Origin: Pseudochrobactrum sp. sp1633
GTDB lineage: Bacteria; Pseudomonadota; Alphaproteobacteria; Rhizobiales; Rhizobiaceae
DNA: 64,000 bases
Direction of reading: 5' to 3'
NCBI RefSeq assembly: GCF_030376605.1
Contig: NZ_JARRAE010000006.1
Location: forward strand, 124,001-188,000
Both the position numbers and the translations under genes were made by a program. Below are positions 1 to 64,000 of this stretch, piece by piece. Below the pieces are notes generated by a model, which was not told the DNA's origin, searched no databases, and saw only the letters and a list, made by a program, of their open reading frames with translations. Position 1 is the stretch's first letter; each line of letters starts with the position of its first letter.

Positions 1-292
1 CAACCATCCGGTCAAAGATCATACAACCGGCAAGGTTGAGATCGTTTCGATGAACCACGGCTTTGCGGTGGATGCGGACAGCCTGCCGGAAGGCGTGGAA
101 GAAACCCATATCTCGCTGTTTGACGGCACGAATTGCGGCCTGCGGATTATCGGCAAGCCGGTATTCTCGGTACAGCACCATCCGGAAGCGTCTCCGGGTC
201 CTGAAGACTCGTTCTACCTGTTCCGTCGCTTTATCAATCTGATCCGCACACGCAAGGGTCAGGAACCACTGCCGGAACGCGAAGCGGCCTGA
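1..292 (+). CDS. carA: Carbamoyl-phosphate synthase small subunit, 3' end (partial)
   Basis: This is the C-terminal part of the glutamine-hydrolysing subunit of carbamoyl-phosphate synthase, which supplies ammonia to CarB for pyrimidine and arginine synthesis in the cytosol. The frame is open from base 2, so the start lies outside the window. The visible 96 residues include NHGFAV and the class I amidotransferase end motif [10 protein letters not shown], which carries the catalytic His and Glu. A strong hairpin terminator follows 25 bases after the stop. The partner gene carB lies 1.4 kb downstream on the same strand, separated by an oppositely oriented gene, so the two subunits are not co-transcribed. 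The family call is very secure. Confidence 0.97.
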
Positions 293-315
293 AATAAATA
301 CTGATAAACAAAATA

Positions 316-346
316 AAAAGGCCGGTGAAATTCACCGGCCTTTTTG
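316..346 (+). terminator. Rho-independent terminator after carA
   Basis: The stem GGCCGGTGAA/TTCACCGGCC is flanked by A5 on the left and T5 on the right. The gene on the other strand ends at 498, so the element can serve both directions. Confidence 0.85.
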
Positions 347-497
347 TATTTCTTACTATCAAGCGCTACGTCATATTCGGGATGATGGCGTGGTGAAAAT
401 GGTGATTTTCGAGAACCGGAGCGCAGTGCACTTTAATGTGCATGAGCACCGGAAGTCGAGGAAAGCGCCATTTGCAAACCGTCAGCACCCGAATATA

Positions 498-1427
498 TCA
501 AATAGGGTTGTTGAAGGTATCGCAGGCTTCCACTTTCCCTGTGTCGAAGCCACGCTTGAACCATGTGGAGCGCTGAGCAGCGGTACCGTGGTTAAAGCTT
601 TCTGGAACGACATAGCCTTGGGCGCGCTTTTGCAACGTATCGTCACCGATCTGATGGGCGGCATTCAATGCTTCTTCCAGATCACCCTGCTCGAGCAGAC
701 CTTTTTGAGCAGTGAATTTACCCCAGACACCGGCAAAGCAATCGGCCTGCAATTCCACGCGCACGGACATGGCATTCGATTGTGCTTCACTCATGCTTTG
801 GCGCATCTGGTTAAACTTAGGCAGAATGCCGAGCAGGTTCTGAACATGGTGCCCGACTTCATGCGACAATACATAAGCATGAGCAAAGTCACCGGAAGCG
901 CCAAAACGCTTATCCAGCTCATTGTAAAAGCTCAGATCAATATAAACCTTCTGATCTCCGGGGCAATAAAACGGCCCAGAAGCAGCAGAGGCAAAACCGC
1001 AAGCTGACTTAACCTGTCCATCAAAGAGAACAAGCGTCGGCTTTTTATAGGTCTGTCCGGCAGCCTGAAAAATACCGCTCCAGACTTCTTCTGTTTCTTT
1101 CAAAACAACACGGGAGAAGCTTGCAGCCTCATCATCCGCACGCGGCGCAGTTGCGCCCCCTCCGGCGGAGGTTCTGCTTGCCGAAGGTGCCTGCGTGGTT
1201 TGCACAGAGCCATCGCCAAACAATAGCGGCAACGGATTGATCCCGACCATCCACAATACCAGAGCGATTGCACCGAGCATTATGATGCCGGAAAGCCCGC
1301 CGCCACGCACAACACGAAAGCCCGGACCACCAAGCCCGCCGCCCCTGCCGAACCCTCCGGGCGCACCACCGCCACTGCCGCGGCGATCCTCAACATTGTC
1401 ACTCTCTTCGCGACCTTGCCAGCGCAT
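498..1427 (-). CDS. Membrane-anchored neutral zinc metallopeptidase (YpfJ/KPN_02809 family)
   Basis: A 309-residue protein of the family usually called putative neutral zinc metallopeptidase (E. coli YpfJ). It has the expected N-terminal MRWQGREESDNVEDRRG, a glycine-rich stretch (about 18-45), one membrane helix (about 47-63) and a C-terminal zincin domain with HEVGHH at about 189-194, giving two zinc-binding His and the catalytic Glu. The start at 1427 was chosen over an ATG 24 bases upstream because AAGGAG lies 7 bases before it and the family begins with MRWQ. It sits between carA and carB on the opposite strand and looks monocistronic. The peptidase fold is clear; the substrate is unknown. 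Confidence 0.9.
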   Translation of the reverse strand: MRWQGREESDNVEDRRGSGGGAPGGFGRGGGLGGPGFRVVRGGGLSGIIMLGAIALVLWMVGINPLPLLFGDGSVQTTQAPSASRTSAGGGATAPRADDEAASFSRVVLKETEEVWSGIFQAAGQTYKKPTLVLFDGQVKSACGFASAASGPFYCPGDQKVYIDLSFYNELDKRFGASGDFAHAYVLSHEVGHHVQNLLGILPKFNQMRQSMSEAQSNAMSVRVELQADCFAGVWGKFTAQKGLLEQGDLEEALNAAHQIGDDTLQKRAQGYVVPESFNHGTAAQRSTWFKRGFDTGKVEACDTFNNPI

Positions 1428-1748
1428 CGGCGCTCTCCTTATTTTATACAATTCCGTGATAACTATAATAAAGCGGAAAAGCGTTGCCCGCTACTCTGTC
1501 ACTGCGTTATTTAGCGAAGATAAAACGAGGACTATTTGAAAAGCACCTGTCAGCCGGTCAAATTTAAATAAGATTTGTTATAAACTCCGTTTTTCTCCCA
1601 AATATCGTATTTAAGGGGTTACTTTCCGCGAACTGATTACCTATAAGACACGCTTAGCCCAGACGCATCACACAGCCTCTGAACCCGACGGTCATCCGTT
1701 CGGGCTTTTGCCGCAGAGCCATATAAGCGCTAAACACAGGATAGAGCC
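1428..1748. other. Divergent intergenic region: zinc peptidase and carB promoters, carB leader
   Basis: This 321-base spacer must hold both divergent promoters. It is AT-rich from 1560 to 1620. In the carB leader at about 1683-1707 an imperfect hairpin (CCCGACGG/CCGTTCGGG, one bulge) is followed by CTTTTG, resembling a weak terminator or attenuator about 45 bases before carB. No ORF with a ribosome-binding site is visible. Confidence 0.45.
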
Positions 1749-4700
1749 ATGCCAAAACGCACAGACATCAAATCGATTCTGATTATCGGAGCGGGACCAA
1801 TTGTTATCGGTCAGGCATGCGAATTTGACTATTCAGGCACTCAGGCCTGTAAGGCCCTGAAAGAAGAGGGCTACCGGATCATTCTGGTGAACTCCAATCC
1901 GGCAACGATCATGACTGATCCTGATCTGGCGGATGCCACTTATATCGAACCGATCACACCGGAAGTTGTTGCCAAAATCATCGCCAAAGAGCGTCCGGAT
2001 GCACTGCTGCCAACAATGGGCGGCCAGACTGCGCTGAACACAGCGCTGTCGCTGAAGCGCATGGGCGTTCTCGACCGCTACAATGTGGAAATGATCGGCG
2101 CTGATGCCAAGGCAATCGACAAAGCCGAAGACCGCGCGCTTTTCCGCGAGGCAATGGCTAAAATCGGCCTCGAAACACCAAAATCCATGCTGTCCAATGC
2201 GACCGATGTAAAAGACGAAGATCGCAAAGCCCATAAGATCAAACGCGAAGAGCTAAAAGCCAAGCTTTCCGGCGATGATCTCGATAAGGCGCTCGACAAG
2301 CTGGAAACCGAATGGCAGCTCGGCGAAACCGACCGCAAGCAGCGCTATATGACCCATGCTATGGCACTGGCAGCGCAGGCGCTTGACCATGTTGGCCTGC
2401 CGGCGATCATCCGCCCGAGCTTTACTCTTGGCGGCACCGGCGGCGGCATTGCCTATAACCGCTCGGAATTCTTTGAAATCGTAGAAGGCGGCCTTGATGC
2501 ATCGCCAACCACCGAAGTGCTGATTGAAGAATCCGTGCTCGGCTGGAAAGAATATGAGATGGAAGTTGTGCGCGACAAAGCGGACAACTGCATCATCATC
2601 TGCTCGATCGAAAATATCGACCCGATGGGCGTGCATACCGGCGACAGTATTACTGTTGCCCCTGCCCTGACGCTGACTGATAAAGAATATCAGATCATGC
2701 GCGATGCTTCGATTGCAGTGCTGCGTGAAATCGGTGTGGAAACCGGTGGCTCCAACGTACAGTTTGCGGTTAATCCTGAAAATGGTCGCCTGATCGTTAT
2801 CGAAATGAACCCGCGCGTATCCCGCTCATCCGCTCTGGCTTCCAAAGCAACCGGTTTCCCGATTGCTAAAGTTGCTGCCAAGCTTGCTGTTGGCTACACG
2901 ATGGATGAACTGGAAAACGATATTACCGGCGGCGCTACTCCGGCTTCGTTTGAACCAAGCATTGACTATGTTGTCACCAAGATCCCGCGCTTTGCCTTTG
3001 AGAAATTCCCAGGTGCAAATAATGTTCTGACCACCGCAATGAAGTCCGTTGGTGAAGTTATGGCTATCGGCCGTACTTTTCAGGAATCTTTGCAGAAAGC
3101 CCTGCGCGGCCTTGAAACCGGCCTGACCGGTCTTGATGAAATCGCCATTCCGAATATCGAAGACGGCGATGAGAAAAGCGCAATCCGCGCGGCCATCGGC
3201 ACACCAACACAGGATCGCCTGCGCATGGTTGCACAGGCCATGCGTCTTGGAATGCCGCTTGATGAAATTCATGCAGCCTGCAAAATCGATCCTTGGTTCC
3301 TTGAGCAGATGGCTGAAATTGTGGCTATGGAAGAGCGTGTTCGTGAACATGGTCTGCCGCAGGATGCCGAAAATATGCGCAATCTGAAAGCGATGGGCTT
3401 CTCGGACAGCCGCCTAGCCGGTTTGATCCGCAAAGATGCCAAGGACGTTGCCAAACATCGCGCAGAACTGAAAGTGCATCCGATTTTCAAGCGCATTGAT
3501 ACCTGCGCTGCGGAATTCGCATCACCAACCGCCTATATGTACTCAACCTATGAGGCACCTTTTGCCAATATCGACGCCTGTGAAGCTGATGTTTCCGAGC
3601 GCAAAAAGGTTGTTATTCTCGGTGGCGGCCCTAACCGTATCGGTCAGGGTATCGAGTTCGATTATTGCTGCTGCCATGCGGCCTTCGCGCTCAGCGATGC
3701 CGGTTATGAAGCAATCATGATCAACTGTAACCCGGAAACGGTTTCGACGGACTATGACACTTCAGACCGTCTTTATTTTGAATCACTGACCGATGAAGAT
3801 GTGATTGAAATCCTGCGCAAAGAGCAGGAAAAAGGCACTCTGCATGGCGTGATCGTGCAGTTCGGCGGTCAGACCCCGCTGAAACTGGCGAATGCACTGG
3901 AAAAAGCCAATATTCCGATCCTTGGCACTTCGCCGGATGCAATAGATCTGGCAGAAGACCGTGATCGCTTCCAGAAACTGCTGATCAAGCTTGGCCTTAA
4001 CCAGCCAAAGAACGGCATTGCTTATTCTGTTGAACAGGCACGCCTCATTGCCAGCGACCTCGGCTTCCCGCTGGTGGTTCGCCCGTCTTATGTTCTGGGT
4101 GGCCGCGCCATGCAGATCATTCATGATGAGCGCATGCTGCAGAAATATCTGCTGGAAACTGTTCCTGAGCTGGTGACCGAAGATATTAAAGCCAAATATC
4201 CGAACGATAAAACCGGCCAGATCAACACGCTGCTGGGCAAAAACCCGCTGCTGTTCGATACCTACCTGACGGATGCAATCGAAGTGGATGTTGACTGCCT
4301 GTGCGACGGTAAAGACGCCTATGTTGCCGGTATCATGGAACATATTGAAGAAGCCGGTATTCACTCCGGTGACTCAGCCTGCTCCCTGCCGGTTCACACA
4401 CTGAGCGATGAAATCGTTGCTGAACTGGAACGCCAGACCATTGCTATGGCCAAGGCGCTCAATGTCGGTGGTCTGATGAATGTGCAATATGCGATCAAAG
4501 ACAATGTGATCTACGTGCTTGAGGTTAACCCACGTGCATCGCGTACCGTGCCTTTCGTGGCTAAAACCAACGGCACACCGATTGCCAAGGTTGCAGCCCG
4601 CATCATGGCCGGTGAAAGCCTTGAACAGGCACTCGCAGCCTATGGCGGCAAGCCTGATGTCAAAGCACAGCGCCACATCGCCGTGAAGGAAGCCGTGTTC

Positions 4701-5240
4701 CCGTTTGCGCGCTTCCCGGGCGTTGATACCCTGCTCGGCCCTGAAATGCGTTCGACCGGTGAAGTCATGGGTCTTGATTATGACTACGCACTGGCTTTCG
4801 CAAAAGCACAGCTGGGTGCAGGTGTTGACCTGCCACGCGACGGCACGCTCTTTGTGTCCGTTCGCGATCAGGACAAAGCACGTATCGTATCAGCAGTTAA
4901 ACGTCTGGCCGATCTCGGCTTCAAAATTCTGGCAACCGGCGGCACACAACGCTATCTGGCGGAACAGGGCATTGAAGCTGCCAAGATCAACAAGGTGCAG
5001 GAAGGTCGTCCGCATATTGAAGACGCCATCCGCAACCGTCAGGTGCACATTGTCTTCAATACCACAGACAGCGTCAGCGCGGTTTCCGACAGCAAGTCGA
5101 TCCGCCGCGCGGCTTTGATGCACAAGCTGCCATATTATACCACTATGGCCGGTGCAGAAGCGGTATCGGAAGCTATTGCAGCACTGAAAGCCGGCTCGCT
5201 CGAAGTTCGTCCGCTTCAGGACTACTTCAAGAAGGACTGA
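1749..5240 (+). CDS. carB: Carbamoyl-phosphate synthase large subunit
   Basis: A 1163-residue ATP-grasp enzyme that makes carbamoyl phosphate from bicarbonate, ammonia from CarA and two ATP. The two homologous halves are visible: the first begins with [20 protein letters not shown] near residue 10, the second with [20 protein letters not shown] near 617. Each has an ATP-grasp core with conserved [16 protein letters not shown]. The C-terminal MGS-type allosteric domain starts near 1029. A charged insertion of about 45 residues (about 155-200) lies in the first half; I recall a similar one in rhizobial CarB. The length is normal and no motif is missing. It is preceded by a 320-base leader and followed by a strong terminator, so it is monocistronic. 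Confidence 0.98.
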
Positions 5241-5262
5241 GCCCGGTTATAGACCCTGATTT

Positions 5263-5289
5263 AAAGGCAGCCTTCATGGCTGCCTTTTT
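5263..5289 (+). terminator. Terminator of carB
   Basis: AAAGGCAGCC, loop TTCA, then GGCTGCCTTTTT: a 7-bp GC-rich stem followed by T5, 22 bases after the carB stop. Confidence 0.88.
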
Positions 5290-5353
5290 ATTTATGCTCT
5301 ATAAATGTCAGATATTTATTCTTCGCGGATGTGCAAAATCCTGTTCGCCCGCC

Positions 5354-5382
5354 TTGTATTGGTCAATAATGTCGCATATGTT
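5354..5382 (+). promoter_or_regulatory. Candidate sigma-70 promoter of the first cold-shock gene
   Basis: TTGTAT (5354-5359), a 17-base spacer, then TATGTT (5377-5382). A start near 5389 would give a 5' leader of about 137 bases, typical of regulated cspA mRNAs. It is a pattern match only. Confidence 0.4.
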
Positions 5383-5525
5383 ACCCTCATCGAATTTTCG
5401 GTCGAGTGATTTTGCGGCCCGCACGGCACTGCCTTGCTTCTCATGATCTTCCATCAACAACTTCGATCCACCGGGAACGCTCGAAAGGCGAACCTGAATT
5501 TACTATGAACTTGAAGGAATTTCCC

Positions 5526-5735
5526 ATGGCTACGGGAACAGTTAAGTGGTTTAACACGACCAAGGGTTTCGGTTTTATTCAGCCTGATCAGGGCGGCACA
5601 GACGTGTTCGTTCACATCTCCGCTGTACAGCGCGCTGGCCTGGCTCAGCTCGATGAAGGCCAGAAAGTCACCTACGAAATCGTGCAGGACCGCCGCTCTG
5701 GTCGTTCATCTGCCGACAACCTCGTTGCAAATTAA
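5526..5735 (+). CDS. cspA: Cold-shock protein (CspA family)
   Basis: A 69-residue single cold-shock domain protein that binds single-stranded RNA/DNA and acts as an RNA chaperone or anti-terminator. RNP1 (KGFGFI) and RNP2 (VFVHI) are intact. The start at [10 protein letters not shown] was chosen because AAGGAA lies 8 bases upstream and the domain begins there; an in-frame ATG 21 bases earlier would add MNLKEFP, which the family lacks. The long leader and following terminator fit a monocistronic, post-transcriptionally controlled gene. A second family member is at 22655. Symbol assigned by family only. Confidence 0.95.
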
Positions 5736-5825
5736 TTTGCAAACAGGCAGAGCCGCGTAAAAGCAGGCTCCGGGCTGAAGATACAGGGCGTTCCGGTCAC
5801 ACTGACTGACAATCTGGGATCGAAT

Positions 5826-5856
5826 AAAAGGCGGGTTTTCCCGCCTTTTCTTTTTT
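5826..5856 (+). terminator. Terminator of the cold-shock gene
   Basis: AAAAGGCGGG, loop TTTT, CCCGCCTTTT then a C and T6: a perfect 10-bp stem including its A/T flank. Confidence 0.88.
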
Positions 5857-7411
<1,555 letters not shown>

Positions 7412-7431
7412 GCTGCAAACATAAAGCGTTT

Positions 7432-7467
7432 AAAGCCCCGGACGATCTCACCGTCCGGGGCTTTTTT
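7432..7467 (+). terminator. Terminator of the aspartate aminotransferase gene
   Basis: AAAGCCCCGGACG, a 7-base loop, CGTCCGGGGCTTTTTT: a 13-bp perfect stem with a T-run. Confidence 0.92.
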
Positions 7468-7567
7468 ATTGTGCTCACGCCCGCGCATGGAGAATGCTGC
7501 GCCCACAGGCAGGCCAGCATAACGCGCTAAGAAACAGGATTGAGTTTTGCCCCTCAGGAATCCGGAC

Positions 7568-7681
7568 AAAAAAAAGCCGGACAAAAGCCCGGCTTGGAAT
7601 TTTGAAGGCGTCATATGGACAAGCCTTCAGAGGGGAACACTCAGCGATGCGCAATGGGAGGAGGAGACGCATCACTAAGAT
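7568..7681 (-). ncRNA. AbcR-like (alpha-r15) trans-acting small RNA with anti-Shine-Dalgarno loop
   Basis: On the minus strand three consecutive hairpins form a unit of about 114 nt. The first has stem GATGCG/CGCATC (7668-7673 with 7646-7651) and a loop carrying CCTCCTCCC (7664-7656), complementary to ribosome-binding sites. The second is TGAAGGC/GCCTTCA (7629-7623 with 7609-7603). The third is a terminator, AAGCCGG with CCGGCTT and a long U-run (7595-7568). A promoter precedes the unit at the right distance. AbcR1/AbcR2 (SmrC15/SmrC16) sRNAs of rhizobia and Brucella are about this long, have this architecture and the CUCCC loop, and lie beside the lsrB/vtlR gene, exactly as here. They repress ABC-transporter mRNAs with Hfq. 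Only one copy is visible here. The identity rests on structure and context, not on alignment. Confidence 0.75.
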
Positions 7682-7687
7682 GACCTG

Positions 7688-7716
7688 TATATGCTCCTTT
7701 AAGCCTGATTTCACAA
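7688..7716 (-). promoter_or_regulatory. Promoter of the AbcR-like sRNA
   Basis: On the minus strand TTGTGA (7716-7711), an exact 17-base spacer, then CATATA (7693-7688). The predicted start near 7681 gives the RNA length expected for AbcR. Confidence 0.55.
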
Positions 7717-7726
7717 CGCCCGATAT

Positions 7727-7743
7727 TGCACAGCAGCCATGCA
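7727..7743 (-). promoter_or_regulatory. Candidate LysR-type operator upstream of the sRNA
   Basis: TGCA-N9-TGCA, an interrupted dyad containing T-N11-A (T at 7727, A at 7739), the minimal LysR box. It is centred about 54 bases before the predicted sRNA start, in the zone where LysR regulators bind to activate. It could be chance. Confidence 0.35.
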
Positions 7744-7801
7744 TTTTCAGATAGCTCAGCGTCTTGAACGGGATTTCTTTGCACAGGTCGTCATTCAAAA
7801 T

Positions 7802-7828
7802 AAAAAAAGCCGGTAAAAACCGGCTTTT
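7802..7828 (-). terminator. Terminator of the LysR-type regulator gene
   Basis: AAAAGCCGGT, loop, ACCGGCTTTTTTT on the minus strand, 20 bases beyond the regulator stop. It separates the regulator transcript from the sRNA promoter downstream. Confidence 0.88.
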
Positions 7829-7847
7829 CCAATGCAACTGGCTTTAT

Positions 7848-8753
7848 TCAGTAAGACCAGTTCCTGGCCTTTGAGAAAATAAAATCGCGGAAAACATGCA
7901 GCTTCGCCGCATTTTTCAATGCTTCCGGATAGCAGAAAAATGTATCGAATGTAGGAATCTCACCCAATGCAGGCAGCAATCGCACCAGACCCGATGTTTT
8001 ATCGGCCATATAATCAGGCAACACGCCGATCCCCACCCCACCGAGTACAGCACGGCGGATTGAAAGCAGATTATTGACCTGCAAGGTCGGAATACGTGCA
8101 CCGCCATCTGTGCGGCCAGCCGTTTCCAGCCAGTTCAGCCCCATCAGATAAGAAGGAGCGGATTCACCAAATGTCACAATGCGATGCTCATCCAGCTCTT
8201 CTATTGCATTCAGCTTGCCATATTTGGCAATATAACCCTCAGACGCATAGACATGCATATGCACGGTAAACATGCGTCGCTGAATCAGATCAGGCTGCTG
8301 CGGCTGGCGCAAACGCAAAGCGCAATCCGCATGACGCATCGTCAGATCCAGTTCCTCGTCATCAAGGATCAGCTGAACCTGAACATCAGGATAGAGATCG
8401 GCGAATTCTTCCATCCGCTCAATCAGCCAGCCGGAACCAAGTCCTACTGTCGTTGTGACGCGAAGACGACCTGAAGGTTTTTCACGGTTTTCATTGAGTT
8501 TGGAGCGGACATTTTCCAGCTTCATCAGCACATCATGTGCCGTACGATACAGGATTTCGCCCTGCTCAGTCAGAATAAGGCCACGCGCATGACGATAGAA
8601 CAGCGCCACACCGACATCCTGCTCAAGCGCACTTACCTGACGTGAAATTGCAGATTGTGACAAATGCAATGTCTGCGCCGCATGGGTAAACGAGCCGGCT
8701 TCAGCAGCGGCATGAAAAATGCGTAGCTTATCCCAGTCAAGTGGTGCCACCAC
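7848..8753 (-). CDS. LysR-type transcriptional regulator, LsrB/VtlR type
   Basis: A 301-residue LysR regulator: winged helix-turn-helix at about 6-65 (DKLRIFHAAAEAGSFTHAA, LSQSAISRQVSALE), then a periplasmic-binding-fold effector domain. The sequence and its position beside trxB match LsrB of Sinorhizobium (oxidative stress, symbiosis, lipopolysaccharide) and VtlR of Brucella abortus, where it activates the sRNA AbcR2. The sRNA-like element just downstream supports this. The start is GTG at 8753 with GGGG five bases before it; a second GTG follows directly. One or more cysteines in the effector domain (for example in ADCALR) could be redox-sensing as proposed for LsrB. The LysR call is certain, the orthology likely. 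Confidence 0.9.
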   Translation of the reverse strand: MVAPLDWDKLRIFHAAAEAGSFTHAAQTLHLSQSAISRQVSALEQDVGVALFYRHARGLILTEQGEILYRTAHDVLMKLENVRSKLNENREKPSGRLRVTTTVGLGSGWLIERMEEFADLYPDVQVQLILDDEELDLTMRHADCALRLRQPQQPDLIQRRMFTVHMHVYASEGYIAKYGKLNAIEELDEHRIVTFGESAPSYLMGLNWLETAGRTDGGARIPTLQVNNLLSIRRAVLGGVGIGVLPDYMADKTSGLVRLLPALGEIPTFDTFFCYPEALKNAAKLHVFRDFIFSKARNWSY

Positions 8754-8988
8754 ACTATCCCCTTTTCATGCAATGCCCGCATGCATATCAACGGACATTG
8801 CTTTTCATCCTCCGGCGCATAGCAGAGAGTCTGCCCTGCACGTCCCACTTCAATTGCAGCCAGCAAATCAGAATCAGCTGATAATGGCTACGTGTCAAAG
8901 AACTAAATTTTGTGGCAACTTTAAAGAGCTGGCGCACGAAATATCCGGCACCAGCCATTAAAATGCACGAACTCAGCAAATTCCCTGA

Positions 8989-9948
8989 CTAAGCAACGGG
9001 TTGAGCTGCCAGCCAGCGCTCAGCTTCAAGCGCCGCCATACATCCCATACCCGCTGCAGTAACAGCCTGCCGGAAGGTTTCATCTGTCACGTCACCGGCA
9101 GCAAAAACCCCTTCAATACTGGTAGCCGTTGAATCCGGAGCAGTCCACAAATAGCCGCTATCCTTCATCTTCAGCTGTTCTTTGAACAATGATACCGCCG
9201 GCGCATGGCCGATTGCCACAAACACACCATCCGTCTTCATATCTGAAACAGCACCGGTCACAGTGTCTTTAAGACGCGCACCGGTCACAATCGGTCCCAT
9301 AGGCGGGTTGGCAGGATTTCCGGTGATTTCCTCAACCGCATGGTTCCAGATAACCTTAACATTTTCACGCTTGAGCAGACGTTCCTGCAAAATCTTTTCC
9401 GCACGAAAAGTATCGCGACGATGAACAACGGTCACAGATTTCGCAATGTGCGAAAGATACAGTGCTTCTTCAACAGCTGTATTACCACCGCCGACAACAA
9501 TCACATCCTTGCCGCGATAGAAGAAACCATCACAGGTGGCACAGGCCGAAACGCCGCCACCCATAAAATGCTGTTCGCTTTCAATACCAAGCCATTTGGC
9601 CTGCGCACCGGTCGCAATAATCACAACATCACTGGTAAACACTGTGCCGCTGTCGGTCTTTGCCGTAAACGGGCGCTTGGAGAGATCAACTTCCGACACC
9701 AAATCATAGACGATTTCAGCGCCGACATTTTCAGCCTGCTTGGCCATCTGCTCCATCATCCACGGCCCCTGCACGGTTTCCGCATAGCCAGGATAGTTTT
9801 CAACATCGGTGGTAATCATCAACTGACCACCCTGCTCCAATCCAGTAACAATCACCGGCTTCAACATAGCGCGGGCAGCATAAATGGCGGCCGTATAACC
9901 GGCAGGACCCGAACCGATGATGAGGACTGGAACATGGCGCTGTGTCAT
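8989..9948 (-). CDS. trxB: Thioredoxin-disulfide reductase
   Basis: A 319-residue low-molecular-weight thioredoxin reductase, a cytosolic FAD enzyme that uses NADPH to reduce thioredoxin. The FAD-binding GSGPAGYTAAIYAAR lies at 13-27, the redox-active CATC at 136-139, the NADPH-binding GGGNTAVEEAL near 170, and the closing FAAGDV near 285. The length is standard. The regulator gene lies 235 bases downstream on the same strand; no clear terminator was seen between them, so read-through is possible. The oxidative-stress role of LsrB-type regulators fits this neighbour. Confidence 0.97.
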   Translation of the reverse strand: MTQRHVPVLIIGSGPAGYTAAIYAARAMLKPVIVTGLEQGGQLMITTDVENYPGYAETVQGPWMMEQMAKQAENVGAEIVYDLVSEVDLSKRPFTAKTDSGTVFTSDVVIIATGAQAKWLGIESEQHFMGGGVSACATCDGFFYRGKDVIVVGGGNTAVEEALYLSHIAKSVTVVHRRDTFRAEKILQERLLKRENVKVIWNHAVEEITGNPANPPMGPIVTGARLKDTVTGAVSDMKTDGVFVAIGHAPAVSLFKEQLKMKDSGYLWTAPDSTATSIEGVFAAGDVTDETFRQAVTAAGMGCMAALEAERWLAAQPVA

Positions 9949-10333
9949 TGAATATTCTCTTTTCCGCGTGATTTCATTGCTGCGCTATGTATTGCTGAAA
10001 CACATTTGCGCAGTGGTAACCTGAAACTAGGTTTCACGGTCTCTGATTACAAGCTGAAGCAGGACTTAAGACACGCTTAATCACAAGCAAGTTTGTACCC
10101 GCAGCTGAAAACTACCCAAGTGTTTCTGAGAAGTCACAAACCTGCTTTTGTGTTGGCGCCCCATAGGAAATACATAAATATTTTGCTAGATTCCTATAGT
10201 TTTCCTATAAAGCCACTCAACCCGTGCTGCTGTTATATAGGCTGAGAAAGTCCTGCTTACGGGAAAGCATTGTTTAAGCCGAAAGGGCAGGATCATATTT
10301 CGCTTTGTAAGTAATATCTGTGCGCGTTTAGGG
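9949..10333. other. Divergent region between trxB and the TrkH gene
   Basis: This 385-base AT-rich spacer contains the trxB promoter region, the candidate TrkH promoter (10183-10211), and repeated TTCCTATA motifs: ATAGGAA near 10163 and TTCCTAT near 10191 form an inverted pair, and TTCCTATA recurs near 10202. These could be an operator overlapping the promoter. Confidence 0.35.
10183..10211 (+). promoter_or_regulatory. Candidate promoter of the TrkH-type gene
   Basis: TTGCTA (10183-10188), exactly 17 bases, then TATAAA (10206-10211). It predicts a leader of about 115-120 bases. Confidence 0.45.
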
Positions 10334-11740
10334 ATGATGATGGCTGTAGCCATGTTGTTTCCTGCCATGTTTGATTTGCGCGACGGCACACCGGACTGGT
10401 TGATTTTCATCCGCTCATCCCTGTTTACCGCCGGTGTTTCTTCTCTGGTGTTTCTTTCAACCCAAAACAGTCATGTCCGCTTTTCCCCGCGCCTTGGTTT
10501 CTTACTAACCGTTTCGCTCTGGGTTACGGCCGCATTGCTCGGCTCCATACCGTTTTATTTCTCGCATCTGCCAATCAGTTTTGCCACGGCACTGTTTGAA
10601 TCCACCTCCGGTATTACAGCCACCGGCTCCACCGCTCTTACCGGCCTTGACCAGATGCCCCGCGGTATTCTGATCTGGCGCTCGCTGTTGTGCTGGATCG
10701 GCGGTATCGGGTTTATCGGTTTGGCGCTGTTGCTGCTGCCATCCTTGCGCATCGGCGGTGTACAGCTGTTCCATATGGAATCCTCTGATAAGTCAGAGAA
10801 AATTCTGCCGCGCGTCAACCAACTGGCGATCGGCATTATTATCGCCTATTGCGGTTTGACCATCCTGTGCATCATTTCCTTCTTTGCAGCAGGAATGGGC
10901 ATGTTCGATGCCATCAATCACGGGCTGACAACGATTTCCACGGCTGGTTATTCAACCCACGACAGCTCTTTCGGCTTTTTCAACGGCAATAATGCTATTC
11001 TGATTGTTGCAATGGTATTCATGACACTCGGCTCACTGCCGTTTATTCTCTACATCAAAGCCGTCATACCGCAGCAAATGCCCAATCTGCTCGACCCGCA
11101 GGTTAAGCTGTTTCTGACATTGATTGTGCTATTTACTTTCGCCTTGGCTGTTTTGCTGCGGGTCAGTTCAGACATGCCTTTCGGTAAAGCTCTGATTACC
11201 GCAGGTTTTCATTTCATATCTGTACTCACAACGACAGGCTTTGCCACAGAGGACTACACGCTCTGGGGGCCTGCGGCTGTCGGCGTGTTCTTTCTGGCAT
11301 CATTTGTCGGCGGTTGTGCGGGTTCCACATCGGGCGGCATGAAAATCAACCGCATCATCATTCTCTGGCGCACAACACAGGCCAGCCTGACACGTCTGGT
11401 TATGCCCCATGCGGTTGTGAAAGCGCGTTACGGCTCAACGGAAATTACCTCCGATATTGCGCAAAGCGCGCTGCTTTATCTGTTCTTATATTTCTCATCG
11501 CTGGTGCTCGGCACAATGGCGCTTGCAGTCTTCGGGCTGGATTTCATCTCAGCCTTTACCGGCGCGCTCACCGCCCTCTCCAATGTCGGCCCCGGCCTTG
11601 GTGAAACCATCGGCCCTGCAGGCAACTTCTCCACCATCAATGATAATGCACTATGGGTGCTGAGCTATCTGATGCTGGCCGGTCGTCTGGAACTGATCAC
11701 CGTGGTTATTCTGTTCACCCGTGCCTTTTGGGTACGCTGA
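10334..11740 (+). CDS. TrkH-family potassium uptake protein
   Basis: A 468-residue polytopic membrane protein, the pore subunit of a Trk potassium system, which needs a cytosolic TrkA-type gating subunit not seen here. The four pore-loop repeats are recognisable: SGITATGSTAL, LTTISTAGYST, VLTTTGFATEDY and ALSNVGPGLGE, each with the selectivity Gly. CAGSTSGGMKINR is the usual intramembrane loop. The N-terminus is uncertain: three ATGs stand at 10334, 10337 and 10340, the third having the best spacing from AGGG. The frame stays open back to 10241 without ATG, GTG or TTG and encodes residues resembling the missing first helix (RIIFRFVSNICARLG). Function is secure, start is not. Confidence 0.9.
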   Translation: MMMAVAMLFPAMFDLRDGTPDWLIFIRSSLFTAGVSSLVFLSTQNSHVRFSPRLGFLLTVSLWVTAALLGSIPFYFSHLPISFATALFESTSGITATGSTALTGLDQMPRGILIWRSLLCWIGGIGFIGLALLLLPSLRIGGVQLFHMESSDKSEKILPRVNQLAIGIIIAYCGLTILCIISFFAAGMGMFDAINHGLTTISTAGYSTHDSSFGFFNGNNAILIVAMVFMTLGSLPFILYIKAVIPQQMPNLLDPQVKLFLTLIVLFTFALAVLLRVSSDMPFGKALITAGFHFISVLTTTGFATEDYTLWGPAAVGVFFLASFVGGCAGSTSGGMKINRIIILWRTTQASLTRLVMPHAVVKARYGSTEITSDIAQSALLYLFLYFSSLVLGTMALAVFGLDFISAFTGALTALSNVGPGLGETIGPAGNFSTINDNALWVLSYLMLAGRLELITVVILFTRAFWVR

Positions 11741-11992
11741 TCAGAGCAGTTCACGAAAAACTGATCCGCTGACATAAAAGAAAATGATGCAGAATGGTTG
11801 ATAATTTCAATTAACCATTCTCATTGTTTCATTCATGCTATAATGCAGTGACTCTAAAGCAATTCTTGGAAAAGCTGCAAACGGCAATCAGCCTTGCATT
11901 GTTGTTATATAATTGCTTTATGCATTCACACGATATCCATACTGCCGTCCGGCAGTTAACCGCTTTCTATTGCACCCTCTTACGGAGTTCCT
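11741..11992 (+). other. lrp upstream region
   Basis: A 252-base AT-rich region with a perfect TATAAT at 11908-11913 but no clear -35 box. Lrp genes are often autoregulated, so an activator- or repressor-bound promoter is plausible. No terminator was recognised for the upstream TrkH gene. Confidence 0.3.
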
Positions 11993-12463
11993 ATGCCGAT
12001 TAAGGTTGATCTTGACGATATTGACTGGAAAATTCTGCGGGAACTGCAAAATGACGGGCGGATGACAAATGTCGAACTGGCAGAGCGGGTTGGCATTTCA
12101 GCGCCGCCATGCCTGCGACGCGTTCGCAAGCTCGAAGAGAGCGGCATTATTCAGGGCTATCAGGCGATCATCAAAGGTGAAGCCGTTGGTCAGGATCTCG
12201 TAGCCTTCTGTTCCATCGGCCTGAAACATCAGTCCGACAGCGAATTGAAAGCCTTTGCCGAAAAAACCAAGTCCTGGTCGCTGGTGCGCCGCGCATGGAT
12301 GGTTTCAGGTGAATCCGATTTTCTGCTGCATTGCGTAGCGCCAAATCTCAATGCATTCCAAACATTTGTCATTGAAGAGCTGACAGCCACACCAAATGTG
12401 GATTCCGTGCGTACAGCGCTGACGATCCGACCGGTCAAAGATGAAGTGCTGATTGCGATTTAA
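11993..12463 (+). CDS. lrp: Lrp/AsnC-family transcriptional regulator
   Basis: A 156-residue regulator with an N-terminal helix-turn-helix (about 8-65; DIDWKILRELQNDGRMTN, VGISAPPCLRRVRKLEESG) and a C-terminal RAM ligand-binding domain (about 75-150). Such proteins assemble into octamers and control amino-acid metabolism in response to leucine or related ligands. GGAG lies five bases before the ATG. In rhizobia an lrp gene also lies near trxB. It converges with the glycosyltransferase gene and shares one bidirectional terminator with it. Whether it is a global regulator or a specific AsnC-like one cannot be read from the sequence. Confidence 0.9.
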   Translation: MPIKVDLDDIDWKILRELQNDGRMTNVELAERVGISAPPCLRRVRKLEESGIIQGYQAIIKGEAVGQDLVAFCSIGLKHQSDSELKAFAEKTKSWSLVRRAWMVSGESDFLLHCVAPNLNAFQTFVIEELTATPNVDSVRTALTIRPVKDEVLIAI

Positions 12464-12488
12464 ATTCGCTCAACCCAATAATGAACAT

Positions 12489-12519
12489 TAAAAAAGCCGG
12501 TTAAAACCGGCTTTTTTTA
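12489..12519. terminator. Shared bidirectional terminator of lrp and the wadC-like gene
   Basis: A near-perfect palindrome with A6 and T7 flanks around GCCGGTT/AACCGGC. The stop codon of the minus-strand gene (12517-12519) lies in the T-run. Confidence 0.9.
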
Positions 12520-13596
12520 TTTCTGTGCGAAAATATGGTCGTAAAACTCGCCAATCGTTTTCGCTTCGCGTTCAAGCGGGAAAAACTCTCTCACCCGCTG
12601 CAAACCTTTTTCCGCATGCTGCGCAGCCAGCGCAGGGTCGCGCAGATAATTCTCAATCGCAGGCGCCATTGTTGCACCGGAAGGCACCACATATCCGGTC
12701 TCGCCTTCAATCACGATTTCAGGATAGGCACCGGCATCACTGGTAACAACAGCCGTTTTGGAAGCCATAGCCTCAAGCGGCGTCAGGCCAAAACCTTCGG
12801 TACGGGACGGCGCCACATAAACATCAAGGCGACGATACCATGCACTGATACTGTCGCCCGCAGGATCAGCACTGACAAACGGGACTTCGCCTAAAAAGAT
12901 AATCCGCTCTGCAAGACCCGCTTTTGCAACTTTATCCTGCAGCTCTTTCTCAAAGCCCTGATGCTCAGCTGTTGCACGCCCTGCCACCACTGCAGTCCAT
13001 TCAGGATAGCGCGGCAACAGTTCAATCATCGCATCAACAAAAAGGTCGGTGCCTTTTTGGTGGCGTACACGTCCGAAACAGCCGATGGCATATTTGCCGG
13101 GCAAACCGGTTGCAGAAAAATGATCCTGCGGCACGCGTGGCGGATGAAACTGCTCCAGATCAATGCCATGCATACTAACAATATGCGGCACTTCCAGATA
13201 GCTGGCAGTGCGCCCGCTTGTTGCCAGAACACCGTCCATACGGCGGATCAGCCATTTGGTGAATTTCTTATGGTGGCGCTGTGAAGCTGAGGTGAAAATC
13301 ACCTTCAGCTTCATTCGCAGCACATCGCGCATCAAAATCCCTGCCAGCATTTCGACATTTCGTCGGGCATGCCAGATACGGAATTTTTTGCCGGAAGCAG
13401 GCTTGCGCCACAGTCCTCTAAGATCCCGCAAGTTCACATGCGGCAGGTCATCCGGCAGTCCCCGTCCGACGGCAGCAATTCTTATTCCCATTTTACGCTG
13501 CACCGGCACCAGCTGGACAATCGTCGAGGTGACGCCGGAGAGACGTTTTTTAAAATTCGGAGCAAGAACATCCGTGTCGATAAGGGGAACACGCAC
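12517..13596 (-). CDS. wadC: Lipopolysaccharide core mannosyltransferase (WadC/LpcC-like, GT4)
   Basis: A 359-residue GT-B glycosyltransferase of family GT4. The C-terminal half carries the nucleotide-sugar site: FGRVRHQKGTDLFVDAM near 175-190 and APSRTEGFGLTPLEAMAS near 272, with the E-x7-E motif. The order trxB, TrkH, Lrp, glycosyltransferase, greA matches the Brucella region that encodes WadC, the mannosyltransferase starting the lateral branch of the LPS core, homologous to Rhizobium LpcC. The start is GTG at 13596, three bases after the greA stop, so the two are probably one operon; the ribosome-binding site is weak and coupling is likely. The stop falls inside the terminator. Family is sure, orthology inferred. 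Confidence 0.82.
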   Translation of the reverse strand: MRVPLIDTDVLAPNFKKRLSGVTSTIVQLVPVQRKMGIRIAAVGRGLPDDLPHVNLRDLRGLWRKPASGKKFRIWHARRNVEMLAGILMRDVLRMKLKVIFTSASQRHHKKFTKWLIRRMDGVLATSGRTASYLEVPHIVSMHGIDLEQFHPPRVPQDHFSATGLPGKYAIGCFGRVRHQKGTDLFVDAMIELLPRYPEWTAVVAGRATAEHQGFEKELQDKVAKAGLAERIIFLGEVPFVSADPAGDSISAWYRRLDVYVAPSRTEGFGLTPLEAMASKTAVVTSDAGAYPEIVIEGETGYVVPSGATMAPAIENYLRDPALAAQHAEKGLQRVREFFPLEREAKTIGEFYDHIFAQK

Positions 13597-13599
13597 TGG

Positions 13600-14073
13600 T
13601 CAAATATATCTCATACCAAGAATTTCATAGGAACGGGCACCGCCCGGCGCATTGAATTCCACAGTATCGCCTGCGCTTTTGCCGATCAAGGCACGCGCAA
13701 TCGGTGAAGAGATAGAAATGCGGCCTTTTTTAACATCCGCTTCCTGATCGCCCACGATCTGATAAATGCGCTCTTCTTCGCTGTCTTCATCAATCAGCGT
13801 AACAGTCGCACCGAATTTAATGGTCGTGCCAGTGAGCTTAGAAATATCAATCACTTCAGCGCGGGCGATATAATCTTCCACTTCGCCAATGCGGCCTTCA
13901 TTCAGGCTCTGCGCTTCTTTCGCTGCATGATATTCGGCATTTTCAGAAAGATCGCCATGTGCGCGCGCTTCCGAAATCGCTTCGATAATGCGCGGACGCT
14001 CTTCCTGCTGACGCCAGCGCAGTTCCTCTTTAAGCTGATCAAAGCCAGCCTGTGTCATAGGGAACTTTTCCAT
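13600..14073 (-). CDS. greA: Transcription elongation factor GreA
   Basis: A 157-residue Gre factor, which enters the RNA polymerase secondary channel and stimulates cleavage of backtracked RNA. The N-terminal coiled coil carries the acidic tip [20 protein letters not shown] (D and E residues for catalysis), followed by the FKBP-like C-terminal domain. The start at 14073 ([11 protein letters not shown]) is set by AAGGA seven bases upstream and the family N-terminus; the frame is open further upstream but that part is leader. A terminator-like hairpin stands about 135 bases upstream in the leader. The glycosyltransferase gene follows after three bases. Confidence 0.96.
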
Positions 14074-14780
14074 GCCCTGTCCTTTCTCATGCCTGTGCGC
14101 GGTCTTCAATCGCGCTAAAACACTTCGCAGCCTGCGGTTACGAAAATGTATAAACAAAAAAATGAGAGTATTCTGCCTCCCGTTCCGGACACAAAACACT
14201 CCGAGACTCAAAAATAAAACGGCCACCGAAGCAGTGCCTCGGAACCGTTCATCATTCATCATCTGTTTCAGTTATCGTGCCAGCTTTGCAAACAAAAAGA
14301 AAGAGCAAAAAGCATCGGCAAAAAACTTGTGAAAAACTTCGGCTCCGTCAATCATACGCCAAGTTTTTCTGAAACAAAATTTTAAAAAAACTGTTCTTTT
14401 TTACTAAAAACAGTCAAGATTTTTTACATGAGTTAAGCGAAATAAAAACGCTCAGGCAATACATAAGACTTCAGTATAAAGTATTATATGCCTGATGATT
14501 TCAGAAAATCTCAATTTAATGCGCTCAGAATCATTTCAGCTATACGTTGCGGTGACATAGCACCGATGAAATCCGGCTTGCTTTCCTGCAATAATACAGC
14601 ATAGTGGCCGCTGTTTTGCACTCTGTCCTGCCCTGCTCCTGTCCGGATCAGCTTTTAAATCTGTCCTGTTTGAAACAGATAACAGCCGCCCGGGAAACAT
14701 GGAAAGCAGCGCCCTGCAAAAGACCGCAGGGATTGGTGCTGAATAACTATCAGCGACTTCTTATATTCCGCAGGCTTCCA
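14074..14780. other. Divergent region between greA and the EamA transporter gene
   Basis: A 707-base, AT-rich region. It holds the greA leader with its internal terminator (14208-14249), a weak AT-rich inverted repeat ACTGTT/AAACAGT (about 14390-14413) and, towards the EamA gene, no supported ORF although a frame is open from 14604. The greA promoter must lie above 14250. Confidence 0.4.
14208..14249 (-). terminator. Terminator-like hairpin in the greA leader
   Basis: On the minus strand AACGG/CCGTT closes a longer hairpin with an inner CCGA/TCGG stem, followed by TTTTATTTTTG. It lies 135 bases before the greA start. It could end a short leader RNA or act as an attenuator. Confidence 0.55.
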
Positions 14781-15698
14781 ATGACCCAGTCACGCGCTAA
14801 CTTACTGCTTCTTTTCGCCGGCCTGATCTGGGGGCTTGGATTCGTCGCCCAGTCGACAGCGATGGAAAACATCGGGCCGCTCACTTTTATCGGCCTGCGA
14901 TTTATCGTGGCGACTGCAACAGTTGCGCCTTTCGCATTTATGGAAACCAAACGCGCTTCCAAACCGCTCACACTGTCAGATTTTAAAGCCTTTATCATCC
15001 TTGGCAGCATGTTGTTCTCTGGCATGGTTTTGCAGCAAACCGGCCTGCTCACGACATCCGTTACCAATGCGGGCTTTCTGACCGGACTTTACGTGGTTCT
15101 GGTGCCTATTCTGGGTGTGATTTTATTTTCGCAATGGCCGCATCCGGTTGTCTGGATCTGCGCAGTACTCAGCCTTACCGGCATATTCATGTTGTCCGGC
15201 GGTTCTCTTGACGGTTTCAGTCAGGGCGACTGGCTGATGATGGCGGGTGCTTTCTTCTGGGCTCTTCAGGGGCTGTTCATTGCCCGCTATGCTCTGCGTA
15301 TCGGCAAACCTGTCACTATGGCCTGCATTCAGTTTGCCGTTGTGGCCGTTGCCGGCCTTATTTGCGCAGTCATTTTTGAAAAAATTGAGTGGCAGACAAT
15401 TCAGGCTGCGGCACCGGAAGTGCTGTTTACCGGTATCTTCTCGTCCGGCGTGGCCTTTACGTTGCAGGCTATCGGCACGCGTTATACCAGTGCTCCGCAA
15501 GCCGCAATCTTCCTTTCATCCGAGGCTTTATTTGCCGCACTGTTCGGCGCGATACTCCTGAGCGAGCGCCTGCCAGCCATTGGCCTTGCCGGTTGCGCCC
15601 TGATTTTCCTCTCCATGCTGATGGTGGAAATTATTCCCCGTCTCCGCTTTAGAAAAACAAGACGACCACAACCTGTTCTTGCAGAAAGCACCGAGTGA
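14781..15698 (+). CDS. EamA/DMT-family inner-membrane transporter
   Basis: A 305-residue protein with ten predicted hydrophobic segments in two repeated EamA halves (GLIWGLGFVAQS in the first, GAFFWALQGLFIARYA in the second), typical of drug/metabolite exporters. The start MTQSRANLLLLFAG at 14781 has CAGG eight bases before it and gives the normal N-terminus; a 59-residue upstream extension lacks any transporter features. It stands alone with its own terminator. The substrate cannot be predicted. Confidence 0.9.
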   Translation: MTQSRANLLLLFAGLIWGLGFVAQSTAMENIGPLTFIGLRFIVATATVAPFAFMETKRASKPLTLSDFKAFIILGSMLFSGMVLQQTGLLTTSVTNAGFLTGLYVVLVPILGVILFSQWPHPVVWICAVLSLTGIFMLSGGSLDGFSQGDWLMMAGAFFWALQGLFIARYALRIGKPVTMACIQFAVVAVAGLICAVIFEKIEWQTIQAAAPEVLFTGIFSSGVAFTLQAIGTRYTSAPQAAIFLSSEALFAALFGAILLSERLPAIGLAGCALIFLSMLMVEIIPRLRFRKTRRPQPVLAESTE

Positions 15699-15740
15699 TA
15701 CACATCTGCATTCAAAACAGCACGAATATGATTTAAAAGT

Positions 15741-15787
15741 CACGCAGGCACTTCAAACCATATGAATTGCCTGCGTCTTGTATTTTA
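15741..15787 (+). terminator. Probable terminator of the EamA transporter gene
   Basis: ACGCAGGCA/TGCCTGCGT forms a 9-bp stem with an inner TTCA/TGAA, followed by CTTGTATTTT. Confidence 0.6.
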
Positions 15788-15917
15788 ACAGATTGCCAGA
15801 GCAGCCAATTACTGCTTTTAAAAATACACAGAACATCATCCTGCTTTCGCAGGAAGTGTTCAAATTGATTATGGTCGTGATTTCAGGTCTCAGCTACCGG
15901 CAAGGATAAGACAGCGA

Positions 15918-17093
15918 ATGACTCGTATTCTGTTTCTGGCATTCGTTTCCATTATACTCAGCGGCTGCACCGGATCGCGCGCTGTGCTCTGGCATGGCCC
16001 CAATTCCAGCCCTGCTGCTGTTGCAGCCGGAAATGCCGCGTTTGTCAAACCGGCCAAACCGGCAGCAGTTGTTCCGGTTTATATTGCGACAAGCCGCCAG
16101 CGCAGCGATGACTTTTCTATGCCATATAATGCCAAGCGCTCAGACCAGCTCAACTTCTCGCGCGTTGATGTCGGCATTCCGAAAGCCCACGTAAAGGGTG
16201 TTGTGGAAAAAACCGGTTATAAACCTGATCCGGCCAAGCATTTTGCGGCAGTCAGTTTCCAGCCGTATGATAGCGCCCAAACTTTTGTCAATCAGCTCAA
16301 TCAGGCCTTGGACAAGCAAGCTCCAAAAGATCAGGAACTGCTGGTTTTTGTGCATGGCTATAATAATAACTTTGCTGACAGTACCTTCCGCGCCGCGCAA
16401 TTTACACATGATTACGGGCTGAAATCCGTCACAATTCATTATGCATGGCCGTCTGCCGCTTCCCTCGGCCTCTATGTTTATGATCGTGACAGCGCCAATT
16501 TCGCCCGCGACGGTCTGGCAGACCTGCTGAAACTGGCAGCAAAAACTAAGGCAAAGCGTATCCTGCTCGTCGGGCACTCTATGGGCAGCTTTGTGACAAT
16601 GGAAGCATTGCGCACCCTCTCGCTCAATGAAGAGCAGGCCACACTGAAGCGTCTGACCAATGTGCTTCTTGCAGCACCTGACATTGATCTGGATGTGTTT
16701 GAAAAGCAGATCAAAGACGTAGCACCGTTACCACCGATGGCTGTTCTTGTTTCACGTAACGACAGCGCGCTGAATATCTCTGGCCGGATTACCGGCGGCC
16801 ATTCCCGCGTAGGCGACGGCAGCAGCATTGAAACGCTGCAAAAATACGGCATTGCCGTGCTGGATGCCAGCAGTGTTGATGGCGGAGCGCACAGTGTGTT
16901 TGCCTCATCCCCGACGCTTATGGCACTGGTGAGTGACGGCAGCCTGTCTCTCAATACGCTGAAAGGCGAAGGGCAGACCTCCGGTCAGGCAATTCTGGCA
17001 GACGGGTCCAATGTGATTACCGGTGCAGCCTCTATGGTCATTTATCTGCCCGGTCGCATTCTGACTGCCGCAGCCACAGGTTTCCAGCAATAG
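15918..17093 (+). CDS. Lipoprotein alpha/beta hydrolase (DUF900 family)
   Basis: A 391-residue predicted envelope lipoprotein: a short hydrophobic signal followed by the lipobox LSGC with Cys17 as the lipidation site, then an alpha/beta hydrolase domain of the DUF900/COG4782 type. LLVFVHGYNNNF near 141-152 is the oxyanion-side strand, and GHSMGS near 219-224 is the nucleophile elbow with Ser221. A catalytic His is likely near GGAHSVF (about 322). Substrate unknown; probably an esterase. The region around 16000-16050 encodes an Ala-rich linker. It is monocistronic with a strong terminator. Confidence 0.87.
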   Translation: MTRILFLAFVSIILSGCTGSRAVLWHGPNSSPAAVAAGNAAFVKPAKPAAVVPVYIATSRQRSDDFSMPYNAKRSDQLNFSRVDVGIPKAHVKGVVEKTGYKPDPAKHFAAVSFQPYDSAQTFVNQLNQALDKQAPKDQELLVFVHGYNNNFADSTFRAAQFTHDYGLKSVTIHYAWPSAASLGLYVYDRDSANFARDGLADLLKLAAKTKAKRILLVGHSMGSFVTMEALRTLSLNEEQATLKRLTNVLLAAPDIDLDVFEKQIKDVAPLPPMAVLVSRNDSALNISGRITGGHSRVGDGSSIETLQKYGIAVLDASSVDGGAHSVFASSPTLMALVSDGSLSLNTLKGEGQTSGQAILADGSNVITGAASMVIYLPGRILTAAATGFQQ

Positions 17094-17104
17094 ACAACAT
17101 AGTT

Positions 17105-17147
17105 ACACAGCCCCGCAGGTGTTTTCTCTGCGGGGCTGTGATTTTTC
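17105..17147 (+). terminator. Terminator of the hydrolase gene
   Basis: CACAGCCCCGCAG/CTGCGGGGCTGTG, a 13-bp perfect stem followed by ATTTTTC. Confidence 0.92.
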
Positions 17148-17497
17148 ATAATAACCACGTTTAACAATATTCATATCAATTGCGAAAATAAGATATTATA
17201 TTGCAACAATATGCATTCAGGTTGCATTCACATACCCCCGTATAAGTTCAGGAAAATATCGCAAGACGTGCTTTGAAGCATGTTGCGGAAGCCCGGAGGC
17301 CAACATCTTTAAGGATGACGGCATCTGTTCGGAACATGCGCTTGTGGTGAAAAGACGGAACCGCCATGCAGGGTCATTCGTTTAGAATATATAAGCGCCC
17401 TTTTGACGCTCCGATCACGAACAAGCCGCGATAAAGAGCAGAGACGGCTCTCTGCATCAAAATCAAAACCGGATAATTCATCACGGGGAGAACGACA
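17148..17497 (+). other. SH3-protein upstream region
   Basis: A 350-base spacer. The only notable structure is an inverted repeat ATGTTG/CAACAT (17280-17306) enclosing a GC-rich segment and followed by CTTT; it could be leader structure of the SH3 protein mRNA. No ORF was supported. Confidence 0.3.
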
Positions 17498-18034
17498 ATG
17501 AAACGGGTTATAAAATCAGCACTGATTGCTTTTGCCCTGCTTTCTGCAACCGCAGCACAGGCGGCAAATGCGATTGTAACAACCAATCTTAACCTGCGTA
17601 CCGGACCAGGCACCAATTACCGCACACTCGGCTCCATCCCGAACGGAGCGCGCGTGGATGTGCGCGGCTGCACAAGCGGCTATGGCTGGTGTCAGGTGAG
17701 CTATGCAGGGCGCTCCGGCTGGGCCTCCTCCCGCTATCTCGCAGTACGGGAAGGCTCGTCCGGCGGCTACAGCAACAATAATTTCGGCAATACAGCCGCT
17801 GCTATCGGTATTCCGCTGATTGCCGGTGTGGTTATCGGCTCCGCACTTAACAATGACCGATACGATCGGTATGACCGCTGGGATCGTCCGTATTATCGTC
17901 CGCACCGCCCGCATTATCGTCCGGGCTGGAACGGTCACCGCCCGAACCGTCCGGGTTGGGAAAACGGCCACCGTCCGAACCGCCCGAACTGGAACCGTCC
18001 GCGCCGTATGGGCGAAGGTCCGCACGGCCAGTAA
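17498..18034 (+). CDS. Secreted SH3-domain protein with Arg/Pro-rich repeat tail
   Basis: A 178-residue protein with a signal peptide (about 1-23, ending AAQAAN), a bacterial SH3 domain (about 24-85; VTTNLNLRTGPGTNYRTLGS, GWCQVSYAGRSGWASSRYL), a short hydrophobic glycine-rich segment (about 100-118) and a low-complexity tail of HRPNRPGW-type and YDRYDRW repeats. Bacterial SH3 domains of this kind usually bind cell-wall material. GGGGAG precedes the start at a good distance. The repeat DNA around 17860-18000 is imperfect and in frame. Function is not known beyond likely envelope location. Confidence 0.87.
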   Translation: MKRVIKSALIAFALLSATAAQAANAIVTTNLNLRTGPGTNYRTLGSIPNGARVDVRGCTSGYGWCQVSYAGRSGWASSRYLAVREGSSGGYSNNNFGNTAAAIGIPLIAGVVIGSALNNDRYDRYDRWDRPYYRPHRPHYRPGWNGHRPNRPGWENGHRPNRPNWNRPRRMGEGPHGQ

Positions 18035-18063
18035 GCCGGTATAATCTCTACAGGCATAATCTG

Positions 18064-18096
18064 AACGCCGCAGTATCGTCTGCGGCGTTTTTATTT
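18064..18096 (+). terminator. Terminator of the SH3-protein gene
   Basis: AACGCCGCAG, 6-base loop, CTGCGGCGTTTTTATTT. Confidence 0.9.
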
Positions 18097-18208
18097 CAGA
18101 ACAAATAGCAGCCGAAATCAAAAACGTACTCTTTTCGTTCTATACTTACTTGCCTATATTCGGTATAGCTATTTGAAGTCCATATCCGTCCGCTGAGAGA
18201 GTTCTGGC

Positions 18209-20950
18209 ATGTCGAAAAAAGATAAATCTCCGGATTACACTGAAGCCACCGGCTTCGGCGAACAGCCACAATCTGCCGGCTTCGGCGAACAGCCTCAGGC
18301 AGAATTCTCCGGCGCTCCGCTCTCATCATCGGTCGGAGACTGGTCACGCATGATCAGTGATATGGCAGAACAGCCGGAAGCTATAGCGCCGAAAAATCCG
18401 GCGGCCAAACCGGTCACTCCTAAAAAACCGGCAGCAAAAAAAACAGAATCTTCCAAAGCACCAACGTCCAGAAACAAAGCAGCCACGCTGAAAGAACGCG
18501 TTGCTGCGGGTCTCAATCCGGTGTCCGGTATGGACATCACAATGGAAGATGCTGCCAATATGCCTTCAAGCGGAGCAACAGCAACCGTTGAAGCCTTATC
18601 CGCACTGATTGAATCCGGTAATCCGCTGTTCAAAAACGGCAAGCTCTGGGCTCCGCACCGTCCTGAACGCCCTGCCAAGTCCGAAGGCGGCATCCAGATC
18701 AAAATGGAAACCGAATATACCCCTTCCGGTGACCAGCCGACGGCGATTGCCGAACTGGTGGAAGGACTCGAGAATAACGATCAGACACAGGTTCTGCTTG
18801 GTGTAACCGGCTCGGGCAAGACCTTTACCGTCGCGAATATCATTGAGCGTACACAACGCCCTGCTCTGATTTTGGCTCCAAATAAGACGCTCGCTGCACA
18901 GCTTTACGGTGAGTTCAAAAGCTTTTTCCCGAACAATGCGGTTGAATATTTTGTCTCCTATTATGACTATTATCAGCCTGAAGCCTATGTGGCGCGCTCC
19001 GATACATTCATTGAGAAAGAATCCTCTATCAATGAAGAGATCGACCGGATGCGCCACTCGGCCACCCGCTCACTGCTGGAACGTGATGATGTGATTATCG
19101 TCGCCTCCGTCTCCTGTATTTACGGTATCGGTTCGGTTGAAACCTATACTGCAATGACTTTCGAGATGAAGATCGGCGACCGCCTCGACCAGCGTCAACT
19201 GCTGGCAGATCTCGTTGCGCAGCAATATAAACGGCAAGACATCAATTTCGTGCGTGGTTCCTTCCGCGTTCGCGGTGATACGATTGAGCTCTTCCCTGCC
19301 CACTTGGAAGATCGTGCATGGCGCATCTCGCTATTTGGCGATGAGATTGAAACCATTACAGAATTTGATCCGCTGACCGGTCAGAAGACCGGTGATCTCA
19401 AATCTGTTAAAATCTATGCGAATTCGCACTATGTAACCCCGCGCCCGACACTCAATCAGGCAATCAAATCCATCAAAGAAGAGCTGAAACACCGGCTGGT
19501 GGAACTCAACAATGCCGGACGTCTGCTCGAAGCGCAGCGCCTTGAACAGCGCACCACATTTGATATTGAAATGCTGGAAGCAACCGGCTCCTGTGCCGGC
19601 ATTGAAAACTATTCGCGCTATCTCACCGGTCGCCAGCCGGGGGAGCCGCCACCGACATTGTTTGAATATATTCCTGATAATGCTCTGGTTTTCATTGATG
19701 AAAGCCATGTTACCGTGCCGCAGATCGGCGGTATGTATCGGGGCGACTTTAAGCGCAAAGCAACGCTGGCGGAATATGGCTTCCGCCTGCCATCCTGTAT
19801 GGATAACCGTCCGCTACGCTTTGAAGAGTGGGATGCTATGCGTCCGCAAACCGTTGCCGTTTCCGCAACGCCGGGCAAATGGGAAATGGAGCAAGCCGAT
19901 GGTGTGTTTGCCGAGCAGCTGATCCGCCCGACCGGACTGATTGATCCGCCGGTGGAAGTGCGCCCTGCCCGCTCGCAGGTCGATGATGTGCTGGGAGAAA
20001 TCCGCGAAACAGCGAAAAACGGCTATCGTTCACTGGTCACAGTGCTGACCAAGCGCATGGCCGAAGACCTGACCGAATATCTGCATGAACAGGGTGTACG
20101 CGTCCGCTATATGCACTCGGATATCGACACGCTGGAGCGTATCGAAATTATCCGTGACTTACGGCTTGGGACATTTGATGTTCTCATCGGCATCAACTTG
20201 CTACGCGAAGGCTTGGATATTCCGGAATGCGGCTTTGTTGCCATTCTCGATGCTGACAAAGAAGGGTTTCTGCGTTCAGAAACCTCGCTGGTGCAGACAA
20301 TCGGCCGTGCAGCGCGAAATGTTGACGGTCGCGTCATCCTTTATGCCGACACGATTACCGGCTCGATGAGCCGCGCTATGGAAGAAACCAGCCGCCGTCG
20401 CGAAAAGCAGGTGGCCTACAATACCGAACACGGCATTACACCAGCCTCTATTCGCAAAAACATCTCGGATATTCTGAATTCCGTCTATGAGCGCGACCAT
20501 GTGCGGGCAGATATCAGCGGCTTTGCAGAGCAAGGTGGCATGGTCGGCAACAATCTCGGCGCCCATCTCGAGCATCTTGAGAAGAAAATGCGTGATGCTG
20601 CTGCTGATCTCGACTTCGAAACAGCTGCAAGATTGCGCGACGAGATCAAACGTCTGCGGGAAAAAGAACTCGCTATTGCGGATGATCCCTTGGCTCGCGA
20701 GGCAGAAATGTCGCTCGAACAACCATCCAGAGGTGGCCGCAGAACATCGCCGTCACCATCACTGTTCAAAAAGCCGTCCCTTGATAATATGGGGCCTGGC
20801 ACAGACATGGCAAAACCGCTTGGCATACAGAACGATGACAGTGCAGCGCCGGTCAGAAGACATCGCACCGGTGCTGGTTCCTATGAAGATCCTGTCGATG
20901 TAAAGCGCAAAACCCGCCGTTCAGGCAAAACCGGTCGGCCGGGCAAATAA
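18209..20950 (+). CDS. uvrB: Excinuclease ABC subunit B
   Basis: A 913-residue UvrB, the damage-verifying helicase-like subunit of nucleotide excision repair. The core begins near residue 168 ([14 protein letters not shown]), with Walker A GVTGSGKT near 198, the beta-hairpin region [13 protein letters not shown] near 248, helicase motifs through [16 protein letters not shown] near 695, and a C-terminal UVR domain (about 780-815) that contacts UvrA/UvrC. E. coli UvrB has about 670 residues; the excess is a charged N-terminal extension of about 165 residues starting with a repeated GFGEQPQ, and a basic Ser/Pro-rich tail of about 95. Extended UvrB proteins are usual in this order. GAGAGAG precedes the ATG. 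Confidence 0.96.
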
Positions 20951-21001
20951 TCCGGCTGGCAGTATCAACTGACCTGTTTATTGTCTGTATTGACACCGCA
21001 A

Positions 21002-21047
21002 AACAGAGCACGCATGAAAGATAAGTGCGTTCTCTGTTATTTGCTTT
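21002..21047 (+). terminator. Probable terminator of uvrB
   Basis: AACAGAG...ACGCA pairs with TGCGT...CTCTGTT with a one-base offset, followed by ATTTGCTTT. Confidence 0.55.
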
Positions 21048-21104
21048 AATGGACACTCTGAAAAGCATTAGCTTTTTTGGGATATGTCCTGACAGGATTA
21101 GCCT

Positions 21105-22016
21105 ATGCGCCTTCCGGCCGGTTTTCTAGCTGCAATCATGCTGACTTTTCCGGCGTTTGATCCGCCTGTGGCCTTTGCTCAGCTTGCGGAAAAGAACAAT
21201 CCTGCAGAGCCTGAGAAAAATCTGGTAGCCAAGCCTCAGCCTGATAAAACCATAGCACTCGATACTGCGCGGATTTGTCAGCTCATTGCCAGCTTGGCTG
21301 AAAAACACGGCATTCCGGAAAACTTCTTTGCACGGCTGATCTGGAAAGAGAGCCGTTTTGATCACCTCGCCGTCAGTCCGGTCGGCGCGCAAGGTATTGC
21401 TCAGTTCATGCCTTACACAGCCAAAGAGCGCGGCCTTACCGATGCTTTCAATATTGATCTCGCATTACCCGCTTCGGCAGCTTTCCTGAAAGATTTGCAC
21501 GGCAGTTTTGGCAATTGGGGACTGGCAGCGGCCGCATATAATGCAGGGCCGACACGCTTATCGAACTGGTTGAAAAACGGCGGTTTTCTGCCTTTGGAAA
21601 CAGAAAACTACGTGTTGTCGATTACCGGAAAGACCGTAGATCACTTCTCTGCGGGACAAGAGCTGACAGATATCCCTCTGGAAGAAAAACTATCATTTCA
21701 GCAGGCATGCCAGCGATTACCCATTATCAAATCCCGATCCATATCTATGGCACAGATAAACCCGTTTCCTTGGGCGGTTCAGGTCGCGGGCAATTTCAGA
21801 CAAAGTGCTGTCAGTGCACAATGGAATCGCCTGCGCAAACAAAACCCGCAACTCTTTGCAGGGCGTGAAATTTATATATCAAGAGTACGCAGCCCTATTG
21901 GCAGGCGAGGCATTTATGTTGCCCGCCTCGGTGCAGGCAACCGGCAATCCGCCGATATGCTCTGTGCAAAAATCAGAATCGGTGGCGGCTCCTGCATTAT
22001 CCGGCGAAACCGCTGA
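21105..22016 (+). CDS. Secreted lytic transglycosylase (SLT domain)
   Basis: A 303-residue periplasmic muramidase-like enzyme that cleaves peptidoglycan with 1,6-anhydro products. There is a signal peptide (about 1-25, ending AFAQ), an SLT/goose-lysozyme domain (about 55-180) with catalytic Glu in WKESRFD at about 82, SPVGAQGIAQFMP, and AAAAYNAGPTRLSNW. The C-terminal 110 residues (Arg-rich, GRREIYISRVR-like) resemble no domain I can name with certainty and may be SPOR-like. The gene stands alone. It could be a housekeeping transglycosylase or one serving an envelope machine; no secretion genes lie nearby. Confidence 0.88.
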   Translation: MRLPAGFLAAIMLTFPAFDPPVAFAQLAEKNNPAEPEKNLVAKPQPDKTIALDTARICQLIASLAEKHGIPENFFARLIWKESRFDHLAVSPVGAQGIAQFMPYTAKERGLTDAFNIDLALPASAAFLKDLHGSFGNWGLAAAAYNAGPTRLSNWLKNGGFLPLETENYVLSITGKTVDHFSAGQELTDIPLEEKLSFQQACQRLPIIKSRSISMAQINPFPWAVQVAGNFRQSAVSAQWNRLRKQNPQLFAGREIYISRVRSPIGRRGIYVARLGAGNRQSADMLCAKIRIGGGSCIIRRNR

Positions 22017-22654
22017 CGCAATAAATACAAAGGCTTATTTCCGCTCAGGAACTGCTAACCATTTCGGATTGCGCATCACTTTCCCTAATACCTGCCCTGA
22101 TTTTCCTGACGGTTCTCAATCAACAAATTGTCGTTTACAGCAGTGAAAACGATCAAAACTACAGTTAGCATCGGGCTTTTTGTGTGTTTTATTTCAAAAA
22201 AACGCCAATTCTCAAGTGACCGTACTCTTAATTAGTGCTTTAAACTACATACATCTGCTGTTTTCACAAACCATTTAAAGCTAAACAACACTTAAATCAT
22301 CTTAACTTGTTATTTCGTGAAGTATCTTTGTCTTTATGACTATTACTTTTTTATTAGAACCGAACTTGGCAAAGAAAAAACAGCGTCATGACAAAAATTT
22401 GCTTGCCAAATATCTTTCTATAGATCAGTCTTCGAATGTTCGGGCATTTGGCGAACAATGGAAGACTGGAAGAACGGCGCGCCGGAACCGCTACAAGCTC
22501 CGGGTCGGGGTAACCTGACAATGATCGGCTCCTTTCCTGATTTCGATAACTGCCTGCATACCCCTACCGCTGGGCGTGTGGTGCGCATAGCGGTTCGAAA
22601 AATTCCGTTTTGGTTTAAAAGCCAGAACGGCGCCAAGGAAAAGGAACGTATCCC
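22017..22654 (+). other. Long region before the second cold-shock gene, with palindromic leader
   Basis: A 638-base spacer. At 22426-22468 CAGTCTTC/GAAGACTG and TGTTCG/CGAACA form a long two-part hairpin, and at about 22474-22483 there is a perfect CGGCGCGCCG palindrome. Both would lie in the 5' leader of the cold-shock mRNA if transcription begins near the AT-rich stretch at 22290-22420. Short open frames here have no ribosome-binding site. Confidence 0.4.
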
Positions 22655-22870
22655 ATGGCACAGACCGGCATAGTCAAATTCTTTAATGGTGAAAAAGGCT
22701 TTGGCTTTATTAAACCGGATAATGGCGGACCAGATATTTTTGTACATATCTCTGCTGTTCAGGCTTCGGGCCTGACAAATCTCGCCGACAACCAGAAAGT
22801 TTCTTTTGAAACTGAACCGGATCGTCGCGGTAAAGGCCCTAAGGCAGTCGACATCAGCATTGCTGAATAA
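22655..22870 (+). CDS. cspA: Second cold-shock protein (CspA family)
   Basis: A 71-residue cold-shock domain protein with KGFGFI (RNP1) and IFVHI (RNP2). It differs from the one at 5526 ([19 protein letters not shown] against [18 protein letters not shown]), so it is a paralogue rather than a recent copy. GGAA precedes the ATG with suitable spacing. A structured long leader and a terminator frame it as a single-gene, probably post-transcriptionally controlled unit. Symbol given by family. Confidence 0.94.
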
Positions 22871-22952
22871 AGAATGCACTGAACAATTCTTAAAGCGCTA
22901 TCATCGACAATGTCTTTGAAAGTGACTTTATGAAATGATGTTTATGCTCAGG

Positions 22953-22978
22953 AACCCCGGTTTTTACCGGGGTTTTTG
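22953..22978 (+). terminator. Terminator of the second cold-shock gene
   Basis: AACCCCGG, loop TTTTTA, CCGGGGTTTTTG. Confidence 0.88.
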
Positions 22979-23386
22979 TTATTCAGGGGATCGCTATTTT
23001 TCCTGCCCCTACCCCTCATTGCACTGCAGAGCACATTGATGCCTGTGAGCACACAAAGCACTAAAGAACTCTAAGTGAGCGCACTGAAGCATATCACGCG
23101 CTGCCTCTCCTCTGACGGCAGCGACAGCATTGCTATGCCTGACCAGAGAACAATCTCTCCGCGCTTTGCCACAACCCCATCCCTGCTTCATTTTCGAGTG
23201 TCATTATTTGTGAAATATCCCCTCTTTGAAAAGCTGAATATTCTCCCTATTTTGTGTTCAGCAAGCATTCATGTGCCCTGCTTTATTGATAGGTCATCAT
23301 CTTATCGCAGACCATAAAACTGCCGATCAGATAAGACCTAAAACCGGCATAGCCGAATGCATCAGCTTCGTAAGGAGGCACAGACT
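22979..23386 (+). other. BA14K-protein upstream region
   Basis: A 408-base spacer. At 23099-23123 a 7-bp perfect stem CGCTGCC/GGCAGCG holds a pyrimidine loop with CTCCTC, similar in style to anti-Shine-Dalgarno sRNA loops, but no U-run follows. The AT-rich stretch 23200-23260 probably holds the promoter. No ORF supported. Confidence 0.3.
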
Positions 23387-23884
23387 ATGATGAATATGTT
23401 GACCAAAACCGCTCTGATCGCAGGTCTCTCACTTGCTACAGTTGCAGGCAATCTTTCAGCTGCTTCCGCCGATGATTGGGGTCGCCGTCATGGTGGTTGG
23501 AACAATGGCGGCTGGAATCAGGATAATGGCTGGCGCAACCGTGACAGAGACTGGGATCGTCGTGATCGCCGTCGCAACCGTAACGACGCGATAGCCGCTG
23601 GTGTACTCGGCCTTGCAGCCGGTGCAATCATTGCAGGAGCCATGTCGCAGCCGCAGGCACAGCCGGTTTATCGTGAACCGATTTACAATGCACCACCGCC
23701 GCCACAGGTCTTTTATCCTGCCCAGCAGACACGCGGAAATTACGGCCGCAATTACAGTGGCTCTTACCAGCCCTGGACACGCGAATGGTACAACTGGTGC
23801 TCTCAGAAATACCGCTCCTTCAATGCACAATCCGGTACATTCCGTGGCTATGACGGTCAGGATCACTTCTGCGTCGCCAACTAA
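23387..23884 (+). CDS. BA14K-family secreted protein
   Basis: A 165-residue exported protein: signal peptide (about 1-29, ending SASA), a Gly/Asn/Trp/Arg-rich linker (GGWNQDNGWRNRDRDW), a glycine-rich hydrophobic segment (about 66-82), a Pro/Gln-rich stretch, and a C-terminal BA14K-type motif with WYNWCSQKYRSF and GTFRGYDGQDHFC, whose two cysteines probably form a disulfide. BA14K is a Brucella immunoreactive envelope protein family found across this order. AAGGAGG sits eight bases before the ATG at 23387, which decides the start. Followed directly by a terminator. Confidence 0.87.
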   Translation: MMNMLTKTALIAGLSLATVAGNLSAASADDWGRRHGGWNNGGWNQDNGWRNRDRDWDRRDRRRNRNDAIAAGVLGLAAGAIIAGAMSQPQAQPVYREPIYNAPPPPQVFYPAQQTRGNYGRNYSGSYQPWTREWYNWCSQKYRSFNAQSGTFRGYDGQDHFCVAN

Positions 23885-23900
23885 AACGCGACAACAAATA

Positions 23901-23933
23901 AAAAAAGCCGCCGGTCATCCGGCGGCTTTTTTA
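23901..23933. terminator. Bidirectional terminator between BA14K gene and metallo-hydrolase gene
   Basis: AAAAAAGCCGCCGG, loop TCAT, CCGGCGGCTTTTTT; serves the plus-strand gene and, 29 bases on, the minus-strand gene. Confidence 0.9.
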
Positions 23934-23961
23934 TTCGCTCAATTCTTGTACTTACCAAACT

Positions 23962-24603
23962 CTACACCAAGAACGGATTACTGCGACGTTCATCGCCAAA
24001 ACGGCTGCCGGCACCATGTCCGCAGATGAAAGTAAATTCATCGCCCAAAGGCAGCAGCTTTTCTTTAATTGAACGGATCAGCGTATCATGATCGCCACCC
24101 GGTAAATCTGTACGACCGACAGAACCGTTAAACAGCACATCCCCGACTATGGCAAAATGCATGGCTTTATTGATAAAAACCACATGCCCCGGCGAATGTC
24201 CCGGACAATGCAAAACTTCAAAATCCTCACCGGCAACCTGCAAAACATCGCCTTCGTTCAGCCAGCGATCCGGTGTAAAATTACGATAGCCGCTGCCCAG
24301 TCCAAATTTTGCAGCAGAGCTCTCCACATTATCATAGAGAAATGCATCTTCTTCCTGCGAGCCAATAATCGGCACCTGCAAAGCATCCCGCAAATCCGCA
24401 GCCGCACCAATATGATCCACATGCCCATGCGTGATCCAGATGGCCTCGATCTTCAGCTGGTTGTTCTCGATAACCTCTTTGATGGCATCAACATCGCCAC
24501 CCGGATCCACGACAACGCCAACTTTCGTATCCTTGTCAAAAAGAAGAGTACAATTCTGCCGGAAAGGCGTTACCGCAATTATAATTGCCTGAAGCTGGCT
24601 CAT
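23962..24603 (-). CDS. Metallo-beta-lactamase-fold hydrolase (glyoxalase II-like)
   Basis: A 213-residue cytosolic protein with the binuclear metal motif THGHVDH (His59, His61, Asp63, His64), a later HCPGHSPGHV and a closing CGHGAGSRFG. This pattern is that of the short GloB-like (YcbL) group, which hydrolyses thioesters such as S-lactoylglutathione in some members. It is single, with a weak GGGTGAT before the ATG. The fold is certain, the substrate not. Confidence 0.88.
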   Translation of the reverse strand: MSQLQAIIIAVTPFRQNCTLLFDKDTKVGVVVDPGGDVDAIKEVIENNQLKIEAIWITHGHVDHIGAAADLRDALQVPIIGSQEEDAFLYDNVESSAAKFGLGSGYRNFTPDRWLNEGDVLQVAGEDFEVLHCPGHSPGHVVFINKAMHFAIVGDVLFNGSVGRTDLPGGDHDTLIRSIKEKLLPLGDEFTFICGHGAGSRFGDERRSNPFLV

Positions 24604-24650
24604 TTATCACCCGATGATCTTTTATACGAGGCAGCACTCTTTACCTTGCC

Positions 24651-24684
24651 AAAACAAAAAAAAGGATAGCCGCAGCTATCCTTT
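24651..24684 (-). terminator. Terminator of the small glycine-rich protein gene
   Basis: On the minus strand AAAGGATAG, loop CTGCGG, CTATCCTTT then a U-rich run. Confidence 0.8.
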
Positions 24685-24766
24685 ATATAAACTGTAAAAA
24701 TAAAATTACAGCCTCAGGCAGGCGAATACATCATGTCAGTCATCAGCTTTCAGCACGATGAAATGC

Positions 24767-25045
24767 TCAGGCTTTCGACATGTTGTTTTTGATCAAGCCA
24801 ATCACAGCAGTCAAAATCGCACCACCGGCACCACCGCCGATTAACTGTCCGACAATGCCGCTCATGGCAGAATCAACACCGCCACCTGTCAGCATCGGCA
24901 AGATTTGGCTCAGGATCAGACCGCCAATACCACCGGCAACGGTGTTACCTGTTGTTCCAAGGCTGAGATTTTTAACTGCGCCGGCAAGATTACCACCGAC
25001 AGCACCGGCGACTAACTGCACAAGAATAGGAATAATTGCGTCCAT
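24767..25045 (-). CDS. Small glycine-rich hydrophobic protein, conserved hypothetical
   Basis: A 92-residue protein with no cysteine and repeated glycine-zipper-like patterns (LVAGAVGGNLAGAVKN, GGIGGLILSQ, GGGAGGAILTAVIGL), consistent with membrane-inserting helices. The ATG at 25045 has GGGG eight bases upstream; a GTG three codons earlier overlaps that site and is less likely. I recall similar short proteins in other Rhizobiales but know of no function. It has its own terminator and appears monocistronic. Confidence 0.75.
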   Translation of the reverse strand: MDAIIPILVQLVAGAVGGNLAGAVKNLSLGTTGNTVAGGIGGLILSQILPMLTGGGVDSAMSGIVGQLIGGGAGGAILTAVIGLIKNNMSKA

Positions 25046-25348
25046 GACTGTCACCCCGAATATTGTTTCACGTCAAAGTAGAACGCCTTGACATAGTGAT
25101 GATGACAAGAAAAAGGCGACTGTCAATTCTTATAATAACTTCCTGATAAATTATGCATGTTTTTCTCCGGTGAAAAACCGCACTCCCTCTGCAAAACAAT
25201 AAAATGCTGTAAGTTTTGGCTCAGGATGTTGCCACAGATGATTTGAAAGCAGATAATTGAGGGTAAGATGCAGATATCCTATCCGCAGGGCACTCAGGCT
25301 GATAGAGAGTAATATAAACTGCAATACTGAATGAACCGGAGTCCGACC
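25046..25348 (+). other. Region upstream of the MarR-type gene
   Basis: About 300 bases. A 14-codon frame (25268-25312, ATG to TAA) has GAGGG four bases before it and ends 37 bases before the MarR start; it may be a leader peptide or chance. Nothing else was recognised. Confidence 0.25.
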
Positions 25349-25852
25349 GTGCGTTTTAATCACGATGATAGTACTATTCGTTCAGCCTTATCAGAAGATG
25401 AGGTCAACGATCTGGGTATCATTGAGCTTTTGTTCTTCTCATATCGTGACTTTACAGCCGATCCGGACAAGCAGCTGGAAACGATGGGCTTCGGGCGCGC
25501 GCATCACCGCGTTTTGTATTTCGTGAACCGCAAACCCGGCATGAGTGTTGCCGAGCTTCTGGATGTTTTGAAAATCACCAAGCAAAGCCTTTCACGCGTC
25601 TTGAAACAGCTGGTGGATAATGGCCATATTATTCAATTAACAGGTGAAACTGACCGTCGTCAGAGAGAACTTTACCCGACACCATCCGGCCGTGAACTCA
25701 TTCTTTCTCTGACAAAACCGCAATCCAACCGCATTGCTGCAGCCCTTGCAGAGAGCAATGTTACGGAAAAGCAGATTATTCAGAATTTCTTGAAAGCAAT
25801 GGTCAACAGCGATCAGCGTACTCAGATCGACAGCCTGCCTCTGAACCGGTAA
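25349..25852 (+). CDS. MarR-family transcriptional regulator (PetP-like)
   Basis: A 167-residue winged-helix regulator with the MarR core (about 48-135): HHRVLYFVNRKPGMSV, LLDVLKITKQSLSRVLKQLV and the wing TGETDRRQRELYPT. The start is taken as GTG at 25349 because CGGAG lies seven bases before it; an ATG at 25331 has no ribosome-binding site. An OmpR-type response regulator follows 258 bases on. The same MarR/OmpR pairing is PetP/PetR of Rhodobacter capsulatus, needed for cytochrome bc1 production, and the bc1 operon is 18 kb away here. Orthology is an inference. Confidence 0.85.
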   Translation: MRFNHDDSTIRSALSEDEVNDLGIIELLFFSYRDFTADPDKQLETMGFGRAHHRVLYFVNRKPGMSVAELLDVLKITKQSLSRVLKQLVDNGHIIQLTGETDRRQRELYPTPSGRELILSLTKPQSNRIAAALAESNVTEKQIIQNFLKAMVNSDQRTQIDSLPLNR

Positions 25853-26110
25853 ATATAAACACGCTTCGTTCATATAGTGTGTATATCCGCAGGCCACACA
25901 CACAGGTAAACAGCTGCCAGAGCAGCGCCAGAAAAGCAGGAGCCGCCTAAGGAAAATCAATTGCCGGATTGGCTCTGCTCTTACTTCGGTTCGCCGCAAA
26001 CTGCATAAAGCAAAAACATAAGCGCTCTCAAAGCGTAACCCGATAAACAGACTAAAGCATTCCCTGTACTGTCAGGATGAAGAAAGCTCCGGAATGAAAG
26101 GTTGGAAACA

Positions 26111-26818
26111 ATGACCAGCGAAGACACAATTCTGTCCGATGATGCACCGCACCTGCTGGTGGTTGATGATGATACCCGCATCCGCAGCCTTCTTTCACAA
26201 TATCTGAGCACGACCGGCTATCGTGTAACAATGGCTGCCAATGCGCAGGAAGCCCGTCGCAAGTTGGAAGGCATTGATTTCGATCTGATCATTCTTGATG
26301 TGATGATGCCGGGTGAAAGCGGCGTAGAGCTTACCCGCTCGCTGCGCGAACAAAAAAATGTACCGATTCTGATGCTGACCGCACTGTCTGAGACAGACAG
26401 TCGTATTAACGGGCTTGAAGCCGGTGCCGATGACTATCTCTCCAAGCCGTTTGATCCGCGCGAACTGACGCTGCGGATCAATAATATTTTGCGCCGCGGT
26501 GCCCAGCCAACGCAGCACATTATTGAGCAGATTGTTTTTGGCCCCTACACATTTTCCATCCCTCGTAAGGAACTCAAACAGGGTGGTGAAGTTATTAAGC
26601 TGACGGATCGTGAACAGGACATCATGACGATCTTCGCAGAACGCGCCGGTGAAACCGTGCCGCGCCACGAACTGACAGGTCAGGATGGTGAAGTCGGCGA
26701 GAGAACGATTGACGTGCAGATCAACCGTCTGCGCCGCAAGATTGAAGTGGATCCTGCCAATCCGATCTGGCTGCAAACAGTGCGCGGTATCGGCTACAAG
26801 CTGAGCATAGAGCAATAA
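26111..26818 (+). CDS. OmpR-family response regulator (PetR-like)
   Basis: A 235-residue two-component regulator: receiver domain (about 14-125) with the acidic pocket VVDDD at about 17-21, phosphoacceptor Asp63 in ILDVMMPGESG, and Lys112 in LSKPFDP, followed by a winged-helix DNA-binding domain (about 140-230; LTDREQDIMTIFAERAG, VQINRLRRKIE). The ATG at 26111 is preferred to a TTG nine bases before. A sensor kinase gene follows 62 bases downstream, so the pair is likely co-transcribed. With the MarR gene upstream it resembles PetR. The regulon is unknown from sequence. Confidence 0.92.
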   Translation: MTSEDTILSDDAPHLLVVDDDTRIRSLLSQYLSTTGYRVTMAANAQEARRKLEGIDFDLIILDVMMPGESGVELTRSLREQKNVPILMLTALSETDSRINGLEAGADDYLSKPFDPRELTLRINNILRRGAQPTQHIIEQIVFGPYTFSIPRKELKQGGEVIKLTDREQDIMTIFAERAGETVPRHELTGQDGEVGERTIDVQINRLRRKIEVDPANPIWLQTVRGIGYKLSIEQ

Positions 26819-26880
26819 GAGCTGTAACCGCAAACACCACAATCCTGACGACAGGCCTGACGAACAGGAGAGAATAGCAG

Positions 26881-28215
26881 TTGCTCTGGAAAAGGTTTTC
26901 CGACTGGCTGGCATTGCGAATGCCCAAGCGGCTTTATGCGCGCTCGCTCATCATCATCATCGCTCCGATGGTGCTGTTGCAGTCGGTTATTGCTTTTGTA
27001 TTCATGGAGCGCCATTGGCAGATGGTCACCGAGCGACTATCCACTGCTGTGGTGCGGGATATTTCAGCAATTATTGATATTCTGGAGACCTATCCGCAGG
27101 AGCCGGACTACGCCAATATTATCCGTATTGCCCAGCAGCGGCTGGATCTCAATGTTTCTGTACTGCCCTCCGCCCCACTGCCGCCACCGGGCCCGAAACC
27201 GTTTTTCTCTATTCTCGATTACTTTCTGAATGAAGAAATTACCCGTCAGATTAACCGCCCGTTCTGGATCGATACCGTCGGCGATTCCGATCTGGTGGAA
27301 ATCCGTATTCAGCTGGAAGACAAGGTTTTGCGTGTTTTTGCCAAGCGCAGTCAGGCCTATGCCTCCAACACATTGATCTTCCTTACATGGATGATCGGCA
27401 CAGCTCTGGTACTCCTGATTATCGCCATTGCGTTCCTGCGCAATCAGATCAAGCCGATCCAGCAATTGGCGGAAGCAGCAGAAAGCTTTGGTAAAGGGCA
27501 GCCTATGCCTGCCGGCTTCCACCCTCATGGTGCGGAGGAAGTGCGCAAGGCAGGTTTCGCTTTTATGCAGATGCGTGAGCGTATTGAGCGACAGATTGAA
27601 CAGCGTACAGCCATGCTCAGCGGCGTGAGCCACGATCTGCGCACAATTCTCACCCGCTTTAAACTGCAACTGGCGATTGCAGGCAACAAAATTGATACGG
27701 TACCGCTTAATCAGGATATCACCGACATGCAGAATATGCTGGAAGGGTATCTGGCTTTTGCCCGCGGTGAAGGCAGCGAAGAACAAGGAACCCTTGACCT
27801 GCACATTCTCTTCCGTAAGCTGGAAGAAGAAGCACGCCTGCGTGATCGCGGTTTTTCAACGGAAATACATGGCAGCAGCCATATTCACGTTCGCCCGAAT
27901 GCCTTTACGCGACTGGTCAGCAATCTCGTCGGCAATGCCTTCCGCTATGCACAATCGGTACATTTAACCGCAATGCATAAAGACAACTGGCTCACCATTA
28001 CTGTGGACGATAACGGCGCAGGCATACCGGAAGATAAACGCGAAGAAGTCTTCAAACCCTTTGTCCGGCTGGATGAGGCACGCAATCAGGATGCAGGTGG
28101 TACCGGACTGGGCTTAGCGATTGCCCGCGATATTGCCCGCAATCATGGCGGCGATATCACGCTCGACAGCAGCCCTGATGGTGGTTTGCGGGCAATTGTC
28201 AGCATTCCGGCCTGA
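26881..28215 (+). CDS. EnvZ-type sensor histidine kinase
   Basis: A 444-residue inner-membrane kinase starting with TTG (AGGAG ten bases upstream). It has transmembrane helices at about 22-42 and 166-187, a periplasmic sensor segment of about 120 residues containing a Pro-rich PLPPPGPKP run, a HAMP domain (about 188-240), the phosphoacceptor His251 in GVSHDLRTILTRF, and an ATPase domain with NLVGNAFRYA, DDNGAGIP and GGTGLGLAI. It partners the response regulator just upstream. The signal is unknown. Confidence 0.92.
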   Translation: MLWKRFSDWLALRMPKRLYARSLIIIIAPMVLLQSVIAFVFMERHWQMVTERLSTAVVRDISAIIDILETYPQEPDYANIIRIAQQRLDLNVSVLPSAPLPPPGPKPFFSILDYFLNEEITRQINRPFWIDTVGDSDLVEIRIQLEDKVLRVFAKRSQAYASNTLIFLTWMIGTALVLLIIAIAFLRNQIKPIQQLAEAAESFGKGQPMPAGFHPHGAEEVRKAGFAFMQMRERIERQIEQRTAMLSGVSHDLRTILTRFKLQLAIAGNKIDTVPLNQDITDMQNMLEGYLAFARGEGSEEQGTLDLHILFRKLEEEARLRDRGFSTEIHGSSHIHVRPNAFTRLVSNLVGNAFRYAQSVHLTAMHKDNWLTITVDDNGAGIPEDKREEVFKPFVRLDEARNQDAGGTGLGLAIARDIARNHGGDITLDSSPDGGLRAIVSIPA

Positions 28216-28257
28216 CATATTCACGACCTCTGCCAACACTTCAAAAGTACAGCTGTA

Positions 28258-28291
28258 TAAATTTAAACGCCGGACACAGATGCATCCGGCG
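28258..28291 (-). terminator. Probable terminator of the DUF4354-like gene
   Basis: CGCCGGA/TCCGGCG stem, then TTTAAATTTAT on the minus strand; between two convergent genes. Confidence 0.6.
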
Positions 28292-28326
28292 CCTGAATAC
28301 AGATTATCTGATGCGTACAGCAGACA

Positions 28327-28725
28327 TTATTTACAAACCGGCAAAAATTTCACGGCCTGCGCGCTGTAAACGCTGTCATCAGGCGATGAGAAGCTGACAA
28401 AACCTTTCAGATTTTCGCCGTTTTTTAACGTGCCTCTCATCAGAACTTTCTCAATCGTATCAACCGGAAGTTCGGTCTTGTCAGGCATCACAGCCTTGAA
28501 GCATCCGGCCTTAAGATTAAGCGGTGTCTCACCACCATTCATAACAGTGACATCAAATGTCTTGGAAAACTGAAGCTTGTCGCCGATAGCCATAACCGAC
28601 TGATGACGCAGTTTGGAATTCACAATAACTGCATCGGCTTCGTTGAATGGCTTGGAAGCCGCATAAGCTCCGCCTGCAGCAGAAATAAACAAAACTGAAA
28701 ACAAAACTAATTTCTTATCAATCAT
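28327..28725 (-). CDS. Periplasmic protein, DUF4354-like
   Basis: A 132-residue exported protein with a signal peptide (about 1-22, ending AYA), then one beta-rich domain: FSKTFDVTVMNGGETPLNL, AGCFKAVMPDKTE and FVSFSSPDDSVYSA, ending VCK. The two cysteines (about 94 and 131) may pair. The pattern resembles DUF4354, a family I know mainly from enterobacteria, but I am not certain. The gene is bordered by AT-rich DNA (28726-28860), unlike neighbouring spacers, which may hint at acquisition. Function unknown. Confidence 0.7.
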   Translation of the reverse strand: MIDKKLVLFSVLFISAAGGAYAASKPFNEADAVIVNSKLRHQSVMAIGDKLQFSKTFDVTVMNGGETPLNLKAGCFKAVMPDKTELPVDTIEKVLMRGTLKNGENLKGFVSFSSPDDSVYSAQAVKFLPVCK

Positions 28726-28855
28726 AAAATAACTCCATAAATAAACACCGGAGTTATCTTAAAGATTCATGTCATATTTTAGATTTCTGATTAAAAGCGG
28801 TAGTTTCAAAAATATATAATTACAAACAACACTTATATTCTTTGAAAAAGAAAAA

Positions 28856-29203
28856 TCACATCAGTTTCTGACCATTTGGCACATTGCGCTCCGTTGCGGC
28901 CAACACAATATCACCATTTTCATCAGCAAATCCGAGTGTCAGAACTTCCGACATAAACGGACCGATCTGGCGTGGCGGAAAATTGACCACCGCCAAAACC
29001 TGCCGTCCGACCAGTGTTTCCGGTGTATAATGCACTGTAATCTGCGCTGATGATTTTTTGATGCCGATCACTTCACCAAAATCAATTTTCAGCTTGTAGG
29101 CAGGCTTGCGGGCTTTTGCGAAAACTTCCGCTTCAATAATCGTACCAGTACGGATGTCTAATTTTTCAAAATCCGCAAAACTGATTTCCTGATGCTCTGA
29201 CAC
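28856..29203 (-). CDS. csaA: CsaA-like tRNA-binding-domain protein
   Basis: A 115-residue protein made of one EMAP/OB-type tRNA-binding domain, the size and layout of CsaA: FEKLDIRTGTIIEAEVF, KARKPAYKLKIDFG, GIKKSSAQIT and VNFPPRQIGPFMSEVL. CsaA dimers have chaperone-like or tRNA-binding activity. The start is GTG at 29203, with GGGGGA about five bases before it; an in-frame ATG 39 bases upstream would add residues absent from the family. A ybjN-type gene lies upstream on the same strand. Confidence 0.88.
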   Translation of the reverse strand: MSEHQEISFADFEKLDIRTGTIIEAEVFAKARKPAYKLKIDFGEVIGIKKSSAQITVHYTPETLVGRQVLAVVNFPPRQIGPFMSEVLTLGFADENGDIVLAATERNVPNGQKLM

Positions 29204-29278
29204 TTCGTCCCCCGCAGCCTGCACACAGATACATGCAGGCAATTCCTAAAGCATAGCGACCGGCATTATTCTGTTATC

Positions 29279-29779
29279 TTAAGCACGGCCAACGGTTTCA
29301 AAAAGCACGCCCTGCAAGGCTTCTTTTGCCGGAACCCCAGACCAGACAACAAACTGAAACGCCTGATAATAGCATTCGCAGGCTTCAAGTGCGCTGGCCA
29401 GCAGCACCTCAACCTGACGGCTGGTCGGCTTCGCACCGCCTGCCAGCAACAGAGACTGACGATACATGATCGCCCCTTCCTGCCGCCACAGATCAAAATG
29501 CCCCATGAGCAGCTGCTCATTAATCAGCGAGAGAAGACGCATGACTTCATTCACGCGCGGCTCACTCACTTTCACGTCAAAAGCGCAGGCCAGATGCAGC
29601 GCTTCAAACTCTTCCATCCAGGAAAAAGAAAGATGATAATCTGTCCAGTTACCAACAACAGAGACTGCAATCTCATCATCACCGGTACGGTCAAAGGCCC
29701 AGTCATTGGCGTGCGCAACCTGTTCAATGACATCCACCGGATGTGCATCGCGAGCGATATCGAGCTCAAGAAGGTTCAT
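29279..29779 (-). CDS. YbjN-domain protein
   Basis: A 166-residue soluble protein of the YbjN family, whose fold is related to type III secretion chaperones and whose E. coli member alters motility and stress phenotypes. Visible conserved points are WTDYHLSFSW, LHLACAFDVK, LLSLINEQLLMGHFDLW, and the C-terminal ALEACECYYQAFQFVVW. AGGGAACG precedes the ATG. It probably shares a transcript with csaA, 75 bases downstream. The molecular role is unknown. Confidence 0.85.
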   Translation of the reverse strand: MNLLELDIARDAHPVDVIEQVAHANDWAFDRTGDDEIAVSVVGNWTDYHLSFSWMEEFEALHLACAFDVKVSEPRVNEVMRLLSLINEQLLMGHFDLWRQEGAIMYRQSLLLAGGAKPTSRQVEVLLASALEACECYYQAFQFVVWSGVPAKEALQGVLFETVGRA

Positions 29780-30239
29780 GTTCGTTCCCTGTTTTTGGAT
29801 TTGCCAGTTAAAGCAAAATCCGGATTCCGGCTGTCACAACACGCAGCCGGAGTGCAGCCTGCGCGGCAAATGCCACACAAAAGACACACTGGTTAATAGG
29901 CCGAGACAAACGTTGCGTACCCCTGCAACCCTGCCTCCAACACACGCGCAAACACATGACTGTTACACTCACGCATCAACCGGATCACTGAGACTGAACC
30001 TTTCGTTCCGCCACTCCCCGCTTCTGCCATGCCTCACGATTCAATTACGAATCATGCAGTGTTTTCAGTCTATTGATGCTGAGTCAGAGTGCCAGCCCTT
30101 TTTGTGAAAAGCTTAAGAAACCATGTGGAAAGAACAAACGGCGCCCGAGAGGGCGCCGCTGTAACCGATTCTGGAATAAGGGCTTTTAGGCATTCGCCCC
30201 TGTGAATAAAAAGTTAAAAAATCTTTTAGATTTTAGATC
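29780..30239. other. Intergenic region between ybjN-type and ubiK-type genes
   Basis: A 460-base spacer holding the ybjN promoter region and, at 30131-30158, the terminator serving the minus-strand ubiK-type gene. The DNA from 29880 to 30110 shows no ORF with a ribosome-binding site and no RNA signature that I recognise. Confidence 0.3.
30131..30158 (-). terminator. Terminator downstream of the ubiK-type gene
   Basis: CGGCGCCC, loop TCTC, GGGCGCCG followed by TTTGTTCTTT on the minus strand; it lies about 80 bases beyond the stop. Confidence 0.8.
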
Positions 30240-30533
30240 TTAAGCGCCTTTTTTCGCTGGTTTTTCTGCCAGTGCCGCTTCGATTTTAGCAATGCGCTCT
30301 TCGAGCTCGGCAATTTTAACAGTCAGGGCACTGTTTTCCGTGCGGGTTTTCACGGCCATTTCACGCATGGCTTCAAAATCTTCACGCTGAACAACATCCA
30401 GAGTGTTGAGCAGTTTTTCACCCTGAGAGCGCATTGCCGTTTCTACTTCACGGCGCACACCCTGCGCGGCACCCGCAGCATCAGTGACGAGTTTTGCGAG
30501 TTCATCGAGAACTTTACCGGTTGCATTACTCAT
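30240..30533 (-). CDS. ubiK: UbiK/BMFP-family accessory factor
   Basis: A 97-residue protein with an amphipathic N-terminal helix (VLDELAKLVTDAAGAAQGVRRE) and a C-terminal coiled coil (ENSALTVKIAELEERIAKIEAAL), ending KPAKKGA. This is the architecture of membrane-fusogenic BMFP proteins such as BMFP of Brucella and UbiK, which aid aerobic ubiquinone biosynthesis. A strong AGAGGTGAT precedes the ATG. It diverges from lgt. In proteobacteria it has often been annotated as a conserved hypothetical. Confidence 0.87.
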   Translation of the reverse strand: MSNATGKVLDELAKLVTDAAGAAQGVRREVETAMRSQGEKLLNTLDVVQREDFEAMREMAVKTRTENSALTVKIAELEERIAKIEAALAEKPAKKGA

Positions 30534-30814
30534 TGGATCACCTCTTTTTAGCCGCCACAGGCGGAAATAAATCTCTCATCCTGAGATAAGCCCGCAATAT
30601 AAATGATGCAAGACTGCGAAGCTTTAAAAACAACCTTACATTACCGGCGATTTAAGACCGGCTTAAGGCTAAAACCGGAATAAAGCCATAAAAGCAACGG
30701 ACTTTTATCCTGAACAAAAATTCGCTATGCCTCATTAAGATAGCACGAACTGATGCTGATCTTAATGCGCATAACCTGTACCGGCTCTCAAGCGCAGCCA
30801 TAACGGAGAGAAGA

Positions 30815-31657
30815 ATGACCGAACCGCAGATCATCATGGCTGCACTGCCCTTCCCGAATATTGACCCCGTGTTATTTTCAATCGGACCGCTCTCCGTTCA
30901 TTGGTATGGCATCGGCTATGTCATCGGTATCCTTTTCGCCTGGTGGTACGGCAAAAAACTGGTCAACAATGCACGGCTTTGGCCGAACAATAATGCGCCG
31001 ATGGATCCGCTGGCGCTGGATGATTTTGTGCTCTGGGCAGCGCTCGGTGTCGTAATCGGCGGTCGTCTTGGTTATGTACTGTTTTATAATTTCGGATTTT
31101 ACATCAGCAACCCGCTGGAAATACCAGCCGTCTGGGACGGCGGCATGTCCTTCCACGGCGGCATTCTCGGCACCACCGTTGCGATGATCCTGTTTGCCCG
31201 CAAGCGCGGCATACCTGTCTGGAGCATGTTCGATACTATCGCCGCCGGTGTACCTATTGGTCTTGGTGTCGTGCGTATTGCTAATTTCATCAATTCCGAG
31301 CTCTGGGGTCGCGTCAGCGACGTTTCATGGGCGGTTTACTTTCCAAATGGCGGCCCGCTGCCACGCCACCCGAGCCAGCTTTATGAAGCAGCGCTAGAAG
31401 GGTTCGTGCTATTCTTCGTGCTGGCTCTCCTGATCTGGAAGGGCAATAAGCTGAAAGCGCCGGGCTTCATCGCCGGTGCCTTTGTCGCCGGTTACGGCTT
31501 GTCGCGCATTCTGGTGGAGTTCTTCCGCGAGCCGGATGCACAGCTCGGCTATCTCGTCGGCGGCTGGATGACGATGGGCATGGTTCTCTCCGTTCCTATG
31601 GTACTGCTCGGCGTTTGGGCGATGTGGCGCGCAAACCGCGCTGCGGCTAAGGCATAA
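30815..31657 (+). CDS. lgt: Prolipoprotein diacylglyceryl transferase
   Basis: A 280-residue inner-membrane enzyme that adds diacylglycerol to the lipobox cysteine of prolipoproteins. About seven hydrophobic segments; the signature [11 protein letters not shown] near 81, SFHGGILG near 110, [13 protein letters not shown] near 148 (with the conserved Asn and Arg) and HPSQLYEA near 184 are all present. GGAGAGAAG precedes the ATG at 30815; a second in-frame ATG eight codons on is less well placed. It is first of a run with the methyltransferase (3 bases downstream) and pgeF. Two lipoproteins in the window (15918, 34823) are its likely substrates. Confidence 0.96.
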
Positions 31658-31660
31658 ACA

Positions 31661-32761
31661 ATGGCAGAAACAACAATCCCCGCCGCAGACAAGCTGAAAC
31701 AGCGTCTGATCCGCCTGATTACCAATGGCGGGCCGATCAGCGTGGCAGATTATATGGCGTTCTGCCTCGCCGATCACGACGGCGGTTACTACATGACCCG
31801 CGAACCTTTCGGCACCAAAGGTGACTTCATCACAGCACCGGAAGTCAGCCAGATGTTTGGCGAGCTGATTGGCGTCTGGGTGGTCAGCCAGTGGCAGGCT
31901 CTGGGCAAACCGCAAAACTGCACCATCTGCGAAATCGGCGGCGGTCGCGGCACATTGATGAGCGACCTGTTACGTGCAGCCGGCAAACTCGCACCGGAGA
32001 TGCTGCGTACAGCCCGCATTGCACTGGTGGAAACCAGCGCCCGCCTGACAGCTGTGCAGCAAAAGAAACTCACCAATGCTGCCCCCAATATGGCTTGGTA
32101 TAAGACCCTTGAGGACGTGCCAGAAAGCACAATGATCCTTGTCGCCAATGAATTGTTCGACGCGTTGCCAGACCATCAATATATCAAGCATCAAGGACGT
32201 TTTGTTGAGCGCATGGTTGCCACATGCAATGAGGTCGAGCCGCAGCTCTGCTTCAGTATTGGCACCGGCGGGATTGACCCCGCACTGCTGCCAAAAGCCC
32301 ATGAAACCGCACCGGAAGGCACAATTTTTGAAGCAGCACCGGCGCGCTCGGCACTGATGCAGCAAATCTGTGAGCGTATCGGCAAACATCACGGCGCAGC
32401 GCTGCTGATCGATTACGGCTCGCATAAAGCAGGATTTGGCGACACGCTGCAGGCGCTCTATCAGCATGCCTATCAGGATGTGTTTACTGCCCCCGGCCAG
32501 GCCGATATCACCACCCATGTGGATTTCGCCTCTCTTGCTCAAATTGCCACCAGCCTTGGTTGCTCAACACGTGCGGAGGAACAGGGCGACTTTCTGCTGC
32601 GAATGGGACTACTCAGCCGCGCCGGTCAGTTGGGTGCAGGCAAATCCGCAGCTGTGCAGGAGCAAATCCGCGATGATGTGGAGCGGCTGGCGGCGCCAGA
32701 CCAAATGGGCAGCCTTTTTAAAACCCTCAGCGTCACCTACCCTGACCTGAAAACAATCTGA
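31661..32761 (+). CDS. Class I SAM-dependent methyltransferase (NDUFAF7/MidA family)
   Basis: A 366-residue protein of the DUF185 family, whose mitochondrial member NDUFAF7 methylates an arginine of complex I subunit NDUFS2. Visible features are ISVADYMAFCLADHDGGYY near 20, FGTKGDFITAPEVSQMFGE near 45, and the SAM-binding EIGGGRGTLMSDLL near 86-99, then VANELFDALP and LLIDYG. It starts three bases after lgt and is probably translationally coupled. In bacteria the substrate is not well established. Confidence 0.9.
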   Translation: MAETTIPAADKLKQRLIRLITNGGPISVADYMAFCLADHDGGYYMTREPFGTKGDFITAPEVSQMFGELIGVWVVSQWQALGKPQNCTICEIGGGRGTLMSDLLRAAGKLAPEMLRTARIALVETSARLTAVQQKKLTNAAPNMAWYKTLEDVPESTMILVANELFDALPDHQYIKHQGRFVERMVATCNEVEPQLCFSIGTGGIDPALLPKAHETAPEGTIFEAAPARSALMQQICERIGKHHGAALLIDYGSHKAGFGDTLQALYQHAYQDVFTAPGQADITTHVDFASLAQIATSLGCSTRAEEQGDFLLRMGLLSRAGQLGAGKSAAVQEQIRDDVERLAAPDQMGSLFKTLSVTYPDLKTI

Positions 32762-32787
32762 CATTTTATTCCCTCAGAGAGACAATC

Positions 32788-33567
32788 ATGACCAATATGC
32801 CTGATCCGATCCGCTCTCCTTTGCTTGAAAACAATGACCGCATTGCGCACGGCTTTTTCACCCGTGCAGGCGGTGTTTCCTCCGGTATTTATGAAGGCCT
32901 CAATGTCGGCAGCGGCTCAAAGGATGATCCGAAGGCTGTGGAAGAAAACCGCCGCCGTGTTGCCGCCTATTTTGATCTGCCGCTGACAAGCCTGCAAACC
33001 CTCTATCAGGTGCATTCACCAACAGTTCTCACCATTACCGAACCACTGCCCTCACCGCGCCCTCAGGCCGACGCTATGGTCACCAATGTACCGGGGCTGA
33101 TTCTAGGCGCTTTGAGCGCTGATTGCGGACCAATACTGTTTTGTGAGCCGGATGCGGGCATTATCGGCTCCGCTCATGCGGGCTGGCGCGGTGCCCTTTC
33201 TGGCGTGCTGGAAAACACCGTGGAAGCTATGGTGAAACTGGGCGGCGAAAGATCAAAAATCCGCGCAGTTCTGGGACCGTGCATCGGTCCGGACAATTAT
33301 GAAGTCGGTGGTGAATTCGTTGCGGAATTCACTGCACGCGACCAGACTTATGAACAATATTTCCGCCCTTCGACCGATCCTGCGCGTAAAATGTTTGATC
33401 TTTGGAGCTTTATCGTTGATCGTCTGTCGGCCAGCGGCGTGCAGACCGCGTCCCTTAATCTGTGTACCTATGCCGATGAAGCGCGGTTCTTCTCTTATCG
33501 CCGCACAACGCATCGCAAGGAACCGGACTACGGACGTCTGATCGCCGCTATTGCCATCCGGAAGTAA
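32788..33567 (+). CDS. pgeF: Peptidoglycan editing factor / YfiH-type laccase-domain protein
   Basis: A 259-residue protein of the Cu-oxidase_4 (YfiH) family. Members have been described as purine nucleoside-active enzymes and, in E. coli, as a factor keeping UDP-MurNAc-peptides correct. The metal-site motifs are seen: HGFFTRAGGVSSG near 20, the His in YQVHSP near 70, ADCGPILF near 110, SAHAGWRGAL near 126 and GPCIGPDNYEVG near 155. It follows the methyltransferase by 26 bases and is presumably in the same operon. Confidence 0.92.
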   Translation: MTNMPDPIRSPLLENNDRIAHGFFTRAGGVSSGIYEGLNVGSGSKDDPKAVEENRRRVAAYFDLPLTSLQTLYQVHSPTVLTITEPLPSPRPQADAMVTNVPGLILGALSADCGPILFCEPDAGIIGSAHAGWRGALSGVLENTVEAMVKLGGERSKIRAVLGPCIGPDNYEVGGEFVAEFTARDQTYEQYFRPSTDPARKMFDLWSFIVDRLSASGVQTASLNLCTYADEARFFSYRRTTHRKEPDYGRLIAAIAIRK

Positions 33568-33656
33568 GCGCTTCCGGTTCTGAAAACATGCATGATCCTG
33601 CCGGCTGCCCACAGAATGGCAACCGGTGTGGTCGTTTGTTCAATGCGGAGACGATC

Positions 33657-34808
33657 ATGGCGCTTCATTTTGCACCCGAGGAATTTGCGGCTCGTCGCGA
33701 CCGGCTTATGCTCTGCATGGCTGAAAACAAACTGGATGCAATGCTGCTGTTCTCGCAGGAGAGCATGTATTGGCTGACTGGCTATGACACTTTCGGCTTC
33801 TGCTTTTTCCAGTGTCTCGTGGTCAAAAAAGACGGCAGCATGGTGCTGATGACGCGTTCAGCGGACTTGCGTCAGGCACGCCACACCTCCACTATTGAAC
33901 ATATCGTGCAATGGACAGACCGCGAAAATGCCAATCCTGCAGTTGATTTGCGCAATCTGCTCAATGACATGGATTTGCTTGGTGCACGCATCGGTGTTGA
34001 ATATCAGACTCATGGTCTGACTGCCGCCAATGGTCGTAAACTCGACGAACAGCTCAACAGCTTTGCCAAAGTGATTGATGCCTCAGGCATGGTTGACCGC
34101 CTGCGTTTGCTGAAAAGCCCTGCCGAAGTGGAATATGCCCGTAAAGCGGCCGCTTTGAGTGATGCCATTTATGATGCAGCGCTGGAGCAGGTACGCAGCA
34201 ATGCCAATGAGGCGAATATTCTCGCTGCGATGATGGAAGCCAATTTTCTCGGCGACGGCGATTTTCCGGCCAATGAATTTATTATCGGCTCCGGCCCTGA
34301 TGCCCTGCTCTGCCGTTATAAATCCGGTCGCAGGCAGATGCATAAAAACGACCAGTTAACGCTGGAATGGTCGGGCGTCTATCGTCACTACCACGCGCCG
34401 ATGATGCGCACAGTGCTGACAGGCAAGGCCACCAAACGCCATGAAGAGCTGTATCTGGCAGCCAATGAGGCATTGATGGCCGTTGAAGCCGCGATGACAC
34501 CGGCATCCACCTTCGGCGATGTTTTTGAAGCCCATGCCAAAGTGCTGGAAGCCCATTCCCTGACACGGCATCGTCTCAATGCCTGCGGTTATTCTGTCGG
34601 TGCACGCTTTACACCCTCATGGATGGATCCGCAGATGTTCTATGCAGGCAATGCCGAGCGCATCGAACCGGATATGACCCTTTTTGCCCATATGATTATC
34701 ATGGATTCTGAAACCAATACCGCAATGACTTTAGGGCAAACCTATCTGACCACAAACGGCCCCGCAGAGTGCCTGTCAAAAAGCAGTCTTGATCTGATTA
34801 TCGTATAA
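33657..34808 (+). CDS. M24-family (creatinase/ectoine-hydrolase-like) hydrolase without canonical metal ligands
   Basis: A 383-residue pita-bread-fold protein with an N-terminal creatinase domain (about 1-140; FSQESMYWLTGYDTF) and a C-terminal M24 domain. The start at 33657 has GCGGAG six bases upstream. In metal-dependent M24 peptidases the ligands are Asp, Asp, His, Glu, Glu. Here the equivalents by eye are Glu in LTLEWSG, Pro in HAPMMRT, Tyr in CGYSVG and a His in TLFAHMI. This loss is typical of creatinase and ectoine hydrolase (DoeA) relatives, which act on C-N bonds without metal. I did not see ectoine genes nearby. Substrate uncertain. Confidence 0.83.
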   Translation: MALHFAPEEFAARRDRLMLCMAENKLDAMLLFSQESMYWLTGYDTFGFCFFQCLVVKKDGSMVLMTRSADLRQARHTSTIEHIVQWTDRENANPAVDLRNLLNDMDLLGARIGVEYQTHGLTAANGRKLDEQLNSFAKVIDASGMVDRLRLLKSPAEVEYARKAAALSDAIYDAALEQVRSNANEANILAAMMEANFLGDGDFPANEFIIGSGPDALLCRYKSGRRQMHKNDQLTLEWSGVYRHYHAPMMRTVLTGKATKRHEELYLAANEALMAVEAAMTPASTFGDVFEAHAKVLEAHSLTRHRLNACGYSVGARFTPSWMDPQMFYAGNAERIEPDMTLFAHMIIMDSETNTAMTLGQTYLTTNGPAECLSKSSLDLIIV

Positions 34809-34822
34809 AACGGGACACACCA

Positions 34823-35386
34823 ATGTCGGTCAAATTATCAGCCGCTGTTCATGGCCGTTACAAACCGGTCTTAAAAGGATCGGTTTTGATTCTCGCCATA
34901 ATCCTCGCCGGTTGCACGTCGCAATCCTCCGGCGGAAACAGTGCTGCACTGGCACCGCTGACGGCAGATTTTGGCCAGCCCGCATCGCAGGCCAAAGAAG
35001 CACCCGTCAACATGGATAAGGTACGTAAGTACCAGCTTTACATTGCTCCCATTATCGGCGCCCCGCTGGAAGTTGTGACCCCGCTTTCCTTTCGCTTTGA
35101 TACAATCATCCAAACGCAATCGATCCCGCTGGTAAAAAGCGCTGACACTGTGGCGGACTACACCCTCAAAGGCTATTTCTCCAACATCGTGGAAAGCAAT
35201 CAGACGACTGTGCTTTATGTCTGGGATGTTATGGATAAACAGGGCAACCGTGTGCATCGCCTGCAAGGGCAGCAAAAGGCAGCAGGCAAAAGCGGCTGGG
35301 CATCCATAACCGCACCAATCATGAACAAGATTGCAGATGACACAATGGCGGAATATTTCCGCTGGGTTTCAGCCAATGCGCAATAG
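34823..35386 (+). CDS. Envelope lipoprotein, conserved hypothetical
   Basis: A 187-residue lipoprotein: an N-region with several basic residues, a hydrophobic stretch, the lipobox LAGC with Cys31, a Ser/Gly/Ala linker and one domain of about 125 residues (KYQLYIAPIIGAPLEVV, DYTLKGYFSNIV, TTVLYVWDVMDKQGNRVHRLQGQ). The latter could be a beta-rich carrier or scaffold domain, but I recognise no family. It starts 15 bases after the M24 gene and is probably co-transcribed. Lgt, encoded upstream, would process it. Confidence 0.8.
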   Translation: MSVKLSAAVHGRYKPVLKGSVLILAIILAGCTSQSSGGNSAALAPLTADFGQPASQAKEAPVNMDKVRKYQLYIAPIIGAPLEVVTPLSFRFDTIIQTQSIPLVKSADTVADYTLKGYFSNIVESNQTTVLYVWDVMDKQGNRVHRLQGQQKAAGKSGWASITAPIMNKIADDTMAEYFRWVSANAQ

Positions 35387-35787
35387 TCTTTAAAGCACCA
35401 GAACATAGATATGAGCTCTGAGACTCAGCCCGGCTGATCTCACCTGACCTCGTTAAGCCTGATGTTAAAAAATTCACACAGGCGTGTCTTTTTGGCCTAT
35501 AGAGAGCAGGAAAGTGCAGGTTTTAAGAAATATCGGGGCATTAATACCGCCCTGCGGCTTTTGTACCCTTGCAATACTGGCCAAGCTTTGTAAAAGGCCG
35601 CTCAATCAGCCAGCATCGTAAATTTAAAATATGCGTAGCTGCTGAAATTAAAATGATGTGAGATTGACGGATCTCAGGAACCGGAAATCTCAATAACAAA
35701 CCCGGATACAGGGAATCCGCGCATGACCGGTGCAATTTGCATTAAAGGGCCATGCGCTAGGCAAACCAGCGCCAGAGGCAAAAAAGC
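35387..35787 (+). other. Intergenic region before prs
   Basis: A 401-base spacer. A possible promoter half-site TTGCAA lies at about 35568-35573 and a weak CCGC/GCGG hairpin followed by TTTTG near 35550-35565 might end the preceding transcript. No ORF has a ribosome-binding site. Confidence 0.25.
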
Positions 35788-36720
35788 ATGAAACTTTTCG
35801 CGGGCAACTCCAATCGTGTCCTAGCAGAATCCGTCGCAAAACATCTGAATATTCCGCTCGGCAAAGCCGTAGTGAAGCGTTTTGCCGATCAGGAAATTTT
35901 CGTAGAAATTCAGGAAAATGTACGTGGTGAGGACGTTTTCGTTCTGCAGTCCACCTCATATCCGACCAATGATCACCTGATGGAACTGCTGATCATGATT
36001 GATGCATTCCGCCGCTCTTCAGCGCGCCGCATCACAGCAGTGATCCCTTATTACGGCTATGCCCGCCAGGATCGCAAACCTGGCCCGCGCACACCGATCT
36101 CCGCCAAGCTGGTTGCCAATCTCATTACTGAAGCCGGTGCAAACCGCGTTCTGACCCTTGACCTTCATGCTGGTCAAATTCAGGGCTTCTTCGATATCCC
36201 GACTGACAATCTCTATGCGGTTCCGGTTATCGCCCGTGACGTTAAAGCCAATTACGCAACCGCTAACTGCATGGTTGTCTCGCCAGACGTTGGCGGTGTG
36301 GTACGCGCCCGCTCACTGGCCAAACGCATTGATGCGCAGCTGGCGATCGTTGACAAGCGCCGCGACCGTCCGGGTGAATCGGAAGTTATGAACGTGATCG
36401 GTGATGTTACCGGCAAAGATTGCCTGCTGTTCGATGATATCGTTGATTCCGGCGGCACACTCTGCAACGCGGCTGAAGCCTTGCTGGCAAAAGGCGCAAC
36501 CAGCGTCACTGCTTATATCACCCACGGCGTTCTCTCCGGCGGTGCGATTGCCCGCATTACCAGCTCCAAGCTGAAAGAACTGGTTATCACAGATTCCATC
36601 CAGCCAACGGCTGCTATCGATCAGGCGCACAATATCCGTGTTCTGTCGATCTCCAGCCTGATCGGTGAAGCAATTGCCCGCACCGCCTCGGAAGAATCCG
36701 TATCCAGCCTGTTCGACTAA
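35788..36720 (+). CDS. prs: Ribose-phosphate pyrophosphokinase
   Basis: A 310-residue PRPP synthase, transferring pyrophosphate from ATP to ribose 5-phosphate for nucleotide, histidine and tryptophan synthesis. Two tandem PRTase-fold domains; [20 protein letters not shown] near 32, the loop [10 protein letters not shown] near 88-97, [12 protein letters not shown] near 122, and the PRPP-binding [13 protein letters not shown] near 212-224. GAGG precedes the ATG, and the length is standard. It ends with two stop codons (TAA TAA) and a strong terminator. Confidence 0.97.
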
Positions 36721-36744
36721 TAAGCCGAGCATCAGACTGAATTG

Positions 36745-36776
36745 AAAAAGCCGGATTTCGATCCGGCTTTTTTGTT
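36745..36776 (+). terminator. Terminator of prs
   Basis: AAAAAGCCGGAT, loop TTCG, ATCCGGCTTTTTTG. Confidence 0.92.
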
Positions 36777-36833
36777 TTCTTCTTCACAAAGACAGTGCAT
36801 TCTTTTCCCCTAACACCGGAAAAGGAGTTCAGC

Positions 36834-37454
36834 ATGGCCGACCTTATCCTCTATACAAATCCGATGTCGCGCGGACGCATTGCCCGCTGGATGCTGGAAG
36901 AAACCGGCGTTGCCTACACAACGCAGATCATCCCCTTTGGTCAGGCTATGAAAGGCGCGGATTACACGTCGGTCAATCCGATGGGCAAAGTTCCGGCACT
37001 TCAGCATAATGGTCATATCATCACTGAAACGGCCGCCATCTGCGCCTATCTCGCTGATGTTTTTCCGGAGGCAAAACTCGCACCAACTGCCGATGAGCGG
37101 GCAAAATATTACCGTTGGTTGTTTTTCGGTGCAGGCCCTGTCGAAGCCGCAGTCAGCAATCATGCCAGCGGGTTTAATCCGACAGAAGAGCAAGGCCGGT
37201 TTATCGGCTATGGCTCCTATGAAACTGTTATGGATGTGCTGGATCAGACATTGTCAGCAACGCCCTATATCGCCGGTGACCGTTTTACCGCAGCCGATGT
37301 GTATGTCGGCGCGCAAGTCAATTTCGGACTGGGTTTCAATACGATAGAAAAACGCCCGAGCTTTATCGCTTACAGCCAGAGACTGACGGAGCGTCCGGCT
37401 TTGCAACGCGCAACAGCGCTCGATGATGCAGACATGGCGAAAATGAAAGCCTGA
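36834..37454 (+). CDS. Glutathione S-transferase family protein
   Basis: A 206-residue GST: thioredoxin-fold N-terminal domain (about 1-78; LILYTNPMSRGRIARWMLEE, with GKVPALQ and TETAAICAYLAD for glutathione binding) and an all-alpha C-terminal domain (about 88-200; TPYIAGDRFTAADVYVG). The active-site Ser/Tyr is probably Ser11. AAAGGAG precedes the ATG at 36834 at the right spacing. It ends back to back with the minus-strand ATPase gene: the two stop codons are adjacent (37452-37454 and 37455-37457) with no terminator between, so convergent transcripts would overlap. Substrate unknown. Confidence 0.92.
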   Translation: MADLILYTNPMSRGRIARWMLEETGVAYTTQIIPFGQAMKGADYTSVNPMGKVPALQHNGHIITETAAICAYLADVFPEAKLAPTADERAKYYRWLFFGAGPVEAAVSNHASGFNPTEEQGRFIGYGSYETVMDVLDQTLSATPYIAGDRFTAADVYVGAQVNFGLGFNTIEKRPSFIAYSQRLTERPALQRATALDDADMAKMKA

Positions 37455-38969
37455 TTATTCCGCGGCCTCGGCACTGTCTGCACTTTCATCCGGCCCGTTC
37501 GGATCACCGGCGGCGGTTTCGCAGCCCATATCAGGGAAGGCAACAACGCGCATGCCTTTAAAGTCATTGCGCACAACCAGCAGACCGCGCTCTTCGAAAT
37601 AGGTCAGCAAGCGACGGGCGCGGCTGGTCGAGTGACTGCCATAGGCGCGCGCCAGCGTGGCATCAGACGGGCACGGCGCGCCTTTAACCGCGGCCTGTGC
37701 CACGATCAGGAATACGCCCTGCACATCATCCGTCAGGCTCTCTGACAGCTGCAAGGCAGTCTGCCATTTTTCATCGTCAATCAGCTCATCTCCGCCGCTG
37801 GCCTGCGCCACAGCAAGACGGCGACGGAAGGCAGGCAGAGCCAATGGCTCACCCGGCACACGGTGAATACGGCAACGCACCAGAAAATCCTGATACAGCA
37901 CAGCAACTGTGCGATAAGCCGCCTCCGGATCTTCAATGATCTCGGTCATCACCTTATCCAGCATTTCTTCACGCTCGGCTTCCACCAGCCCCGGAAACAA
38001 TGGCTCATCCGGCACTTCCGCTTCCGGCTTAGCTCTCACCACCTGTTCCAGAATTTCAGCAATCGGGCGTGGCGGCGGTGGCGGTGGTGGTGGGCGACGC
38101 ACAATCATCTTTGCTTCTTGCGCACTCGGCGTAAAAATCAGATCGGCTGCATCAACAGGTGAATCCGGCAATGGCATTAGTTTCGGGCTGGATGAACGGG
38201 CAGAGGTTTCCACCTTGCCGATTTTCACAGACAAAGGGCGGCGCGACAATGCCGGCCCCAGAGCAACAAAATGGCCGCGCTGCAAATCACGGAATTGCTC
38301 GGCCTGACGACGATCCATACCAAGCAGATCAGCGGCACGCGCCATATCAATATCAAGAAATGTGCGCCCCATCAGGAAGTTGGAAGCCTCAGCCGCGACA
38401 TTTTTGGCAAGCTTTGCCAGACGCTGCGTGGCAATCACACCGGCCAGTCCGCGCTTACGGCCACGGCACATCAGGTTGGTCATGGCGCTGAGCGAGATTT
38501 TACGCGCTTCATCAGAAACTTCACCACCGACTGAAGGTGCAAAAAGCTGTGCTTCATCGACAACCACCAGCATCGGATACCAGTAATCACGATCAGCATC
38601 GAACATACCATTGAGGAAAGCCGCTGCGGCTTTCATCTGCTGGTCGATATCCAGACCTTCGAGATTAACCACCACAGACACGCGGTGCTGACGGATACGC
38701 TGGGCAATACGGGTCAGTTCGGCCTCTGTACGCGCAGCATCAACCACCACATGGCCGTAAACATCGGCAAGCGTAACGAAATCACCTTCAGGATCGATGA
38801 TACATTGCTGCACCCAAGGTGCGCTCTGCTCCAGCAGGCGGCGCAACAGATAGGATTTTCCGGAACCGGAATTGCCCTGCACAAGCAGACGTGTTGCCAG
38901 AAGCTCTTCAAGGTCGAGCATAGCAGCGGTGCCGTTTGTCGTGGCTCCCATGTCGATGCCGACCTTCAT
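37455..38969 (-). CDS. HerA/FtsK-like ATP-binding protein (DUF87-type ATPase)
   Basis: A 504-residue RecA-fold ATPase of the HerA/COG0433 group. Walker A GNSGSGKS lies at 32-39, Walker B MLVVVDEAQL at about 132-141, then GRKRGLAGVIATQRLAK near 169-186 including a sensor Arg. After the ATPase core (to about 250) comes a linker with eight prolines (292-299) and a C-terminal helical region (about 340-480). Related proteins act in DNA processing, often with a NurA nuclease; no nurA was seen nearby, so the role is open. AGGAGG precedes the ATG. A terminator-like hairpin stands just upstream on the same strand. Confidence 0.85.
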   Translation of the reverse strand: MKVGIDMGATTNGTAAMLDLEELLATRLLVQGNSGSGKSYLLRRLLEQSAPWVQQCIIDPEGDFVTLADVYGHVVVDAARTEAELTRIAQRIRQHRVSVVVNLEGLDIDQQMKAAAAFLNGMFDADRDYWYPMLVVVDEAQLFAPSVGGEVSDEARKISLSAMTNLMCRGRKRGLAGVIATQRLAKLAKNVAAEASNFLMGRTFLDIDMARAADLLGMDRRQAEQFRDLQRGHFVALGPALSRRPLSVKIGKVETSARSSSPKLMPLPDSPVDAADLIFTPSAQEAKMIVRRPPPPPPPPRPIAEILEQVVRAKPEAEVPDEPLFPGLVEAEREEMLDKVMTEIIEDPEAAYRTVAVLYQDFLVRCRIHRVPGEPLALPAFRRRLAVAQASGGDELIDDEKWQTALQLSESLTDDVQGVFLIVAQAAVKGAPCPSDATLARAYGSHSTSRARRLLTYFEERGLLVVRNDFKGMRVVAFPDMGCETAAGDPNGPDESADSAEAAE

Positions 38970-38991
38970 ATTGCCTCCTGAAATAAACGTG

Positions 38992-39018
38992 AAAAAACGC
39001 CCGTTTGATTAGGGGCGC
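38992..39018 (-). terminator. Terminator-like hairpin upstream of the ATPase gene
   Basis: CGCCC, 10-base loop, GGGCG then TTTTTT on the minus strand, 22 bases before the ATPase start. It might end a short transcript from 39020-39300 or attenuate the ATPase gene; only 5 bp of stem. Confidence 0.35.
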
Positions 39019-39215
39019 ATAAAATAAGATTCGGAATGTGGTTCTGTTTAACAGGTATGGACTATATCACCAAGTGCGGGAAAGCTACGGCTTGTATTAT
39101 ACAACCACCCCTGAACACAAAAACTTGCATCAGCGGCATTAATCGCTTATGAGAGCGCATCCGCGTAGACACCCTTGGAGGCAACGCGGAATGATGTGTC
39201 TGTATCATCGCTGTT

Positions 39216-39243
39216 TTGACTGCGTATTTCACGGACATATCAT
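39216..39243 (+). promoter_or_regulatory. Candidate rplY promoter
   Basis: TTGACT (39216-39221), 16-base spacer, TATCAT (39238-39243). Confidence 0.5.
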
Positions 39244-39301
39244 GTTCCGGAATTTCATCTGATATTGCGGAACACTCCAAATACACTCGAAAGGAAAAGC
39301 C

Positions 39302-39598
39302 ATGAGTGAAGTTAAAGTACTCAAGGCCGTAAAACGCGAACGGGCTGGTAAGGGGTCCTCCCGTGCACTTCGCGACAACGGTCAGATTCCAGCAGTCATC
39401 TATGGTGACAAACAGCCTGCTATTTCAGTCGCAGTAGACTATAAAACAGTCTATTACCTGATCTATGGCGGCGGCTTCAAGTCTACCGTTTTCAACATTG
39501 AAGTTGACGGCCAGACCATCAAAGTTCAGCCTAAAGACTACCAGATGGATCGCGTTAAAGACACGCCGATCCACGTGGATTTCATCCGCGTTGCATAA
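39302..39598 (+). CDS. rplY: Ribosomal protein bL25, short form lacking the CTC domain
   Basis: A 98-residue L25-family protein that binds 5S rRNA in the large subunit. The N-terminal domain is complete: [39 protein letters not shown], and [11 protein letters not shown] to HVDFIRVA. The family in this order normally has a second, C-terminal (CTC/TL5) domain and about 200 residues; here the frame stops exactly at the domain boundary. A 28-base tandem duplication of the last 25 coding bases and stop follows. No residue of the missing domain is visible downstream before the terminator. E. coli L25 also has only one domain, so the protein can work. AAAGGAAAAGCC precedes the ATG. Confidence 0.92.
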
Positions 39599-39626
39599 TA
39601 TCGTGGATTTCATCCGCGTAGCATAA
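39574..39626 (+). repeat. 28-base tandem duplication of the rplY 3' end
   Basis: CGTGGATTTCATCCGCGTTG...TAA (39574-39598) recurs at 39602-39626 with one mismatch in 25 bases; the offset is 28, so the second copy is out of frame. Both contain TAA. Confidence 0.9.
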
Positions 39627-39659
39627 GTTTTCAAGCCTTTTGGCTTATGACTTGTCAAA

Positions 39660-39689
39660 CATCTCCGGTGAAAACCGGAGATGTTTTTG
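39660..39689 (+). terminator. Terminator of rplY
   Basis: CATCTCCGG, 6-base loop, CCGGAGATGTTTTTG. Confidence 0.88.
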
Positions 39690-39747
39690 TTTGTGATACA
39701 GATATTGCCTGTTAAAAGCGGAATAGTATTTATTCTCGGAGACGACC

Positions 39748-40491
39748 ATGCTGCTCATAGCCGGCCTCGGCAATCCCGGTGCGCAATATGCGCGAAACCG
39801 TCATAATATCGGTTTTATGACCGTGGATGAAATTCATGCCCGTCATCGTTTTTCCCCGTGGACAAAGAAGTTTCAGGCATTGATTTCCGAAGGCATGATC
39901 GACGGTGAAAAAGTGCTGCTGTTGAAACCGCAGACTTTTATGAACCTGTCCGGCCAGTCCGTGGGCGAAGCCATGCGCTTCTACAAACTGGCGATCAGCG
40001 ATCTCGTTGTCGTTTATGACGAACTTGATTTACCGCCTGCAAAACTGCGGATCAAAGCCGGTGGCAGTGCCAATGGTCACAATGGCATCAAATCCATCGA
40101 CTCGCATATGCACGGCCTGCTGAATTCAAAAGACTATCGTCGTCTGCGCCTCGGCATCGGCCATCCGGGTGCAAAAGAACTGGTACATAATTATGTACTG
40201 GGGGATTTTGCCAAAGTCGACAGCGAATGGCTGGATCTGCTGTTTGCTGCTATTTCTGACAATCTGTCCTATCTCGTCAAAAAAGACGATAATGGCTTCA
40301 TGAATAAAATCACGCTGGCAATGGGTGGCAAGCAGACTGAAACCAAAACGGAAGCACCAGTAAAAGCTGTACCAAAAGCCCAAAGCCATATCCGGCAGGC
40401 ACGTCAGACGAATGCAATTGCACCCAAAGTCCCGACGACCGGTCCTATGGCCGACATGCTGGCCAAACTCTTTGGCAAAAAGGGTGACTAA
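39748..40491 (+). CDS. pth: Peptidyl-tRNA hydrolase
   Basis: A 247-residue enzyme that releases peptides from stalled peptidyl-tRNA. The catalytic His19 in RNRHNIGF, Asn66 in [10 protein letters not shown], Asp91 in VVYDELDLP and [13 protein letters not shown] are present. The catalytic core ends near residue 190; a 55-residue tail ([18 protein letters not shown]..., Lys/Ala/Pro-rich) follows. I recall such tails in other members of this order. CGGAGA precedes the ATG. The rplY-pth-ychF order is the classical bacterial arrangement, but each gene here has its own terminator. Confidence 0.95.
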
Positions 40492-40502
40492 ACACAAAAC
40501 GC

Positions 40503-40534
40503 GCCGTAAGCTGCAATTTTCAGCGGCTTTTATA
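40503..40534 (+). terminator. Probable terminator of pth
   Basis: GCCG...CTG pairs with CAGCGGC (four-base bulge), then TTTTAT. Confidence 0.5.
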
Positions 40535-40687
40535 CGCAATATGTCCCGTTCCTCTTGACCTGTGCTTGCCCCATAGCGCATAGGCAATGGCAATATTCAT
40601 TACGTTTCATGCTTAACTCTGAGTGCAAGGCCATATTCTCTGGCGGCAGATTTTCAGGATAAGCTCCAGACCGGATAAGGTTCTATT

Positions 40688-41791
40688 ATGGGTTTTAAAT
40701 GCGGTATCGTAGGTCTGCCAAATGTCGGCAAGTCCACTCTCTTCAACGCACTGACCAAAACAGCGGCTGCACAGGCTGCAAACTACCCTTTCTGCACCAT
40801 CGAGCCGAACACCGGTGAAGTCGCCGTGCCGGACAGCCGTATGCGCCAGATCGCAGATATTGCCGGTTCCAAAGAGCTGATCCCGACCCGTATCAACTTT
40901 GTTGATATTGCCGGTCTGGTACGTGGCGCTTCCAAGGGTGAAGGTCTGGGCAACCAGTTCCTCGCTAATATCCGCGAAGTCGATGCGATTGTGCATGTTC
41001 TGCGCTGCTTCGAAGATGACGACATCACCCATGTCGAAGGCCGTATTGATCCGGTATCTGATGCACAGACTGTTGAAACAGAACTGATGCTTTCTGACCT
41101 TGAAAGCCTTGAGCGCCGTATTGTGCAGATCCGCAAACGCGCGACAGGCAAAGACAAGGAAGCGACAACCGTTCTGCCAATGATGGAAGAATCCCTGAAG
41201 CTGCTTCAGAATGGTGAACCTGTCCGCATGCTGCTGAAAGGCATTGCGCCGGATGATCTGCTGATCCTCAAAGGCCTGAACCTTTTGACCTCCAAGCCTG
41301 TTCTCTATGTCTGCAATGTCGCTGAAAGCGATGCGGCCAAAGGCAATGAGCACACGGAAGCTGTCGCGAAAATGGCACAGGAACAGGGTGCGCAGTCCGT
41401 GATTATTTCTGCGGCGATTGAAGCAGAAGTTTCGCAGCTGCCTGATGAAGATGCGCAGCTCTTCCTCGGCGAAATGGGTCTTGAAGAGCCGGGTCTGGAT
41501 CGTCTGATCCGCGCTGGCTACAGCCTGCTCGACCTGATCACTTATTTCACCGCCGGACCAAAAGAAACCCGTGCATGGACTGTGCATCGCGGCGCGAAAG
41601 CTCCGCAGGCTGCCGGTGTGATCCACACGGATTTTGAACGCGGCTTCATTCGCGCACAGACCATCGCTTTCAACGACTACATTACCTACAAAGGTGAAGT
41701 TGCGGCGAAAGAAGCAGGCAAAGCCCGCGATGAAGGTAAAGAATATGTGGTGCAAGACGGCGATGTAATGCTGTTCAAATTCAACACCTGA
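40688..41791 (+). CDS. ychF: Redox-regulated ATPase YchF (OLA1 family)
   Basis: A 367-residue Obg-related P-loop protein that binds ribosomes and prefers ATP. G1 GLPNVGKS lies at 9-16, G3 DIAGLVRGASKGEGLGNQF near 71, G4 is NVAE (a change from NKxD that explains the ATP preference), and a C-terminal TGS domain (about 283-365, ITYFTAGPKETRAWTV). A helical hairpin (about 130-205) separates G3 and G4. All typical. A terminator follows. Confidence 0.97.
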   Translation: MGFKCGIVGLPNVGKSTLFNALTKTAAAQAANYPFCTIEPNTGEVAVPDSRMRQIADIAGSKELIPTRINFVDIAGLVRGASKGEGLGNQFLANIREVDAIVHVLRCFEDDDITHVEGRIDPVSDAQTVETELMLSDLESLERRIVQIRKRATGKDKEATTVLPMMEESLKLLQNGEPVRMLLKGIAPDDLLILKGLNLLTSKPVLYVCNVAESDAAKGNEHTEAVAKMAQEQGAQSVIISAAIEAEVSQLPDEDAQLFLGEMGLEEPGLDRLIRAGYSLLDLITYFTAGPKETRAWTVHRGAKAPQAAGVIHTDFERGFIRAQTIAFNDYITYKGEVAAKEAGKARDEGKEYVVQDGDVMLFKFNT

Positions 41792-41811
41792 TTTTTATAT
41801 ATCGCCGAATT

Positions 41812-41838
41812 AAAAGCCCTGCTCTGCAGGGCTTTTTT
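41812..41838 (+). terminator. Terminator of ychF
   Basis: AAAAGCCCTGC, loop TCT, GCAGGGCTTTTTT. Confidence 0.9.
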
Positions 41839-41965
41839 GTATCTGTGCAATTTAACAAAACACTATTTGACGTTTACGTAAAAGATCATAGGATACAGCA
41901 CCGAAATAAAGCAGCCGCCTATTTTAGTGTATGGCAGCTTGTCACCGAAACGGAGGAGACCGCCG

Positions 41966-42433
41966 TTGAACCAATCCCGTCAGCATTTCAGCTATAATGA
42001 TTTTATCGTCGGTGACAGCATGTCGCTTGGCTCTAAAAATATGACAGCTGAAGAAGTCATCGCTTTTGCCAGCGAGTTTGATCCACAGCCGTTTCACCTC
42101 AGTGAAGAAGCAGGCAAAGCCACTGTTCTCGGTGGTCTCGCGGCCTCTGGCTGGCACACTTGCGCTATGCTGATGCGTATGATGGCAGACACATTCATTC
42201 GCAACTCCGACAGTCAGGGCTCTCCCGGTCTTGAATATGTCAAATGGCTGAAGCCCATTTTGGCCGGAGATACGATTTCCGCGACCACAACCATTTTAGA
42301 GAAGCGTGTCTCCCGTTCTCATCCGACCCTTGGCATCATCCGCATGAATCACAAGATCATCAATCAAAGTGGTGTTTTGGTTTGCGAAGCACAGGGCTCA
42401 ATTTTCATGCGCGTGGATGCTCAGGAGGCATGA
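41966..42433 (+). CDS. MaoC-family hot-dog dehydratase, first of a pair
   Basis: A 155-residue hot-dog-fold protein; MaoC-type enzymes hydrate enoyl-CoA. The hydratase-2 motif is partly visible: FASEFDPQPFHLSEEAG (Asp and His of the active site) and GGLAASGWHT. The start is TTG at 41966, with GGAGGAG seven bases upstream; ATG codons further upstream lack a site. The next gene starts in the ATGA overlap at 42430-42433, so the two are translationally coupled and may form a heterodimer. The substrate is not evident; the pair is common in Rhizobiales. Confidence 0.86.
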   Translation: MNQSRQHFSYNDFIVGDSMSLGSKNMTAEEVIAFASEFDPQPFHLSEEAGKATVLGGLAASGWHTCAMLMRMMADTFIRNSDSQGSPGLEYVKWLKPILAGDTISATTTILEKRVSRSHPTLGIIRMNHKIINQSGVLVCEAQGSIFMRVDAQEA

Positions 42434-42435
42434 TG

Positions 42436-42927
42436 ATGGAAAAGACCAGCAAACCATCGATCCTTGAAGAGAATATCGGCAAAACCGTCACGATTGGCTC
42501 CTACGAGTTTACAGAGGCCAAGATCATCCGCTTTGCCGAAAAATACGATCCGCAACCTTTTCACCTTGATCCGGTTGCCGCCAAGTCCAGCCTGTTCGGT
42601 GGTCTGTGCGCCTCTGGCTGGCACACGACCGCTGTCTGGATGAGACTGAACGTGCAGTCTATGGGCGGGATCATCAAAGCCTGTATGGAGCGCGGAGAAA
42701 CACCGCCGGTCTTTGGCCCCTCTCCCGGTTTTGAAAATCTGCGCTGGGAACATCCGGTCTATGCAGGTGACGTGATTGCCTATACGGCACAGATTACCGG
42801 CATACGCCCGCTGGCTTCCAAACCGGGCTGGTCAATGCTCAGTCACCACTCAACAGCCAGCAATCAGCATGGCGAACGTGTGATGGAGTTTGATGGCGCC
42901 GCTCTGGTTATGCTGCCGCAAAAATAA
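42436..42927 (+). CDS. MaoC-family hot-dog dehydratase, second of a pair
   Basis: A 163-residue paralogue of the gene just upstream, sharing FAEKYDPQPFHLDP and GGLCASGWHT, with an additional YAGDV motif further on. Three ATGs occur in a row (42430, 42433, 42436); the third is seven bases from AGGAGG (42423-42428) and was chosen, though the first overlaps the preceding stop. Both catalytic residues of the hydratase motif seem to be kept in each paralogue, so each could be active. Confidence 0.87.
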   Translation: MEKTSKPSILEENIGKTVTIGSYEFTEAKIIRFAEKYDPQPFHLDPVAAKSSLFGGLCASGWHTTAVWMRLNVQSMGGIIKACMERGETPPVFGPSPGFENLRWEHPVYAGDVIAYTAQITGIRPLASKPGWSMLSHHSTASNQHGERVMEFDGAALVMLPQK

Positions 42928-42942
42928 ATATGCTGCAAAAAC

Positions 42943-42978
42943 TAAAAAGCCTGCCTGATCACTCAGGCAGGCTTTTTA
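42943..42978. terminator. Bidirectional terminator between MaoC pair and apt
   Basis: AAAAAGCCTGCCTGA, short loop, TCAGGCAGGCTTTTT. Confidence 0.92.
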
Positions 42979-43008
42979 TAAATCCCGCTGAACTGGCAAG
43001 AGGTGAGT

Positions 43009-43554
43009 TTAGTCGCCTTCAAATTCCAGCAGCGTGCGAACCTGCACGCCCATTTCTTCCAGCTTTTTACGTCCACCCAGATCAGGCAGGTCGATAATGA
43101 AACAGGCAGCAACAATTTCAGCCTTCATCTGGCGCAGCAGGTTTACAGCCGCAACAGCCGTGCCGCCGGTCGCAATCAAATCATCAACAAGGATGACGCG
43201 CTCACCAGGATGAATTGCATCACTGTGCATCTCCATCTCATCAAGGCCGTATTCCAGACTATAGGCAATCCGCACAGTCTCATAAGGCAGCTTGCCCTTT
43301 TTGCGAATCGGCACAAAACCCGCCGACAGCTGATGCGCCATTGCGCCGCCAAGAATGAAACCGCGTGCTTCCACACCCGCAATCTTATCCGCCTTGCCAC
43401 CGGCAAAAGGAAAAACCAGCTCATCAATAGCACGACGAAATGCCTGAGGATTGCCCATCAGTGTGGTCACATCGCGAAACATTACACCCGGACGCGGATA
43501 GTCCGGAATTGTACGCAACGAAGCCTTCAGAAATTCTTGGGTCTCGTTATTCAT
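43009..43554 (-). CDS. apt: Adenine phosphoribosyltransferase
   Basis: A 181-residue type I PRTase that salvages adenine to AMP using PRPP. PRPP-binding [17 protein letters not shown] near 118-134, [13 protein letters not shown] near 62-74, [19 protein letters not shown] near 83 and [13 protein letters not shown] near 20 are present. GAGG lies upstream of the ATG. It stands alone upstream of the cytochrome operon on the same strand but is separated by 140 bases and a terminator. Confidence 0.95.
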
Positions 43555-43695
43555 AGCAAATCCTCATCTGCAAGTATCTGGCCTGCGATTATCCGCTCAA
43601 TTTTTTATTGAAGCACAGAATAGCCGTCCGGCGTTACATTGTTCTGTCCGCTGGCAATAGCACAGCAACACAGAATAACTTCTCAAATTTCACAT

Positions 43696-43722
43696 AAAAA
43701 AGGGCGCCTAAAGCGCCCTTTG
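43696..43722 (-). terminator. Terminator of the cytochrome bc1 operon
   Basis: AAGGGCGC, loop, GCGCCCTT then TTTTT on the minus strand, about 40 bases beyond the cytochrome c1 stop. Confidence 0.85.
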
Positions 43723-43760
43723 TTTATTTATATGATCACGCAATCCGTGTGAAGTGCCGA

Positions 43761-44621
43761 TTAGTGTTTAACTCCGGCAAAAACACGGCGCTTCGCTGCG
43801 TAAACCAGTGCACCCAGCAAAAGCAGGAACACAATAACGCGGAAACCGGTTTTCTTACGGTCTTCCATATGCGGTTCTGCAGCCCACATCAGGAATGCAG
43901 AAATATCGCGTGAATACTGCTCAACCGTTTCCGGTGAACCGTCATCATAAGTTACCTGACCATCGCTGAGCGGTTTGGCCATAGCCAAAGACTTACCAGC
44001 GATAAAGGCAGGGTTATAATGTGTGCCTTCAGGAATTTGCATTCCTGCCGGAGCGGTCTCATCATAGCTGGTCAGCAAAGCGTGAATATAGTCAGGACCG
44101 GCTTCCGCATATTGTGTGAAAATATCAAACACAAAAGTCGGGAAACCGCGTTCCACACCACGCGCCTTGGCGATCAGAGAGAAGTCCGGCGGAACTGCAT
44201 TATTATTCGCTGCCGCCGCTGCTTCCGCATTTGCGAAAGGTGACGGGAAATAATCGCCCGGACGTGCTGCACGGGTGAACATTTCACCATCAGCATTCGG
44301 ACCATCCTGCACTTCATATTCCGCAGCAAAAGCTTTGATCTGGTCATCATTATAACCAAGATCACTCAGCGTGCGAAACGGTACCAGTTTCATGGAATGG
44401 CAGGCAGAACAAACTTCTTTATAGATCTTCAGACCACGCTGAAGCTGCGCCTTGTCATAGGTACCGAAAGGTCCTGCAAACGACCACTTTTCCTGTGTCG
44501 GATGCTTGATCGGGAAATGTGCCGGTTCTGCCTCACTGGCTGCGGTCTCGGCCTGAACAGCGCCCAATGTGAGCGCTGTGGCCAGACCGAAAGCAGCAAG
44601 ACCGGTAAAGAACATTTTCAT
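43761..44621 (-). CDS. petC: Cytochrome c1 of the bc1 complex
   Basis: A 286-residue periplasmic heme protein anchored by one C-terminal helix, transferring electrons from the Rieske protein to cytochrome c. A signal peptide (ending AVQA at about 24), the heme-binding CSACH at 71-75 and a Met-bearing later loop are visible; the C-terminal helix VIVFLLLLGALVYAAKRRVF is near 265. Third gene of the operon, 29 bases after petB. Length typical for a separate c1, not fused to cytochrome b as in some species. Confidence 0.95.
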   Translation of the reverse strand: MKMFFTGLAAFGLATALTLGAVQAETAASEAEPAHFPIKHPTQEKWSFAGPFGTYDKAQLQRGLKIYKEVCSACHSMKLVPFRTLSDLGYNDDQIKAFAAEYEVQDGPNADGEMFTRAARPGDYFPSPFANAEAAAAANNNAVPPDFSLIAKARGVERGFPTFVFDIFTQYAEAGPDYIHALLTSYDETAPAGMQIPEGTHYNPAFIAGKSLAMAKPLSDGQVTYDDGSPETVEQYSRDISAFLMWAAEPHMEDRKKTGFRVIVFLLLLGALVYAAKRRVFAGVKH

Positions 44622-44650
44622 AACTGTACTCTTCCTATCTGGTGCTGCAA

Positions 44651-45928
44651 TCAGGCTTTGGCATCTGCTTTTGCAACTTCATCATCCGAACCGAGAACCG
44701 CTTCAGTGATGGAGTTTGGTATACGCTTCGGCTTTTCAACCAAACCGAGTACCGGCAGAATAATGATAAAGAATGCGAAATAATACAGCGTGCCGATCTG
44801 CGCCATCAAAGTATAGGTGCCTTCGGCAGGACGTGAACCAAGCCAGCCCAGGAAAATCGCATTGATCACAAATACCCAGAAGAACATTTTGAACCAAGGA
44901 CGATAGACCGCTGAACGCACTTTCGAAGTATCAAGCCACGGCAGCACAAACAGAATTGCAATCGAACCAAACATCACCAGAACGCCGCCGAGCTTGGAGT
45001 CGATCGGGCCGATATTGAAGGTAATCGCACGCAGCATCGCGTAGAAAGGCAAGAAATACCATTCAGGAACAATGTGCGCAGGCGTAACCATTGCGTTTGC
45101 TTCAATATAGTTATCCGGATGGCCGAGATAGTTTGGCATATAGAAGACGAAATAGGCAAAGAAGATAAAGAACACGACCGAGCCGAATGCATCTTTAATC
45201 GTCGCATAAGGTGTAAACGGCAGCGTATCTGTCTTCGACTTCACTTCAATACCGGTCGGATTGGTCTGGCCGGTCACATGCAGTGCCCATACGTGCAGAA
45301 CAACTACACCGGCAATCATGAATGGCAGCAGATAATGCAACGAGAAGAAGCGGTTCAGCGTCGGATTATCAACCGCGAAGCCACCCAACAGCAATTGCTG
45401 GATCGGTTCGCCGATAATCGGGAACGCTGTGAAGAAACCGGTAATAACAGTCGCACCCCAGAAGGACATCTGTCCCCACGGCAGTACATAACCCATAAAC
45501 GCGGTTGCCATCATCAAAAGGAAGATCACAACGCCGAGGATCCACAACAACTCGCGCGGCGCCTTGTAGGAGCCGTAATACATGCCGCGTGCAATATGCA
45601 GATAAACCGCGATGAAGAAGAAGGATGCACCATTGGAGTGCATATAACGCAGCAACCAGCCGGAATTAACATCGCGCATGATCTTTTCAACCGAGCCGAA
45701 TGCCAGCTGGGTTGATGCTGCGTAATGCATAGCCAGCACAATACCGGTCAACAGCTGAGCGATCAGCATGAAGGCCAGAATGCCGCCGAATGTATACATA
45801 TAGTTCAGGTTACGCGGAACCGGATAAGCGATAAATGAATCATAGACGAGGCGCGGCAAAGGCAGCCGTGCGTCGACCCATTTTTCGATACCGGTCTTTG
45901 GCGTATATGAAGAGTGTCCGCCGCTCAT
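44651..45928 (-). CDS. petB: Cytochrome b of the bc1 complex
   Basis: A 425-residue integral membrane subunit with eight or nine helices, carrying hemes bL and bH and the Qo and Qi quinone sites. GGHSSYTP at the start, the bis-His ligand helices ([40 protein letters not shown]), and the Qo motif [13 protein letters not shown] are present. The start at 45928 has GAGGAG eight bases upstream, preferred over an upstream start lacking one. Between petA and petC; 20 bases separate it from petA. Confidence 0.96.
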
Positions 45929-45948
45929 AAAATTTCTCCTCAGACCAC

Positions 45949-46512
45949 TCAACCGACTTTAATGACGGTATCGGAAATGAATGCAAATTCCGGAATGTGC
46001 ATGTTTTCCGGTGCCGGACCGCTGCGGATACGGCCAGCCGTATCATAAGTCGAGCCGTGGCACGGGCAGAACCATCCGCCGAATTCACCGGACTCACCAA
46101 GCGGTACGCAACCCAGATGGGTGCAGACGCCGATCATAACGATCCAGTTTTCTTTGCCTTCACCCGCGGTACGTTCCAGATCCGAAGCCGGTGCGTCTGC
46201 TGCCAGATTGGCATTACGCGCCAGAGGATCCTTCAACGCCGCCATTGGCGTGTTTTTGGCATCTTCAATTTCTTTAGCCGTACGGTTACGGATAAATACC
46301 GGCTTACCGCGCCATTTTACTGTCAGCGATGCACCTTCTGTGAGGGACGAAACGTCCACCTCAATGGATGCCGCCGCTAGGGTCGAAGCATCCGGCCGCA
46401 TCTGGTCGATAAATGGCCATGCCAAGCCGGCAGCACCAACAACGCCGGCCATTCCCGTCGCTATGTACAGAAAATCACGCCGTGTCGGCTCAGCTGTGTC
46501 GTGTGCGCTCAC
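45949..46512 (-). CDS. petA: Rieske iron-sulfur protein of the bc1 complex
   Basis: A 187-residue Rieske subunit. [11 protein letters not shown] near 10-20 is a twin-arginine signal followed by the membrane helix; the [2Fe-2S] ligands are in CTHLGC (130-135) and CPCHGS (149-154), with the two Cys-His pairs and the disulfide cysteines. The start is GTG at 46512 with AAGGAAG eight to ten bases before it. It begins the petABC operon. Confidence 0.95.
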
Positions 46513-47117
46513 GTACCACTTCCTTTTTGACTTGCATGTTGAACTGTCCTCTGTTGTCCGTGAGCACATTCGCCTGTTGTTTTATGACGTTCTGTGCCGA
46601 GAGCCGTAAGACCTGCAATGCAGATACAAACCGGACGTAACTCCCCCCACCTAGTTCAAGGTTTAGGCAGGATAAAAAAGCTTGTCCAGTCATCAGAAGC
46701 ACTTACGGCACCATGTCGCAGGCAATGAAACCGGCAAAACAAGCGCCTGCAGCTCTTGGAAATTTCATTCTGCTACAGCCTGACAGCCATTTGTCCGGTC
46801 ATGTTTTCGGGCAAAACATTCACACGGCAACACCGCTTCACCAGCATCCTTAAAACATGCAAGAGCGCTAACAAACAGAGGAAGTCCGCATTCCCCTTTC
46901 ACAGAGATTGAAACAGGCGCCAAATGTCTGCGCCTGTTCTTATATTTCAGGCGGAGCCAAAGAACACCTGATCTACGCCTGCATAAATCTTTAAAAAACC
47001 TTCATAAAACAGTGTTTTCCGGCCTTAAGCACATATCATCTCAACAATTTTGCGATGAAAACATAAAGATGCGTACCGGCATAATGACTGCGCCAAAGTG
47101 TAAATATACACGATGAC
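46513..47117. other. Region upstream of petABC
   Basis: A 605-base spacer holding the pet promoter. It includes a hairpin AACAGGCGC/GCGCCTGTT (46912-46938) with a moderately T-rich right flank and a G-rich GGTGGGGGGAG on the minus strand near 46644-46655. The hairpin could close an unrecognised RNA; no promoter for one was found. Confidence 0.3.
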
Positions 47118-48995
47118 TTACCCCTCAATATCGGCCTCACCGAGAAATCCGCCGGATTGCCGCGCCCATAAACCGGCATAAATACCACCCAAAGCAATCA
47201 GCTCATTATGCGTACCGCTTTCAGCAATCCGGCCATGATCCAGCACGACCAGACGATCCAGCTGCGCGATAGTTGAAAGCCTGTGCGCAATGGCAATCAC
47301 GGTTTTACCTGCCATCAGCCGTGTCAGATTGTCCTGAATGGCGGCTTCGACTTCTGAATCGAGCGCTGAAGTCGCTTCATCAAGAATAAGAATCGGCGCA
47401 TTTTTCAAAACAGCACGGGCAATACTGATTCTCTGCCGCTGCCCGCCGGAAAGTTTAACACCCCGCTCACCAACATAAGCATCATAGGCTTTGCGCCCTT
47501 TATAGTCTTCCAAAGCCCCGATAAACTCTTCAGCCTCGGCCTGACTTGCCGCAAAGCGCAATTCCTCCTCAGAGGCATCGGCCTTAGCCAGCATAATATT
47601 ATCGCGCAAAGAGCGATGCAGCAGCGCTGTCTCCTGACTGACAACAGCAAAAGCTGCACGCAGCGAGCTTTGCGTCACGTCGCGCACATCCTGCCCGTCA
47701 ATGCGCACCGCACCTTCGTCAACATCGTAGAGCCGCAGCATCAGATTAATCAGCGTAGTTTTTCCGGCACCGGAATGACCGATCAGCCCAACACGCTCTC
47801 CGCCGCGAATGGCAAGACTGATATCACTCAGCACACCGGCCTTCACCTTGTTTTCATTCTCAGATCCGTAGCGGAAAGTGACGTGATCAACCTCAATCGC
47901 ACCGGCTGTCACTTGCAGCGGCTTGGCATCACGCTTGTCTTCCATGCCAAGCGGCGCGGAAATCAGCCGCATGGAATTTTCAATCACTCCATAAGAACGC
48001 AGCATGCCGTTCATCTGCATCATCAGGCGGCCAAGCAGCATGTTCAAACGCAGCACCAGACCGAGCGTAAAAGCCACCTCACCCACTGTGGCCTGCCCTT
48101 TGGTCCACAGATCAATCGAAAATGCTGCTACCAGCACAATCATCAGGCTGGAAAGCGCAGTCATGGAAACACGCATACCGGTCAGCGTGCGCATGAAAGG
48201 CAGCATAGTCTTGATATAGCTGGCAAAGCCTGAACGTAAATAAGCCTGATCCATATCCGGCGTATTCAGCTTGATCGTCTGGATATTGGTATAGCTGTCG
48301 ACAATGCGACCGTTGATCAGCGATCCGGCCTCAGCACTGGCCTCGGCCTGTTTACGCATAGTCGGCAGATAGAGACGTGCAATCCATGCAAACAGCGCCA
48401 TCCACACCACAACCAGCACGGCAAGACGCCAGTCGAGCTGCCCGAACAGCAAGAGCGTGGTGATACTATAGATGATCATAAACCAGACCACCTGAATGAA
48501 ACTGGTAATCAGATCGCCTGCCGCCTGCCCTGCCTGCCAGACTTTAGTGGCGATGCGGCCTGAAAAATCATTCTGGAAAAAAGCATAGGACTGGCGCAAC
48601 ACATAGGAGTTGGCCTGCCAGCGGATCATATTATAGAATCCGGGGGTGATTGTCTGATCATCCAGCAATGAGCTGAGCGCCGTCATCAGCACCCGCACCA
48701 CCAGCACGATGAAACCCATCGCCAGCAATTCAACACCGGCACTGACATAAAGACCATGCCAGCTGCGTTCAATTGCACTCTGATCAAGAATATCAACAAT
48801 GCGTCCGGTAAAATAAAAAAGACCTGCTTCCAGCAGCGGCAGAATACCGCCGACAATCAGCGCCAGCAGCAAAGGCCAGCGTGCCTGATAAATATAATGC
48901 CAGAGAAAACGCACCGTTGTTTGCGGCGGGCGTTTACCGTCGAAATCCTGTAACGGATCAATCCAGTTTTCAAACAGGCGGTAAATCATATTCAT
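47118..48995 (-). CDS. ABC exporter, fused membrane and ATPase domains (first of a tandem pair)
   Basis: A 625-residue type IV ABC exporter half: six membrane helices (about 30-330), then a nucleotide-binding domain with Walker A GHSGAGKT near 405, signature LSGGQRQR near 513, Walker B ILILDEATSALD near 533 and the H-loop AHRLS. AAAGG lies before the ATG. Its nearest neighbour in sequence is the exporter immediately upstream on the same strand, with which it may form a heterodimer. Neither shows a distinctive substrate-specific domain; lipid, LPS or drug export are all possible. Confidence 0.92.
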   Translation of the reverse strand: MNMIYRLFENWIDPLQDFDGKRPPQTTVRFLWHYIYQARWPLLLALIVGGILPLLEAGLFYFTGRIVDILDQSAIERSWHGLYVSAGVELLAMGFIVLVVRVLMTALSSLLDDQTITPGFYNMIRWQANSYVLRQSYAFFQNDFSGRIATKVWQAGQAAGDLITSFIQVVWFMIIYSITTLLLFGQLDWRLAVLVVVWMALFAWIARLYLPTMRKQAEASAEAGSLINGRIVDSYTNIQTIKLNTPDMDQAYLRSGFASYIKTMLPFMRTLTGMRVSMTALSSLMIVLVAAFSIDLWTKGQATVGEVAFTLGLVLRLNMLLGRLMMQMNGMLRSYGVIENSMRLISAPLGMEDKRDAKPLQVTAGAIEVDHVTFRYGSENENKVKAGVLSDISLAIRGGERVGLIGHSGAGKTTLINLMLRLYDVDEGAVRIDGQDVRDVTQSSLRAAFAVVSQETALLHRSLRDNIMLAKADASEEELRFAASQAEAEEFIGALEDYKGRKAYDAYVGERGVKLSGGQRQRISIARAVLKNAPILILDEATSALDSEVEAAIQDNLTRLMAGKTVIAIAHRLSTIAQLDRLVVLDHGRIAESGTHNELIALGGIYAGLWARQSGGFLGEADIEG

Positions 48996-49154
48996 CGGGA
49001 AGGCCTTTCCGCAACATCCCGCAATAATTACAGGCAGGAAGGCGCATGCAAAACAGAATCGGCAAGCAAGTTGCTGATGAGATTAATATATAAAGTAAAA
49101 AATTATCCGTCCGCGATTTACATCGGACGTTATATTGAAATGAAGAATGTTGTG

Positions 49155-49181
49155 GCAGCCGCTGCACGAAAGCAGCGGCTG
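49155..49181 (-). terminator. Hairpin after the second ABC exporter
   Basis: GCAGCCGCTGC/GCAGCGGCTG, a strong stem without a U-run on the minus strand (a TTTT is on the other side). It may be mRNA 3' structure. Confidence 0.35.
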
Positions 49182-49206
49182 ATATTTTGTCTTTGCTGAA
49201 CAGAGA

Positions 49207-51072
49207 TTATTCAGCAGGCTCGGACAATGCCGGTTTTTGCTCATCATCAAAGCCGAGGAACCCGCCGGACTGGCGCGCCCAAAGCGAAGCATAAATGCCG
49301 CCCCGTGCAATCAGTTCCTCATGCGTGCCATCTTCAATGACGCGCCCCTGATCCATCACGATCAAACGGTCAAGCGCAGCAATGGTCGACAGACGGTGAG
49401 CAATCGCAATCACAGTCTTACCTTCCATCAAGCGGTAGAGGCTGTCCTGAATTGCCGCTTCCACTTCTGAATCGAGCGCAGAGGTTGCTTCGTCCAGAAT
49501 AAGGATCGGTGCATCTTTCAGGATCACACGGGCAATCGCCACACGCTGACGCTGTCCACCAGACAGTTTCACACCACGTTCGCCAACATGAGCGTCAAAG
49601 CCCTGACGGCCTTTGAGGTCAGAAAGATGCGGCAGGAACTGGTCGGCCTGTGCCTGTGCAACCGCTTCCATCATCATCTCATCAGTCGCATCAGGACGGC
49701 CATAGCCGACATTATCCCTGACAGAACGATGAAGCAGCGATGTATCCTGTGTCACCATACCGATATTGGCACGCAGACTGTCCTGTGTGACCTTGGCAAT
49801 ATCCTGACCATCGATCAGGATTTTACCCTGTTCCAGATCGTAGAAGCGCAGCAACAGATTGACCAGCGTTGACTTGCCCGCACCGGAACGGCCGACAAGA
49901 CCGATCTTTTCACCCGGACGGATATTCAGCGACAGATCATTGATGATGCCTTTGCCTTTGCCATAGTGGAAGCCGATGCGATCAAATGTGATCTCGCCGG
50001 AACGCACATGCAGCGGTTTTGCCCCTTCATGATCAACCACTTTACGCGGCTGAGCAATTGAACGCATGCCGTCCTGCACCGTACCGATATTCTCGAACAG
50101 CGCAGACATTTCCCACATGATCCACTGCGACATACCATTCAGACGCAGACACAGGGCAATACCGATGGCCACCGCACCAACGGATGCAATATTTTCCATC
50201 CACAGCTTGATACCCAGTGCACCCACCGAAAACAGCAACAGCGAGTTCATGAAATACAGCGAGCCGAAAAACTGCGTTACCATACGCATCTGACGGTTTA
50301 CCGTTCCCTGAAACTGCTCCAGACTGTCCCGCACATAGCCCTCTTCACGCTGTGTGTGTGAGAATAGTTTGACCGTAGCAATATTCGTATAGCTGTCGAC
50401 AATACGGCCGGTCATCTCGGAACGCGCATCGGCCTGTGCCTCCGAAATCACCTGCAAGCGCGGAATGAAATAACGAAGCAGGCCGACATAGGCCAGCAGC
50501 CAGACAATGAACGGGATCATCAGACGCCAGTCCGCCGTGGCTGCGATGAAAATTGTACCGGTAAAATAAACCGCTACATAGACCATCACATCCGCAAGCT
50601 TGATCACCGTTTCACGCACAGCCAGTGCAGTTTGCATCAGCTTGGTGGAGATACGTCCGGCAAATTCATCCTGAAAGAATGTCATCGACTGACGGATCAG
50701 ATAACGATGCATCAACCAGCGTACCCGCATCGGGAAATTCCCGATCAGGGTCTGGTGCAATACCAGAGATTGCAACAGAACAATCACTGGCAAAACCACC
50801 AGAACAATACCGCCGATCAGCGCCAGCTTCCAGCCTTCCTGCTGCAGGAAGGTTTCACGGTTATGCTCACTCAGCCAGTCCACCACATTGCCGAGAAAGG
50901 CAAAGAGCGACACTTCGAAAATAGCGATCAGCGCAGTCAGCAGTGCCATAACAACAATCCAGCCCCAGGCACCGCGGCTGTAATACATACAGAATTTGAA
51001 CAAGCCTTTTGGCGGTTGTTCAAGCGGAACATCCGGATAGGCGTTCAGCTTCTTTTCGAACCAACGAAACAT
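49207..51072 (-). CDS. ABC exporter, fused membrane and ATPase domains (second of a tandem pair)
   Basis: A 621-residue paralogue with the same layout: membrane domain (about 30-330), Walker A GRSGAGKS near 396, signature LSGGQRQR near 503, Walker B ILILDEATSALD near 522. TGAGGT precedes the ATG at 51072; a further upstream start is poorly supported. It shares SGGFLG near its C-terminus with the first exporter (ARQSGGFLG), supporting an ancient duplication. The 211-base gap between them contains AT-rich DNA and the hairpin above; they may share one transcript. Confidence 0.92.
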   Translation of the reverse strand: MFRWFEKKLNAYPDVPLEQPPKGLFKFCMYYSRGAWGWIVVMALLTALIAIFEVSLFAFLGNVVDWLSEHNRETFLQQEGWKLALIGGIVLVVLPVIVLLQSLVLHQTLIGNFPMRVRWLMHRYLIRQSMTFFQDEFAGRISTKLMQTALAVRETVIKLADVMVYVAVYFTGTIFIAATADWRLMIPFIVWLLAYVGLLRYFIPRLQVISEAQADARSEMTGRIVDSYTNIATVKLFSHTQREEGYVRDSLEQFQGTVNRQMRMVTQFFGSLYFMNSLLLFSVGALGIKLWMENIASVGAVAIGIALCLRLNGMSQWIMWEMSALFENIGTVQDGMRSIAQPRKVVDHEGAKPLHVRSGEITFDRIGFHYGKGKGIINDLSLNIRPGEKIGLVGRSGAGKSTLVNLLLRFYDLEQGKILIDGQDIAKVTQDSLRANIGMVTQDTSLLHRSVRDNVGYGRPDATDEMMMEAVAQAQADQFLPHLSDLKGRQGFDAHVGERGVKLSGGQRQRVAIARVILKDAPILILDEATSALDSEVEAAIQDSLYRLMEGKTVIAIAHRLSTIAALDRLIVMDQGRVIEDGTHEELIARGGIYASLWARQSGGFLGFDDEQKPALSEPAE

Positions 51073-51782
51073 TTTCGACCTCAGATACGGGGAATCCCGT
51101 GCGAAAACCAATCCCCGCATCATTTCCGTAAAACGGATAAGGCAAGGATCGGTTTTGATTCATTTGCGGTTCTGCCATTCATCTCAAAAACTGAGTATGA
51201 AGCAGAATTTTAGCATTTTTAAAGCATCAAAACATCAGCAGGCACACAGCCCGAAAGTCTCAGATGCGGTTTGAGGATTAAATGCGTGAGCACACTTAAT
51301 CGGAAGATTGATTGAAGAACCGTATTTGACCAGTAAATCCGACGGCACAACTCAACGTCGCTTTCAGGCTATCAGGTGGTTTGCTAGAGCAATCTGATAT
51401 ATACGCTCATTTTAACAGTCCCGTTCAGCGCAACGCCCGCAAGAACAATTCGGGAAAAGATACCGCAGCATCGATTGGTGCGGCACCCACCATGCAGGTA
51501 ACCGGAGCGGGGTTAATCACGCCGGATACAGGAGCGGCTGCAACTGGGGAAAGATTCAAAGAAATCTTAATGCTCATCACAGCCTCCTTCATGGTCAATC
51601 TGATAAAATGGAAGACCCGTATACCACCATGTTTTTTGAGCGGCTAGTCTCAGACTATTATTTTTTCTTCACTTTACCGAGAACACATTAAACTGTGACA
51701 GATTGCACACAATTCTTATTGTTTGAAATTATATGCTATAGGCCGCTTATCTGATGTCACCCGAAACAGAAGCAACAGCCTG
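51073..51782. other. Region between the ABC exporter and trmL
   Basis: A 710-base spacer containing the possible small ORF (51425-51577), and a 13-base palindrome TAGTCT-C-AGACTA (51645-51657) placed between that ORF and trmL, upstream of both, so possibly an operator. The remainder shows nothing recognisable. Confidence 0.35.
51425..51577 (-). CDS. Possible 50-residue Ala/Pro/Val-rich small protein
   Basis: An ATG at 51577 is preceded by a strong AAGGAGG five bases upstream and opens a 50-codon frame ending TGA at 51425-51427. The product has no signal peptide and reads MSIKISLNLSPVAAAPVSG then VINPAPVTCMVGAAPIDA and a tail ending FLRALR, with a single Cys. The AAGGAGG match is unusually good for a region with no other gene. 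I recognise no family. It could be a small protein, an antimicrobial-like or modified peptide precursor, or chance. Confidence 0.45.
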   Translation of the reverse strand: MSIKISLNLSPVAAAPVSGVINPAPVTCMVGAAPIDAAVSFPELFLRALR

Positions 51783-52238
51783 ATGACAATACATATTGCT
51801 CTTTTCCAACCTGATATTCCCGGCAATACCGGCACCATCCTGCGCATGGCGGCCTGTCTGGGGCTGGCAGTTCATGTGATTGAACCAGCCGGTTTCGACC
51901 TCTCCGATCGCGGGCTGAAACGTGCGGGCATGGATTATCTGGAACAGGCGGCGCTCACCCGCCACCTCGACTGGGAGCACTTCAACAACTGGCGCTTGTC
52001 GGAAAATCGCAGGCTGGTACTGCTCTCAACCAAGGCAGCACAACCCTATACAGATTTCAGCTACCAGCCGGATGACATTCTATTGTTTGGCCGTGAATCT
52101 GCGGGTGTACCGGACTATGTGCATGAGACCTGTGAGGAGCGGATTATCATCCCGATGGTTGAAGGTGCACGCTCACTCAATCTCGCGCTTTCGGTAGCAA
52201 TGGCTACTGGAGAATTTATTCGACAAGGTAAAAACTAG
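51783..52238 (+). CDS. trmL: tRNA (cytidine(34)-2'-O)-methyltransferase
   Basis: A 151-residue SPOUT methyltransferase that 2'-O-methylates the wobble base of certain tRNA-Leu species. FQPDIPGNTGTILRMAACLG near 7-26, GLKRAGMDYLE near 42-52 and LLFGRESAGVPD near 100-111, with the SAM-binding knot IIIPMVEGARSLNLALSVAMA near 121-141, are present. The start at 51783 gives the family N-terminus but no good ribosome-binding site was found. A tandem duplication of the 3' end follows the stop. Confidence 0.92.
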   Translation: MTIHIALFQPDIPGNTGTILRMAACLGLAVHVIEPAGFDLSDRGLKRAGMDYLEQAALTRHLDWEHFNNWRLSENRRLVLLSTKAAQPYTDFSYQPDDILLFGRESAGVPDYVHETCEERIIIPMVEGARSLNLALSVAMATGEFIRQGKN

Positions 52239-52269
52239 AAGCCATTCGACAATGTAAAAGCTAGAAAAC
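52218..52269 (+). repeat. 26-base imperfect tandem duplication of the trmL 3' end
   Basis: ATTCGACAAGGTAAAAACTA... (52218-52243, including the TAG stop) recurs at 52244-52269 with 22 of 26 positions identical. A further decayed copy may begin at 52270 (ACTCAACAAATAAA). Confidence 0.8.
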
Positions 52270-52370
52270 ACTCAACAAATAAATCTTTAAATATCAGTCA
52301 ATTAAAAAGAAAAACGGAATCATATTCTGATCTTCTTGAATCAGAACATCAGAAAACAGCGGTAACTTGC

Positions 52371-52631
52371 TTAGTCCGAGCTTGGCAGCCGTCTGATCGT
52401 GAATTCAATCACGTCATTCGGCCGCACATACCAGCTTTCAATCTCTGTCCAGTAAGCGGCCTTCGGATAGGCGTCAAACCACTCCCGCGCCTTCACTCTG
52501 GCAATGCTGCGTGGTAGTGAAAATGTCTCACGGATATAGCCGTCACTGATATTTGGCCTCACGCCGGATGCAGCTTTGCGCATCTGTCTGCGCAGACCTT
52601 CCAGTGGTGGCTTAGGCGGTATCGATGTCAT
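52371..52631 (-). CDS. Small conserved hypothetical protein
   Basis: An 86-residue basic protein (RRQMRKAASGVRP, YIRETFSLPRSIARVKAREWFDAYP, YWTEIESWYVRPNDVIEF). AAAGGAAA precedes the ATG by eight bases. I recall similar short proteins in Rhizobiales with the KAREWF and EIESW core, but no domain name. It may be a nucleic-acid-binding or adaptor protein; nothing decides it. Confidence 0.75.
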   Translation of the reverse strand: MTSIPPKPPLEGLRRQMRKAASGVRPNISDGYIRETFSLPRSIARVKAREWFDAYPKAAYWTEIESWYVRPNDVIEFTIRRLPSSD

Positions 52632-52966
52632 AAGCGATTTCCTTTACAGCGCCGCAACGGGGCAAAAGACAAAGCAGAATAAGCATCACGCTCAACACTC
52701 AAATATGTTCACACATATTACAAGCAGAAGCTGCACAGGGACTTACAACTCTATAGTGCATTTTACAGCAGAATCTCATCCGAAACGAGTCATTTCCACG
52801 TCTCTTATCGCTGCAAAGCGTGAACAAAATCTGTTTCTTTCCAAAAAACAGAAAGCTTTCATAAACATAATCCGGTTTATGAAGACTATATAACCTGTTG
52901 ACAGCTGCTGATATGCTGGCGCTGCGGCTTTATCCGTGGCACCCAAAACATAACAAGGAACCAAGC
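52632..52966 (+). other. Region before hemF
   Basis: A 335-base spacer. AT-rich with an apparent TATA-like region around 52880-52890 (GACTATATAACC); no further signal. Confidence 0.3.
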
Positions 52967-53881
52967 ATGCAACGTCCGGATCTTCCAGCTCATCTTCCTG
53001 ATAATCTCGACGAGAAAAAACAACTGGCGCAAAACTGGTTCGAAGAACTGCGTGACCGTATCTGCTCCCTGTTTGAAACCCTTGAAGATGAAGTAGCGGG
53101 CCCGCTCAGCGACCGTGAAGCGGGACGCTTTGTGCGCACCCCTTGGGCGAAAGACGAAGGCCGTGGCGGCGGCGGTGTTATGTCGATGATGCATGGCCGC
53201 GTTTTTGAAAAAGTCGGCGTGCATGTCTCTACAGTCTATGGCGAGTTTTCGCCGGAGTTTCGCGCCCAGATTCCGGGTGCCGATGAAGATCCGCGCTATT
53301 GGGCAAGCGGCATTTCTCTGATTGCGCATCCGCAAAATCCGAATGTACCGGCAGTGCATATGAATACGCGTATGGTTGTGACAACGCGCCAGTGGTTTGG
53401 CGGCGGTGCCGACCTGACCCCTGTGCTTGACCGTCGTCGCACACAGGAAGATGCCGACAGTCAGGCCTTCCATAAAGCGCTGAATTTCGTCTGCAACAAA
53501 CATGCAGGCATTGCCGATTACGACCGCATGAAACAATGGTGCGATGAATATTTCTATCTGCCGCATCGTCAGGAACCACGCGGTATTGGCGGCATTTTCT
53601 ATGACTGGCTGCACTCAAGGGATGAACAGGGCGGCTGGGATGCCGATTTTGCATTCACCCGCGATGTCGGCCGCTGCTTTGCCGTGGTCTATCCGCATAT
53701 TGTGCGCCAGAACTTTAATCAGCCCTGGACAGAGGCTGACCGCGAGGAGCAGCTGATCCGTCGCGGGCGGTATGTGGAGTTCAACCTGCTGCATGACCGC
53801 GGCACCATCTTCGGCCTCAAGACCGGTGGCAATATTGCCTCGATCCTGTCTTCCATGCCGCCAGTGGTAAAATGGCCTTAA
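52967..53881 (+). CDS. hemF: Oxygen-dependent coproporphyrinogen III oxidase
   Basis: A 304-residue aerobic HemF, decarboxylating two propionates of coproporphyrinogen III in haem synthesis. [21 protein letters not shown] near 63-83, [10 protein letters not shown] near 128, [11 protein letters not shown] near 145-155, and [22 protein letters not shown] near 268 are all present. AAGGAA precedes the ATG at 52967; an upstream open frame from 52898 lacks a site. Strong terminator after. The bc1 genes in the window would be customers for haem. Confidence 0.96.
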
Positions 53882-53893
53882 ATACAAGATCAG

Positions 53894-53919
53894 AACGGGG
53901 GCATTAGCCCCCGTTTTTT
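53894..53919 (+). terminator. Terminator of hemF
   Basis: AACGGGGGC, loop ATTA, GCCCCCGTTTTTT. The stop codon of the convergent beta-lactamase gene lies at its end (53918-53920). Confidence 0.9.
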
Positions 53920-54739
53920 ATTGGTCGAAGCTTTGCAGAAATTGCCCGCGGATCAATAGTCCCGGACTGGTCTTCAATGCTTTGTCGAAAACCTGCATAT
54001 TGGCAAACACCAGTTTACGGCCATCCTTTTCCGCCCAGCCGACAAACCAGCCTAAGCGCTGATTGCCCGCAAAATTACCTTTTGCATCGCGCAACCGCGC
54101 AGCGCCGGTTTTGCCGGTAACCTTCCAGCCTTTCTCAGATGTAAAAACTGTCATGGCCGCTTTGGTTTTCTGCTGCGCCTGTTTGGAAACCGGCAATGTC
54201 TCATTCACCAGTTTGCTCAGAAACTGCACCTGCTCATCAGGTGAGATCTCCAGCGAAGAGCCGATCCATGAGCCTGTCAGCCCGTCCTGTTTTCCGGCTC
54301 TGCCCGAAACATCCTTATTGCCGTAATCAAGTGCTGCGACAGCTTCTGAAAATTGCTTCTGTCCCAACTGCTTTGTAATCACACGCGAATACCAGACAAC
54401 CGATTGCTCCAGCCACCGCGCCGGATCAACAGCAATCCTGTCGCGCTCCGGTGCTTCCATTTCAGGCTTCCACTGCCAGACCGGATCATGTTCCGAGTGG
54501 AGGATATTCTTGTCATACCCGATCACGGCAAGCGGCACTTTAAACGTCGATGCCGGTGTAAAGCGTTTGTCGCAAACGCCTTTACGGGAAAGGATTTTCT
54601 GCGTTGCGGCATCCATAACCACCGCGCACTCGGCCACAATCCCCTTCTCACTAGCCTGAGCCTGAGCTTGTGCCTGAAAAGTTATTCCGGCGGTCAGCCC
54701 AACAGCGAGCAATGCCGCTGATCGCAATTTTTTATCCAT
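53918..54739 (-). CDS. Class D (OXA-type) beta-lactamase
   Basis: A 273-residue periplasmic serine beta-lactamase. After a signal peptide with a QAQAQAQA repeat, the class D motifs appear: STFK at 64-67 with catalytic Ser64 and Lys67 (usually carboxylated), SVV at 113-115, YGN at 139-141 and KTG at 210-212. The start at 54739 has GGAG nine bases upstream; a TTG three codons earlier overlaps that. The gene sits convergent to hemF in a housekeeping stretch without any mobile element, suggesting a resident chromosomal gene. Hydrolysis spectrum cannot be predicted from this. Confidence 0.93.
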   Translation of the reverse strand: MDKKLRSAALLAVGLTAGITFQAQAQAQASEKGIVAECAVVMDAATQKILSRKGVCDKRFTPASTFKVPLAVIGYDKNILHSEHDPVWQWKPEMEAPERDRIAVDPARWLEQSVVWYSRVITKQLGQKQFSEAVAALDYGNKDVSGRAGKQDGLTGSWIGSSLEISPDEQVQFLSKLVNETLPVSKQAQQKTKAAMTVFTSEKGWKVTGKTGAARLRDAKGNFAGNQRLGWFVGWAEKDGRKLVFANMQVFDKALKTSPGLLIRGQFLQSFDQ

Positions 54740-54830
54740 AATACGCAACTCCGGAATTCTGAAAACATTGAAATCATCTCAGATGAATCACGACATGCAA
54801 AAATCGTACTAATCACCTGAACCGGCAGCT

Positions 54831-54862
54831 AAAAACAAAAACGGGGCGGAATTTCCGCCCCG
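54831..54862 (-). terminator. Terminator of the cca-type gene
   Basis: CGGGGCGGA, 3-base loop, TCCGCCCCG followed by TTTTTGTTTTT on the minus strand. Confidence 0.92.
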
Positions 54863-54867
54863 ATATG

Positions 54868-56118
54868 TCAGGATAATGTTGCTAACAAATTTTCTTTACT
54901 CAGCTCAAATCCGGAAGCCAGCCATGCCGCCTCCAGCGCTTTGAGCTGCTTGCCAAGCTCAGGGCCTTTTTCAAAGCCCAGCTTCATCAGATCAGCACCA
55001 CTTATAGGAAACACCGGTATTTCAGCCCGTTCCGCAACACCCAGCAAACGGTTGTAATTGCCTGCCCGCATCATCGCCTGATTGTCATTTTCGGCCTCTG
55101 CGCGCGCAGACACCAGCGCCAGTTTAATCCGGTCAATCAAGGCCAGCCGTGAGCCGCCATAGATCAACTTAATCAATCCTGCATCCGACAATTCAGGCTT
55201 TGGCAAATCGGCCAGCGCCCAATTTTCCAAGCGTGCCTTATCGACATTGGACAGGCGCAGTCTTTTGCCAAGCACAGTCATACGCGCCGCATCCGGTGGC
55301 ACAATTGCCTGCAACCGCAACAATGCATCCGGCTTCCAGCCCAGATCGCGTTCACTGCGCACCAGTGCATGAATAGCGTCAATGCCCCATTTTTCACTCT
55401 CCGGCAAAATCTGTGTCAGCACACCAGACTGGCGCATCCATAGCAATGCCCGTGACGGATCAGGCGCAGAGAGCAGCTTTTTCAGTTCCGACCATACCCG
55501 CTCGGCCGACAAGGTTTGTAAATGACTTTTCAGCTTGGCACAGGCTTTCAGCCCTGCCGCATCCGGCCGCCCCGATCCGTACCATGCGAAAAAGCGGAAG
55601 AACCGCAGAATGCGAAGATAGTCTTCCGTAATACGCTGCTCGGCATCGCCGATAAAACGCAACTCGCGCTTTTCAATATCTGCAAGCCCGCCGACATGAT
55701 CCACCACATCGCCATTGGCACGCACATAAAGCGCGTTGACGGTAAAATCCCGCCGCTCGGCATCAACCTGCCAGTCGCGACCAAAGGCAACTGTGGCCTG
55801 TCGTCCATGCGTTTCCACATCTGCACGCAGCGTTGTAACCTCGTAAGGAACACCCTTGGCGACAACGGTCACAGTGCCATGCTCAATCCCCGTGGGTACC
55901 ACTTTGAAGCCACAGCTTTCCGCCCGCGCTTTTGTTTCTGCCGGCAGGGTTGTTGAGGCAATATCAATATCGCCCACAGGCTCATTCAACAGCGTATTGC
56001 GCACGGCACCGCCGACAACGCGTGCCTCTTCGCCGCCCTCAGAAAGAGCTGCCAGCAATTGCTGCAAGGATGGCACAGCAAGCCAGTCTGCGCGGTCTGC
56101 AATATTCAAGGCACTCAT
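54868..56118 (-). CDS. cca: CCA-adding tRNA nucleotidyltransferase / poly(A) polymerase family
   Basis: A 416-residue class II nucleotidyltransferase that adds or repairs the 3' CCA of tRNA. VVGGAVRNTLLNEPVGDIDIAST near 33-55 holds the two catalytic Asp (DID), with RRDFTVNALYV near 125 and a helical C-terminal half. No HD domain was seen. The start is set at ATG 56118; a GTG 15 bases upstream overlaps the NUDIX stop (GTGA) and is an alternative. Second gene after the NUDIX gene, so probably the same operon. Whether it also makes poly(A) cannot be said. Confidence 0.92.
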   Translation of the reverse strand: MSALNIADRADWLAVPSLQQLLAALSEGGEEARVVGGAVRNTLLNEPVGDIDIASTTLPAETKARAESCGFKVVPTGIEHGTVTVVAKGVPYEVTTLRADVETHGRQATVAFGRDWQVDAERRDFTVNALYVRANGDVVDHVGGLADIEKRELRFIGDAEQRITEDYLRILRFFRFFAWYGSGRPDAAGLKACAKLKSHLQTLSAERVWSELKKLLSAPDPSRALLWMRQSGVLTQILPESEKWGIDAIHALVRSERDLGWKPDALLRLQAIVPPDAARMTVLGKRLRLSNVDKARLENWALADLPKPELSDAGLIKLIYGGSRLALIDRIKLALVSARAEAENDNQAMMRAGNYNRLLGVAERAEIPVFPISGADLMKLGFEKGPELGKQLKALEAAWLASGFELSKENLLATLS

Positions 56119-56129
56119 TACTTTCTCAC

Positions 56130-56816
56130 TCACGCATAAAGCCTTTCATAGAGGCTGCGGATAATACCCGCTGTTGCGCCCCAGATATTCCGATTCTGAT
56201 AATGGATGGCATAGAAAAACCGCTCATGCCCCGCAAACATCCGGCTCTCACGCTGATGCTGATGCGGATCCATCAGAAAATGCAGCGGCACTTCAAAAAT
56301 ATCTGCAACCTCATCGGGATTGGCATGGAGTTCAAACGGAGTTCGCACCACGGCCAGCACGGGCGTAATCGTATAGCCGCTGCCGGTCATATATTGCGGC
56401 AGACGTCCCAGTGTCTGAGCCTGCCGTGCATCCAATCCGATTTCTTCATGCGCCTCGCGCAGTGCTGCATGTTCAGGACTTAAATCCTCCGCATCAATCT
56501 TGCCACCGGGAAAAGCCACCTGACCGGAGTGGCTGCGCATCTGCGCATTGCGCGTGGTCAAAAGCACACTGGCATAATCACCATGATCCACCACGGGGAT
56601 CAGCACGGCCGCCGGTTTGAGCTTAATTTTCAACCGCGGATCAGCGCCTGTCATCACATGAGAGGCCCTCCATTGCGGATTGAGCGCGTGATCGCCGGAC
56701 AAAGGCAGCCCGCCTGAATCAAATTCAGCAGAACTTTCCGCAAAACCTTGTTTTTGCTCAATTCTCCGCATCAGATCCTGTGCGGTAAAACCTGTATCAG
56801 CCATCAAGTTTTTCAT
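56130..56816 (-). CDS. NUDIX hydrolase, coenzyme A pyrophosphatase type
   Basis: A 228-residue NUDIX protein. The box FPGGKIDAEDLSPEHAALRE near 102-121 continues AHEEIGL, and the upstream RSHSGQVAFPGG is the UPF0035 pattern of CoA pyrophosphatases. It probably hydrolyses CoA or acyl-CoA to phosphopantetheine compounds and 3',5'-ADP. The ATG at 56816 is four bases beyond the DUF1285 stop, and the end overlaps the cca start region. The three genes form one tight operon. Confidence 0.9.
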   Translation of the reverse strand: MKNLMADTGFTAQDLMRRIEQKQGFAESSAEFDSGGLPLSGDHALNPQWRASHVMTGADPRLKIKLKPAAVLIPVVDHGDYASVLLTTRNAQMRSHSGQVAFPGGKIDAEDLSPEHAALREAHEEIGLDARQAQTLGRLPQYMTGSGYTITPVLAVVRTPFELHANPDEVADIFEVPLHFLMDPHQHQRESRMFAGHERFFYAIHYQNRNIWGATAGIIRSLYERLYA

Positions 56817-56820
56817 TGTA

Positions 56821-57474
56821 TCACTGCAATTGTTCAACCGGCATCACCGGAAATATCTGACCGTTGGAGCGCAGGGCAAACATCAGTTGCCCGTCGATCA
56901 TCAACTCCTCACCGAGCGCTGCCAGATCATACATGACTGCACGGCTGACCAGCGCCTCCAGCCGCCCTCTCACCATTATATAGGGCTTGAACCCGCCGGT
57001 TTCACTATCACTCACAAAGCGCAGCGGATGCTGTTCTCCGGCCTCGACCACATCACCAACATTGGTGCGGAAGGTAAGAACCTGCGCTTCCCCCTCGCCG
57101 GAAACATGCATCTCCACAGCATTGAAATGTGCATCTTCCACACGGATTGCGATTTTCTCAACCGGTGTCACCAGATAGTTTTTGCCGTCAGCATCTTTGC
57201 GCAGCACTGTTGAAAACAGGCGTACCAATGCAGGGCGACCGATCGGCGTGCCCATATAGAACCATGTGCCGTCGGCCTTGATTTCCATATCCAGCTCGCC
57301 GCAGAAATCCGGCTCCCAGCGTTCCACCGGCGGCAGGCCTTTGCCTTCTTTACCCTCACCGAGCTGGCTTGCAGCACGGCGCATCAGCGCATCAAGTCCA
57401 CTGCCAGAACCGGTATCAGAACCAATATCAACATCGGCATTTTCGTTGTTTTTCGCTATATTGCCGCTGTTCAT
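56821..57474 (-). CDS. DUF1285 family protein
   Basis: A 217-residue protein of DUF1285, first of a minus-strand operon with the NUDIX and cca genes. Beginning with an acidic/Ser-rich stretch (about 1-30), it then has CGELDMEIKADGTWFYMGTPI and RPALVRLFSTVLRKD, typical of the family, and a beta-rich C-terminal part. AGGAAAC precedes the ATG. The structure in one homologue is a split-barrel-like arrangement; no enzymatic role is established. Confidence 0.9.
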   Translation of the reverse strand: MNSGNIAKNNENADVDIGSDTGSGSGLDALMRRAASQLGEGKEGKGLPPVERWEPDFCGELDMEIKADGTWFYMGTPIGRPALVRLFSTVLRKDADGKNYLVTPVEKIAIRVEDAHFNAVEMHVSGEGEAQVLTFRTNVGDVVEAGEQHPLRFVSDSETGGFKPYIMVRGRLEALVSRAVMYDLAALGEELMIDGQLMFALRSNGQIFPVMPVEQLQ

Positions 57475-57625
57475 TTCAGTTTCCTGTTAAGACCTGTGCC
57501 TGATCGTCCGGTGCATTCCGGTTAATGCGAACTGCACCATTTACGCACCCATCAGCATGACATAGTCTTGCCCGATGATTCAAGTAAGCTGGATAAAGCA
57601 TCAGATCAGGAATTAAGAGGACACT

Positions 57626-58630
57626 ATGAATTTTAACACTGCGCCGAAGCTTGATCCCGATACCCTGATTCAGACAGCCGATCAGGCAGCCTCAGATATT
57701 GCCAAAATCCGTCAGCAGATCGGACAGGTTATTTACGGTCAGGAGCAGGCTGTTGAAAACACGCTGGTTGCCCTGCTTGCCGGTGGCCATGCCCTGCTCG
57801 TCGGTGTGCCGGGTCTTGCCAAAACCCGTTTGGTAGAAACGCTGGGCACTGTCCTCGGCCTTGATGAAAAACGTATCCAGTTTACGCCTGATCTGATGCC
57901 GTCCGATATTATCGGCTCGGAAGTCATGGATCAGGACAGCGATGGTCGCCGTTCTTTCCGCTATATTAAAGGACCGGTTTTCGCCCAGCTGCTGATGGCA
58001 GATGAAATCAACCGTGCCTCCCCGCGCACGCAGTCTGCGCTGTTGCAGGCGATGCAGGAATATCATGTCAGCGTTGCCGGTCAGCGCCATGATCTGCCAA
58101 GCCCGTTCCATGTGCTCGCGACCCAGAACCCGCTGGAACAGGAAGGCACCTATCCGCTGCCGGAAGCCCAGCTCGACCGTTTTCTGATGCAGATTGATCT
58201 CGATTATCCGGACATCGATGCAGAACGTGCGGTGTTGCTCAACACCACCGGCACAATGCAGGCGCGTGCAACCAAGGTTCTTGATGCCACACGCCTGCAG
58301 GAAATCCAGCAGCTGATCCGCCAGATGCCGGTACCGGAAACCGTGCTGGAGGCCATTCTGAAACTGGTGCGTTCTGCTCGGCCTGATGCCGATAATGACC
58401 ATGCAAAGAACCATATCAGCTGGGGTCCGGGGCCTCGCGCCGGACAGGCGCTGATGCTCTGCACCCGCGCCCGTGCCCTTTATGAAGGGCGTCTCGCACC
58501 ATCGGTTGATGATGTGAAAGCACTGGCAGAACCGGTTCTCCAGCACCGTATGGCGCTCAATTTTGCTGCGCGTGCCGATGGCGTGAGCGTGCGCAATGTG
58601 ATTGCCAAACTAACACAGGCACTCGGTTAA
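57626..58630 (+). CDS. MoxR-family AAA+ ATPase
   Basis: A 334-residue AAA+ ATPase: Walker A GVPGLAKT at 60-67, Walker B LLMADEINRA near 122-131, sensor 1 ATQNP near 172 and a C-terminal lid. MoxR proteins usually act as chaperones for a VWA or DUF58 partner; those genes follow here directly. AGAGG precedes the ATG. First of an operon that extends to the window end. Confidence 0.95.
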   Translation: MNFNTAPKLDPDTLIQTADQAASDIAKIRQQIGQVIYGQEQAVENTLVALLAGGHALLVGVPGLAKTRLVETLGTVLGLDEKRIQFTPDLMPSDIIGSEVMDQDSDGRRSFRYIKGPVFAQLLMADEINRASPRTQSALLQAMQEYHVSVAGQRHDLPSPFHVLATQNPLEQEGTYPLPEAQLDRFLMQIDLDYPDIDAERAVLLNTTGTMQARATKVLDATRLQEIQQLIRQMPVPETVLEAILKLVRSARPDADNDHAKNHISWGPGPRAGQALMLCTRARALYEGRLAPSVDDVKALAEPVLQHRMALNFAARADGVSVRNVIAKLTQALG

Positions 58631-58641
58631 GGGTTGGGCTG

Positions 58642-59556
58642 ATGGTTGCAACCGGCGCCATAACCACAACAGAACAGGCAGTTGATCTGCTGGCACCCTC
58701 ACGCCGGCAGGCAGCATTAATGCCTGACCTGATTACGCAGGCGCGCCATATTGCAGGCTCTGTGATTAATGGCTGGCATGGCAGACGCAAACGCGGCACT
58801 GGCGATAATTTCTGGCAGTTCCGCCCTTACACGCAGGGCGATATGCTCTCGCGCATTGACTGGCGGCGTTCTGCCCGTGACGACCATACCTATATGCGTG
58901 ACCGTGAATGGGAAACTGCGCATACGATCTGGCTGTGGTGTGATCCGTCACCGTCTATGCTGTATCAATCCCGTTTCAGCCCTATTTCCAAACAGCATCG
59001 CGCACTGGTGCTGACACTGGCACTGGCCGAACTGTTCAGCCGCTCCGGCGAGCGCATTGCCTATCCTGATGTACTGCCACCGCTGCTGGCACGCAACGGC
59101 GTTGAGCGTCTGGCAACGGCACTCACGCAAAGCGGCACTTTGGCGGCGCAGCCGGAGTTACAGTCCTTGCAGCGGTTTAATGAGTTAGTTCTTATCAGTG
59201 ACTTTCTGCAACCTGCCGATGTGCTTAATGCTCAGCTCGATCAGATTGCCCGACGCGGTCTCCGCGCGCATCTGATTGTGGTGGCCGACCCTGCTGAAGC
59301 CGACTTTCCGTTTCAGGGGCATACGGAATTCAAAGATCCGGTGAGCGGTCAAATTCTGGTCGCCGGTCGTGCACAAAATTATGCGGAAGATTATCGCAGA
59401 CTCTATCAGGCGCAGCGCGACTTTCTGCGCGAGACCTGCACACGCTTTGGCTGGAGCTTCATCATCAGCCAAACAGACAAACCGGCAGCACAGGCTCTGA
59501 CCACATTACATGGCTTTCTCGGACATAATGTTTCTGTCGGCGGAGGCGCCGTATAA
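58642..59556 (+). CDS. DUF58 domain protein (MoxR partner)
   Basis: A 304-residue protein with a DUF58 domain (FRPYTQGDMLSRIDWRRSARDD near 55-76, VWA-related segment from about 97: TIWLWCDPSPSMLYQS). It starts 11 bases after moxR, probably translationally linked. DUF58 proteins typically carry a MIDAS-like DxSxS; here the relevant DPSPSM is present. Substrate or client unknown; family role in envelope or metal-cofactor assembly is proposed. Confidence 0.92.
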   Translation: MVATGAITTTEQAVDLLAPSRRQAALMPDLITQARHIAGSVINGWHGRRKRGTGDNFWQFRPYTQGDMLSRIDWRRSARDDHTYMRDREWETAHTIWLWCDPSPSMLYQSRFSPISKQHRALVLTLALAELFSRSGERIAYPDVLPPLLARNGVERLATALTQSGTLAAQPELQSLQRFNELVLISDFLQPADVLNAQLDQIARRGLRAHLIVVADPAEADFPFQGHTEFKDPVSGQILVAGRAQNYAEDYRRLYQAQRDFLRETCTRFGWSFIISQTDKPAAQALTTLHGFLGHNVSVGGGAV

Positions 59557-62448
59557 ATGCCGCTGATTTTTACCGCCCCCTGGCTGCTTGCCGGTCTTGC
59601 TACTCTGCCCGTTATCTGGTGGCTGCTGCGTGCAACGCCGCCTAAACCGGCTCAGGAACCATTTCCGCCGCTGGCCATTCTGGCAAAGATTGCCCGCCAC
59701 GATCAGGAAGCCAGTAAAAGCCCGTGGTGGCTGACACTGCTGCGGCTGATCCTTGCAGCGCTGGTGATCTTCGCCGTGGCAGGGCCGGTATGGAAACCAC
59801 AACCAATCACTTTCACCGGTGCGCAGCCGGTTGTCATCATGATCGACAATGGCTGGGCTTCTGCCCCACAATGGGCAGCCATTGAAAATCAGGCACAATG
59901 GCTGATCGGCAATGCCGAGAAAAATGATGCGCCGGTCTTTCTGATTGCCACCGCCGATCCGCAAAACAGTGAGAGCGGGCCTTTCAATGCCGCGCAAGCA
60001 AAAGAACGTTTGCAGGCACTGGAGCCACGCCCCGTGCCTGTTGACCGGCTTGCTGCGGCACAAAGACTGAATACAGCGCTCGTCAATCATCCTGAAAGCC
60101 GTATTTTTTATCTCAATGACGGGCTGGAAAGTGCACAGGACAAGCAGGCCTTTGCCGCCCTCGACAAAGTTAATGCCACTTCCGTTCAGCTTATTCTGCC
60201 GGAGGCACAGGAGCTTTATGTGCTTCAGGGCGCAGCCAACCGGCAGAATGCGCTGGTGGTCAATCTGCTACGCCCTTCAAGCGATGTGCAACCGGCAACG
60301 GTGCAGCTCAGCGCTTATGACAATCAGGGGCGCGTATTAGCACAAACTCAGGCTGACTTTGCGCAAGGCGCATCGCAGACAACCGCAGAAATCGCGGTGC
60401 CGGTTGAGCTGCGCAATGACACAGCAATCGTGCGTGTGGATGTGATGCGCCATGCGGCCGCCACATGGTTGCTGGATGAGAACAACCGCCGCCGCCGTGT
60501 TGGTCTGCTGGATGCAAGCAATGCCGACAAGGCACATTCGCTCTTGTCCCCGTTGCATTATATTTCCTCGGCGATGGCACCTTTTGCAGATCTCATCAAC
60601 GTCAATGACCGTGATCTGAGCCTGTCTGTTGATCGTCTTCTGGAACAAAAGCCATCCATCATTGTGTTGTCCGATATCGGAAACTTGCCGGAAAGCGTAG
60701 CAGCGAAACTGACACAATGGGTTGAAAACGGCGGCACATTGCTGCGCTTTGCAGGCCCTCGTCTGGCCGCAGCGCAAGGTGATGCAGGTAACAAACGTGA
60801 TCCGCTTCTGCCCGTGCAATTGCGCAGCGGTCAGCGCAGTTTTGGCGGCACTCTGTCATGGTCAACACCGCAATCCATCGCACCGGCACCGGAAAACAGC
60901 CCGTTCCGCAATATTCAACTGCCGGATGATGTAACCGTATTGCGCCAAGTTCTGGCAGAACCGTCACCCGACCTGATGCAGAAAAGCTGGCTCAATCTTG
61001 CGGACGGCACCCCCTTGATCACTGGTGAAAACCGTGGTGCAGGCCGTTTGATCCTGTTTCATATCGCACCGGATATCGGCTGGTCTAATCTGCCATTATC
61101 GGGCGGTTTCGTCGATTTGTTGCGCCGCATTACCGAAAGCGCCGGTGCGCAGGCTGCAGACAGCGCAGGGGATCAGACTGTGACCCTACCGGCCTACCGC
61201 CTGCTGGATGCTGCCGGAAATCTGACCGGTCAACCCAAAACCGCGCAACCGCTGGTGATTGAAAAAGGCAAAGTACCGGAAGCTTCAATTCTCAATCCAC
61301 CGGGACTTTACGGTACAGAACAAGCCCACAAAGCTCTCAACCTGATGAATGGTGAAACCAGACTGACCCCGCTCGCCAAACCGGAAATGACCACCAATAT
61401 CGCAATGGTGCCTGCCACCAAAGCGCAGACCATCGACCTTCAAGGCGCGCTCTTTGCTCTGGCCGCGCTGCTTCTGGCGCTTGATGGTTTATTGATGTTG
61501 TGGATCGGCGGTGTGTTTTCACGCAGTGCTCTGCGCAATTTTGGCAGGCAAAGTTCAGGCACAGTGAAATCATTGCTCGTGCTGTTCGTCTTGTCCGCAA
61601 GTCTAACAGCCATGCCGTTCACGTCTCAGCCGGTTCTGGCACAGGAACAGGCGAGCGCCCCGAAAGATGACAGCAGACCCGACGATCAGTCGAAAATTGA
61701 TGTGCTTGATGTCACGCATCTGGCCTATGTCATTACCGGCAACAAGGCGGTTGATGATGTGAGCCGCATTGGTCTCTCCGGTCTTAATCAGTTTGTTGCC
61801 GATAAAACTTCGCTGGAACCGGGAACGCCGGTTGGTGTTGATCCGGAAAAAGACGAACTGGCTTTTTATCCGATGCTCTACTGGCCGGTTGATGAGACCG
61901 CGCCCTTCCCCAGCGAAAAAGCATTACAGCGCATTGATGCCTATATGCAGCAGGGCGGCACGGTGATTTTTGACACCCGCGATCAGCTTTCCGGCGGTGC
62001 TGCCGGTCTGAACAGCACCAGCCCCGCCACACAGCGTCTGCGCAATATGCTGGATAGTATGAATATCCCGCCACTTGCCCCTATTGCCGACAATCATGTG
62101 TTGAGCAAAACCTTCTATCTGATGCCGGATTTTCCGGGGCGCTATCGCGGCAGCCCGCTTTGGGGCGAAGCACCGGCTGATACGCAAAATACTGATGATC
62201 AGCCTGCCGACAGGCCTGTGCGCAATGGCGATGGTGTGAGTCCTATCCTGATTACCGCCAATGATCTGGCGGGCGCTTGGGCGATGGATGAAAACTGGCA
62301 GCCGCTTTATCCCACAGTGCCGAATGATCCGATGCAGCGCATCTATGCCCTTCGCGGTGGCGTTAACATGGTCATGTATGTGCTGACCGGCAACTACAAG
62401 GCCGATCAGGTGCATGTCCCTGCCCTGTTAGAACGGTTGGGGAACTGA
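59557..62448 (+). CDS. BatA/DUF4159-domain membrane protein
   Basis: A 963-residue protein: an N-terminal BatA-type segment with the MPLIFTAPWLLAGLATLPVI helix and a second helix near 62-78, a long periplasm-like middle with a VWA-like fold, a membrane segment near 630-655 (LFALAALLLALDGLLMLWIGG), then a hydrophobic helix near 669-690 and a C-terminal DUF4159 domain (about 725-960; AYVITGNKAVDDVSRIGLSG, QQGGTVIFDTRDQ). It starts at the base after the DUF58 stop. It may be a scaffold for the MoxR machine. Its role is not known. Confidence 0.9.
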   Translation: MPLIFTAPWLLAGLATLPVIWWLLRATPPKPAQEPFPPLAILAKIARHDQEASKSPWWLTLLRLILAALVIFAVAGPVWKPQPITFTGAQPVVIMIDNGWASAPQWAAIENQAQWLIGNAEKNDAPVFLIATADPQNSESGPFNAAQAKERLQALEPRPVPVDRLAAAQRLNTALVNHPESRIFYLNDGLESAQDKQAFAALDKVNATSVQLILPEAQELYVLQGAANRQNALVVNLLRPSSDVQPATVQLSAYDNQGRVLAQTQADFAQGASQTTAEIAVPVELRNDTAIVRVDVMRHAAATWLLDENNRRRRVGLLDASNADKAHSLLSPLHYISSAMAPFADLINVNDRDLSLSVDRLLEQKPSIIVLSDIGNLPESVAAKLTQWVENGGTLLRFAGPRLAAAQGDAGNKRDPLLPVQLRSGQRSFGGTLSWSTPQSIAPAPENSPFRNIQLPDDVTVLRQVLAEPSPDLMQKSWLNLADGTPLITGENRGAGRLILFHIAPDIGWSNLPLSGGFVDLLRRITESAGAQAADSAGDQTVTLPAYRLLDAAGNLTGQPKTAQPLVIEKGKVPEASILNPPGLYGTEQAHKALNLMNGETRLTPLAKPEMTTNIAMVPATKAQTIDLQGALFALAALLLALDGLLMLWIGGVFSRSALRNFGRQSSGTVKSLLVLFVLSASLTAMPFTSQPVLAQEQASAPKDDSRPDDQSKIDVLDVTHLAYVITGNKAVDDVSRIGLSGLNQFVADKTSLEPGTPVGVDPEKDELAFYPMLYWPVDETAPFPSEKALQRIDAYMQQGGTVIFDTRDQLSGGAAGLNSTSPATQRLRNMLDSMNIPPLAPIADNHVLSKTFYLMPDFPGRYRGSPLWGEAPADTQNTDDQPADRPVRNGDGVSPILITANDLAGAWAMDENWQPLYPTVPNDPMQRIYALRGGVNMVMYVLTGNYKADQVHVPALLERLGN

Positions 62449-64000
62449 TGATGAGCCTGTTCTCCTTACATTTTTCACCACTGCTCAGCCCTCTCTGGCT
62501 CAGCCTTTGTCTTGTGCCGCTGGCATTGGTTGTCCTTGCCGGCCTTGCCCTGCGCAAGCGTGGCAGCCTGCTGCGCTTAGGCGGTTTTGCAGCACTTGCT
62601 TTGGCACTGTTCAATCCTGAGATTACGCGTGAACAGCGGGAGCCTCTAAAAACCATTGTCGGCGTTGTGGTTGACCGCAGCGCCAGTCAGTCTCAGGGCA
62701 ACCGCACGCAAGACACAGATGCCGCCCTTGACGCGCTGAAAAAGAAACTCAGTTCCCAGCCGGATATTGAAACACGCATTATTGAAAGCGCCACAGGTGC
62801 TGATGACCGCGACAATACGCGGCTGTTTACAGCCCTGAATGAAGGTCTGCGCGATGTGCCACCATCGCGTATCGGCGGCGCGGTTATGATTACTGATGGT
62901 CAGGTGCATGATGCTCCGGCCAGCGCAGATGAGCTGAATTTCAAAGCCCCGCTCCATGCACTGATTACCGGCACGGGCGATGAGTTCGACCGCAGTATCC
63001 GCTTCGTCCGCGTGCCGCGTTTCGGCCTCAGCGGCAAGCCGCAGGAACTGGTCTTCCGCGTGGAAGATGCCGGAAAAGTACCGGCCGATGCACCGCAGGC
63101 CAATGTTACCATCCGCATCAATGGTGAGCCGGTTGCCACGCTTCCGGCAACAAGCGGTCAGGATATCAAAACCGAAATCACCCTGCCCCATGCCGGTCGC
63201 AACATTGTAGAGATTGTGACCGAGCCACTGGATGATGAGGTTACTGCCGCCAATAATCAGGCCGTTGCGCTGATTGATGCCATTCGTGAAAACCTGCGGG
63301 TATTGCTGGTGTCCGGTGAGCCGAATAATGGCGAGCGCACATGGCGCAACCTGCTGAAATCCGACACCTCTGTCGATCTCGTACATTTCACCATTCTGCG
63401 CCCGCCGGAGAAGCAGGACGATACACCGATCAATGAATTATCGCTGATCGTGTTTCCGACGCGCGAACTGTTCGTCGATAAGGTCGAAGATTTTGATCTT
63501 ATTATTTTTGACCGCTACCAGCACCGGAATGTGCTGCCGCTGCTCTATTATGATTATATCGCACAATATGTGCAAAATGGCGGTGCGCTGCTGATCGCCG
63601 CAGGCCCTGAATATGCAGGCAGCATGTCCATTGCCCGTACACCGCTGCTCGGCGTATTGCCTGCATTGCCGACCGGTAGCATGACAGAAAAAGGGTTTTA
63701 TCCACGCCTGACTGATGCCGGAAAGCGCCATCCGGTCACACGCGGACTGGAAGGCAGTGCACAGGAGCCACCGCAATGGGGGCGCTGGTTCCGCTCTATT
63801 GATATTGCCACACCGCAGGGCGAAACCGTGATGCAAGGCCCCGATAATAAGCCATTGATGGTGCTTGGCCATCAGGGCAAAGGCCGCGTCGGTATGTTGC
63901 TGTCTGATCAGGGCTGGCTCTGGGCGCGTGATTTTGAGGGCGGTGGGCCTTATGCATCGCTCTATCGCCGTATGGCGCATTGGCTAATGCAGGAACCGGA
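62448..64000 (+). CDS. Putative membrane/VWA-like protein of the MoxR operon (3' end outside window)
   Basis: An open frame of at least 517 codons starting in the ATGATG overlap with the upstream stop (62446-62450). The N-terminus has two hydrophobic segments (about 14-32 and 40-56), then a domain beginning IVGVVVDRSASQSQ near 68, whose DRSAS matches the MIDAS start of VWA domains, and an extended beta-rich portion, with a glutamine-amidotransferase-like segment near 340-390 (YVQNGGALLIAAGPEYAGS). The gene runs off the end of the window. Family-level only. Confidence 0.85.
   Translation, partial: MMSLFSLHFSPLLSPLWLSLCLVPLALVVLAGLALRKRGSLLRLGGFAALALALFNPEITREQREPLKTIVGVVVDRSASQSQGNRTQDTDAALDALKKKLSSQPDIETRIIESATGADDRDNTRLFTALNEGLRDVPPSRIGGAVMITDGQVHDAPASADELNFKAPLHALITGTGDEFDRSIRFVRVPRFGLSGKPQELVFRVEDAGKVPADAPQANVTIRINGEPVATLPATSGQDIKTEITLPHAGRNIVEIVTEPLDDEVTAANNQAVALIDAIRENLRVLLVSGEPNNGERTWRNLLKSDTSVDLVHFTILRPPEKQDDTPINELSLIVFPTRELFVDKVEDFDLIIFDRYQHRNVLPLLYYDYIAQYVQNGGALLIAAGPEYAGSMSIARTPLLGVLPALPTGSMTEKGFYPRLTDAGKRHPVTRGLEGSAQEPPQWGRWFRSIDIATPQGETVMQGPDNKPLMVLGHQGKGRVGMLLSDQGWLWARDFEGGGPYASLYRRMAHWLMQEP

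Follow-up and report, generated by a model that had tools for sequence, protein, structure and literature searches.

The stretch of DNA analysed here, called the window below, comprises 64,000 nucleotides from Pseudochrobactrum sp. sp1633, and it carries an AbcR-family small RNA (sRNA) gene downstream of a regulator gene of the LsrB/VtlR type. The order on the minus strand is trxB, lsrB, sRNA, and an aspartate aminotransferase-like gene is convergent with them. The features are as follows.

6203..7411, plus strand: aspartate aminotransferase-like gene, convergent (PRK06107, 567.6 bits; the cut-off of 617 is not reached)
7432..7464, plus strand: aminotransferase terminator, facing the sRNA (terminator scan)
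7569..7680, minus strand: AbcR-family (ar15) sRNA gene, predicted transcript (Rfam RF02345, fold, covariation)
7574..7595, minus strand: hairpin 3, the intrinsic terminator, then a T run to 7568 (fold and terminator scan)
7603..7629, minus strand: hairpin 2 (fold, covariation)
7630..7637, minus strand: aSD2 TTCCCCTC (motif position; unpaired in the fold)
7633..7638, minus strand: M2 GTTCCC (motif position; unpaired in the fold)
7640..7679, minus strand: hairpin 1 with anti-Shine-Dalgarno loop (fold, covariation)
7655..7660, minus strand: M1 CTCCCA, overlapping aSD1 (exact published motif)
7656..7663, minus strand: aSD1 CTCCTCCC in the loop of hairpin 1 (exact published motif)
7688..7716, minus strand: core promoter TTGTGA-N17-CATATA (TTGTGA at 7711-7716, CATATA at 7688-7693)
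7730..7742, minus strand: predicted LsrB/VtlR box GCATGGCTGCTGT (exact GCAT-N3-TG-N3-T)
7803..7830, minus strand: lsrB terminator, between lsrB and the sRNA unit (terminator scan)
7848..8753, minus strand: lsrB/vtlR, LysR-type regulator, predicted activator (open reading frame, LysR-family models, relatives)
8989..9948, minus strand: trxB, thioredoxin reductase (TIGR01292, 403.4 bits, over cut-off)

The neighbouring regulator is of the LsrB/VtlR type, as the original prediction held. The gene lies beside trxB, and its product is 68-98% identical to the 80 relatives retained, the closest being those of P. kiredjianiae, P. saccharolyticum, and P. asaccharolyticum (97-98% identity). LysR-family models match it, none of them over cut-off among the 25 of 56 matches listed. 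The sRNA had been placed directly after the regulator's terminator, and the lsrB terminator does separate the two genes. A terminator scan of 7400-8000 gave three terminator-like sites, against 1.1 in shuffles. Comparable arrangements of lsrB/vtlR and AbcR have been reported in Agrobacterium and Brucella (PMC7486931, PMC12595884), and a relative of the aminotransferase gene adjoins the lsrB-side ar15 in many of the relatives' loci. One record titled Bacillus subtilis strain SK6B4 (JAHREI010000004.1) has an lsrB 97% identical to that of the window together with an ar15 RNA, and is apparently a Pseudochrobactrum genome under a wrong label.

Family, fold and pairing motifs of the sRNA

The sRNA is a full-length member of the Rfam ar15 (AbcR) family. 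Positions 7569-7680 of the minus strand match the covariance model RF02345 from 1 to 112 of 112 with 58.1 bits, against a gathering score of 40 (E 3.1e-9), and this is the only Rfam match at the gathering threshold in the whole 64-kb window. The score is modest compared with the 91.9-127 bits of the top matches listed across the wider family. Rfam clan CL00108 lists RF02345; the suhB family (RF00519) was compared as well, and this identity was rejected at 19.6 bits against a gathering score of 41. The genome has its own suhB sRNA at another site (G000:C56:52577-52651; RF00519, 56.1 bits, gathering 41). The assignment to AbcR made from the sequence by eye thus agrees with the model, as does the estimated length of about 114 nt, which is 112 nt by the ar15 match (7680-7569).

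The predicted fold is far more stable than expected by chance. The free energy of 7569-7680 is -45.7 kcal/mol, compared to -22.25 (sd 3.17) for shuffled sequences (z -7.4), and none of 200 shuffles folds as well. Each structural element that had been described is present: three hairpins (7679-7640, 7629-7603, and 7595-7574), the CCUCCUCCC loop in hairpin 1, and a U-rich terminator formed by 7595-7574 with its T run.

Covariation among relatives supports the helices. The alignment consisted of 31 hand-chosen ar15 sequences (30 distinct), including first and second copies. Changes on both sides are found in 10 of the 23 predicted pairs: seven of ten consensus pairs in hairpin 1, two of five in hairpin 2, and just one of eight in the terminator helix. 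Among the 30 distinct rows, 97.2% of the cells are paired, and both-sided changes occur in 68 cells, against a shuffle mean of 22, and slid controls never exceed 10. Of five covariation measures, one (further pair types) did not rise above the shuffles, 425 of 500 being at least as high.

The motifs through which AbcR RNAs pair with their targets occupy the published places. M1 (CUCCCA) and M2 (GUUCCC) were defined as AbcR pairing motifs in one study (PMC5461406), and aSD1 and aSD2 in another (PMC8844928). In the window sRNA M1 and aSD1 lie in the first loop, and M2 and aSD2 lie in the unpaired stretch that links hairpin 1 to hairpin 2. The genome also has an hfq gene.

Promoter and predicted LsrB/VtlR box

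The core promoter is weak as an E. coli-type promoter, and its spacing is conserved. A sigma-70 consensus scan of 7400-8000 returned no site (0.5 in shuffles), so positional conservation was used as the test instead. The pattern TTG-N20-[CG]ATA is found at the same slot in all 58 lsrB-linked ar15 promoters (57 ar15 matches in 55 loci, plus the window). The -35/-10 pair with 17-base spacing that had been proposed is therefore conserved in position.

The main promoter feature, absent from the original prediction, is an LsrB/VtlR box 62 nt before the sRNA. It is an exact instance of GCAT-N3-TG-N3-T, the box proposed for Brucella and Agrobacterium (PMC7486931), and it is spanned by a dyad, TGCA-N9-TGCA, at 7727-7743. 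The exact box is present at -58 to -64 in 52 of the 58 lsrB-linked promoters, and five of the remaining six have it with one change. In letter-shuffled promoters (single-letter rather than dinucleotide shuffles) it occurred in 7 of 11600. In B. pituitosa (L142) the sRNA is located about 5.5 kb from lsrB, the box is retained, and the aminotransferase gene still adjoins.

A box matrix separates the first and second sRNA copies of the genus. It was trained on 45 promoters (31 distinct 21-mers) from other genera; the window, six rows from Pseudochrobactrum (L016-L021), and the six promoters lacking an exact box were excluded, so that the matrix represents boxed promoters only. The first copies of seven Pseudochrobactrum genomes score 24.8-28.6, compared to a maximum of 14.3 in 1500 background stretches, and the second copies score -7.3 to -2.1; these are seven related genomes and hence not independent. 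High box-like scores are thus found in seven of seven first copies and none of seven second copies. Among the loci scored with the matrix, L216 is cut at a contig end, and its site lies at about -111.

Control of an AbcR sRNA by LsrB/VtlR has been found experimentally in Agrobacterium, Brucella, and S. meliloti (PMC7486931, PMC8844928). The S. meliloti abcR1 promoter is reported to have the box between -61 and -49, deletion of the part bearing the motif lowered activity more than 22-fold, and LsrB binding was seen in gel shifts (PMC8844928). In contrast to that study, neither AbcR was reported to be lsrB-dependent in S. meliloti 1021 (PMC7486931).

Second copy and distribution in relatives

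The genome has a second ar15 copy at a separate locus. The original prediction saw a single copy, which is correct for the window and not for the genome; its suggestion of a second locus elsewhere was borne out by a genome search. The second copy (G000:C7:2722-2824, plus strand) scores 41.4 bits, so that both copies (58.1 and 41.4 bits) are over the cut-off, and they are not in tandem. The genome search also returned five weak matches of 13.1-17 bits (E 0.93-9.3); these were taken as chance, since sub-threshold matches turned up at that setting in 12 of 14 control genomes too. Exactly two copies are present in all seven genomes of the genus, one of which is 61% complete. By readings of the translations, a DMT-type transporter gene precedes the second copy and a ugpB-like gene follows it. 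Both neighbours have relatives at the second copy in the six other genomes of the genus (90-97% identity). At ten second-copy loci from other genera (L145, L149, L156-L158, L160-L162, L164, and L165), no relatives of the two were found within 1.5 kb on each side.

The second copy of this genome has M1, M2, and aSD2, with CTTCCTCCC where aSD1 would stand. Its core promoter (TTGAA-N17-CCATAT-like) resembles, by eye, both published consensus forms, and transcription by RpoH, as for S. meliloti AbcR2, is not concluded. Judged by eye, second-copy ar15 promoters have in common a TGGTCAAAAA-like sequence ahead of the -35 (L002 1410-1500, L132-L137, L145, L156-L158, and L160-L162, of which L145 and L160 are poor fits), possibly the site of another regulator. 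VtlR of B. abortus is reported to control abcR2 and not abcR1 (PMC7486931). Judging from the promoters, it looks as if one AbcR copy of Pseudochrobactrum is likewise driven by LsrB and the other is not. Since the second copy has no LsrB box, the inputs to the two copies probably differ.

The lsrB-linked copy is widespread. An ar15 match above the gathering score is found in 55 of 80 lsrB loci, always on the lsrB strand and downstream of lsrB. The other 25 have no such match within the downstream region of up to 3 kb that was covered; these loci need not lack the RNA, because in B. pituitosa it is farther away than that. Among 297 genomes of the family, searched with stricter filters that lose weak matches, 227 have an ar15 match at E <= 0.001 and 206 have one that exceeds the curated score. 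More than one AbcR copy has been reported in Rhizobiaceae and Brucellaceae (PMC3712013). In 19 genomes selected by way of named loci (E <= 0.01) there are two copies in ten, three in three, four in two, and one in three, all Bartonella; one genome, Candidatus Tokpelaia (L065), has none. Mesorhizobium sp. RMAD-H1 (L138, G307:C7:214226-214335) has an ar15 copy of 114.2 bits with an LsrB box at -61, M2 and aSD2, and without M1 and aSD1; none of the tested neighbours is found within 1.5 kb of it.

The arrangement is closest to known systems in Brucella and the rhizobia. AbcR2 of Brucella abortus and B. melitensis (ar15, RF02345) is likewise the copy beside vtlR with a VtlR-type box, it has M1 CUCCCA and M2 GUUCCC, and its sibling is at a separate locus. 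The B. melitensis annotation places two hypothetical genes after vtlR, with abcR2 antisense to the second (PMC12595884), whereas here the interval from lsrB to the sRNA shows no evident gene of this kind. AbcR1 of Sinorhizobium meliloti and Agrobacterium tumefaciens is also reported next to lsrB/vtlR, with the box in the same upstream region and with aSD1 and aSD2 identical to those of the window sRNA, but its sibling is in tandem at the same locus. The names cross in the reports: what is called AbcR2 in Brucella, the LsrB-driven copy, corresponds to the AbcR1 of Sinorhizobium and Agrobacterium. Active growth is described as the phase of the LsrB-dependent copy in S. meliloti (PMC8844928), so the expectation that the window sRNA would be seen in stationary phase may be wrong.

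Interpretation and a possible wider regulon

The window very probably encodes a trans-acting AbcR-family (ar15) sRNA that is activated by LsrB/VtlR through the box and, with Hfq, silences mainly ABC-transporter mRNAs. Family membership, structure, motifs, box, second copy, and hfq gene are observed directly; transcription, LsrB binding, use of Hfq, and targets are inferred from relatives. LsrB/VtlR made from the adjacent gene would bind the box at 7730-7742 and activate the weak promoter TTGTGA-N17-CATATA. Transcription would start near 7680 and stop at the intrinsic terminator (7595-7574). Acting with Hfq, the RNA would use aSD1/M1 (first loop) and aSD2/M2 (linker) to base-pair with its target mRNAs at the Shine-Dalgarno region or in the early codons; these mRNAs would mainly encode ABC-transporter proteins. 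By analogy with tested relatives, these mRNAs would be silenced by being blocked or destabilised.

Constitutive or read-through transcription of the same sRNA, with the LsrB box inactive in this genus, is improbable. The intact spacing of the core promoter would allow it, but lsrB has its own terminator, and the weak -35 is what is expected of an activated promoter. The box is kept at a fixed distance in nearly all lsrB-linked promoters, is retained where the sRNA has moved away from lsrB in B. pituitosa, and is absent from the second copy, all of which speaks against this reading.

Two readings that deny an sRNA gene are less probable still. The sRNA is 3' of lsrB on the same strand, so the hairpins might be a mere terminator region or the 3' end of lsrB. 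A separate terminator precedes the sRNA, however, and the promoter and box are conserved, both-sided changes occur in all three helices (in the terminator helix in a single pair), and the second copy is away from lsrB; this reading is very unlikely. A small protein gene is given just as little weight. Open reading frames of 120 and 68 aa (minus strand) and 86 aa (plus strand) do overlap the stretch, and in B. melitensis the annotation has a hypothetical gene antisense to abcR2 (PMC12595884). Against this, across 18 first-copy rows, that of the window among them, the length of the RNA ranges from 112 to 123 nt by steps not divisible by three, and the internal minus-strand frames of these rows close at differing places. 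Conservation follows the base pairs and the aSD motifs. On the non-triplet length steps and shifting frame ends the small-protein reading was rejected.

LsrB-box-like sites are also found at other loci. A genome scan for TGCATRGCTGNNNTGC with at most one mismatch gave 23 matches at 22 places (one palindromic place counts twice, on both strands), against four for the reversed pattern. Fourteen matches are probably chance because they are inside open reading frames of 134 aa or more. The others include those in the window, upstream of both DUF1127 genes, of an ar14 sRNA, and of a peroxiredoxin-like gene, and at two intergenic sites without gene assignment (L172, L183). The site near the last of these genes, TGCATAGCTGCTATGC, is perfectly palindromic (L168 1501-1516 = G000:C3:18276-18291) and lies about 180 nt upstream of that gene, whose translation reads as a peroxiredoxin; on the opposite side of the site is a further open reading frame.

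The ar14 RNAs and DUF1127 genes have upstream sites of differing strength. The stand-alone ar14 sRNA (L180 1501-1675 = G000:C12:232730-232904; 76.9 bits, gathering 58.8) has a box-like dyad about 58 nt upstream. One DUF1127 gene has an ar14 RNA directly downstream (75.3 bits; L192 1501-1775 = G000:C4:14636-14910) and a box-like site that precedes the domain match by about 103 nt, an arrangement found in all seven genomes of the genus. Downstream of the other DUF1127 gene, ar14 matches weakly and below threshold (30.9 bits). Sites upstream of both DUF1127 genes score 16.0-26.5 in all seven genomes, against the background maximum of 14.3; they run in reverse orientation to the gene, and the site is nearly a dyad. 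The best site of the stand-alone ar14 scores 14.4 at -58 in five genomes, against the same maximum, and 15.1 and 19.8 at -79 in the other two. The seven related genomes are not independent for these scores.

Published systems contain parts of this pattern. NfeR1 is presumably an ar14 RNA (RF02344). It resembles the window sRNA in its anti-Shine-Dalgarno motifs and is activated by LsrB in S. meliloti (PMC10746234), but it belongs to a separate Rfam family with three CCUCCUCCC-type hairpins, and this genome has separate ar14 RNAs. The NfeR1 promoter also has an NtrC site, and the authors believed this arrangement to be confined to plant symbionts (PMC10746234). In B. melitensis, VtlR targets include three DUF1127 genes (PMC12595884). 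The DUF1127 gene followed by an anti-Shine-Dalgarno RNA resembles the ccaF1 arrangement of Rhodobacter. The four sRNAs of that arrangement are, we assume, CcsR RNAs with CCUCCUCCC motifs. Four sRNAs downstream of ccaF1 are reported (PMC12501420). The Rfam CcsR1 model matches the stand-alone ar14 below threshold (26.9 bits against 65.3). No literature joining CCUCCUCCC with DUF1127 was found among open-licence papers. From the sites it is conceivable, at slightly less than even chances, that a single switch, LsrB/VtlR, controls nearly all anti-Shine-Dalgarno RNAs of Pseudochrobactrum, namely the lsrB-side AbcR, the stand-alone ar14, and both DUF1127 genes (of which one is directly followed by ar14), and that the second AbcR copy escaped to another promoter. 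If this is true, the link between LsrB and ar14, reported for plant symbionts, extends to a genus of the Brucella family.

The window sRNA itself is an ordinary, well-formed AbcR sRNA of a known family that tunes nutrient uptake in rhizobia and their relatives. Among the papers listed by a literature search on sRNAs of the genus, none is about Pseudochrobactrum sRNAs by its title or the start of its abstract. An AbcR system of two copies, of which one has an LsrB box and the other has none, is now placed in this genus of the Brucellaceae. The conservation of the box gives a testable regulon, and Pseudochrobactrum could serve as a non-Brucella relative for studying how sibling sRNAs split their inputs.
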